Source of the DNA: a virus
Direction: 5' to 3' (one strand)
IMG/VR virus record: IMGVR_UViG_3300009788_000211
Span: 1-36,173 of that record
Length of the DNA: 36,173 nt
Shown: positions 1 through 36,173 of the stretch, piece by piece
Layout of the letters: every line of letters starts with the position of its first letter
How positions within the stretch are numbered: position 1 is the first letter of the stretch
Notes under the pieces: model-generated
The model's database searches: none
Seen by the model: the letters and a program-made list of their open reading frames with translations, nothing else
Told to the model about the DNA's origin: nothing
Position numbers and translations under genes: made by a program

Positions 1-60
1 CTATTTCCACGATTCACAGAATATTTTATACCCCCCTACCCCCTCTTTATAAAAGCCTGA
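1..60 (+). other. possible 3' end of the fibre gene across the sequence junction
   Basis: Reading in frame 1 from base 1 gives 19 sense codons and then TGA at 58-60. The gene open at the right end of the window finishes exactly on a codon boundary, so joining the two ends continues it into this stretch. If the molecule is circular or circularly permuted, this is the C-terminus of that fibre-like protein. The tail is short, so the open frame could be chance. Confidence 0.35.
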
Positions 61-373
61 GCGAACCTTGCAGTTCATTTGACCTTATAGGGTTATGGCG
101 TATTACTTCATGGTAATTAGCAGAGTTTACGCCTAATATGTTACGAGTCATTACATAATGATCCATCTTTATTTTTAATAATTACCCATGCACCCCTATG
201 CCTCATCAAAAAAGGAGTGTCAAAGTGTAAGGGACTCCTACACGTATCCGCGCAGGCCGACAAAAAAACGGATTAAAAACTAAGGTGCCTCCTTTAAACG
301 CGATTCAAAAAATACTGATTTTTTTTTCAAGGGGTGGGTACATAATCCCCTTTTAATTTAAGATTAACGTCTT
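61..373. other. gene-free left region
   Basis: No convincing gene is visible on either strand. The stretch has stop codons in all frames and some short inverted repeats, for example AGGAGT at 213-218 with ACTCCT at 234-239, and GTGTA at 226-230 with TACAC at 239-243. These could belong to an RNA leader or to 3' ends. No tRNA cloverleaf was found. Confidence 0.4.
329..359 (+). terminator. hairpin with T-rich tail
   Basis: AAGGGG at 329-334 pairs with CCCCTT at 347-352 around a 12-base loop, followed by a T-rich run. It lies just upstream of the first GGTACC promoter and could end transcription arriving from the left. Confidence 0.35.
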
Positions 374-397
374 GGTACCATACATAACTTTTTTAAA
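374..397 (+). promoter_or_regulatory. GGTACC-class promoter, copy 1
   Basis: GGTACCAT at 374, then TTTTTTAAA at 389-397, the same layout as the three other copies in the first 1.4 kb. It predicts a transcript starting near 417-424, where no convincing protein gene begins. Confidence 0.6.
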
Positions 398-417
398 TAA
401 ATGATGACTAGATATAT

Positions 418-490
418 TGTCCGTATTTAATGACCCTACAAAGGTCCAGGATAGAAAGGCTGGAATGGTACGGGCTACCATTATTTTAAA
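418..490 (+). ncRNA. candidate small RNA
   Basis: A GGTACC-class promoter points here. A TTG-initiated frame at 417 would run to 551, but it reads through the next promoter and its end is just that promoter translated, so a protein is doubtful. At 464-482 there is a perfect 7-bp stem, AATGGTA and TACCATT around CGGGC, followed by an A/T run. A short structured RNA of about 70 bases is the simplest reading. The type is inferred. Confidence 0.3.
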
Positions 491-502
491 AATTGCACTC
501 TT

Positions 503-529
503 GGTACCATATAGTTACTTTTTTAAACT
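503..529 (+). promoter_or_regulatory. GGTACC-class promoter, copy 2
   Basis: GGTACC at 503-508, 48 bases upstream of the ATG at 551, with the TTTTTTAAA box near -28. This geometry gives a leaderless message. Confidence 0.65.
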
Positions 530-550
530 ATACATACACATTTTCAGTTA

Positions 551-757
551 ATGAAGATTAATACTAAATTCATTATTTACTATCTTGTTAGTATAGTTGG
601 TTTAGTTTCTTTAAATGAATTAATCAAAGAATATTCTGATTTTGATATATCATATGGAATTATTGGAGGACTTTTGTTTTGTACACTTTACTTAATAAAA
701 AATCAAGAAAAATTGTACAAGTTAAGTGTTGAATTAAGTAAAATAAAAGAGATGTAA
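551..757 (+). CDS. small two-segment membrane protein
   Basis: A 68-residue protein of unknown function. Two hydrophobic stretches (about residues 8-22 and 36-50) flank a short acidic loop, and the C-terminus is Lys/Glu-rich, so it probably sits in the membrane as a hairpin. The ATG lies about 28 bases after the TTTTTTAAA box, which supports a leaderless start. It is the first gene of a tightly packed series of very small genes behind the GGTACC promoter and may act early. No family was recognised. Confidence 0.7.
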   Translation: MKINTKFIIYYLVSIVGLVSLNELIKEYSDFDISYGIIGGLLFCTLYLIKNQEKLYKLSVELSKIKEM

Positions 758-759
758 AT

Positions 760-858
760 ATGGGTCTAGTTACATTTAATCCAAGTAATATTTCAATTAA
801 GGACACTTTTTTAAATTTGATCAATGATATAGTACAGTTCTTTTCTGGTTTAGTATGA
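760..858 (+). CDS. 32-residue hypothetical protein
   Basis: A short ATG-initiated frame two bases after the previous stop. Its TGA is overlapped by the next ATG (ATGA), the usual sign of coupled translation. The product is 32 residues with a hydrophobic C-terminal half rich in Ile, Leu and Phe. Function unknown. Support comes from the gene-to-gene spacing, not from homology. Confidence 0.5.
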   Translation: MGLVTFNPSNISIKDTFLNLINDIVQFFSGLV

Positions 859-953
859 AAACAAATTGTAAATGCGGTTGCGATATACCATTAACTGATT
901 ATGAGTATAGAAAATGGAATGGGTACAAGCGTGGTCATGAGCCATTACCATAA
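855..953 (+). CDS. 32-residue Cys-rich protein
   Basis: Overlaps the preceding gene by ATGA and is followed directly by the next gene. The N-terminus holds three Cys in a CKCGC cluster (residues 5-9). With only three Cys and one His it may bind a metal in a dimer or with its neighbour. The rest is polar, with Tyr and Lys. It belongs to the run of mini zinc proteins at the left end. Confidence 0.5.
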   Translation: MKTNCKCGCDIPLTDYEYRKWNGYKRGHEPLP

Positions 954-1049
954 ATGAAATGTAAAAAATGTAAACATACCATTAATCAGGGATTTATTAA
1001 TTGTAATACACCTGGATGTAGATGTGTTTGCTGGTCTGGTACCATATAG
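954..1049 (+). CDS. 31-residue Cys-rich zinc-binding protein
   Basis: Starts immediately after the previous TAA. It has CKKC near residues 3-6 and further Cys at about 17, 22, 24 and 26, enough for a small zinc-ribbon-like site. Its last codons cross the GGTACC promoter of the following gene. Function unknown; a nucleic-acid or protein-binding role is inferred only from its composition. Confidence 0.5.
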   Translation: MKCKKCKHTINQGFINCNTPGCRCVCWSGTI

Positions 1050-1063
1050 TATAAATTTTAAAT
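1038..1063 (+). promoter_or_regulatory. GGTACC-class promoter, copy 3
   Basis: GGTACC at 1038-1043, 49 bases upstream of the TTG at 1087, with a TTTTAAAT box near -27. It overlaps the end of the preceding small gene. Confidence 0.6.
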
Positions 1064-1086
1064 TAAGAGTTATTTTCAATTAATTA

Positions 1087-1284
1087 TTGGTTCAAGTATG
1101 CACAGGAATATGTACGAGACATGAGGCACCAAGATTGCAAAACAATTTGCGTTACAAGTCTGGACAGAAAAGATGTACGTTATGTGGATTATTTTTTATT
1201 ACAATAGAGATACTTTGCATTTGCTGCAAGACTAGATTGAGAAGTGGACCACGTAGTAAAAAGAATACTAGATTACAGAATTAA
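1087..1284 (+). CDS. small zinc-ribbon protein, thaumarchaeal type
   Basis: A 65-residue basic protein. Cys at about 5, 9, 30, 33, 44, 46 and 47 form CxxC-type knuckles (CTLC, then CICC) followed by a basic RLRSGPRSK tail. Small proteins with a CxxCxxRLR-type tail are common in ammonia-oxidising archaea, as I recall, and are uncharacterised. The start is TTG, about 27 bases after the A/T box, so leaderless. A relative with the same kind of tail lies at 9875-10039. A role in transcription or host takeover is possible but inferred. Confidence 0.65.
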   Translation: MVQVCTGICTRHEAPRLQNNLRYKSGQKRCTLCGLFFITIEILCICCKTRLRSGPRSKKNTRLQN

Positions 1285-1348
1285 GGGTACCCAGCAAAAG
1301 CTCAAAAAAATTTTTTAAAAAAGGGGTGTGGCCTTGTTAAAATGACTT

Positions 1349-1375
1349 GGTACCATGTAGTAACTTTTTTAAATT
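1349..1375 (+). promoter_or_regulatory. GGTACC-class promoter, copy 4
   Basis: GGTACCATGTAG at 1349 and TTTTTTAAATT near 1365-1375, 50 and about 29 bases upstream of the GTG at 1399. The bases around the start (TTCAATTAATTATG) also resemble those at the other GGTACC-driven genes. Confidence 0.65.
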
Positions 1376-1398
1376 AACATATCTTCAATTAATTATGG

Positions 1399-1692
1399 GT
1401 GGATGTAAAATGCAAAAAGTGTGGACATTTACTTAGCTGGCATCATGGTAACGAATTACAAGAAAGATTAGATGGTGTTAAATACATTAGAACTTGTTAT
1501 GGCATAGCTTGCATATGTACTGATTTTCATGGGGATGTAATTCATAAAAAGCCCAAAATAAAAACAAAGAAGCACTGGATACTGCGATTAATAAAAAGAC
1601 AAAAAATAAAGGCTAATATCATCTACAAAAGACAATACAAAAAATTCCGCAGAAGATATATAAAATTTAAAAATAAACGACATCTTCATTAA
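1399..1692 (+). CDS. N-terminal zinc-knuckle, basic C-terminal protein
   Basis: A 97-residue protein. CKKCGH near residues 5-10 with later His and Cys (HH at 15-16, CxxxxCxC around 33-40) suggests a single zinc site. The second half is extremely rich in Lys and Arg, suiting contact with DNA or RNA. An ATG at 1395 is out of frame, so GTG 1399, about 29 bases after the A/T box, is taken as the leaderless start. The next gene begins two bases after its stop. No named family recognised. Confidence 0.65.
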   Translation: MDVKCKKCGHLLSWHHGNELQERLDGVKYIRTCYGIACICTDFHGDVIHKKPKIKTKKHWILRLIKRQKIKANIIYKRQYKKFRRRYIKFKNKRHLH

Positions 1693-1694
1693 TT

Positions 1695-1964
1695 ATGTTG
1701 AAACCAAAAGAAAAATGTCCTAAATGTGATCAGATTCGATACATGACTAAACATCACATTAAAGATGAACTTGGCAGAAAAACAGGTAAGATAGAAAAAA
1801 TGTGTAGGGATTGTCATGATGATGTAGAAGCAGATTACAATAATCGAGGTATAACAAGTGCTGCACCACCAAAAATTACACCAAATGAAAAATTACAACT
1901 AGACTATATGACTGGATTAATTCCATTTTATGCTACAAGACAAGCAATAGAAAAGCGATCATAA
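1695..1964 (+). CDS. HNH-like / zinc-finger protein
   Basis: An 89-residue protein. CPKC (about 8-11), a HHIKDE segment (about 20-25), then CRDCHDD (about 37-43) follow the order seen in compact HNH-type beta-beta-alpha-metal endonucleases: two CxxC knuckles round a His-His motif. The central Asn of HNH is not obvious, so catalysis is uncertain. It could equally be a plain zinc-binding protein. It is coupled to the upstream gene by a two-base gap, and its ATG is preceded by the TTCATTAATT context shared with neighbours. Confidence 0.6.
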   Translation: MLKPKEKCPKCDQIRYMTKHHIKDELGRKTGKIEKMCRDCHDDVEADYNNRGITSAAPPKITPNEKLQLDYMTGLIPFYATRQAIEKRS

Positions 1965-1974
1965 ATGAATAAAA

Positions 1975-2148
1975 TTATTTTGATTTTTTCTTTTTCCATT
2001 CCAATTCCATTCCCTTTCTAGTGAAATATTCAATTGAATCTTTGAGAGTTAGTATTCCGAGTTTATCTGCTTTTTTTGTTTTCAAGAATTCTTCACATGT
2101 TTTAATTAAATTATCAGAAATGCGAACTGAACGAAACTCTTTTACCAT
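1975..2148 (-). CDS. ribbon-helix-helix-type DNA-binding regulator
   Basis: 57 residues from the ATG at 2148; another in-frame ATG at 2157 would add three. The chosen ATG is about 26 bases from a TATAAA box centred near 2174, which fits a leaderless start. The pattern is a short strand (FRSVRIS), a helix (DNLIKTCEEFLKTKKADKLG) and a second helix (LKDSIEYFTRKGMEL), the usual arrangement of small RHH dimers that bind palindromic operators. The repeated CAATAATTATTG palindrome in this genome is a natural candidate target, but that link is inference. It is transcribed against its neighbours and lies between two small-gene runs. Confidence 0.6.
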   Translation of the reverse strand: MVKEFRSVRISDNLIKTCEEFLKTKKADKLGILTLKDSIEYFTRKGMELEWKKKKSK

Positions 2149-2368
2149 GAATATCATTATTTGATCATACTATAAACTGTTCATAACAACATATTTTAGA
2201 TATTAATTATTAAAGTATTAAAGTAGGCTAGATAAGGCGATACAATGGAATTCTCCATTTAATATCCTACGGATACACTATATGTGTCTCATGTTGATGC
2301 CTATTTCATCACTTGATACAATAATTATTGAATGTAGTATTATGTATCAGAAAACACATCAATGTTAA
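2149..2368. promoter_or_regulatory. divergent control region
   Basis: Non-coding stretch between the minus-strand RHH gene and the plus-strand gene at 2369. It holds the RHH gene's TATAAA box (near 2174) and the CAATAATTATTG palindrome at 2319-2330. No other gene is seen. Confidence 0.5.
2319..2330. promoter_or_regulatory. CAATAATTATTG operator, copy 1
   Basis: Perfect 12-base palindrome at -50 to -39 relative to the ATG at 2369, the same position as upstream of 10934. Confidence 0.6.
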
Positions 2369-2479
2369 ATGAGCTATTGTCATTCCAAATACTGGGAAGA
2401 TGCAAACTTTGGTGAAGAAAATAAAAGAGTAAGGAGAAAAAATCAATGCAACTGTACTCTATGTCAAAATAAAGTATGA
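2369..2479 (+). CDS. 36-residue zinc-binding protein
   Basis: ATG-initiated small gene whose TGA is overlapped by the next ATG. It has YCH near residues 3-5 and CNCTLC at 27-32, so a one-site zinc fold is plausible. The gene start sits exactly 39 bases after the palindrome CAATAATTATTG, the same spacing as for 10934, which supports it as a real transcribed gene. Function unknown. Confidence 0.5.
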   Translation: MSYCHSKYWEDANFGEENKRVRRKNQCNCTLCQNKV

Positions 2480-2673
2480 TGGAAATTTCAGATGATGAAC
2501 TTATGGCCTATATTATAGATCATAAAAAAATGAAAATAATGCGCGAAATAGCAAAAAAAATACCCGATAGTAATTTGGTGTATATAGTAAAATGTATAGA
2601 TGAAACATGGGAGAAAGAGATGAAAAAATTAATGCCACCAAAAAAGAAAAGTAAATTTGTAACTAAATTTTAA
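2476..2673 (+). CDS. 65-residue hypothetical protein
   Basis: Coupled to the gene before it by an ATGA overlap. The product is helical and charged, with an acidic N-terminal segment (ISDDELMAY) and a Lys-rich C-terminus. No Cys cluster, membrane segment or recognised domain. It may work with its partner at 2369-2479. Confidence 0.6.
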   Translation: MMEISDDELMAYIIDHKKMKIMREIAKKIPDSNLVYIVKCIDETWEKEMKKLMPPKKKSKFVTKF

Positions 2674-2716
2674 AAACAATGAAAATAATTAAATTCACAA
2701 AAAATTACCATATTCA

Positions 2717-2926
2717 TTGGATTCTGATTTCTCATATCGAATAAGAATTGGAGACATTACTAGTCCCAAGGATCTTATAGGACTCAAGGACTTTACACTA
2801 GAGATAACATCAAACAAGCCAGAAGCAGAAATTTTTGACTTTGCTGAAAAAATTTTCCAAAAGCGTGATGTGTGGGCAATTAGTAGGGGATTTACATTTC
2901 TTGATCAAAAGAAAGTATCAATGTAA
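2717..2926 (+). CDS. 69-residue hypothetical protein
   Basis: TTG start about 25 bases after an AATTAAATT box, consistent with a leaderless message. The protein is a small alpha/beta type (a strand-rich N-terminal half, then a helix around EAEIFDFAEKIFQK). No family recognised. Followed by a convergent zinc-finger gene. Confidence 0.55.
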   Translation: MDSDFSYRIRIGDITSPKDLIGLKDFTLEITSNKPEAEIFDFAEKIFQKRDVWAISRGFTFLDQKKVSM

Positions 2927-2970
2927 TTTACTTTCTACCTAAATATAAAAAAGAATTCAAATTATAATTT

Positions 2971-3126
2971 TTAAATATTTACTTGTGAAAAATCTGGTTT
3001 CTCAAAGTCTACAGCTTCTTTTTTTGGTTTGACTCCTTTTTGCTCTCTTCTCTTGTGAGTATTCATGTGTCTTTCTAGCCTGGTTTCATCTGAAAATTTC
3101 ATATCACATTTAGGGCAAGCAATCAA
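2971..3126 (-). CDS. C2H2 zinc-finger protein (51 residues)
   Basis: A short minus-strand gene. Residues 4-24 form a textbook C2H2 finger: Cys4, Cys7, 12 residues, His20, three residues, His24. A basic KRREQK segment and a Lys/Pro-rich tail follow. Small single-finger C2H2 proteins are common in archaeal viruses and act as DNA-binding regulators. The TTG start lies 24-26 bases from a TTAAAA box near 3150, giving a leaderless message. It is a candidate activator or repressor for the virus, though its target is unknown. Confidence 0.65.
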   Translation of the reverse strand: MIACPKCDMKFSDETRLERHMNTHKRREQKGVKPKKEAVDFEKPDFSQVNI

Positions 3127-3279
3127 TACAGTAAATTGATTTTATCAGTTTTAAGTGATTAGTTAAACCCAACCTCTCCACATCTAGATCTAGTAAGACT
3201 GAGAATCCCCACCCTCATGCTTCACCAAGGCTTGTGAATTTGATTATATTTTTAGTTTAAAGGTAATTTGAAAACAAAA

Positions 3280-3290
3280 ATACCTTTCAA
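3280..3290 (+). promoter_or_regulatory. ATACC virion-type promoter
   Basis: ATACCTTTCAA starting 43 bases upstream of ATG 3323, leaving a leader of about 12 bases. An inverted AAAGGTA at 3260-3266 forms a symmetric pair with it and could fire leftward, although no convincing gene begins at the matching distance. Confidence 0.5.
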
Positions 3291-3322
3291 TGACTAGGCT
3301 ACCTCCTTTTAAGAAATGAAAC

Positions 3323-3727
3323 ATGGCACAAGTTGTTACCTCAACACTAAGACCTTTGGGAACACCTCCTGAGTTGGCAAATGTTCTAGCAGCAGATGCA
3401 ACTGAAGAGTCGATTACTGGAACTACTCCAACTCAAGTCAAAGATATGTCATTTATTATTGGCGTAGTAAACTATGTAACACTTACTATAGAAATTGAAT
3501 TAAAAACAGATAATGTTACTAGTCCTGCACATTGCAGAGTTAGACATGATGGTTTAGGTAGTGATGATTTAGATCTTTCTACATCATCTACAAGTTATGT
3601 AATTCTTGATGGAGTAATAGATACATCAGCATTTGGTGCTGGCAGGCATACTATAGAATTTTACCTTGATGATGGTTCTGGCGAAACTGCAACGATGAGA
3701 GAAACTTGGGTTTACGGTGAAGAGTAA
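3323..3727 (+). CDS. virion-associated beta-rich protein
   Basis: A 134-residue protein rich in Thr, Ser, Asp and Gly, with alternating hydrophobic strands (VTLTIEIEL, HTIEFYLDDGS), typical of a beta-sandwich on a virus surface. No signal peptide or membrane segment. It is expressed from an ATACC-type promoter and is followed two bases later by the His-rich fibre gene, so it is likely a fibre base, adaptor or other exterior virion part. An ATG at 3316 is out of frame. No family recognised. Confidence 0.6.
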   Translation: MAQVVTSTLRPLGTPPELANVLAADATEESITGTTPTQVKDMSFIIGVVNYVTLTIEIELKTDNVTSPAHCRVRHDGLGSDDLDLSTSSTSYVILDGVIDTSAFGAGRHTIEFYLDDGSGETATMRETWVYGEE

Positions 3728-3729
3728 CT

Positions 3730-5049
3730 TTGGTTGGAACAATCAACAGCAAAAGTCTGTTGCCAAAATTATCAGTAATGATGCTAACTGATGTTACTGT
3801 AATTCCTGCTGATTTAACTCAAGAGACATCACTTAATGGAAAATATGTTAAAGGAATTACAAGTGCTGTAACTAACCCTGATGCAGATATTGGAAATGCA
3901 ACACATACCCATGCATCTCTAGGTGATCACACTCATCCTGGAACTGTTGCATCACATTCTCATAGTGGAACTCATGGAGGTGGTGGAAGTTCAGTTCCAA
4001 CTGTGCCAGGAGCAGGTGTAGGAACTAGTTTTGCAAATCACACTCATTCCATGAGTTGCAGTAGTGAATCAGAAGCTGAAGCTAGTAATGATGGAGCTCA
4101 TACTCATGATGCATTTACAAATGATTTAGAAAATAGAACTATAGCATTTTACAAAAAAACCAATACTGTAATTCACATGAGTGTAAAGTCATTGCCACGC
4201 AATATGACATTTTTCTATTCTCAAACAGGTACACTCCCTGATGGACTATTGGCAAATTTGACATACAATGGAAAGCATTTCAAAGGAAATGCTACACCTG
4301 GAACAAACAGTGGTTCTAACTTACACCAACATGATAGTCAAATTCATACTCATTCTGTAGATATTGGAGCACATGAACACACCTTTAGTTTTGGTGGTGC
4401 AGCACCAGCAGGTCATGGTTCACCTTTTGTAGTTCCTCTTGTAAATCAAGGACATAGCCATGGTTCTGGTACGGCAGGGACTACTGGTATGGTATCTTCA
4501 GGTGTTACTAGCGGAGATAGTGTTGGACACCAACATGATGATATCACTCATGAACCTGCATTCAAAACATTACGATTACTTCAAGTAGATTCTGTAAAAA
4601 TGAGTAATGTTGGAGTTCCCAAAAATTGTATTTTTCTTTGGTTGGATTTAGTTAGTCTGATTGTTTCAGGATGGCAGGTATCTGACGGAACAAACAACAC
4701 AATCAACATGTTAGATATGTATCCTAAAGGTGACACTACACCTAATACAACTGGCGGATCTGATACACACACTCATTCAGAAGATACTGTATCGCATTCC
4801 CATACTGGTGGAAGTCCAAGTCACACTCATAGTCCTAGTGGTTCTAGTGCTACTGAAACTGCTGTTAATAAAACAGTCAATAGTGCTGGTACAACTGTAT
4901 CTGGAACACATGCACACTCTGTTTCAACTGTAGGTGCAGGAGCTGCCCAAGCAGTTACTGTTACTGATGCTGCATCAAACCATACTCATGGTGCAGAAAA
5001 CAGTGAACCTGAAGCAAAGACTGTAGCATTTGTTGAGAGAATAAATTGA
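3730..5049 (+). CDS. His-rich receptor-binding / tail fibre-like protein
   Basis: A 439-residue protein dominated by HxH pairs (THTH, DHTH, SHSH, HQH, HAH) in Gly/Ser/Thr-rich loops. HxH motifs co-ordinate a metal along the threefold axis of trimeric phage fibres such as T4 gp12 and gp37. Three related modules can be seen: each has a strand-rich core (for example IAFYKKTNTV, LRLLQVDSVKM, TVAFVERIN) followed by or preceded by a His/Gly-rich region. The start is TTG 3730, two bases after the preceding stop. Its TGA is overlapped by the next TTG. Host-receptor binding is inferred from composition and context. Confidence 0.65.
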   Translation: MVGTINSKSLLPKLSVMMLTDVTVIPADLTQETSLNGKYVKGITSAVTNPDADIGNATHTHASLGDHTHPGTVASHSHSGTHGGGGSSVPTVPGAGVGTSFANHTHSMSCSSESEAEASNDGAHTHDAFTNDLENRTIAFYKKTNTVIHMSVKSLPRNMTFFYSQTGTLPDGLLANLTYNGKHFKGNATPGTNSGSNLHQHDSQIHTHSVDIGAHEHTFSFGGAAPAGHGSPFVVPLVNQGHSHGSGTAGTTGMVSSGVTSGDSVGHQHDDITHEPAFKTLRLLQVDSVKMSNVGVPKNCIFLWLDLVSLIVSGWQVSDGTNNTINMLDMYPKGDTTPNTTGGSDTHTHSEDTVSHSHTGGSPSHTHSPSGSSATETAVNKTVNSAGTTVSGTHAHSVSTVGAGAAQAVTVTDAASNHTHGAENSEPEAKTVAFVERIN

Positions 5050-5270
5050 CTCACCATACTTGGAAACATAGATTTGAAACTGCATTAAGAAATAAAAACT
5101 GGAAAAAAATTTTACTACATCAACTCTTTGAATATTCTATAGTTGGAACAGTTGTGATTGCTTTAGAGGCAAAACCTGAATCTTGGATAATAGGTATTGC
5201 AATCGCCTTTGTTGTTCATATGGTTATGTTTGAGGCACTAGATGCAATACATCCCAAAAAAAAAGACTAG
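5046..5270 (+). CDS. small membrane protein, possible holin-like role
   Basis: A 74-residue protein with a basic N-terminus (about 1-28), two hydrophobic stretches (about 29-42 and 46-64) and a charged C-terminal tail ending KKKD. It starts on a TTG that overlaps the stop of the fibre gene (TTGA), so it is translationally coupled. Size and topology resemble small phage holins, but many other membrane proteins look the same. The holin idea is weak. Confidence 0.55.
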   Translation: MTHHTWKHRFETALRNKNWKKILLHQLFEYSIVGTVVIALEAKPESWIIGIAIAFVVHMVMFEALDAIHPKKKD

Positions 5271-5278
5271 TTGTAATA

Positions 5279-5289
5279 ATACCTTTAAT
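5279..5289 (+). promoter_or_regulatory. ATACC virion-type promoter
   Basis: ATACCTTTAAT starting 31 bases upstream of GTG 5310, the spacing seen at most other copies. This decides GTG 5310 over the in-frame TTG at 5295. Confidence 0.6.
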
Positions 5290-5309
5290 TTAATTTGCAA
5301 AATAAAATT

Positions 5310-5612
5310 GTGGGACTAGATGATACAAAGTCTTCAAGAACGATATGGAAATCAAAAGATTTTCTAGCAGGTAGTGGAGCTGCTGCATTTGGAATGGTGT
5401 TATTGCTGCTTACATTAATCCAACCACTTGTAGTTGAAAATACATATGCGATTAACGAAAACTCGGTTAGTATTGGTAGAATAAATTTAACTCTTGAAAA
5501 CATTGATGGTTCCATTGATACATTTAATGATAATTTTGATACCTTGGATAATAAATTAGATAAGATGGGATTAATTTTGTGTGACATGTCTGATGGCAAG
5601 CACTGTAACTAA
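5310..5612 (+). CDS. membrane-anchored coiled-coil protein
   Basis: About 100 residues. A basic N-terminal part is followed by one strong transmembrane segment (about residues 23-42) and then a helical heptad-like stretch (about 50-90; SIDTFNDNFDTLDNKLDK) ending with two Cys. This N-in/C-out layout resembles Rz-like spanins or small envelope-associated proteins, but no family is recognised. Start chosen as GTG 5310 because of the promoter spacing. It overlaps alternative upstream starts of the next gene. Confidence 0.6.
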   Translation: MGLDDTKSSRTIWKSKDFLAGSGAAAFGMVLLLLTLIQPLVVENTYAINENSVSIGRINLTLENIDGSIDTFNDNFDTLDNKLDKMGLILCDMSDGKHCN

Positions 5613-5619
5613 ACAAAGC

Positions 5620-5769
5620 ATGGATGATTTTTGGGAATTTATTTTAAACGAGATTCAAAACTGGTCATTTAGATTTGAAGATATTTTATTACATTCACTT
5701 TCTGGAATATTTTTTGCAGTCTCATTTAAAATTAGAAAAATTATTAAAAAAATAAAATCATATTTTTAA
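5620..5769 (+). CDS. small amphipathic or membrane protein
   Basis: 49 residues from ATG 5620, eight bases after the preceding stop. The frame is open upstream to GTG 5581, which would overlap the previous gene by 32 bases. The middle (about residues 20-36) is moderately hydrophobic and the C-terminus is Lys/Ile-rich. It ends one base before the stop of the convergent gene. With the two genes before it, it forms a small membrane-protein cluster that could serve exit or virion-membrane functions. Function unknown. Confidence 0.5.
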   Translation: MDDFWEFILNEIQNWSFRFEDILLHSLSGIFFAVSFKIRKIIKKIKSYF

Positions 5770-5770
5770 A

Positions 5771-7360
5771 TCATGTACCTGGTTCTTGTGGTCCTACTTT
5801 AACAAAGTTGCCAGCTCCTTGTCCTGAATCTTTTTGATTATCATATGATGTTGTTACAAAACCATTACTAAAACTTCCAGTGTATGCAACTTGTAATTGA
5901 TCTACTCTTCCAATTTGATTAACTGAACCTCCTCCACCTCCAGACTGAGCAGCATCAAAATTTGGTGCAGTAGTAAAAACATATGGTGTTGATGAAATAG
6001 AAACACCATCAAAGAATACCTCAAAGGTACCAGACAAATAACGAAAAGCAACATGGTGATATGCCAAATCTGACATGTCACCTATAGCAATTTCTGTAAA
6101 TCCTGAATCATCAATTACTAATGCTATGGAGGTATTTGGTATTGGATCACCTTCTACACCTGAACTAATAATGACACCTGATTCTAGAGGAACTACAGGT
6201 ATAGGTAGATTTGATGCCCAAGTATTATAAAATGTACTACTACCAGCTCCTGCAATTACATCATATTTTACCCATGCAGATACAAAAAAGTCAGTAGGAA
6301 ATACATCTACAGTTGGAGTCATTCTAAAAGCTACAATAGTTGCAGGACTAGCACCTCTATCTGAGTTAGTAGCAACTCCTATCTGCCCTACTACTGGAGT
6401 AGGATTAGTAGGACCATCAGGATTAAATGTAAAATTTTTACCAGTACTAGAATTAGTCCAAGGAAGTGGGGATGTATCATTAAAGTGAAATACATCTGCA
6501 AATCTTGTACTCCAAACTGGTAATGGATTTTGCTTGTCTGTTGCAAGTGGGTCGCCATAAAACATGAAAAATGTATTATCTGTAACATCTGATAGAGTAG
6601 TTAATACCCATGCAGCTAGAGTTCCAGTGGTATTATCATATGATTCTCGATCATAAGGAATTACTGTAGTTCCATCTGACTCTGTAAAGAAAATATCAAA
6701 ACCGTCTGGTCTTGCAAAATCACGCAAGTCAGTATCAACAATGGATACAAGTAATGGAAATGCAGTTAGTGGACTTGCCCCCGTTACATCTGCTGCTAAT
6801 ACTGTAAGCTCTTTTTTAAACGCAGTTGATTCTCCTGATATGTTACCTTCTCTTTGAATATCTACTGGAATTATACTATTTGCAACTGAAGTTGTTTCAA
6901 GTGCTCTTGCAAATATTTGATCACCATTTAATCCATCAGCTAATCCAGTAGGTGATGGAGTTAGCGCATCACCTATTTCAATTGGATTAGTTAGAGCTCC
7001 ATTTGCTAATGCTAGACATCTTCCTTGTATGCATACCCGAACACCATCACCAAAAAATGATACTATAATCCCCGATGATAAATCAGCAGTATCAATTACT
7101 CCATTACTATACACTCCTTCAAAGTCTCCTCCCACTATTACGCCATAACCTTCTCCTCCAAACTCATCGACTTTTCCAATTCTTGGAAGAAGATCATCTG
7201 ATTGAGTAAATCCTATACCTGTTCCTGATGGTAATTCTCTTACAATATCTCCAATTGCCAAGTTTTCATCACCACAAATTGCATTAATTACAGTACTAGC
7301 ATTATGATCAATTGGTCCTTGAGCTAATCCTAGATATTCATTAACAAATGTAACACTCAC
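5771..7360 (-). CDS. decoration domain fused to DUF2341 and LamG-like domains
   Basis: A 529-residue virion protein. Residues about 8-172 are a paralogue of the proteins at 26868 and 31388, sharing YLGLxxGPIDH, a GDGVRVCxQGRCLA core and a VDIQREG end. About 180-285 resembles DUF2341 (FPLLVSI, DLRDFARPDGFDIFFTE, TLAAWV, FMFYGDP). About 290-520 is a concanavalin-like LamG domain (FVSAWVKYD, YHHVAFRY, FEVFFDGV). The carbohydrate-binding end suits host-surface recognition while the N-terminal domain anchors it to the capsid. GTG 7360 is 31 bases from a reverse ATACC motif. The division into domains is from motifs only. Confidence 0.7.
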   Translation of the reverse strand: MSVTFVNEYLGLAQGPIDHNASTVINAICGDENLAIGDIVRELPSGTGIGFTQSDDLLPRIGKVDEFGGEGYGVIVGGDFEGVYSNGVIDTADLSSGIIVSFFGDGVRVCIQGRCLALANGALTNPIEIGDALTPSPTGLADGLNGDQIFARALETTSVANSIIPVDIQREGNISGESTAFKKELTVLAADVTGASPLTAFPLLVSIVDTDLRDFARPDGFDIFFTESDGTTVIPYDRESYDNTTGTLAAWVLTTLSDVTDNTFFMFYGDPLATDKQNPLPVWSTRFADVFHFNDTSPLPWTNSSTGKNFTFNPDGPTNPTPVVGQIGVATNSDRGASPATIVAFRMTPTVDVFPTDFFVSAWVKYDVIAGAGSSTFYNTWASNLPIPVVPLESGVIISSGVEGDPIPNTSIALVIDDSGFTEIAIGDMSDLAYHHVAFRYLSGTFEVFFDGVSISSTPYVFTTAPNFDAAQSGGGGGSVNQIGRVDQLQVAYTGSFSNGFVTTSYDNQKDSGQGAGNFVKVGPQEPGT

Positions 7361-7380
7361 ATTTTTTAATAAAAATTAAT

Positions 7381-7391
7381 TTTATAGGTAT
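7381..7391 (-). promoter_or_regulatory. ATACC virion-type promoter, reverse strand
   Basis: ATACC read on the minus strand begins at 7391, 31 bases before GTG 7360. Confidence 0.6.
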
Positions 7392-7397
7392 TTTCAA

Positions 7398-8756
7398 TTA
7401 TATTTTAATTAGTCTTGTTAGTAGATTATTAGTAGTAACAATATTTGAATCAAGATCTTTTCTAATTTTTTCAAGTTTAATTGGGTCTTTTCTAAAACTC
7501 ATAAAAAATAAATTACATTCTTTGATGGTATTTGTCATTTCTGTGTATGTTTTATCATTTAATCTATTTTTGAGACTCTCTAAATTATTAAACATCTCTT
7601 TGAAAAACGGTGGAAATAGAATTTTAATAATTATCATTCCTCGCGTAACATCTAAAATAGGTATTTCAGAATGAAGTTTTTTGTATGTGAGATATAATTT
7701 GTATACTATTTTGAATTTTGTATGATCTAATTCTTCTAAAATCAATATACTACTTTTAATGGTGATTAGATTTTCTCTAATTGTTGATAACACTTGATAG
7801 GTAACTAGCTCTTCAAACTTTTCATTTATTGTACCATGATTCATAATTGATTGCTGTGTTAATTGTCTTATCAGCTCAGAATTTTGCTTGATAAATACAG
7901 AGTTTTGCTTGTTATTTATTTCTAAAACATGCTCCATAAATTTTGATATTTGATCATTGTTCTGTTCTGCAACTTGTTTTAGAAAAAGTGTGTTTGTTTG
8001 ATCAGCTTGTTTTGAAAACTTTTCTATGAAAATATTCATATGTTTTTCACTTTTATCAAAAAAGTTTTTTTGATATTCTGAGTTTTGTTGTCTATTTAGA
8101 GAAAGTGTCTCTGAAATTTGTTTCTTGTTTTGTAAGATTAAACTATCAAAGTCTTGTTTTGTTTGTTTGCTAATATTTAAAATCTGTTCTATGAATCTTT
8201 TGATTTCCTCTTTGTATTGTTCGATAATTTTGTTAACTACTTCTGAAATTTTTTGTCTGTTTTGTGTGATGTATTGTAAGTTTTGCTGCTTGATTTGTAC
8301 TGTATTTTCAAATTTTTCTTGCTTTATTTGATTTATGTATTTTAAAATCTGGTCGTTTGTTTGCTTTGTAAAATTCTCATATTGTTCATTTGTTTTTTGC
8401 AATAATTCTTCTTGAAATTCTGAAATCTGTGTGGTGAATTGCATTGATAGTTGTCTTTTTATATTCTGATTTTGATTCCTATTTTTCTTTGAAAATTCTT
8501 CTAAAAATTCTGTGTACTGTTGAGTATTTTGTATTAGGTTTTGCTCTATTATCTCCATGCTTTGTTCTCTACTTTTCTCTAAAATCTCATCTATGATCTT
8601 GGATCTCTGCTCAGTTTTTTCAGGGGACTCTATGAGTAATTCTATTTTTTCTTCAGGTAACTCATGAATATTTTTGAAAACAATTTTTTTGAATGTGTTA
8701 CTCCAAAACTCTGAAATGGATTTGTTTTTGGAATTATTACTAGCATCAAATGCCAT
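7398..8756 (-). CDS. long Gln/Asn-rich coiled-coil protein
   Basis: A 452-residue protein. Residues about 50-320 are an almost unbroken helix with degenerate repeats of the form QN-x-x-I-x-x-F-x-E/K-Q, very rich in Gln, Asn, Lys and Glu. The last 130 residues look like a compact helical domain. There is no membrane segment. Tape-measure proteins are long helices too, but those are usually hydrophobic in parts and lie beside tail genes. This gene has no ATACC promoter and is divergent from a zinc-protein gene, sharing the palindrome at 8794-8805. It could be a filament, an injected protein or an intracellular scaffold. Function unknown. Confidence 0.65.
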   Translation of the reverse strand: MAFDASNNSKNKSISEFWSNTFKKIVFKNIHELPEEKIELLIESPEKTEQRSKIIDEILEKSREQSMEIIEQNLIQNTQQYTEFLEEFSKKNRNQNQNIKRQLSMQFTTQISEFQEELLQKTNEQYENFTKQTNDQILKYINQIKQEKFENTVQIKQQNLQYITQNRQKISEVVNKIIEQYKEEIKRFIEQILNISKQTKQDFDSLILQNKKQISETLSLNRQQNSEYQKNFFDKSEKHMNIFIEKFSKQADQTNTLFLKQVAEQNNDQISKFMEHVLEINNKQNSVFIKQNSELIRQLTQQSIMNHGTINEKFEELVTYQVLSTIRENLITIKSSILILEELDHTKFKIVYKLYLTYKKLHSEIPILDVTRGMIIIKILFPPFFKEMFNNLESLKNRLNDKTYTEMTNTIKECNLFFMSFRKDPIKLEKIRKDLDSNIVTTNNLLTRLIKI

Positions 8757-8793
8757 TAATTAAAAATATTTTCAAATATTAAAAGATGGACTT

Positions 8794-8805
8794 CAATAAT
8801 TATTG
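8794..8805. promoter_or_regulatory. CAATAATTATTG operator, copy 2
   Basis: The palindrome lies midway between two divergent genes, at -38 to -49 of both the minus-strand ATG at 8756 and the plus-strand GTG at 8843. One bound regulator could control both. Confidence 0.65.
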
Positions 8806-8842
8806 TATGTGCTATGATATAGTATTACAATAAAATATAGAT

Positions 8843-9118
8843 GTGAATGCAGATACTGCTATAGTTGGCAATGGAGCATTTTTTCATTATTGCCACAAAC
8901 TAAAAGGACTAATGGCATTAAGAATTCACCACTCAAAGTGTCCATTGTGTTTGCAAAAAAATCCTGATTACACATTAAATGAAATGGTTCATGTTGTGTA
9001 TGACTTGTCTACAGGATCAGTTGTATTGATATTTGCAGATGAACAAAAGGCACTCCAATATATTCAAGATCATTCTTTTGATCATTTGGCATTAGGTGAT
9101 AGTGGATATGTCAAATAG
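8843..9118 (+). CDS. 91-residue zinc-knuckle protein
   Basis: GTG start. The N-terminal half contains HYCH (about 16-19), then H-H and CPLC (about 29-36), a plausible CCHC/CCCH zinc site. The C-terminal half alternates strands and helices (VVYDLSTGSVVLIFADEQKALQYIQDH), like a small alpha/beta binding domain. It is divergent from the coiled-coil gene and probably co-regulated through the shared palindrome. No family recognised. Confidence 0.6.
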   Translation: MNADTAIVGNGAFFHYCHKLKGLMALRIHHSKCPLCLQKNPDYTLNEMVHVVYDLSTGSVVLIFADEQKALQYIQDHSFDHLALGDSGYVK

Positions 9119-9168
9119 GTTATGATATAATATGGCATCTTTAAAAAAGTAAATACAACTAGAAAGAA

Positions 9169-9327
9169 ATGGGCAAAGAATATTGTGTAATGAATATCTT
9201 ATCTGATAATGAATTTTGTGAAAAAGGATGTACCTTTGATTGTGGATGTGGGGTGATTCATCATGAATATTATTATTGTATGATGCATGAAATAATAAAA
9301 AACACTTACAACAGGAAGACGTATTGA
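9169..9327 (+). CDS. 52-residue Cys/His-rich protein
   Basis: Cys at about 6, 17, 21, 25, 27 and 37 with His at 31, 32 and 40 give room for one or two metal sites (CxxxCxxxCGC, then HHEYYYC). The ATG is about 27 bases after a CTTTAAAAAAG box, supporting a leaderless start. It heads a series of four small zinc proteins to 10039. Function unknown. Confidence 0.55.
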   Translation: MGKEYCVMNILSDNEFCEKGCTFDCGCGVIHHEYYYCMMHEIIKNTYNRKTY

Positions 9328-9379
9328 TTTTAAATTATATTTAATTAATTCTAAAATAGATGGTATTGGTGAAATTACA

Positions 9380-9550
9380 ATGAAATACGCAGAACGTAAT
9401 CAAGAAGATGCATGGAAGAAAGAAGGTCATAAATTATGTGAATGTGGAGATTGGAATTTTAGCCACAATCATTCTTCCTTTTCAGATTGGTTACTCAGAC
9501 GTAGTTGGTGTAGTCGTTGCATGTGTCCTAAATTCAAGGAGAAATTATAA
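9380..9550 (+). CDS. 56-residue zinc-ribbon protein
   Basis: Two knuckles, CECGDW (about 20-25) and CSRCMC (about 44-49), separated by a His-rich stretch (SHNHSS). This is a standard spacing for a treble-clef or ribbon fold. Its stop codon shares an A with the ATG of the next gene (TAATG), so the two are coupled. Function unknown. Confidence 0.55.
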   Translation: MKYAERNQEDAWKKEGHKLCECGDWNFSHNHSSFSDWLLRRSWCSRCMCPKFKEKL

Positions 9551-9723
9551 TGCGTTCTACATATGAAATCGAACGCGTGTGCATGTGTGGGGAGACAAAG
9601 AGGACTAGACAAATTTGGTGTGATGATTGTTTTAAGAATAAAGAAATTTGTTCCAAATGTAAAGAGTATAAACCCCCGAGCCAGATACTATGTAAAAATT
9701 GTTATGTAAATCAAATTAAGTGA
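9550..9723 (+). CDS. 57-residue double zinc-knuckle protein
   Basis: Four CxxC-like pairs: CMCG (about 11-14), CDDC (24-27), CSKC (34-37) and CKNC (48-51), enough for two zinc sites in a rubredoxin- or ribbon-like fold. Basic residues between them could contact nucleic acid. Overlaps the preceding stop by one base. Function unknown. Confidence 0.55.
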   Translation: MRSTYEIERVCMCGETKRTRQIWCDDCFKNKEICSKCKEYKPPSQILCKNCYVNQIK

Positions 9724-9874
9724 TAATATCTGTGTAGATTGCAATTATGAACTAAAAAACAATAGATCATTACTTTATTACTAATACTGGTGAAAATGTT
9801 TTCAGAAAATTAACAATAGAGATCGCATCTTAAAGAAATCTTTAAAACATCAAATAATTCTCTGATAAACAAGA

Positions 9875-10039
9875 ATGGCATTCATCAATTATGATATTCA
9901 TAATTGGTGTTCACTTTGTTCTATTAAATTTCATAAAAGTAAAGGCATCAAGTGTCCTGTATGTGGACTCAGAGCAAGAATTTCTGCTCGTAATCCTGCA
10001 AAAAGTGGTGTAGACCTTCGCATGCGTGTACCTAATTAA
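9875..10039 (+). CDS. 54-residue zinc-ribbon protein, thaumarchaeal type
   Basis: WCSLC (about 11-15) and CPVCGLRAR (about 27-35) make one zinc ribbon followed by a basic RISARNPAK tail. It resembles the protein at 1087-1284 and the CxxCGxRLR-type small proteins of ammonia-oxidising archaea. A CTTTAAAAC box lies about 30 bases upstream of the ATG. It may be a transcription accessory factor, by inference. Confidence 0.6.
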   Translation: MAFINYDIHNWCSLCSIKFHKSKGIKCPVCGLRARISARNPAKSGVDLRMRVPN

Positions 10040-10051
10040 AATCAAAAAAAA

Positions 10052-10489
10052 TTATGGGCTGTAGTAACCAGCACCAAATACATACTCACCTTCTTTTACC
10101 AAGTATGTGGATTTTGGATCTACATTACCTGTCTCTGGATTATAAAATTCATAGTGAGCCCACGTTGAACCATAATTTTTTAAATTGTAAAGCATTTGAC
10201 TAATAGAAATATCTGCATTGTTTAGTCCTCCTGGAGGTGCTGTTCCAACTAATTCCTCTCTTGGATGAGCAATTAGGATGTCTAGTTTATCATCTAAGAC
10301 AAACGAATAATATTTTCCTTCTGTAAGAATAATTGAAGTTACATTTCCATTAAATGACTCTATTGTTTTAGTTACTGAAAGCTTGACTTCGTTTTTTTGA
10401 GTGATTTCATACAATTCATCATATACAAAGAAGCTCAAAATTCCTACTGCTACTACAAATGCAATAATTCCGATGTATTTTTTTTGCAT
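10052..10489 (-). CDS. membrane-anchored single Cache-like sensor domain
   Basis: A 145-residue protein with an N-terminal membrane anchor or uncleaved signal (about 6-25) and an outside domain. The later segments (ILIAHPREELVG, a QMLYNLKNYGSTWAHYEF stretch, NPETG, K-STYLVKEGEYVFGAGYY) follow the order of small-molecule-binding Cache domains of archaeal and bacterial receptors. No kinase, HAMP or chemotaxis part follows, so signalling to the inside is not evident. It could sequester a ligand or act on the host surface. The promoter has TTTAAATA at about -27 and no ATACC motif. It is probably host-derived. Confidence 0.6.
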   Translation of the reverse strand: MQKKYIGIIAFVVAVGILSFFVYDELYEITQKNEVKLSVTKTIESFNGNVTSIILTEGKYYSFVLDDKLDILIAHPREELVGTAPPGGLNNADISISQMLYNLKNYGSTWAHYEFYNPETGNVDPKSTYLVKEGEYVFGAGYYSP

Positions 10490-10588
10490 ACTATATGAAA
10501 AAGTTGGGGCTATTTAAAGTCAAGTTCAATTTTTATGATAAGTGTTTTGATGAGGCTTTTTTAAATAATTATAAAAAAAATTTGTTAC

Positions 10589-10687
10589 ATGAACAAAAAT
10601 CTAACAGAAGAAGAAAAACAAAAAATGCAAGTTAAAAATGCAAAAAAAGCAATTATTGAAGCATTAAAAGAAAACAAAAAGAAATAA
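10589..10687 (+). CDS. 32-residue charged helical peptide
   Basis: A short gene preceded by a TTTTTTAAATAATTATAAA box at the leaderless distance. The product is nearly all Lys, Glu, Gln, Asn and Ala and should form one amphipathic or charged helix. Function unknown. It is accepted because of the promoter spacing. Confidence 0.45.
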   Translation: MNKNLTEEEKQKMQVKNAKKAIIEALKENKKK

Positions 10688-10883
10688 CATACAATAGATG
10701 AGAAATCTTTAATTACTATTTAATATCGTAAATTATTAGTTTCAAATAAAGTTGTGAGAACTTTGCGGATACAGATATCCTATTTTGAAATTCTACCAAT
10801 TGGAGTTCACCATTCCTAACGGAATTTCCTTTGGCTCTTTTTTAATTACTAAATTACACTGACTATTTTTTAAAAATGGCATA

Positions 10884-10895
10884 CAATAATTATTG
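10884..10895. promoter_or_regulatory. CAATAATTATTG operator, copy 3
   Basis: Perfect palindrome at -50 to -39 relative to ATG 10934, just upstream of the A/T box. The rest of the 246-base gap before that gene shows no other gene. Confidence 0.65.
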
Positions 10896-10933
10896 AAAGT
10901 ATGGTTAAAAAAAATAATTCTTAAAAAGATCTC

Positions 10934-11599
10934 ATGTTTGTCTTTGATACAAGTTCATGGCATTACAATTTAGTATTGTATGTCTTTGGAAAGACTTTTT
11001 TTTCTAACAAAACTGTTGATGCTGAAAAAATAAGAAAAAAAATACAAACCCTTGAAGACAAGGCTCGCAAGGAGCATCCTAATGATGATCTTGCAATAGA
11101 ACATGCTTTACGAGGGAGCCATCTTTATGATGATGAGGAAATTTATTCATATGCTCCAAAAACTGTAAATTTTTGTCCTTATTGTAGAGCAGTTTTATGG
11201 TCTGCCTTACTTTTACCATTTTCAGTAATATCAAAACTAATTCCAAAAAGAAAGAAAAAATCTTTTGATATAAAAAAATCCAGACGAAACACAAAGATTC
11301 TCAAAGTGATTGTTATGGCTATATTTGCTATTTGGGGCACAATTAATTTACTTCAAGGAAATTATTGGATGGCTATTTTTCAGTATGCAGTTGGATCATT
11401 TCAGATTTGGGGAAAGTATGTCTTTGAATGGTCTATAAAATGGAGTGCAAAACGAGAAGATAAAAAAATTCAAAAACAAAAACCAGAAGAACTAACAAAA
11501 AGTCCTAGCTTGTTTTCTGCCTATCTAAAAACACATCATCACAAAATTTGTCCTCCTGTTACATTTGTTGATAAAAATGATACGGAGATTAGGCGATAA
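10934..11599 (+). CDS. membrane protein heading a five-gene operon
   Basis: A 221-residue protein. The N-terminal 75 residues are soluble and charged; FCPYC (about 80-84) may bind metal. Hydrophobic stretches lie at about 87-102, 123-140 and 143-160, and the C-terminal quarter is basic with a HHH near 202. Stop and next ATG are adjacent (TAAATG). Four more coupled genes follow, ending at the repeat array. No family recognised. The palindrome at -50 to -39 suggests regulation together with 2369, 8756 and 8843. Confidence 0.65.
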   Translation: MFVFDTSSWHYNLVLYVFGKTFFSNKTVDAEKIRKKIQTLEDKARKEHPNDDLAIEHALRGSHLYDDEEIYSYAPKTVNFCPYCRAVLWSALLLPFSVISKLIPKRKKKSFDIKKSRRNTKILKVIVMAIFAIWGTINLLQGNYWMAIFQYAVGSFQIWGKYVFEWSIKWSAKREDKKIQKQKPEELTKSPSLFSAYLKTHHHKICPPVTFVDKNDTEIRR

Positions 11600-12118
11600 A
11601 TGAATTTTGATGAGAAATGGAATCAAAGAATTGCGTTTCAATGCTCTTGTTGTTTTACAAACTATACGATGCATGAATATTTTGCACTTCATTCTGTCTG
11701 GGTTAATGGTGATGAGAGATATGGGAAGACTACTGCATGTGGCAAATGTGGGAAACTATTCCATAATGGAAAATGGCAGATACAATCTTTTAAGGATATT
11801 TTTGTAATTTACACAACTCATCTTGAGATGCCACAGTGCTCACCAAATTTTTTTGAGGATATTACTGATAGCCAATATTTCTGGGAAACTATGGTTCAAA
11901 ATATACAAAATGGACAATGGTTGGGATTTCAATCAAGATACAACAATCAAAAAGATGCAATAGATGGCCACTGGCTAGCATATGACAAGCTAGAGGATAT
12001 GATATTAAATCCTAAAAAATATCCTATGGGAATAATTGAAATGTTTTCAAATGCAATGGAGGCAGCAATATCTCAAAAAAAGTTGTACAGTCAGGAGACA
12101 AAACAAAAATCAACATGA
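11600..12118 (+). CDS. 172-residue zinc-containing protein
   Basis: CSCC (about 15-18) and CGKCGKLFH (about 47-55) form a likely zinc ribbon within the first 60 residues. The rest is mixed alpha/beta with many aromatic residues. It overlaps the next gene by ATGA. Function unknown. The coupling places it in the same complex or pathway as the TIR-like protein that follows. Confidence 0.6.
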   Translation: MNFDEKWNQRIAFQCSCCFTNYTMHEYFALHSVWVNGDERYGKTTACGKCGKLFHNGKWQIQSFKDIFVIYTTHLEMPQCSPNFFEDITDSQYFWETMVQNIQNGQWLGFQSRYNNQKDAIDGHWLAYDKLEDMILNPKKYPMGIIEMFSNAMEAAISQKKLYSQETKQKST

Positions 12119-12462
12119 ATTATCATAGAGAAATTAAAACATCAGGAGATTTTAAAAATGATCCAAACGCTGCCCTTGATGCACTATCAAAGACTGGCTT
12201 TGCTATTTTTATGATTAGCAAGAACTGGTTTGATGATCAACGAGCAATAAAGGAATGGAGATTTGCAAAAGATATGAACAAACCAATGGTGTATATTTTT
12301 AAAAGAGAGAAAAACTTTTGTGTAGAAAACAAGTTTCTTTTTGATGCCCCATCATTAATTGGAACAATTTATGATAATGGAAATACTGAAGAGATTGGTA
12401 GATATCTTCAGGGATTCATTTCAGCATATGAGAAAAATTTGGATGAGGTAAAAAATAAATGA
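12115..12462 (+). CDS. TIR-like domain protein
   Basis: A 115-residue protein. The core (about 22-65) reads LSKTGFAIFMISKNWFDDQRAIKEWRFAKDMNKPMVYIFKR, split here as strand, S-x-N-(W/F), helix with a conserved Glu-Trp, and a second strand. This follows the TIR pattern of a hydrophobic strand ending in S, then W-x-x-x-E-(W/L), then K-P-(V/M). The usual N-terminal strand A is short or missing, so NAD-cleaving activity is uncertain. TIR proteins in viruses or defence loci commonly make or sense NAD-derived signals. Function here is inferred from fold only. Confidence 0.55.
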   Translation: MNYHREIKTSGDFKNDPNAALDALSKTGFAIFMISKNWFDDQRAIKEWRFAKDMNKPMVYIFKREKNFCVENKFLFDAPSLIGTIYDNGNTEEIGRYLQGFISAYEKNLDEVKNK

Positions 12463-12701
12463 AAGAAATTGACACTGAATATCTAGATACGCTCCTTGAT
12501 CAAATACGTTGCAAAAATAATGGAATAAATTCTCACATAAACAAAAAGGGATTTCTAAAAACTGATGGCATCATGATTAATGAAGAGCATTTTTCCTTTG
12601 AGTATTTGCGAGAAAAGTCATTACTCATTGATGCACTAATTGATACAATCAAAAAAGACATTCTTTTAAAGTCTGGACGATTTAGAAAGCTTGAGAACTA
12701 A
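12459..12701 (+). CDS. 80-residue hypothetical protein
   Basis: Coupled at both ends: ATGA overlap with the gene before and TAATG with the gene after. Helical at both ends with a central strand-rich part. No Cys cluster or membrane segment. Function unknown; probably a partner of the TIR-like protein. Confidence 0.6.
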   Translation: MKEIDTEYLDTLLDQIRCKNNGINSHINKKGFLKTDGIMINEEHFSFEYLREKSLLIDALIDTIKKDILLKSGRFRKLEN

Positions 12702-12862
12702 TGCCTGTAATTTATGGAGAAGGTCATGTATTACTTTCTTTTTTTGATATAGAGTATGAGGATTCTATTTCAAAAATTACAGATGTGTTGATGAGTAATC
12801 CAAATAAGAGATTCAAACTATCACTAGATGTAGCACTACCGTTAAAGAAAAAAAGAGTATGA
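12701..12862 (+). CDS. 53-residue hypothetical protein
   Basis: The last gene of the operon. Its ATG shares a base with the preceding TAA. The product is alpha/beta with a basic KKKRV end. The stop lies only nine bases before the first degenerate unit of the repeat array, so operon transcripts could run into the array on the plus strand. Function unknown. Confidence 0.55.
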   Translation: MPVIYGEGHVLLSFFDIEYEDSISKITDVLMSNPNKRFKLSLDVALPLKKKRV

Positions 12863-12870
12863 TGAAAACG

Positions 12871-13351
12871 TGGGATCGTTTACATGAAGTGGATTTCATC
12901 ACTTAGTTGACTCGCTTGCTTTTGATTGGGTTTCTTATTTGCTTTGACTCGTACCACAGTCTTTGGGTTTCAGCTGTATGATGACTCGATCGGTTTGCAT
13001 GGTTTTCAAATTACTGTTGACTCGCATACGGAGTATGGGTTTCAAATACTTGTTGGTTCGAACATCTTTAATGGATTTCAGCCTTTGAGTGACTCGAATC
13101 TGATACGTGGATTTCAGTCGGGTCCTGACTCGTTTCTTTTTTTTGGTTTTCAAATGCCCCCTGACTCGTATCAGACGGTTTGGTTTGCAAGTGCTTATTG
13201 ACTCGTAGTGCAATTCTGGGTTTCACGGTTTTAATGACTCGTACTCATAGAGTGGGTTTCATGGCGTTGATGACTCGAATCTTTTGTATGGGTATGCAAG
13301 TGGTAGTTATCTCGTAACTAATCCTTGGGTTTCAAAAGTTTTTTGACATCG
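12871..13351 (-). repeat. TIGR-like tandem interspaced guide array
   Basis: Twelve full units plus one degenerate unit at each end. The plus-strand unit is a TGACTCG(W)(A) box, about 9 variable bases, a TGG(G/A/T)TTTCA box, and exactly 9 variable bases. The first box begins at 12908, 12945, 12982, 13018, 13054, 13090, 13126, 13162, 13199, 13235, 13271 and 13308, so the period is 36 or 37. The second box follows 19-20 bases later each time. Degenerate units begin at 12871 and 13344. A fixed 36-base period with two alternating short repeats and two different 9-base spacers matches TIGR arrays that give 36-nt guide RNAs. Orientation is provisional: on the minus strand the array continues from the tas-like gene, and both boxes then carry GA (CGAGTCA, TGAAACCCA) as box C/D-like kink-turns need. 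Not CRISPR: repeats are too short. Confidence 0.85.
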
Positions 13352-13353
13352 CC

Positions 13354-14409
13354 TCAGTTGTCAGTAAATGCTTCTACGACACTATGACCTAAAAGTTGTT
13401 TGGCATATGGTTCTGTTGCTTCTAATCCTTGTTGTCTTCTCCAGGTTTGCCAAACATGAGCTAAAAATATCTTTGATACTTTTCTCATGGCTCGATTATT
13501 AATGTGACCGTCATTGTACATAGTTTTTGAGTTTACAATTTTCTTTGTTGGATGTTTTCTGTGTTCATCTTTTTTTATCTGCTCGTATAGCTTGCGATAC
13601 TTTGAGTTTGCAGATGACTGTTTTACAAATGATGCTGCTGCCTTCCATGCCAGTGTCTTTAGTTTATCACTCCAGTTTGATTGGTATCCTGATGTTCTCT
13701 TTTGTAATATTGGTGTTGTTTCATAATTACATATAGGACAAGAATCAAATGGATGTAGTTTTTTTGCTATAGTTCCTGTTTGTTCATATTTTACTTCAAT
13801 TGATGTTGGTTTTTTGCAATTAGGACAATATCTGTTCATTCCGTAACCTGAATACTGCCAAAGTGATGATACATGCTTGAATTTTTCTATATCATCAATG
13901 TATGCAATTAGTCCTGCTGAAAGCATTGGACCAATCCCTGTAATCTTTGAGAGATACTGTGTGTATAATGCATGATTTTTTAGTTGTTTTTTAATTAGTT
14001 TCTCAATGTCTTGTTCAAAGTTTCGTGCATTCTCAAGAATTGTAGTGATCCCATACACTGATAGTTCCTCTTTAGTTAGCGTATGTCCTCGCTCTGATGC
14101 GCCTATTCTTAATTGAGTCTGGATTCTTTGTCCCTGAAAGTCATAAAAGATGTCAACTAGATTTCGCAGTAGAAATGGTGGAACATTATCTGAATCAGGA
14201 AATGGAATTGGAACATCTTTTTTGGAAATAACACTTTCTGGTTGAATGTATGCAGGACCTTTAGTTTTTTGTCTTGGTTTTTTTACAATCTTTTTCTTTT
14301 TTGTGACCGTTGTTTTTTTCTTGACTATTTTTTTTGGGGCAATTTTTTTCTTTGTTACTTTTTTTGGCTTTGTTATTTTCTTAATTACTGCCTTTCTCTT
14401 TGCTGCTAT
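13354..14409 (-). CDS. Tas-like Nop-domain protein (no nuclease domain)
   Basis: Residues numbered from an ATA at 14409. About 5-60 is an extreme Lys-rich linker. About 80-135 is a helical part with NLVDIFYDFQGQR, like the coiled coil of Nop56/58. About 150-190 carries a helix-hairpin-helix (ITGIGPMLSAGL) and SSLWQYSGYG, the Transposase_20/IS110 C-terminal signature. A zinc ribbon (Cys195, 198, 224, 227) follows, then the conserved helical end (LKTLAWKAAASFVKQ). No RuvC DEDD or HNH motif is seen, so it is nearest to TasA. The frame is open from 14460 but has no ATG, GTG or TTG before GTG 14058, which would cut off the Nop-like helix. ATA 14409 follows AGGAG by 10 bases; a -1 frameshift from the overlapping ParB-like gene is the other option. 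It abuts the guide array. Confidence 0.75.
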   Translation of the reverse strand: MAAKRKAVIKKITKPKKVTKKKIAPKKIVKKKTTVTKKKKIVKKPRQKTKGPAYIQPESVISKKDVPIPFPDSDNVPPFLLRNLVDIFYDFQGQRIQTQLRIGASERGHTLTKEELSVYGITTILENARNFEQDIEKLIKKQLKNHALYTQYLSKITGIGPMLSAGLIAYIDDIEKFKHVSSLWQYSGYGMNRYCPNCKKPTSIEVKYEQTGTIAKKLHPFDSCPICNYETTPILQKRTSGYQSNWSDKLKTLAWKAAASFVKQSSANSKYRKLYEQIKKDEHRKHPTKKIVNSKTMYNDGHINNRAMRKVSKIFLAHVWQTWRRQQGLEATEPYAKQLLGHSVVEAFTDN

Positions 14410-15257
14410 TTCTTTACATCTCCTTTTGATAGCGATAGCCCAGCTTTTGGTGCAGCAATATCAATTATGTAATGATAGATTCCCCTCATTGCATATGTGT
14501 CTCTTTTTTCTGCCAACTCTTTAATTTTTGCTGCCCTCTTCATTACATCTCCAAGCTTTAGCATATTATCTGATGATAGTTTGTTTTCATAAAAAATACG
14601 AAAGAAATTTCTTAAAACGGTATAATGATAAAATAGTGAATCAGGATTTGTTGCTAGCTGTTGTAATATTGGAATGAATCTTTTAATTATTCCAATGTCT
14701 CTATCTGTAATACCTGCGATAAAGTCATCAATGGCAAGAGGTCTTATTGCTCTAATTGATGTTGACTTTGAATAGTGCAGACAATTAATTGCAGTTCTAT
14801 ACGGCAGTTTTCCAACTGAATTGTAATGATCACATTCCTCTCTTAATGAGTTAAAGAATTTACTTTTACCATTGTCAAGTGCCTTTAGATGGTCTGATAG
14901 TGTTAGTGGTTTGCCCAGATTTAGTCGTCTGTAAATTTCTCTACGGTTTCCATCTATGTAGATAAAGAGAATCAAGTCATAGTTTGCAAGACCGTGCCAG
15001 TCCCTTGCATATTTTATTCCCTCTATTCTGTGCTGTCCGTCTAGTACCTCATACTTTGCATTACTTCCTGCAACTACTCGTAATACATTATCTGTAAACT
15101 TGTTATCCATTATTGCATATGCAATCTTGTGCGTTTTTGTTTTGGATATTCTTCTCTCAAACTTTGCATACTCAAAATACTCTTCAATTTTTGAAAGATC
15201 AAAGCTTGGTAAATTTACAAACTTTGCAGTAGGGGGCATGTATACTGTTTTTACCAA
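14406..15257 (-). CDS. ParB/DGQHR-type protein
   Basis: A 283-residue protein. Residues 71-82 hold V-L-DGQHR-IEGIKYA, the signature of the ParB/Srx-like and DGQHR (DndB-like) fold; a helical C-terminal half follows. Such domains bind DNA or nucleotides or act as nucleases. The leaderless start is TTG 15257, 25-32 bases from a CTTTATAA box at 15282-15289; a later ATG at 15239 is possible. Its 3' end overlaps the open Tas frame by about 55 bases, shifted by -1. It may be a partner or an N-terminal domain of the Tas-like protein, or it may be a packaging or partition factor given the terminase next door. Confidence 0.7.
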   Translation of the reverse strand: MVKTVYMPPTAKFVNLPSFDLSKIEEYFEYAKFERRISKTKTHKIAYAIMDNKFTDNVLRVVAGSNAKYEVLDGQHRIEGIKYARDWHGLANYDLILFIYIDGNRREIYRRLNLGKPLTLSDHLKALDNGKSKFFNSLREECDHYNSVGKLPYRTAINCLHYSKSTSIRAIRPLAIDDFIAGITDRDIGIIKRFIPILQQLATNPDSLFYHYTVLRNFFRIFYENKLSSDNMLKLGDVMKRAAKIKELAEKRDTYAMRGIYHYIIDIAAPKAGLSLSKGDVKK

Positions 15258-15297
15258 ATCGATTATTTTTCAAAAACTATTCTTTATAACGCGAGAT

Positions 15298-17097
15298 TCA
15301 ATAATTATTAGCTCTCCTTTTCAGGCGAATTGTTGATATCTCAAATCCTGTAGGATCATACTTTTGTTTACCTATCATACAATATATGATACTCATAACA
15401 GAATCCTTTGGATGGTTGAATTCTTTTTTTGCTTTTTGTCTTGGGTCGTCTTTACTAATTTCAGAATTATCCTTATCTAGATCTTTTCGTGTAATGTCAC
15501 AAAAGTCACCAACTAAAAAATCACACTCCCAATCATTTTTCATTGGAATTATTAACTGTGATACTTGTTTGTCATTTTTATCAGGAACTTTACTGCCAAC
15601 AAAGTCAATAAAGTTTTGAATAATTTGTGTCTTATCTACTGAATAGTGTTCTTTTTTCTCACCAATTGTTGGTGCATCAATAATGTCCTGGTTTTTGTGT
15701 CGCATGGTTTCAGATGTAATGTTTCCTGAAGTCCAGCACCCTTTGACTCGTCCTCGTCCAAGCCCTGCAACTTTTTCACCAAATGATGTATATCCTCCGT
15801 TTTGCATTAAAGTAACCTTATCTTTACCATATCCTAAATCAGCTACACAAAAGTCACAACAGTATTCTCCAAATAGTTTTACAAAATATGCTGCCTGATC
15901 ATATTCATGCTCCATTGGTCGAGAATCAATCCATGCAAGCTGGAAACGATTAGTTTTTCTCCAGTAAATAACTACAGAGCCGACAGTTTTAGATGCTGCT
16001 GGTCCAGAACCCCAGTCGATTCCTAAAAATATTAAAACCTCATTTTTGAATTCTGCTTTTAATTTTTTTATTTGATCTGGTGTTAGTAGCGTAAGAGAAT
16101 AATCATAACATGCCTCAACCATTTCAGGAGTAATAGGTCTGCGCATTGCCTTGAAGAATTCTCCATATACGTGGGCTGAAACTATACTTGTTGGATTATA
16201 TTTTTTCTGATACTCTATAGAGTTTTCAGGTCTTGTCTTGTACAGATTTACTGCATCATCAATAGTTAATGGAATTCTTGCAAAGATTGTCTGTGGCATG
16301 TGATACCCGACATATTCTTTATTTTCTGGATGTGCTGCAACCCATTTTCCAGAAACAATATTTTCTGGATGCTCATTGGATAAATAACCACCATCATCAA
16401 ATCGTAGTTTTTCACGCCAGTTCTTATCATCAAATACCCATTCTCTTTGGTCTGATTTTTTCCATAAATTATACCACTCCCCTCCTGCCTCTCCACCAAT
16501 CCCTAAATAGTAACACTGTCCTTTAGTCATAGTCATAGAGTAGAGTGCAGCTGAGCGAAACTGCAATTCTTGGTATTGCGCCTCATCATATACCATCAAA
16601 GAATTTGTCATTCCTTGGACATTGTTATACTCATTTTCATCAGTTCTGACATAGATTACAGAATTATTTGTCAAGTTTATCTCCCCAACATTTGCTCGAC
16701 CGTGCATTAGAAATGGTGAGAGCAATTCATTTCGCAGCATGGTATCCTTACGAAATCTCTGTTTACTCCATGCAGAAACACGGTCTTCCCTATCTACGAT
16801 ATATGTTACCTCTACATTGTCATGCGATGTAGCATAGCAACCAATGATATCAGTACCAAACGTACTTTTCATTGTTTGTCGTCCGTTAACTACAACAATG
16901 TTTGGTGACTTGTCCTTGTAAACCTCAACCCAAAACGGCTCCCATGCAAATGTTCTTTTTATTTTTCCAACATATGGACGAGCAGTTTTAATCCACTCTA
17001 ATGGTTCTGTTGGTAATTGTGTATATGCAGATTTTATTTCAGTAGGATTTATTTGCTTTTCAATACCTTCTAACTTTTTCTCAAATGATTCAGTCAA
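15298..17097 (-). CDS. terminase large subunit (TerL)
   Basis: A 599-residue packaging motor. The ATPase half has the Walker A-type loop GRQTMKST (72-79) and Walker B LMVYDEAQ (167-174, with catalytic Glu172). The nuclease half has acidic residues in FLGIDWGSG (Asp361), CVADLGYG (Asp420) and HPKDSVMSIIY (Asp565), the usual RNase H-like triad. It pumps DNA into the prohead and cuts it. TTG 17097 lies one base after the upstream stop, so it is co-translated with the small gene before it. Expressed with that gene from an ATACC promoter. Confidence 0.95.
   Translation of the reverse strand: MTESFEKKLEGIEKQINPTEIKSAYTQLPTEPLEWIKTARPYVGKIKRTFAWEPFWVEVYKDKSPNIVVVNGRQTMKSTFGTDIIGCYATSHDNVEVTYIVDREDRVSAWSKQRFRKDTMLRNELLSPFLMHGRANVGEINLTNNSVIYVRTDENEYNNVQGMTNSLMVYDEAQYQELQFRSAALYSMTMTKGQCYYLGIGGEAGGEWYNLWKKSDQREWVFDDKNWREKLRFDDGGYLSNEHPENIVSGKWVAAHPENKEYVGYHMPQTIFARIPLTIDDAVNLYKTRPENSIEYQKKYNPTSIVSAHVYGEFFKAMRRPITPEMVEACYDYSLTLLTPDQIKKLKAEFKNEVLIFLGIDWGSGPAASKTVGSVVIYWRKTNRFQLAWIDSRPMEHEYDQAAYFVKLFGEYCCDFCVADLGYGKDKVTLMQNGGYTSFGEKVAGLGRGRVKGCWTSGNITSETMRHKNQDIIDAPTIGEKKEHYSVDKTQIIQNFIDFVGSKVPDKNDKQVSQLIIPMKNDWECDFLVGDFCDITRKDLDKDNSEISKDDPRQKAKKEFNHPKDSVMSIIYCMIGKQKYDPTGFEISTIRLKRRANNY
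15299..15310. promoter_or_regulatory. palindrome operator, near-match copy
   Basis: CAATAATTATTA differs from the consensus only at the last base. It lies at -42 to -53 of TTG 15257 and overlaps the stop of the terminase gene. Confidence 0.5.
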
Positions 17098-17098
17098 A

Positions 17099-17392
17099 CT
17101 ACCTACCTGGCTTTAGAAAATCTTTTAGTAACTCTGGTGGAATTTTTTCTAGCTTCTTTTCAATGTCAGCTAGTCTCTTCTCATGCTGGTATGATTTTGC
17201 AAGTCCTGAATGAACTTGTGCCATATATCCAATTGAACCACCAAGCTTTGTCAGATAGTCAAGTGTACCTGATGAATCATCATTGTCTTTTTCATAATTG
17301 ATAAACCTTTTGTGGAGTCTTTCAAAAATTTGTATGACACCTTCATACATTTTTTCTGTTTCAAGTTTTTCTGGTTGTGTTGTAGACTCCAA
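17099..17392 (-). CDS. candidate terminase small subunit
   Basis: A 97-residue mostly helical protein with a coiled-coil-like C-terminal half (about 60-90). It stands directly before TerL with a one-base gap, the usual place of TerS, which recognises viral DNA and regulates the motor. No HTH could be identified with confidence, so the assignment comes mainly from position and size. TTG 17392 is 32 bases from the reverse ATACC motif. Confidence 0.55.
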   Translation of the reverse strand: MESTTQPEKLETEKMYEGVIQIFERLHKRFINYEKDNDDSSGTLDYLTKLGGSIGYMAQVHSGLAKSYQHEKRLADIEKKLEKIPPELLKDFLKPGR

Positions 17393-17413
17393 CAGCTATT
17401 GATTTTTTTTCAG

Positions 17414-17424
17414 ATTAAAGGTAT
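17414..17424 (-). promoter_or_regulatory. ATACC virion-type promoter, reverse strand
   Basis: Reading on the minus strand, ATACCTTTAAT begins at 17424, 32 bases before TTG 17392. It drives the two terminase genes. Confidence 0.65.
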
Positions 17425-17436
17425 GACTAATACATA

Positions 17437-17448
17437 CAATAATTATTG
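17437..17448. promoter_or_regulatory. CAATAATTATTG operator, copy 4
   Basis: Perfect palindrome at -45 to -56 of the terminase gene start, just behind its ATACC box. This promoter combines both elements. Confidence 0.6.
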
Positions 17449-17565
17449 AAGATAAAAATTTGGCAAAGTTTTACTTAGTATTTTTGTGATAAATTTTCTT
17501 GAGGTTTTCTTAAAGGACAGATATTTAAAGAATGGATCCAAAAAAAATTTGGTAAGAAAATCAAT

Positions 17566-17572
17566 GGAGAGG
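17566..17572 (+). promoter_or_regulatory. Shine-Dalgarno-like site
   Basis: GGAGAGG, five bases before TTG 17578. Clear ribosome sites are rare in this window; here it favours the TTG over upstream in-frame codons. Confidence 0.45.
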
Positions 17573-17577
17573 AATGT

Positions 17578-17799
17578 TTGGCTACATGCCTAGGTCATAG
17601 AGAAGGAACTGGATGTTATCATAGATCACGGTCTACACAAAAGCGTGAAAACTGGGAGAATTGGCAGTTATGCCATGAATGCGCAAGAAAGTTACATCCT
17701 GATTATTACAAGGACAAAAAGAATCATGGAGTTCGTAAAGTAAAGGGAACACGTTACAGCGAATTACCATTTAGTATTGCAGAAATGCCTACTGATTAA
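17578..17799 (+). CDS. 73-residue zinc-binding protein
   Basis: Cys4 and Cys13 with neighbouring His, then CHEC (about 32-35), make a probable zinc site; the rest is basic (KDKKNHGVRKVKG). TTG 17578 follows a GGAGAGG site. The frame is also open upstream to about 17509 and gives a reasonable sequence (IFKEWIQKKFGKKINGEE), so a longer form using a non-standard start cannot be excluded. Function unknown. It is divergent from the terminase genes and precedes the NHL propeller gene. Confidence 0.55.
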   Translation: MATCLGHREGTGCYHRSRSTQKRENWENWQLCHECARKLHPDYYKDKKNHGVRKVKGTRYSELPFSIAEMPTD

Positions 17800-17801
17800 T
17801 A

Positions 17802-17812
17802 ATACCTTTAAT
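17802..17812 (+). promoter_or_regulatory. ATACC virion-type promoter
   Basis: ATACCTTTAAT begins exactly 31 bases before ATG 17833. The bases after it (TTAGAAACA) are shared with the copy at 26412. Confidence 0.7.
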
Positions 17813-17832
17813 TTAGAAACACAATTTTTTCT

Positions 17833-19059
17833 ATGACTTTACAATCTGGTAAAATGTATCGACCAACTGATGTTACTTTTGATATTGGAAATGATACTGT
17901 ATATGTTGTAGAGCAATTTAATCACAGAATTTCAAAGTGGAATTATACGGCAGGTTCATTTGATTTTACAATTGATGCAGGACAAGTTACTACTCTAAGT
18001 TTAGATAATGTTGGTTCAGGTTATGTTGCACCAACTTTAGTATTTTCAGCTCCTGATTTAGATATTGCAAATCCAGTAACTGCTACTGGAACTATAGGCC
18101 AAACAGCTGGAAATTTGGATTCTCTTCTTCTTACTGATGGTGGAAATGGATATTCTGTTGCTCCAACAGTTACTGTAGTTGATTCTGCTGGAATAAATGG
18201 TGCAGTAAGTGTTAGTGCTATTAATGCTCCTTGGGGAAATAATGGGGATGGTACAACTGGTCAAGCTGGTCCTATAGGAGCTGGTGATTCAACTGATAAC
18301 AATCTTTACCGTCCATCGGGAATTGTATTTGATGTTACAAATACTCTCTTGTATGTAACTGATACTTTTCATAATCGAGTACGAGTTATTACTCCTAGTA
18401 CTGGTGCGTTTACTACTTCAATTGGAACTGGTGGTTCTGGCACTTCAGACTTTTATCGTCCAGCAGGAATTGCAATTGCTACTGCACTAGATGATGTTGT
18501 AGTTATTGCTGATGAATTAAATCAAAGAGCTGTAAGGTATACTACTAATGGATCTACTCTTGTAACACCATCCGTTTTAACTGATCCTTCAGTTACAACT
18601 GGGCTATCTTTTGTTAGACCTCATGGTGTAGTGTATGATGTAACTGATGATTCTTTTAATATTGGTGATTCATTAAGAAGTAAAATTAGTGCTTATACTA
18701 AATCTGGTACTTTTGTAAATCAATACGGAACCCCTGGATCTACTGTTGATAATGTTAATCTATTTTATCCATCAAGTGGAAAAGGAGTTCTTACTGGTAC
18801 AGGTGGACCTGCTACAATATTTGCAGATACAAGAAACAATGCTCTAAAAACAATGAACAATGAAACTATTGCATTAACTACAGGAACAACTGATGGAACT
18901 GGAAATGGTGAACTTTATTGGCCTGAATCTGTAGTTGCTGCTGTTGATACATCGCAATATGTTCTTGCAGCAAACACTTACAATAATAGAGTTGAAATAT
19001 TCAGCAGTGCTGTTGCAGTTTTAACTTCTCAGAGTCCCTTTAACTTTGGTTCTCCGTAG
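17833..19059 (+). CDS. NHL-repeat beta-propeller virion protein
   Basis: A 408-residue protein with NHL-type repeats: a pattern of YRPxGI(V/A)F-D, then VYVVEQFNHRI, LLYVTDTFHNRVR, VVVIADELNQRAV and YVLAANTYNNRVE. About five or six blades form a propeller, interrupted at about 45-130 by a Gly/Thr/Ser-rich insert. NHL propellers bind proteins, RNA or sugars outside cells. Its virion-type promoter and its place between the terminase and portal genes suggest a virion component, perhaps a tail or vertex adhesin. No signal peptide. Confidence 0.7.
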   Translation: MTLQSGKMYRPTDVTFDIGNDTVYVVEQFNHRISKWNYTAGSFDFTIDAGQVTTLSLDNVGSGYVAPTLVFSAPDLDIANPVTATGTIGQTAGNLDSLLLTDGGNGYSVAPTVTVVDSAGINGAVSVSAINAPWGNNGDGTTGQAGPIGAGDSTDNNLYRPSGIVFDVTNTLLYVTDTFHNRVRVITPSTGAFTTSIGTGGSGTSDFYRPAGIAIATALDDVVVIADELNQRAVRYTTNGSTLVTPSVLTDPSVTTGLSFVRPHGVVYDVTDDSFNIGDSLRSKISAYTKSGTFVNQYGTPGSTVDNVNLFYPSSGKGVLTGTGGPATIFADTRNNALKTMNNETIALTTGTTDGTGNGELYWPESVVAAVDTSQYVLAANTYNNRVEIFSSAVAVLTSQSPFNFGSP

Positions 19060-19077
19060 AATAATTATCTTAAAGAT

Positions 19078-19102
19078 TTTTTAAATTGATTATACCTTTA
19101 AT
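19078..19102 (+). promoter_or_regulatory. two-part ATACC promoter
   Basis: TTTTTAAA, six bases, then ATACCTTTAAT. The ATACC start at 19092 is exactly 31 bases before the portal ATG. Confidence 0.7.
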
Positions 19103-19122
19103 GATGTAACCAGCTTTTTTTT

Positions 19123-20829
19123 ATGGGATTTGGTACCCGACTAAGAAACGGTTTAGCACAGCTTCTTTCCAGTGAAACTGATGTTGCACGACATCAAAGT
19201 ACAAAATCGCTGAATCTTAACCTAGTCAAAGATACCCTAAACAGCTCATTGCTATCTGAAATGGTGCCAGGTCTTTCTATGCCCGTATGGGGTCCAGAAA
19301 TTAATTCTGTAGGAGCGTACAGTAGGGAAGGCTATACTAGTAGAACTTTTGATGTTCCAAAAATTCCATTTAGAACACAAGCTAATGCTTTACAACTTGA
19401 TGAGGATGTGCAGCTTGCACTAAATGATTTATCTTCTAAAGTTACAGGAGGTCAGCACTACATCAAAGGAGATTCTGAGAGTTTCATAGAATACATGGAG
19501 GACTTTACAAGTAATTTTCGCTTTGATACTTTTGATACAGAACTAGTAAAGGAGATGCTTTGGTATGGCAACTCTGTTTGGAAACCTCGCATGGGGATTC
19601 GTAACGTTGAAAGGTTTTCAGATCTTATGCATATACCAATTTCATCCTTTGTAAGAATCTGGTGGGATAGACAAAGAGTTCCCTACAAATTAGAATTTAG
19701 AGGGGCTGAATACCAAGGGTACCACAATGTTGGCGAGGTAATGCATTTCAAATGGAATCCAGTTGATGCATCAGTGTTTGGTACGGGCTTTGGAATTTCA
19801 GTTACATCTCCACGCGATTTTACAATGCCCGTCTCTGCTGTTGATTCAGTTGATGTTACATTACCCTCAATGCTTGAGCGAAAATATTCTACACAATTTA
19901 CAATGCAGATGGCAGAAATGCGTTATGTATCAAGAAACGTTTGGATTGCAGATGGTGCAAATGCTGAGCAACGTGCAGTGTTACAATCAAGTATAGAGAA
20001 TGCACAGATAGGTCAAGATGTAATTAGTGGAACAAACATTGAGGTAAAAGAATTAGGATCACAAGCAAGAAATTTCAATCCTGCACAATTTGCAGATATT
20101 ACACAAGGACCACTCTTCAAAGCACTCAATGACTTTAGAGGAAAACAAGCTGGTGAAAGTACACACACATATGCAAATGCAGAACGTGCAGCTCTTTTAG
20201 ATGAGTTGGGACTAACTGCATTTCCAATTTCATGTAGAGAACAGCTAAATGAATTACTCTTTAAACCCTGGTATGATTCACATCCATTCTTTGATGTAAA
20301 TTATTATGGTGGAATGATTCCAGTTCCTTGGCATCTTACACGTTTTGATTTGAACTTTGGACAAGTAGAGAAAAAAGATATTGCAGTACAAGACATGATA
20401 AAACTAATTGAATTATATCTACAATCACCAATACCTAAAGACCCAAAACAAATCCTAAAATTGTTCGAGCAAGCTGGATTGCCAATTGATGAAGATTATC
20501 TTGTAACAATTGACAATGTGTACAATGATCCACATAATCAGTTTGCACTTGATAATGCAAATGGTAACTCTACAATGAATCAAGGAGGTGTTGAACATGC
20601 AGGAATAGTTGCACCATCTAGAACAGCTGATGGAACTTATCTACCAACTGCTGATATTGGTGGTGGTCCTGTTTTTAATGATCAAGTGATGGGTCAACCT
20701 CCAATGGATAATCCAATTTATGATAGTATGGCAAGAGATATTCGAGGAGGAGGTAATCCGTTTACTCCAACAAAGTTCAGACAATCAAACCAGAGTCAAG
20801 ATTGGAATTATGGACGGGACTATGAATAA
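19123..20829 (+). CDS. portal protein
   Basis: A 568-residue protein with portal features: an N-terminal arm, a central core where SFVRIWWDRQRVPYKLEF and VMHFKWNP form the usual strands with the (V/I)-x-H-F/I motif, then a long helical crown/stem part (ALNDFRGKQAGES, FPISCREQLNELLF). The C-terminus is Gly/Asn/Pro-rich. Portals form the twelve-fold ring at one vertex through which TerL feeds DNA. Expressed from a two-part ATACC promoter. Its end overlaps the next gene. Confidence 0.9.
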   Translation: MGFGTRLRNGLAQLLSSETDVARHQSTKSLNLNLVKDTLNSSLLSEMVPGLSMPVWGPEINSVGAYSREGYTSRTFDVPKIPFRTQANALQLDEDVQLALNDLSSKVTGGQHYIKGDSESFIEYMEDFTSNFRFDTFDTELVKEMLWYGNSVWKPRMGIRNVERFSDLMHIPISSFVRIWWDRQRVPYKLEFRGAEYQGYHNVGEVMHFKWNPVDASVFGTGFGISVTSPRDFTMPVSAVDSVDVTLPSMLERKYSTQFTMQMAEMRYVSRNVWIADGANAEQRAVLQSSIENAQIGQDVISGTNIEVKELGSQARNFNPAQFADITQGPLFKALNDFRGKQAGESTHTYANAERAALLDELGLTAFPISCREQLNELLFKPWYDSHPFFDVNYYGGMIPVPWHLTRFDLNFGQVEKKDIAVQDMIKLIELYLQSPIPKDPKQILKLFEQAGLPIDEDYLVTIDNVYNDPHNQFALDNANGNSTMNQGGVEHAGIVAPSRTADGTYLPTADIGGGPVFNDQVMGQPPMDNPIYDSMARDIRGGGNPFTPTKFRQSNQSQDWNYGRDYE

Positions 20830-21133
20830 TAATTACAATGGTGGTTTTCCTACTTGGAGCGGTACAGATACTAGTAGTTTTCCTGTTTGGTGGAATGGTA
20901 CAGATACTATAGAGACTGCAACTACAAGTGACAACATTACATTTACTGCATCAACTGATGGTGCTTACTCTGGAAACATTCTATCATTAACTTCAAATAC
21001 AACTTGGAGTAATTATAACAATTATGAGGTATGGCCTAAAGGAGTACAAGATCCATCAACTGAATTCAAATATTCTCCAAAGTGGCATAAGTTATTAGGA
21101 TACGAAATTCAGATGAAACTAATGTGGGATTAA
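20822..21133 (+). CDS. small Asn/Thr/Trp-rich virion protein
   Basis: 103 residues from ATG 20822, which overlaps the portal stop by eight bases. The frame is open further upstream inside the portal gene, but that part only mirrors portal codons. The product is rich in Asn, Thr, Ser, Trp and Tyr, with strand-like segments (NITFTASTDGAYSGNILSL), as in surface or adaptor proteins. Translational coupling to the portal suggests a vertex-associated role. No family recognised. Confidence 0.6.
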   Translation: MNNNYNGGFPTWSGTDTSSFPVWWNGTDTIETATTSDNITFTASTDGAYSGNILSLTSNTTWSNYNNYEVWPKGVQDPSTEFKYSPKWHKLLGYEIQMKLMWD

Positions 21134-21204
21134 TTGATCACAGCAAAAAAGAACTAATGGTTCATTTGATTTAAATAACATTTCTTAAACTAAAATTCAA
21201 TAAC

Positions 21205-24200
21205 ATGAATAACGAAATAAAACGTAAAATAACTAGTCTTACACTGATGACAATTATGTTAGCAGGCGGTATGGTTATCGCTGCTCCAGGAATGGATCCA
21301 GCACATGCTGCTAATGCTAACCTAAATGTCTCCGCAAATACATTTGGTGGTCCAATGGTTGTAGAAATCATGGTCAATGATCCAAATCTCAAAGATGATA
21401 CTGATGAATCCATGCCAAATGTTACTATAGATGGTAAAGATTTGGCTATGGCTCAAGGTACCGATGGAAATTGGTATGCATATGTTGCCGATAAAAACAT
21501 GGCAGCAATTGCTAATAATAATTTGGGACTTGACTTTGGTGTACTAATCGCAGATCCAAACACTAATCTAATTACTGCTTTAGGTAGTAATGTTTTTGAT
21601 TCAGATGTTGTAGCTTATTCAGTAGGTCAATCTACTGGTAATCTAGAAAATCTAGTAGTAAAAAGTGCAAGATCATTAGATAGTGCAGGAAACGGTAATG
21701 GTCAAATTCATCTGATAGCAGATGCTTGGCCAATTATCCAAACATTTGTCTTTACAGATGATTCAAATATCAGAGTAATTTATGAAACAACACCATCTCA
21801 AACTGAAGTCATTATATATGACGAAGATATGGATGATTTTGCTTTATACGACACTGATAGAACTTCATATCCACATAACGCAGACATTCACTTGGTACTT
21901 GATGATATGCAATTAAACATCGACCCAACTGATGAGGATGTTTGGACTTTTAATGTTAATAATGGCACATCTTATTATGGCATTCAAGGTACAAACTCAA
22001 TTACTCCTGCTGACCAAGATTCATTATTTTATGGAGATAATGGCTTTTTAGCTATAGATGCTAAACAAGTAATTAAATTCCGAGATAATAATGATAGTAA
22101 TCTTGTGGTAAGTGGTAACACTGTAACAGTAGAAGAAACTTTACCAAACTCTGGTATATTTGAAAACACTGATGCAGCAAATGCCGCAAATCTGTATACA
22201 ACAACTGGATTAATTCGAGATGATAGTGGAATAATAGATTACAATGATGTGAAAAGCAGCATTCTAGTTTCATACTTTGGTGGTTCTATCCTTATGGATA
22301 AAGCATCAATTGATGGAGATTGGAAATCTGGTGAAAAACTCACTGTAACTGTTACTGATGAAGATGAGAACAAAAACACAAAGAAACAAGATATCTTTTC
22401 AGTTTCTAATCCAAACGTAAAGGCAATTCCTGCATTAACAATAGGAACACCAATTACTTTGGATGACAAAACTGTAGTTAATTCTCCAACTGGAACTACG
22501 CTTGTACAATTAGGACTCAATAATGTAATCCTTCAAGATGAGGTCGACTTAGCAACTCAAAACAGAACATCATTTACAGCATGGCTTGGACTCAATCAAA
22601 CATCCACTGCTGTTCAACAAGATGTTGTTGATGCAATTCAAATTGCATTATTAAATGAGATTACTAATAGTGGACCAAATGTTGTTGCTCTTACATCGCA
22701 ACTACAAGGTGCAAATGTTGAGTTAAGTGCAAATCAAACAGCTACTAATACATCACAGAGTGGTGTTGATCAATTAAGTAATCTAATTACGAGCAATACT
22801 TTGTTAATTAATACAAACAATATTGCTATCGAAAGAGGATTTGATGGAACAATACTAACAAATTTCTTTATTGATACATTCAGTAAGAGATTAATTGTGA
22901 CAGCTACTGCACTAACTACATCAACATTACAGATAAATTACGATAACACAATATTGGATCTACAAAATTTCATGGGAGGAAATAATACTAATACATTCCT
23001 CAATTATGATCTTAGTGGATTTGGTATTAATGTTAACGCAGTTTCTGTAACTGATGGAGTAGATACAGTTGAAATTTCATCAAGCGATACAGGATATGCT
23101 AAACTCACTCCAGCTATGAAAACATCTATTGATTTACTATTACCAGAAGCAACTTTGACAGTACTTGTTGAATTTGCTTCTACCACTCTTGAAGGCGATT
23201 ATCCATTAGTAATGGATTTCGTAAGATATGGTGGTGACAATGGTAGAATCAATGATGCAATCTATAGATATGAAGCAGAAGAAAGTACAGATGCTAGTGG
23301 TATCTTTACTGGTACAGTAGAATATATCATGTTGAATCAGATCAACCTCTTTAATGCAGCAACATTTGATAATTTGGAAACCATTGGTGACCAATTAACA
23401 ATTATTGTTCATGAAGATTTGACTGAAGAAGATGCACTTGAATTAATCTATTTTGATGTAGACAAACAGGGTCAAAGAACCCAAGTATCTGATCAAATGG
23501 ATGCACCAACTACTTCTGCTAGAATCACTTTTGATTCCTCAAATTATAAAGTTGCAGACACTGTAACTGTTACAATCGAGGATTCAGACTTGAATACAGA
23601 TAGTGATATCATTGATATCTATACCGTAATCTCAACAAACACAATATCCCATCCAAATTTTGCAGGATTAACTCCTGCTACTGATCCATCTAGACTATTT
23701 GATGTAACATTCAATGATGTCTTATGGGCAAATACTGGTTGTGGTGAAAAAGGTTTGTTTGATTCTATGAATAGTATCATTGAAACTAGCAAAGGTTCTG
23801 GTATTTTCACAGGAACATTCCAGATACCATCAAATTATTGTAATGCAAATGACACCGTAGAATCCGTAACAGGACTTGACATCAAAATCAATTATGTTGA
23901 CTTCAGAGATGCATCTGGTGAAACCATCGAAGTAGGTGATTCAGCAGGTATTAGAGCCCACACTGGCTCTGTATCTCTAGACAGAACAGTTTATCCAGTA
24001 CCATGGGGCGTGGGATTATATTCTAATTTCCCACTCCATGCTACAGCCGCTGGCAATGAAAATCTACCTCAGGGTGATTTGACAATCCATGTGAGAGTTA
24101 ATGACCCTGACTTTGATATTTCAGCAAGTGGTGAGGATAAAATACAAGATGGTACTGTCGGTCCAGTAACAATTAAAGTTAGTAGAGGTGGTAGTGATTT

Positions 24201-25995
24201 GGTACTTGCAACAGCAGGCGCTAACACAACTGCAACTATTGGCGGTATTGTAGAATTAGGTCCAATTACTGAAATTGCCCCTGATGCTGGAATCTTTGAA
24301 CTTGATATGATTATCAAGTACGATGATGGTCCATACACTAATGCATGTCCTGATCCAAATACATCAATTGGCTGTATCTTACAAGGAGATATTCTCCAAG
24401 TACAATACAATGATCCAACTGATGCATCAGGAAGTGCAAATACTGTAACTGATTCTGCAACATTTGACTTGAGAAACGGCGTGCTACAAAGTGATAAATC
24501 CGTATACGTAATCGGCTCTGACATGATTTTGACCCTCATTGAACCAGACTTAGATTTGGACAATGACCAGGCAGAATCATATAATCTAGACTTGATTGAA
24601 TGGGATTCTGATGCTGACCAACTTACCATGGGTAAACTTGGCGGTCAACCAGGAAAATTCGATCCAGAACCATCAACATTTAGAGAAACAGGTGACTCTA
24701 CTGGAATCTTCCAGGTAGTCATCGAGATTCCTAGTGTATTAGGTGGTGATAGATTAGAAAGAGCAGAACAGATTGACCTTGAATATACTGATTGGGGTCC
24801 ATCAGGTGCTGATTATGTAGGAGATGAAGATGAAGATGTTCAATTGACCATCTTCACATCAAACTTTGGAGCAACTGTCGAGCTTGACCAAAAAGTTTAC
24901 ACCTGGACTGATAAAGTCTACATTACTATCGTCGCACCAGATCTCAATTTTGATAGCAATCTAATTGATGAAATCGGCACAACTGCTGATGACAATCTCA
25001 CTGTTTCAACAAGAACCAATGATATTGACAACTACAAGTTAGTCGAAACTGGTACTGACACAGGCATCTTTACTGGTGAGGTTATCCTAACTGGATTCCC
25101 TCACGACGCTGATGGTGATCGTTCAACAGGTGATACTAATGGATATGATACAAGCCCAATAACTTCTGGTACTGGTTCAGGTCCAACAGATGGATTTGTT
25201 GAAGCAGGTGATGATGATGGTCTTACTATCTCCTTTGAATTCTCAGATGGAGAACATGTAACAGGATCAGCATTAATCAGATGGAATATAGGCGAGGCTC
25301 AATGGCTTGAAGCAAGCTATCCAGCAAGTGGTACAGGTGTTATGAGAGTGATAGACCCAGATATGAACATAGATCCAGAAGCAGTCGACAATTTCAATGT
25401 CGATGTGTGGTCTGACTCCGATGCAGGAGGTATTGATCTTACTGTAACTGAAACTAATGAGGCAACTGGAATATTTGAGGGAACTGTGTTCTTCACAGTT
25501 AACGATCAATCTTCTGGTCACAGACTCAGAGTAGCAGAAGGTGACACTGTCACCGCAGAATATCAGGACAATACCTTACCAGATCCGTACACAACAGCAG
25601 ATGAACTTGATGTTTCTGCCACTACCCTAATTGGCACTATAGTACCACCTCTCGAGAGAGCACCAGCTGCTAACTTGAGAACCGTTGATGCATTCGGTAA
25701 CAGTCTAAATACTGTAACCGTTGATCAACAGGTACAGATCAGCGCTGATTTGAGTAATGGTCAGGATAAAAAGCAAGACTTTGCATACTTGGTACAGGTT
25801 CAAGATGGCGACGGTGTTACAGTCTCACTAGCATGGATTACAGGTTCATTAACTGAAGGTCAATTATTTAGCCCAGCATTATCATGGATTCCAACAGACA
25901 GTGGTAGCTACACAGCAACCGCATTTGTTTGGGAATCAGTAGATAATCCTACGGCATTATCACCTCCAGTTAGCACAACAATAAGTGTAAGTTAA
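21205..25995 (+). CDS. S-layer protein homologue (Nitrosopumilus type)
   Basis: A 1596-residue secreted protein. Residues 1-35 are a signal peptide (basic KRKITSL, hydrophobic core, AHA cleavage site). The mature part opens with ANLNVSANTFGGPMVVEIMVNDPNL and holds many repeated units: (V/I)TV-x-D-x-D-LN-x-D, T-x-(A/S)SGIFTGT and GDxxxVxYxDxxxASG. These Asp-rich Ig-like, calcium-binding modules match, from memory, the main surface-layer protein of ammonia-oxidising marine archaea, of similar length. Residues about 410-550 are a low-complexity Asn/Thr/Gln helical insert unlike the rest. There is no ATACC motif upstream; TTTAAATA and TTTCTTAAA boxes look host-like. Virus-encoded host envelope protein or acquired host gene. 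Confidence 0.85.
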   Translation: MNNEIKRKITSLTLMTIMLAGGMVIAAPGMDPAHAANANLNVSANTFGGPMVVEIMVNDPNLKDDTDESMPNVTIDGKDLAMAQGTDGNWYAYVADKNMAAIANNNLGLDFGVLIADPNTNLITALGSNVFDSDVVAYSVGQSTGNLENLVVKSARSLDSAGNGNGQIHLIADAWPIIQTFVFTDDSNIRVIYETTPSQTEVIIYDEDMDDFALYDTDRTSYPHNADIHLVLDDMQLNIDPTDEDVWTFNVNNGTSYYGIQGTNSITPADQDSLFYGDNGFLAIDAKQVIKFRDNNDSNLVVSGNTVTVEETLPNSGIFENTDAANAANLYTTTGLIRDDSGIIDYNDVKSSILVSYFGGSILMDKASIDGDWKSGEKLTVTVTDEDENKNTKKQDIFSVSNPNVKAIPALTIGTPITLDDKTVVNSPTGTTLVQLGLNNVILQDEVDLATQNRTSFTAWLGLNQTSTAVQQDVVDAIQIALLNEITNSGPNVVALTSQLQGANVELSANQTATNTSQSGVDQLSNLITSNTLLINTNNIAIERGFDGTILTNFFIDTFSKRLIVTATALTTSTLQINYDNTILDLQNFMGGNNTNTFLNYDLSGFGINVNAVSVTDGVDTVEISSSDTGYAKLTPAMKTSIDLLLPEATLTVLVEFASTTLEGDYPLVMDFVRYGGDNGRINDAIYRYEAEESTDASGIFTGTVEYIMLNQINLFNAATFDNLETIGDQLTIIVHEDLTEEDALELIYFDVDKQGQRTQVSDQMDAPTTSARITFDSSNYKVADTVTVTIEDSDLNTDSDIIDIYTVISTNTISHPNFAGLTPATDPSRLFDVTFNDVLWANTGCGEKGLFDSMNSIIETSKGSGIFTGTFQIPSNYCNANDTVESVTGLDIKINYVDFRDASGETIEVGDSAGIRAHTGSVSLDRTVYPVPWGVGLYSNFPLHATAAGNENLPQGDLTIHVRVNDPDFDISASGEDKIQDGTVGPVTIKVSRGGSDLVLATAGANTTATIGGIVELGPITEIAPDAGIFELDMIIKYDDGPYTNACPDPNTSIGCILQGDILQVQYNDPTDASGSANTVTDSATFDLRNGVLQSDKSVYVIGSDMILTLIEPDLDLDNDQAESYNLDLIEWDSDADQLTMGKLGGQPGKFDPEPSTFRETGDSTGIFQVVIEIPSVLGGDRLERAEQIDLEYTDWGPSGADYVGDEDEDVQLTIFTSNFGATVELDQKVYTWTDKVYITIVAPDLNFDSNLIDEIGTTADDNLTVSTRTNDIDNYKLVETGTDTGIFTGEVILTGFPHDADGDRSTGDTNGYDTSPITSGTGSGPTDGFVEAGDDDGLTISFEFSDGEHVTGSALIRWNIGEAQWLEASYPASGTGVMRVIDPDMNIDPEAVDNFNVDVWSDSDAGGIDLTVTETNEATGIFEGTVFFTVNDQSSGHRLRVAEGDTVTAEYQDNTLPDPYTTADELDVSATTLIGTIVPPLERAPAANLRTVDAFGNSLNTVTVDQQVQISADLSNGQDKKQDFAYLVQVQDGDGVTVSLAWITGSLTEGQLFSPALSWIPTDSGSYTATAFVWESVDNPTALSPPVSTTISVS

Positions 25996-26010
25996 GACAA
26001 CTAGTTCAAA

Positions 26011-26032
26011 TTTTCCCCTTTTTCTTTTTTTT
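26011..26032 (+). terminator. T-rich terminator
   Basis: A pyrimidine run of T stretches, interrupted only by C, begins 16 bases after the S-layer stop. Archaeal transcription ends at such T tracts. Confidence 0.5.
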
Positions 26033-26036
26033 AAAA

Positions 26037-26393
26037 ATGTCAAATACCTATACTACTACACGACAAAAGTATTACCAAGAAAATAAAAAATCAATTAGAG
26101 AGAAAAGAAAACAAAAATACCAAGAAAATAAAAAAGAAGAACAAAAGTCTGCAAGAAAAAGACATTCAAAAAACAAAGAGAGAAATAATTTTATTAGTTT
26201 AGTTCATTATCATGCAAATGATAAAAAACTAAACAAAAAAAGACAAGAACGAAGACCAAAGCGACAACCCAATGTCAAATGTTTAATGTGCAATAATACA
26301 TTTCATACCAAAAAAAATCCATTTACACGATTATCAAAAAATAAACCACAGTGTCCAAAATGTGGTGATAGAATAATCACATTTATTGTTTAA
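26037..26393 (+). CDS. Lys/Arg-rich protein with C-terminal zinc ribbon
   Basis: A 118-residue protein. The first 75 residues are very basic, with a repeated KxKYQENKK-like segment. CLMC (about 82-85) and CPKCG (about 106-110) form a zinc ribbon. This suits DNA or RNA binding, for example genome condensation. The ATG follows the T tract directly, so the gene may have a leaderless or internal start. No family recognised. Confidence 0.6.
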   Translation: MSNTYTTTRQKYYQENKKSIREKRKQKYQENKKEEQKSARKRHSKNKERNNFISLVHYHANDKKLNKKRQERRPKRQPNVKCLMCNNTFHTKKNPFTRLSKNKPQCPKCGDRIITFIV

Positions 26394-26397
26394 ACTT

Positions 26398-26422
26398 TTC
26401 TTAAATTCGTCATACCTTTAAT
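26398..26422 (+). promoter_or_regulatory. two-part ATACC promoter
   Basis: TTCTTAAA, six bases, ATACCTTTAAT; the ATACC begins 31 bases before GTG 26443. Confidence 0.7.
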
Positions 26423-26442
26423 TTAGAAACATAATTTTTCGT

Positions 26443-26862
26443 GTGCCTGAGAAATTAGAAAAATGTGTAGCTGATCTTAAAGCACAGGGAAAACCTGATG
26501 ATTCTGCATATCCTATTTGCATCGATAGTACAGGTGAAAAGCCCCATAAAGAAATTAAAGAAGATCACAATCAACATAATGTCCCATCCAAATTGGATAT
26601 CCAATTTGATCGTCAACGAAAAACAGAAATTGCAGAAGCCATCTTTCAAGAAAAAATAAATGCAAATAGACAAGTTCCGTTATTTAATCCTCCAATTACT
26701 AAACGTAAAGTAGAACCTGACATTCAAAAAACTACAAAAGGAATTGGTGGTCAAGAGGGGAAAATTGACAGTGATGCTAACACAAACAACATGACTACAG
26801 ATCTGTGGAAAAAAATTCTTGATTCGCAGATGAGGCGAAATGTCAAAGAACCAAGGTATTAA
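26443..26862 (+). CDS. phage-type head accessory protein
   Basis: A 139-residue protein. Its N-terminus, LEKCVADLKAQGKPDDSAYP followed by ICIDSTG, is a short motif often seen at the ends of phage structural and head-assembly proteins (C-V-x-x-(V/L)-x-x-x-G-(K)-x-x-x-SA(Y/F)-x-IC). The rest is hydrophilic and probably unfolded. It is the first gene of the head-morphogenesis group, six bases before a decoration-type gene. The precise role is unknown. Confidence 0.6.
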   Translation: MPEKLEKCVADLKAQGKPDDSAYPICIDSTGEKPHKEIKEDHNQHNVPSKLDIQFDRQRKTEIAEAIFQEKINANRQVPLFNPPITKRKVEPDIQKTTKGIGGQEGKIDSDANTNNMTTDLWKKILDSQMRRNVKEPRY

Positions 26863-26867
26863 AAAAA

Positions 26868-27449
26868 ATGACTATCCCAACATCAGGCCAAACACCAAAT
26901 CAATATCTGGGCCTTTGGGAAGGACCAATCGATCATAAAGCAAGTTCTGTAATTAATGTAATATATGAAAAAGGAAATACTTCATCTACTGGTGATGATG
27001 TAGTAATTGGCGATACAGTTTATCTGGTTAGTCCTCCTACTGATGAACTTTTACCAAGAGTAGATTGGATTCTTAATGCTCCACAAGCTTTATTATTTTA
27101 TGGAATTGCAGTTGCAGGAGATAAGGGAGGAATTTATCCTAGTAAAGGAACTGGATTTGCAGTAGGAGGAGCAGGTCAAGGCTTCGACATTCCTACATTA
27201 CTTACAACAAAGAGTGGTGATGGTCTTCGAGTTTGCACCCAAGGTAGATGTATTACAAGAATTTCAGCAGCAACTGATATTACTATTGGAGATAAATTAT
27301 CTGTAGCATCTAATATTTCGGGATTAAAACTTGCTGTGAGTACTGATACAGTTGTTGCTACTGCATTGTTTTCGTCCTCTCAAAATTTGGGTCCTCAGTC
27401 ATCATTTTATGCTCCAGTAGATATTCAACGAGAAGGAATCCTACCATAG
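26868..27449 (+). CDS. capsid decoration-type protein, paralogue 2
   Basis: A 193-residue protein of the same family as 31388-31891 and the N-terminus of 5771-7360. Shared features are QYLGLWEGPIDH, SSVINVI, LLPRV, GDGLRVCTQGRC and a PVDIQREG end. The fold is likely a small beta-barrel, as in capsid cement proteins (DUF2190-like), though that comparison is by pattern only. No signal peptide. Co-expressed with the previous gene. Probably studs the capsid or binds its exterior. Confidence 0.7.
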   Translation: MTIPTSGQTPNQYLGLWEGPIDHKASSVINVIYEKGNTSSTGDDVVIGDTVYLVSPPTDELLPRVDWILNAPQALLFYGIAVAGDKGGIYPSKGTGFAVGGAGQGFDIPTLLTTKSGDGLRVCTQGRCITRISAATDITIGDKLSVASNISGLKLAVSTDTVVATALFSSSQNLGPQSSFYAPVDIQREGILP

Positions 27450-27456
27450 ATTCAAA

Positions 27457-27467
27457 ATACCCTTAAC
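27457..27467 (+). promoter_or_regulatory. ATACC virion-type promoter
   Basis: ATACCCTTAAC begins 31 bases before GTG 27488. Confidence 0.6.
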
Positions 27468-27487
27468 TATCTAAACGACTTTTTTTT

Positions 27488-29593
27488 GTGTCCGAATCTA
27501 GATCTACTCTATGCGGAAACTGTAAACACTTTGTTGTTGGAGGTTTGTGCGAACTAGTCAAAGGACAGATTAAAGCTAAAGACACATGTGATTTGCATGA
27601 ATATGGACAACCACAATCAATGGATACTGAAGTTGATCCAACACACAACAAGTTACAAGTAAATTACAAACCAGGATTCATGGTAGAGACTACCACTGGA
27701 GATGTTGCACAAAAAGCACTACAGATGGAGCATGAAATGTTAGCTCGCGGAATTCCTGAAGAAGAAGTTCATAGAGCAGTAATTGCATACTTTTCAGAAC
27801 GAGAACCACCATATGCAATGCCGTGGCCTGGACCAGTTACTGGAGTTGATTCAGCAGGAACAATCAACAATGTAATAGTTCCTGACACTGGAGAACCTAC
27901 AACATACTTTCAAGGACTGCCAAAAGATGTACAGCCATATCCAACATCAAATGTATCGCCATATGGAATTGGTTCATCAACCCCACCATACCAATCATTT
28001 TTTAGCCCAGATCCTAACAGTGTTGGTTCATTATCAAATGTGTATGATGTGCTAAACCCACCGTACCCTTACGAATCTACAAACTGGTTGGGAACTGCAT
28101 CTAAAATAAATTCTGAACCATCAATGCATGGAGAGCATGGATTCAATGTAGCAAAAGCAATTCCTGAATGGCGTTATCCTGTAGAAGATTCCCAAGTGTA
28201 TCCACCAAAAATTCCTGATATTATACTTCCACCAAGCGGTACAAACAGACTAGCAGAAACATATGATTCAGAATTAGCAGCAGGTATTGAAATTGAATTA
28301 GAACATACTAGTAATAGAAATCTTGCAAGACAAATTGCACAAGATCATCTCAAAGAAGATCCAAAATATTATACAAAATTATTAACTCATGTAGAGCCTC
28401 AGAAAAAACATCTTCTTAAAAAAACAGCAGAGGCAAAAAAAGAAGAAAAAGAAGAAAAAAAGAAGAAAACTTTTCGAGATTTATTATTAAAATGGGCTTT
28501 GCTTTTGGGCGGTGCAGCAGCAATTGACAAAATTCTTGATGACCATGAACCTGACACTCCACTAGAAGTATTTGCAGAATACACAGCTACACTTGATAGT
28601 GAAACATGTGAGGAATGTAGAAATGCAAATGGTAAAACATTCAACATACTAGAGGTACATAACAGACCAGTACTTCCTAGTGAAAATTTGGGATATACAA
28701 CTAGACATCCACATTGCAGATGTGATTGGAATATCAAGGAAAATTATACTCGTTCTCCTGACACACTTTCTCGTAAAGAGGAATCAGAAATTCATAGAAT
28801 TGAATCACACATTAATCATGCAGCAAAAGATGGCACTCTTCACAAAGTAAAAAAAGATGGAGACTTGTATTCCAAAACTACAAAGAAAAATCCACTAAAG
28901 GAAATTTGTGCATGTAAGAAGCTTGACTTGCCAAACATTGAATTACCTCCAATTCATTTGGAGTTACCAAAAACAAAACTATCAAGAAAAATTTTACAAG
29001 AAAGTATTGCTAATCTTCGTTCAGAATTTGATTGGTTGACTAATGATTATGTAACAAAGGCAAGAGAACTTGCAATGGATTCTGGAGGACAATTATATCT
29101 GATACGTGCAGCAGGGGAATCGATTACAGATCACAGGTCTGAGGGAGAACCATACAGACGAAAACTATCAGCAGATGAACTAAACTCTATGACTCGAACA
29201 TCAATTGGAAAAAATATGGATATTAATCATCAACCTGAACTTGAAACTGATGCAACCATATTGGATGCAGAGTTTGATAAAAAAAGAAAAGAGATACAGA
29301 TGTTAGTAATAGAGCGTGACCATCAAATCAATAATGCAATAGATGATGGAAAAATTTCAGCAGTTTCAATTAATGGTGGTATGCCACGCTCTGAAAGTAT
29401 AGAGCCATGTAATCATAATTGTAATGGTAAGAGTTGTGAATTATGTCTTGTACCAAAGGGCGTAGTACTAGGAGAGTTGGATGGAATTGCAATGACCTGG
29501 GTTGTAACTGATCCTAAAGGATTATACTGGAATGGACACTTTGTGTCATCAGCAGAACCTGGAATTAAAACAACAAAAATTGAAATTCTCTAG
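27488..29593 (+). CDS. MuF-like head protein fused to a prohead protease domain
   Basis: A 701-residue protein. The N-terminus has a CGNCKHF...C...C motif (about 9-36). The middle is Pro-rich, followed by a Lys/Glu helix (about 305-330). About 355-418 is a MuF-type domain: YTATLDSETCEECRNANGKTF, split here, then HPHCRCDW. About 500-701 resembles the XkdF/HK97-type maturation protease: RKLSADELN, INHQPE with candidate catalytic His581, and AVSINGG with candidate Ser627, plus a C-x-x-C patch near 640-655. MuF proteins help assemble heads and the protease trims capsid and scaffold. A covalent fusion of both is unusual. Position before the scaffold-like and capsid genes agrees. Confidence 0.7.
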   Translation: MSESRSTLCGNCKHFVVGGLCELVKGQIKAKDTCDLHEYGQPQSMDTEVDPTHNKLQVNYKPGFMVETTTGDVAQKALQMEHEMLARGIPEEEVHRAVIAYFSEREPPYAMPWPGPVTGVDSAGTINNVIVPDTGEPTTYFQGLPKDVQPYPTSNVSPYGIGSSTPPYQSFFSPDPNSVGSLSNVYDVLNPPYPYESTNWLGTASKINSEPSMHGEHGFNVAKAIPEWRYPVEDSQVYPPKIPDIILPPSGTNRLAETYDSELAAGIEIELEHTSNRNLARQIAQDHLKEDPKYYTKLLTHVEPQKKHLLKKTAEAKKEEKEEKKKKTFRDLLLKWALLLGGAAAIDKILDDHEPDTPLEVFAEYTATLDSETCEECRNANGKTFNILEVHNRPVLPSENLGYTTRHPHCRCDWNIKENYTRSPDTLSRKEESEIHRIESHINHAAKDGTLHKVKKDGDLYSKTTKKNPLKEICACKKLDLPNIELPPIHLELPKTKLSRKILQESIANLRSEFDWLTNDYVTKARELAMDSGGQLYLIRAAGESITDHRSEGEPYRRKLSADELNSMTRTSIGKNMDINHQPELETDATILDAEFDKKRKEIQMLVIERDHQINNAIDDGKISAVSINGGMPRSESIEPCNHNCNGKSCELCLVPKGVVLGELDGIAMTWVVTDPKGLYWNGHFVSSAEPGIKTTKIEIL

Positions 29594-29886
29594 TGAGTAA
29601 AAGTAGAATCTGCATGTAGTGTACCAAATTCTAACTGTGCATCAAAAGTTTTTCCAAGATAATTAGCAAAGTCACTTGCTGGAACTGTCCATTTTACAGT
29701 ATCACCAGTTGTAGGTTTTGTAACGTATTCGTCAGCTATATGTGTACCAGTTCCTTTTATCCAAATTACTAATCTTGCTTTTCCCTCTGGTCCTGGATAC
29801 CATCCATTAATTGTTGCAGTAACAATTACATCCTCATTACTTGTGTATGCTGTTTTATCTGTACTAATGTGAAATGGAGAACTCAT
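29590..29886 (-). CDS. Ig-like virion surface domain
   Basis: A 98-residue beta-sandwich: KTAYTSNEDVIVTATINGW, ARLVIWIKG and DTVKWTVPAS match the strands of small Ig-like domains common in archaeal surface proteins. No signal peptide. Its stop overlaps that of the MuF-protease gene. ATG 29886 is 34 bases from a reverse ATACC motif, so it is part of the virion set. Likely a capsid ornament or fibre base. Confidence 0.6.
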   Translation of the reverse strand: MSSPFHISTDKTAYTSNEDVIVTATINGWYPGPEGKARLVIWIKGTGTHIADEYVTKPTTGDTVKWTVPASDFANYLGKTFDAQLEFGTLHADSTFTH

Positions 29887-29910
29887 AATTTTACAATTAT
29901 TTTTATTTGA

Positions 29911-29920
29911 TTAAAGGTAT
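29911..29920 (-). promoter_or_regulatory. ATACC virion-type promoter, reverse strand
   Basis: Reads ATACCTTTAA on the minus strand, 34 bases before ATG 29886, leaving a leader of about three bases. Confidence 0.55.
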
Positions 29921-29980
29921 TTTGTAAAAAAATAAATTTGTAATTAATTTTTTAATTGTAAAATAATTCTTGTTGAATCT

Positions 29981-30005
29981 TTCTTAAAATGGTTATACCT
30001 TTAAA
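29981..30005 (+). promoter_or_regulatory. two-part ATACC promoter
   Basis: TTCTTAAA, six bases, ATACCTTTAAA; the ATACC begins 32 bases before TTG 30027. Confidence 0.7.
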
Positions 30006-30017
30006 CAGAATACACAT

Positions 30018-30029
30018 CAATAATTATTG
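30018..30029. promoter_or_regulatory. CAATAATTATTG operator, copy 5
   Basis: Perfect palindrome whose last three bases are the TTG start codon of the scaffold-like gene. At the transcription start it would be placed to block, unlike the copies near -45. Confidence 0.55.
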
Positions 30030-31112
30030 CGACTAATAAAAAAATTACAAGAATGTGCAACAATGGGACAAGCAGATCCAATCCTTACAAGACTTGGAGC
30101 AGGTCCTGCTGTTAAAAAATTAGTAGAGACAGCACTTGTATTATCAAACTCACAAGATCCTCAACAAAGAAATCATGCTTACTCATTTATGGAATCAGCA
30201 ATTAGAGAATTAGAAGATGCAGAAAACAGAGGAGCAGATTCTGGTCTTGGACCTGCTGTAGATGATGGTATTAATGCACCTAAACTATCTGAAGAAGAAG
30301 ATGCAGGCAAACATGATGCTGTATCCAAAGTTTTTGGTGAAGAAGAAAAAGATGACAAAGATGATGATGAGCATAAAATACATGAAGAAGTTTTAGATAA
30401 TCATAATAACGGACCAAGAGAAGATGGTTCTGAGCAATCCACTGAAAATGTTGCACCATATGCTGGTGAAGGGGTTGATACTACCAATGGTGAGAAACCA
30501 ATGCAGGATATGGATGATACAGTAAACCAATGGAGTGAGACTAATGGAATGATTGTGCCTGGATTAGTGCCAGATGCTCAACAGCAAATGGGTGGAATGC
30601 CACCTGGAATGCCACCTGGAATGGGAGCACCACCAGGATTAGATCCAAACATTGCACAAGAAATGGGAGCCCAAATGCCTCCAATGCCACAATTAAATGA
30701 TAATCAAATGATGCGTCAAATGCAATATACAATAAAACATGAAATAAGTAATTACCATAATAAAATAACTAGACCTATGAATGAACGTCTTAATGCAACT
30801 ATAAAAATGCAAAGAGAAACTATCAAAGAACAAAGAAAAGCAATCAAAGCACTCTCAATAGAAGTACGAGAAACTAAAACAAGCAGTGGAAGTATGAGAC
30901 TTGATTTGGATTCAATGAAACAAAATGCTACTGCATCATTTAGAGAAACTGTAGAACAACTCCCAGGATTTACATCTCCTGCTGAAATTCAATCAGTAAC
31001 TGGAGTACAACCACTTCCAAACTATCAGAGAAACAAAGTTGCAATTGCACGTTCTGAAATAGAACAAATGGATAAAATGCTAAACACTCAAAAGAATCCA
31101 ATGTATAGATAG
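30027..31112 (+). CDS. scaffold-like protein
   Basis: A 361-residue protein. The N-terminal 75 residues are helical, about 85-160 is very acidic (EEDAG, GEEEKDDKDDDE), about 185-225 is a Met/Pro/Gly-rich linker with PPGMPPGM repeats, and about 230-300 is a basic coiled coil. Acidic, flexible, coiled-coil proteins encoded between the protease and capsid genes are usually scaffolds. The N-terminal part could stay bound to the head. TTG 30027 fits the promoter spacing; ATG 30063 is an alternative. Confidence 0.6.
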   Translation: MRLIKKLQECATMGQADPILTRLGAGPAVKKLVETALVLSNSQDPQQRNHAYSFMESAIRELEDAENRGADSGLGPAVDDGINAPKLSEEEDAGKHDAVSKVFGEEEKDDKDDDEHKIHEEVLDNHNNGPREDGSEQSTENVAPYAGEGVDTTNGEKPMQDMDDTVNQWSETNGMIVPGLVPDAQQQMGGMPPGMPPGMGAPPGLDPNIAQEMGAQMPPMPQLNDNQMMRQMQYTIKHEISNYHNKITRPMNERLNATIKMQRETIKEQRKAIKALSIEVRETKTSSGSMRLDLDSMKQNATASFRETVEQLPGFTSPAEIQSVTGVQPLPNYQRNKVAIARSEIEQMDKMLNTQKNPMYR

Positions 31113-31162
31113 AAACAAATTTTTTAAACAATAGTAATTTATTTTATAAAATTATATTTTTA

Positions 31163-31193
31163 TGCATTTGTAAATGCAAATTTTTTATTTTAT
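31163..31193 (+). terminator. hairpin terminator after the scaffold-like gene
   Basis: TGCATTT at 31163-31169 pairs with AAATGCA at 31172-31178, followed by a T run. The rest of the 275-base gap is A/T-rich and holds no gene except the next promoter. Confidence 0.5.
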
Positions 31194-31341
31194 GTTTGTT
31201 TTTTAATTTTTTTGTAAGAGTATTATTCTATTATTATTTATTTTCAATTTTTTTTAATGAACAAATAACTTACAAACTCTACATTAAAGTATTTTGAAAA
31301 AATAAAATTAAAAATATTTTTACAAAAATAATTTTGAATAT

Positions 31342-31366
31342 TTCTTAAATTGAAAATACCCTTAAA
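31342..31366 (+). promoter_or_regulatory. two-part ATACC promoter
   Basis: TTCTTAAA, six bases, ATACCCTTAAA; the ATACC begins 32 bases before TTG 31388. It drives the decoration and capsid genes, where high output is expected. Confidence 0.7.
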
Positions 31367-31387
31367 CAGAATAAACATTCTCTATCA

Positions 31388-31891
31388 TTGACTAATTTTT
31401 ATCTCGGACTAGCAAGAGGCCCAATAGATCACAATGCAAGTTCTGTAATTAATTCAATTGCAAATGATGCAATTGAAATGGGTTCTGTTGTAACTTTACT
31501 TACTACTATTCCATCTGCTGAATTGTTACCAAGAGTTTTAGAAGCTCCTGCTGTTCAGGGTTCAAAAGGATATGGCATTGCAGTTGGTGGAGATACAGAT
31601 GGAATTTATTCCACTACTGGTGCAGCATCTGGCACTGATTCAACAAAAGCTACTGTATCAGGAGGACAAGGTGTAGTTGTTGTTACTCAAGGAAGATGTC
31701 TTGCAAGAGTTGATGGTACAGGAGGCGGTGCTGTTAGTATAGGTTCACCATTAACTATTAGTGATACTACTACTGGTACTTTAGAATTAGCTACTTCAGG
31801 TGATGAAGTTATTGCATTAGCATTACAAGATCCTACAACTACAACTGACATTATCGCAGTTGATGTTCAAAGAGAAGGAGCACTGGCATAG
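31388..31891 (+). CDS. capsid decoration-type protein, paralogue 3
   Basis: A 167-residue protein, the shortest member of the three-copy family: FYLGLARGPIDHNASSVIN, LLPRVLEAP, GYGIAVGGDTDGIYS, VVVTQGRCLARV and a VDVQREG end. It lies one base before the major capsid gene, the usual place of a decoration (cement) protein. TTG 31388 is set by the promoter spacing. No signal peptide. Confidence 0.75.
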   Translation: MTNFYLGLARGPIDHNASSVINSIANDAIEMGSVVTLLTTIPSAELLPRVLEAPAVQGSKGYGIAVGGDTDGIYSTTGAASGTDSTKATVSGGQGVVVVTQGRCLARVDGTGGGAVSIGSPLTISDTTTGTLELATSGDEVIALALQDPTTTTDIIAVDVQREGALA

Positions 31892-31892
31892 A

Positions 31893-33119
31893 ATGGCATC
31901 TTCTAAAACAAAACACAACCGACAATCTATTTTACAATTATCTGAAATGGCTCATGTTCAAGAAGCACTTATGGCAAGTGCAGAAGCACAGCAAAGAGCA
32001 GGAAAACCATTTGATATTTTCAGACCAATTAGAGAAACACCACTTTCAGTATTCTTTGATAAGACTAACCCTCAAGGATTTGAGGAAGGCAGACTAAATC
32101 CAAATCTTCCTGCAATCTGGAAGCATCGTTACGGAATTAGAATCGGTGATGAGGCAAGAGGTAACATGAGAATTGGTGGTCGTGATCTTAAAGAAACAGT
32201 TTCAGTACCAAACACATTATCCGCATTAAAAATTGCAGATGAAATTTTAGAGGGAGCAGAGCCTTGGAGTGACTGGAAACAGTATGCTAGACTCATTGAT
32301 ATGGACGCTCCAAAAGTTAACGTACCATTAACAAAATATACAGATACAGTTGGTGGTGGCCCATCATCTAGTGCTCAGAAAGGACTTGAGATTTATACTG
32401 AATCTGGGGGCGTACCTCCAGCAATCGGTGGAAAAGTGACCACAGTTGAGCTTGATACTTCTGGTACAAATAATTCCTTTAGAGGAACTATCTCTGTAAA
32501 CAGAAACGATGTCAAGGATAATAATTTCTTATCTGTTGAACAATCTTTGAAAAATGCTGGTAACGAATTTTACTTTATGATTGGTAAAAAAATCATTGAC
32601 ACTCTAGTTGATGGTCTTACTGCAACTGCTGGTCCTAATGTAGAGTCCAAAGCAAACCTTGCAAACAATACTCCAGTTCAAGAAGAACTAGAAGCATTAG
32701 TAGAAGTTATCCGTTCAAGATTCCCAGGTCAACAGAGAAATAGAGCAGATACTATGTTTATCAATCCATCAGATGCAGCACTAACTGTAAAGACTGCATC
32801 CACTGGTGGTTTCTATCCATTCTTCAACAGATTTGAGTTAGGACCAACTGATGACACAGATGTAATTAATAATTCTGGATTAGCACAATCACTAGGACTC
32901 AGAGCAGTTTGGGAAACTCCTCAAATTGCAGCAGGCAGTGTACTAATTACAAAGAGAGACATTGCTGAAGTCGTTGGACTCAGAGAAGATTTGACTATCG
33001 AAAATTTTGACCTCACGGTGGGCGGACTTTATCAAACCGATTTAGTTGTACGAATCGATGTGCAAGAAGCCCATTCAGATGTTGGTGCATTCCTCATCAC
33101 TGATTACGAAGTTCAATAA
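31893..33119 (+). CDS. HK97-fold major capsid protein
   Basis: A 408-residue protein from ATG 31893, one base after the upstream stop; an earlier in-frame start would overlap that gene. The N-terminal helices come first, then strands (SVPNTLSAL; KVNVPLTKYTDTVGG). A spine helix and P-domain follow (EELEALVEVIRSRFPG, RADTMFINPSDAAL), then the A-domain (GSVLITKRDIAEVVGLRED) and an end strand (QTDLVVRIDVQEAHSDV). This order fits HK97-type capsids. It assembles with the scaffold-like protein and is presumably trimmed by the fused protease. Confidence 0.85.
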   Translation: MASSKTKHNRQSILQLSEMAHVQEALMASAEAQQRAGKPFDIFRPIRETPLSVFFDKTNPQGFEEGRLNPNLPAIWKHRYGIRIGDEARGNMRIGGRDLKETVSVPNTLSALKIADEILEGAEPWSDWKQYARLIDMDAPKVNVPLTKYTDTVGGGPSSSAQKGLEIYTESGGVPPAIGGKVTTVELDTSGTNNSFRGTISVNRNDVKDNNFLSVEQSLKNAGNEFYFMIGKKIIDTLVDGLTATAGPNVESKANLANNTPVQEELEALVEVIRSRFPGQQRNRADTMFINPSDAALTVKTASTGGFYPFFNRFELGPTDDTDVINNSGLAQSLGLRAVWETPQIAAGSVLITKRDIAEVVGLREDLTIENFDLTVGGLYQTDLVVRIDVQEAHSDVGAFLITDYEVQ

Positions 33120-33226
33120 GTAATTCATTTTGATTACTTTTTACAACGTTTAATTTTTTCCAAGTGCTTTTTTATGTTGTGATTCCAACATAATACTTGA
33201 AATATTTTTGGATAACCCATTAATTA

Positions 33227-33237
33227 ATACCTTTATT
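33227..33237 (+). promoter_or_regulatory. ATACC virion-type promoter
   Basis: ATACCTTTATT begins 30 bases before TTG 33257. Confidence 0.55.
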
Positions 33238-33256
33238 CTTTCATCCTTACATTCCA

Positions 33257-33631
33257 TTGAGTAATTTGAGTAAAGCTAAATGTAACAAATGTGGTGGAAG
33301 TGCAATAGCTGATACATATGAACAAGCACGAGCAATAATCAATCATGCAGTAGGGTTATCGCGTGGAATAAAATGCGGTGATAGCTATAATATGGTTCAA
33401 GAAATAAAATCAGAAGAAGTTGCAAAAAAAACATCTATACCACAAATACCAAAACCAGTTGTAATACAAACACCAAAACCAGTTGTAATACAAACACCAA
33501 AACCAGAAACACCTAAACCAGTTGTAACTAATACACCTAAATCCGAAAATACGCCTAAACCAGAAAAGCCAAAATCATCCACATCCTCTGAAAAACATAA
33601 AGAAAAGAAACAGACAAAATCTTCTGTCTGA
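33257..33631 (+). CDS. zinc-knuckle protein with Pro-rich repeats
   Basis: A 124-residue protein. The N-terminus has CNKCGG (about 9-14) and a later Cys (about 40), then a stretch of TPKPVVIQ-type repeats (about 65-105) and a Ser/Lys-rich tail. The Pro-Lys repeats form an extended linker like a TonB or stalk spacer. It lies between capsid and connector genes on its own ATACC promoter. Function unknown. Confidence 0.6.
   Translation: MSNLSKAKCNKCGGSAIADTYEQARAIINHAVGLSRGIKCGDSYNMVQEIKSEEVAKKTSIPQIPKPVVIQTPKPVVIQTPKPETPKPVVTNTPKSENTPKPEKPKSSTSSEKHKEKKQTKSSV
33449..33496 (+). repeat. two exact 24-base tandem repeats
   Basis: Copies at 33449-33472 and 33473-33496, with a partial third copy to 33506. 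They encode PKPVVIQT units of the Pro-rich linker and can expand or shrink by slippage in steps of eight residues. Confidence 0.85.
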
Positions 33632-33649
33632 TTATTCTATCTGACAATT

Positions 33650-33660
33650 ATACCTTTATT
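33650..33660 (+). promoter_or_regulatory. ATACC virion-type promoter
   Basis: ATACCTTTATT begins exactly 31 bases before ATG 33681. Confidence 0.65.
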
Positions 33661-33680
33661 TTTGTTATAATAGATTATGT

Positions 33681-36173
33681 ATGTCATCTACACCTATTCA
33701 AGAATATGCTATTCTTAATGAAGTAAAATTCAAACTAAACATCGATACTAGTGATACATCTCAGGATGTACAAATTACAGTAGCTACCAATGATTCAAAC
33801 AACTACATTGCAGAGCAGACAGCAGTTCATGCAACAGTAGTTGTAGCAGGAAATGATCCATCCCTATCATCAATGGCTAATAATTTAGCTGCTGCTTATT
33901 TTAATTTCTGGATTAGTACTGAAAAAGATCGCGAAGAACTTGAACGTTGGCAAAACCGAATCCAGCAGTACATCATGGCAAAGTATGGCAAGAAAAGTGC
34001 CAATATGCTATCAGGTGAGGATACAATTGGTGTAACTGGTGGATTTGTCAGTACTTCTTCAGGTGTCAGTCCTGATCCTTGTGATTGTAGTCCACTAACT
34101 ACAAAAGGTGACATTTGGGGGTATGATGTAACTGATAATAGAATTCCAGTAGGTGCAGACAATCTTATCTTAACTGCTGATTCTAGTAATTCACTAGGAG
34201 TATCATGGCAAGTAGCTGGAGGTGGATTAGGTGATGTAATTGGTCCAACTGGTGCAACTGATAATGCCATTGCAAGATATGATACTACAACTGGAAAACT
34301 AATTCAAAATTCTGGTGTATTAATTGATGATTCAAATAATGTAACTGGAGTATTGTCTATTGAAATTGGTGCTGGTACTTGGACAATTTCTGAAGATATT
34401 TCTAAGGAATTATTATTTACCAGTCCAACAGGGGATGGAAGTCATGGTATCAAAGTTGTTTCTGATACTGGTGAAATTATTTTACAAAATACCGTATCAA
34501 CTAATGACTATACATCTTTACTTTCAACTGGTTTTACTGATGCATTAAGTAGTACAACTGCCATTGCATTTTCTGTACAAAGTAACATTACAACTGCAAG
34601 TGACAGTGGTACAGAACCAATCACACAAGTTCAAGGAAAAGCAAACGGTGGTTCTGTTATAACTCGACCAATATTTGGATTTTATAATTTTACTACGAAA
34701 CTTTGGGAGATAAATAATGATGGTACAGTTGACATGCTGGGCAATAGTCTTGAAAATGTTATACTAACTACTCCTACAATTACTGATTTTACAAATGCAG
34801 TACATGACCATGAAGATGCACCAGGGGGCGGTACTCTAATTGCAACTAATGCATTAACTGCAACAGGAACTAAAGACTCTACAACATTTTTGAGAGGCGA
34901 TGACACGTGGGCCATTCCACCTGGAGGCGGTGGTTCGCAAACTCCTTGGCTTTCTGATATTGATGCAGACGGATTTGATTTAATTGATTTAAAAAATATT
35001 GAATTCAGAAATATAACAGGAACCGCTCCTGATATTACTACACAAGCAATCTTTACTACAACTGCATTTATGCGATTTAATGTTCCAACTGGAGATATAT
35101 TTGAATGGGGAGTAAATGGTTCAACTGATCTTACACTATCTGAAAGTGAACTAAATTTACAATCAAACACACTTGGAATGGGCGATGCTACTTCAATTAT
35201 TTGGGCTAGTAGTGCCAATCGCAGAATCAATAACAGTGCTGCTACGGGATTTATTTTTGAAGTTGAAACTGGTGATAACTTTGATTATCAAATTAATTCT
35301 TCATCTGAATATACATTTGATGCAACCCAACTAGATCTTAACTTTAATAATTTAGTAGAGATTGGAAGTGGTACAATTAGTGCTCTATCTGATATTGGCA
35401 CTCCCGTAACTGGTGACTTTTTGTTAATTCTTGATGATACAGATTCTGTAATAAAAAAAGTTAATGCAAGTGAACTTACTAGTGGGATTGTATCAATTAA
35501 TTTAGATACAACAGCAGCCCAATTATTAGTACAACAAGCAAATAAAATTTTAATTGCAAGTGATCTTGCAGGAAATCATACATTTACAATTGGAACTGAT
35601 ATTGTAACACTAACTGATTCACAAACTATTATCAACAAAACAATTGATGGTGATAATAACACCATTCTTGATATCAACGAAACTCAAATGAATGTTTCAG
35701 TTGGTGTAGCAGGAACAGTTCTTACATCAAATGGAGTAGGTTCACCTCCTTCTTATCAATCAGGTGGTACATCATTACCAGTTCCTGACACCACATCAAT
35801 AGTTGAGGGAAGTGTAGATGGAACAAAGGAACTACGATTTGATGTTGGTAGCAACACTACTGGAGTCATTGGTGTAATAGCTACTGCTTTCACTACTGCC
35901 AAAACAATGACATTTCCTGATGCTACTGACACAGTAGTTGGTAAGGCAACTACTGACACATTCACAAACAAGACCATCGATGCTGATGGGACTGGAAACG
36001 TAATTACAAACATTGGTTCTAGTGAAATCAAGTCTGAAATCATAACTGGTTTCTCAACTGTTACAGCTGCTTCTGGTGATTTCATTTTACTCAGTGACAC
36101 TGGTGATTCAGGCAACCTCAAGAAAGTCGATGCTGTTGACTTTCTTGGTGGTTCTACACCCCCCTTTGCTGAC
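33681..36173 (+). CDS. connector-like domain fused to long fibre protein (partial)
   Basis: Open for 831 codons to the window edge with no stop, so it is incomplete. The first 115 residues (IQEYAILNEVKFKLNIDTSDTS and so on) are helical and resemble head-tail connector proteins of the gp6/gp15 type. After that comes a long Asn/Thr/Gly-rich fibre with phage motifs: LTTKGDIWGYD, RIPVGADNLILTADSS, FLRGDDTWAIP, and twice a TNKTIDADG-like segment (near 35640 and 35970). A connector fused to a fibre is unusual and might tie the fibre directly to the portal vertex. It likely continues at base 1. Confidence 0.75.
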   Translation, partial: MSSTPIQEYAILNEVKFKLNIDTSDTSQDVQITVATNDSNNYIAEQTAVHATVVVAGNDPSLSSMANNLAAAYFNFWISTEKDREELERWQNRIQQYIMAKYGKKSANMLSGEDTIGVTGGFVSTSSGVSPDPCDCSPLTTKGDIWGYDVTDNRIPVGADNLILTADSSNSLGVSWQVAGGGLGDVIGPTGATDNAIARYDTTTGKLIQNSGVLIDDSNNVTGVLSIEIGAGTWTISEDISKELLFTSPTGDGSHGIKVVSDTGEIILQNTVSTNDYTSLLSTGFTDALSSTTAIAFSVQSNITTASDSGTEPITQVQGKANGGSVITRPIFGFYNFTTKLWEINNDGTVDMLGNSLENVILTTPTITDFTNAVHDHEDAPGGGTLIATNALTATGTKDSTTFLRGDDTWAIPPGGGGSQTPWLSDIDADGFDLIDLKNIEFRNITGTAPDITTQAIFTTTAFMRFNVPTGDIFEWGVNGSTDLTLSESELNLQSNTLGMGDATSIIWASSANRRINNSAATGFIFEVETGDNFDYQINSSSEYTFDATQLDLNFNNLVEIGSGTISALSDIGTPVTGDFLLILDDTDSVIKKVNASELTSGIVSINLDTTAAQLLVQQANKILIASDLAGNHTFTIGTDIVTLTDSQTIINKTIDGDNNTILDINETQMNVSVGVAGTVLTSNGVGSPPSYQSGGTSLPVPDTTSIVEGSVDGTKELRFDVGSNTTGVIGVIATAFTTAKTMTFPDATDTVVGKATTDTFTNKTIDADGTGNVITNIGSSEIKSEIITGFSTVTAASGDFILLSDTGDSGNLKKVDAVDFLGGSTPPFAD

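What the first reader, a model, noticed from the sequence alone, without database searches (positions are those of the whole stretch)
12871..13351. TIGR-like guide array in an archaeal virus
Two unlike short repeats alternate with two variable stretches at a period of 36-37 bases over twelve full units and two degenerate ends. The simplest layout is 9 + 9 + 9 + 9: box TGACTCGWA, spacer, box TGGGTTTCA, spacer. This is the arrangement of TIGR arrays, whose guides are 36 nt with two spacers. To my knowledge TIGR-Tas was described from phages and parasitic bacteria, so a copy in a virus of ammonia-oxidising archaea would extend it to a new host domain. The repeat pattern is read directly; the system name is by analogy.
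Basis: partly seen in the sequence, partly recalled or inferred. Interest (0 to 1): 0.95.

Follow-up and report, generated by a model that had tools for sequence, protein, structure and literature searches.

The report
Viral guide array aimed at integration
A virus of ammonia-oxidising archaea carries a genuine TIGR-Tas RNA-guide array, and comparison with relatives suggests that such guides are aimed at host-chromosome sites and enzymes that other mobile DNA uses to integrate, a first clue to the unknown natural targets of this system.

Summary
The array is real (13 loop repeats, 36-37 base period, 12871-13351) but is read on the minus strand, directly downstream of a gene passing NCBI's curated TIGR-Tas model (175 bits, cut-off 100) and matching the solved TasR (E 5e-30). 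It lacks a nuclease domain (TasA type) and follows a DGQHR/ParB-like gene, the TasParB-TasA layout already published. Archaeal-virus TIGR systems are also published, so the 'new host domain' claim fails. New here: 184 units from 14 virus contigs show perfect covariation between the two ends of each unit (A-T 15/15, C-G 10/10; held-out arrays 9/9), so the unit is a closed edge-A-loop-B-edge guide RNA. Spacers read the target as A + rc(B) sharing one central base pair (17 bp, opposite strands). In that geometry, and no other tested, guides of the family match host-chromosome sites: tRNA-Arg(GCG) 3' end, leuS 3' end (also found duplicated beside foreign DNA, like an attachment site), tyrosine recombinase genes, cas1, and a C/D-sRNA-like element. 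The window array holds the tRNA and sRNA-element guides (2 mismatches each) and one exact 18/18 match. Proposed role: RNA-guided interference with integration by rival elements. Binding and processing are untested.

The parts
12871..13351 (-). Dual-repeat TIGR array, 13 guide units, read right to left
12848..12856 (-). T-run just after the array (TCTTTTTTT on minus strand), possible archaeal terminator
   Evidence: sequence; inference
13354..14409 (-). tas gene, nuclease-less TasA type; ORF open further upstream, start codon unresolved (ATA in a conserved AAATAG overlap with the parB-like stop)
   Evidence: NF052498 TIGR_Tas_endo 175.2 bits vs 100; PDB 9mty E 4.9e-30, TasH 4.5e-11; start region
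13729..13827 (-). Cys4 zinc-ribbon-like insertion (CPNC...CPIC) within the Tas protein, where the TasR alignment has almost no residues
   Evidence: alignments; four cysteines invariant in 9 proteins
14406..15257 (-). DGQHR/ParB-like gene upstream of tas, TasParB candidate
   Evidence: weak, sub-threshold DGQHR and DndB hits; same gene order in relatives
13162..13205 (-). Guide unit 5 (ATAAGCACT / AACCGTCTGA), exact 18/18 match in one Nitrosopumilaceae genome (intergenic)
13126..13168 (-). Guide unit 6 (GGGGGCATT / AAAAAAAGA), family shared by 6 viruses; 1 mismatch to an inverted repeat in L313
13090..13132 (-). Guide unit 7 (GGACCCGAC / CGTATCAGA), matches 3' end of host tRNA-Arg(GCG) with 2 mismatches
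12945..12988 (-). Guide unit 11 (TCATACAGC / AAGACTGTGG), 2 mismatches to a C/D-sRNA-like element present in 58/81 host genomes
15298..17097 (-). Terminase large subunit (virus context)
   Evidence: PHROG 675, E 4e-29

Best explanation
This is a TIGR-TasA system with a ParB-like partner gene, carried by a tailed virus of Nitrosopumilaceae. The minus-strand array transcript is predicted to be cut in the edge repeats into about 36-nt guide RNAs whose two ends pair (box C of the left edge with box D of the right edge). A Tas dimer would hold the guide and open host DNA so that spacer A pairs with one strand and spacer B with the other, their last bases reading the same base pair (17-bp target). 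Guides of this virus family are enriched for host-chromosome sites linked to DNA integration: attachment-type 3' ends (tRNA-Arg(GCG), leuS), tyrosine recombinase genes and cas1. Having no nuclease, Tas with the ParB-like protein most likely blocks or bends these sites, keeping rival integrating elements (and perhaps Cas1) from acting. Shown: array, gene, covariation, target matches. Inferred: RNA processing, binding, blocking, biological role.
For: Membership: NF052498 175.2 bits over cut-off 100; TasR and TasH by sequence; SpTasH phage locus. Guide unit: covariation within units 144/151 paired vs 118.7 shuffled, 0 of 20,000 shuffles reach it, no signal within one physical edge; 15/15 and 10/10 in the extended set, 9/9 of the non-T cases in held-out contigs. 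Geometry: A9 complementary to B9 in 43/84 vs 24 expected, the largest of 81 position pairs; only this geometry enriched in the host (partly inflated by one dispersed repeat) and in integrase loci. Targets: leuS 3' end, 60/121 genomes vs 0 control, and the same 3' end copied next to foreign genes in L168; tRNA-Arg 46/80 vs 1 control hit; sRNA-like element 58/81 vs 1; recombinase loci 9 vs 1.4 expected, p 0.003; cas1 exact, and two guide clusters in one cas1 gene, all variants synonymous.
Against: Most guides have no assigned target, including at least 8 of the window's 13. The cas1, leuS and recombinase guides sit in relatives, not in this window's array; the window's tRNA and sRNA guides carry 2 mismatches. 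The A9:B9 signal did not replicate in four further contigs (8/30), some from unrelated viruses. Some hits are host core loci with no known link to integration (sRNA-like element; a SprT-like gene, weak). Several targets were found by following the data, so the selection was partly post hoc. No experiment is available; the ParB-like assignment is sub-threshold and both structure models were poor.
Confidence: 0.62

Rival explanations
1. Host takeover: the guides direct silencing of conserved host genes in general (translation, RNA processing), and the integrase and cas1 matches are just part of a broad set.
For: leuS, a C/D-sRNA-like element and tRNA-Arg are conserved host loci; a guide of L330 matches a RibB-like core gene exactly.
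Against: leuS and tRNA hits lie at 3' ends, the places used as attachment sites, and the leuS end is found duplicated beside foreign DNA; recombinase genes are not host core genes, yet are enriched; an apparent rpoB target turned out to be a 1-mismatch side hit, the exact site being cas1.
Confidence: 0.17
2. Integration aid or tethering: the virus uses Tas plus the ParB-like protein to bring its own genome to attachment-like chromosomal sites, for RNA-guided integration or for segregation with the host chromosome.
For: Targets include attachment-type sites; a ParB-like gene is upstream in the same orientation; Faure et al. suggest TasA could aid integrases.
Against: No integrase was found in the window by Pfam; guides inside recombinase and cas1 coding motifs make little sense for this role.
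Confidence: 0.1
3. TIGR-TasA is right but the matches to host loci are mostly chance or shared ancestry, and the true targets are unknown rival viruses.
For: Most guides are unassigned; no enrichment in related virus genomes or over most of the host sequence; the 9-nt spacers give short matches.
Against: Control columns at or near zero for leuS, tRNA-Arg and the sRNA element; spacer variants between viruses differ at synonymous positions of the matched genes; one geometry stands out in independent data.
Confidence: 0.1

Closest known systems
TIGR-TasA with tasParB (Faure et al. 2025, PMC12045711, fig. S14 as described in the text)
   Same: Dual-repeat array next to a nuclease-less Nop-type Tas gene with a ParB-like gene in the same operon; 9-nt spacers, UG...CCA loop, 36-nt period.
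   Different: Published natural targets are unknown; here host-chromosome targets are inferred. Target geometry appears to share one central base pair (17 bp). Tas carries a zinc-ribbon-like insertion.
TIGR-TasR (TaTasR, PDB 9mty)
   Same: Closest solved relative by sequence (E 4.9e-30); same box C/D logic and end pairing of the guide.
   Different: TasR has an N-terminal RuvC nuclease and an 18-bp target; here the N-terminus is a lysine-rich tail with no nuclease match.
IS110 transposases with bridge RNA
   Same: Related C-terminal domain (Transposase_20); two-part guide reading opposite strands.
   Different: IS110 equivalog model far below cut-off (34.5 vs 140); no DEDD domain match; an array of many guides instead of one bridge RNA.
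Archaeal box C/D sRNA and Nop5
   Same: Two guides between C and D boxes, end pairing.
   Different: No kink-turn elements and no fibrillarin or L7Ae genes seen here; targets inferred to be DNA.

Membership tests
TIGR-Tas | Two distinct alternating 8-12-nt repeats with about 9-nt spacers, 36-nt period, usually 5-15 units | tested here: met
TIGR-Tas | Adjacent gene for a Nop-domain Tas protein | tested here: met
   NF052498 TIGR_Tas_endo 175.2 bits, cut-off 100, full model length; TasR and TasH matches
TIGR-Tas | Box D (UG) and box C (CCA) in both repeats, with covarying pairs in the edge formed between the two ends of a guide | tested here: met
   held-out arrays
TIGR-Tas | Spacers A and B read opposite strands of one DNA target | tested here: met
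   Comparative evidence only; not biochemical
TIGR-Tas | Processing into 36-nt tigRNAs bound by Tas | not testable with these tools
   needs small-RNA sequencing
TasA subtype | No HNH or RuvC nuclease domain | tested here: met
   TasR match starts at its residue 119 and no nuclease family was found
TasParB operon | ParB-like gene in an operon with tasA | tested here: inconclusive
   gene order conserved, DGQHR and DndB hits below cut-off, fold search uninformative
IS110 transposon | IS110 transposase above curated cut-off | tested here: not met
   NF033542 34.5 bits vs cut-off 140
CRISPR array | Single long repeat with long spacers and adjacent cas genes | tested here: not met
   two short unlike repeats; neighbours are tas and a ParB-like gene

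The most novel reading that the evidence does not exclude
TIGR-TasA arrays of archaeal viruses are an RNA-guided anti-integration weapon: each guide pins the nuclease-less Tas complex, across one shared central base pair, onto attachment sites and the genes of DNA-integrating enzymes (tyrosine recombinases, Cas1) of the host and rival elements, blocking competitors' integration or excision and CRISPR adaptation.
Probability: 0.45. Interest if true: 0.95.

Novelty: new variant of a known kind. Interest (0 to 1): 0.85.

Why it matters
The discoverers of TIGR-Tas could not find natural targets and left the biological role open. If the inferred targets hold, they give the first natural targets of a TIGR system, a reading rule to find more (A + rc(B), one shared base pair), and a concrete testable role in conflicts between mobile elements in one of the most abundant groups of archaea.

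Tried and rejected
Guides against related virus genomes in all orders and gaps: no enrichment. A match of one guide family to the parB-like gene of relatives: wrong geometry, chance level. Order rc(B)-gap-A for the leuS guide: 0/200 genomes and chance-level viral hits. rpoB as target of the CGAAAYGTK guide: its loci carry 1 mismatch and the exact site is cas1. Window guide 4 to a ~33-copy host repeat: one independent 1-mismatch match, treated as chance; guide 4 to recombinase box II: 5 or more mismatches, rejected. Window guide 3: no host target. Pairs of hits conserved between two hosts: only weakly enriched at a loose threshold. Structure models of Tas and the ParB-like protein: too poor to use. 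Genome contigs with a close Tas relative: none found.

Full report
WHAT IS THERE. The region 12871-13351 holds 13 loop and 12 edge repeats at 36-37 bases. All lie on the minus strand: loop TGAAACCCA (variants TGAAAACCA, TGAAATCCA, TGCAAACCA), edge (two variable bases)CGAGTCA, spacers of 9 (sometimes 10) bases. No such unit arises in 200 random sequences of the same dinucleotide make-up. The array begins a few bases after the stop codon of a minus-strand gene and ends at a T-run.

THE NEIGHBOURS. The gene beside the array (13354-about 14409) passes NCBIfam's TIGR_Tas_endo equivalog model at 175.2 bits against a cut-off of 100, over the whole model, while the IS110 model stays far below its cut-off. 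By sequence its closest solved structures are TasR (9mty, E 4.9e-30) and TasH, and a tblastn hit in annotated phages is Salicola phage CGphi29, the published SpTasH locus. It has no nuclease domain; its N-terminus is a lysine-rich tail, and it carries a four-cysteine insertion. It has no ATG, GTG or TTG start upstream of 14058; a conserved AAATAG overlap with the upstream stop suggests an ATA start or recoding. Upstream lies a DGQHR/ParB-like gene, present in the same position in relatives, matching families only below cut-off. Faure et al. describe such tasParB-tasA operons.

RELATIVES AND THE GUIDE UNIT. Related virus contigs encode the protein at 64-80% identity, and nearly all that extend past it carry a same-strand array downstream. 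Repeats are kept and spacers mostly differ. Changes in box C of the left edge are matched by changes in box D of the right edge of the same unit: in 151 units, A pairs with T in 12/12 and C with G in 6/6, 144 paired in all against 118.7 expected, with no signal within one physical edge. A second edge pair covaries too. The extended set gives 15/15 and 10/10, and four contigs found later give 4/4 and 5/5. Some of these units share ancestry, so they are not all independent; the 18 non-T cases of the first set fall in 15 distinct guide clusters. This shows that the unit edge-A-loop-B-edge acts as one RNA whose ends meet, as in the TasR structure.

HOW THE TARGET IS READ. Across 84 distinct guides the last base of A is complementary to the last base of B in 43 cases against 24 expected, the strongest of 81 position pairs. 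Variation inside families of shared guides is mostly synonymous if the target is read as A followed by rc(B) with one shared central base pair. This reading was then tested on other data: it is the only offset enriched in a host chromosome (much of that excess is one dispersed repeat, so it is weak alone) and in recombinase loci (9 against 1-3 at other offsets; shuffled guides 1.4, p 0.003). The reverse order found nothing for the leuS guide (0/200). The A9:B9 signal was not seen in the four later contigs (8/30), so the geometry rests mainly on the target matches.

WHAT IS TARGETED. (a) TTGAAYGGT/CATGCAAGG, in four viruses: 60 of 121 Nitrosopumilaceae genomes within one mismatch, control 0; of six loci read, four are the last codons of leuS (HARPFKPAILIE-stop; leuS_arch equivalog). 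In a fifth (L168) the same leuS 3' end stands alone beside unrelated genes, with similarity beginning just before the target, as expected of an attachment-site copy. (b) Window guide 7 and its relative in G017: 3' end of tRNA-Arg(GCG), 46 of 80 genomes for a pattern covering both guides (control 1); the window guide itself has 2 mismatches. Thaumarchaeal elements are known to integrate into tRNA genes (39 of 68) and 3' ends of protein genes (14 of 68) (PMC6563490). (c) Tyrosine recombinases: guides from several viruses fall in frame on catalytic-region motifs (YMDTYY exact, FRKRFNT exact, KEDMMGH, and ARYVHM, which had been predicted from guide variants beforehand). (d) Cas1: CGAAAYGTK/CARTAYGAT, shared by several viruses, matches QYDTFR of a solo cas1 gene exactly, and TCTTGAACR/TTGAARTCA falls on LKSVQE of the same gene with 2-3 mismatches; no other cas gene or repeat array was seen nearby. 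(e) Window guide 11 and relatives: an intergenic element identical in 58 of 81 host genomes (control 1), with box C/D-like ends and a sub-threshold full-length Rfam sR20 match. (f) Window guide 5: exact 18/18 in one genome. Window guide 9 shows a weaker excess in a SprT-like gene beside element (e). Window guide 6 matches an inverted repeat in a recombinase locus with one mismatch.

INTERPRETATION. Attachment sites, recombinases and Cas1 share one theme, DNA integration. For a nuclease-less Tas the simplest action is to occupy, open and bend the site, blocking recombination or transcription. That step, and any role of the ParB-like protein, is inference. Host shut-off and aid-to-integration are the main rivals.

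NOVELTY. TIGR in archaeal viruses and TasParB-TasA operons are published; natural targets are not, as far as the open papers held here show (preprints and subscription journals were not searchable). The locus is a member of a known kind; the target geometry and inferred natural targets make it a new variant worth direct testing.

Noticed in passing
window 21205-25995 (+): 1596-aa protein related to Nitrosopumilaceae S-layer proteins, up to 83% identical over the C-terminal 540 residues: a virus-borne S-layer gene.
   Followed up: partly
window 14400-14480 (-) and relatives L002, L003, L006, L008, L009: tas has no ordinary start codon; a conserved AAATAG overlap with the upstream stop suggests an ATA start or recoding.
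   Followed up: partly
G001 host genome, about 33 places (L180-L259): Dispersed repeat TTAAAACCCTGCAATACATCAAAAATGACGCAATG with a conserved downstream stretch.
   Followed up: no
L313 (position 904 on minus strand) and L284 (position 1417): Inverted repeat GTAAACGGGGGGC...GCCCCCCGTTTAC around an AT-rich stretch, resembling an origin; a related half-site lies 80 bases from the exact guide-5 match.
   Followed up: partly
L330, L333, L334, L336: Further TIGR arrays with the CGAGTCA edge repeat; L336 carries GC-rich spacers and is probably from an unrelated virus.
   Followed up: partly
G004:C1:558269 region (L278:17948-18952): Solo cas1 gene in a Nitrosarchaeum genome with no CRISPR array or other cas gene nearby.
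   Followed up: partly
G019 and G020 virus contigs: A second DGQHR gene elsewhere in the same virus genome.
   Followed up: no
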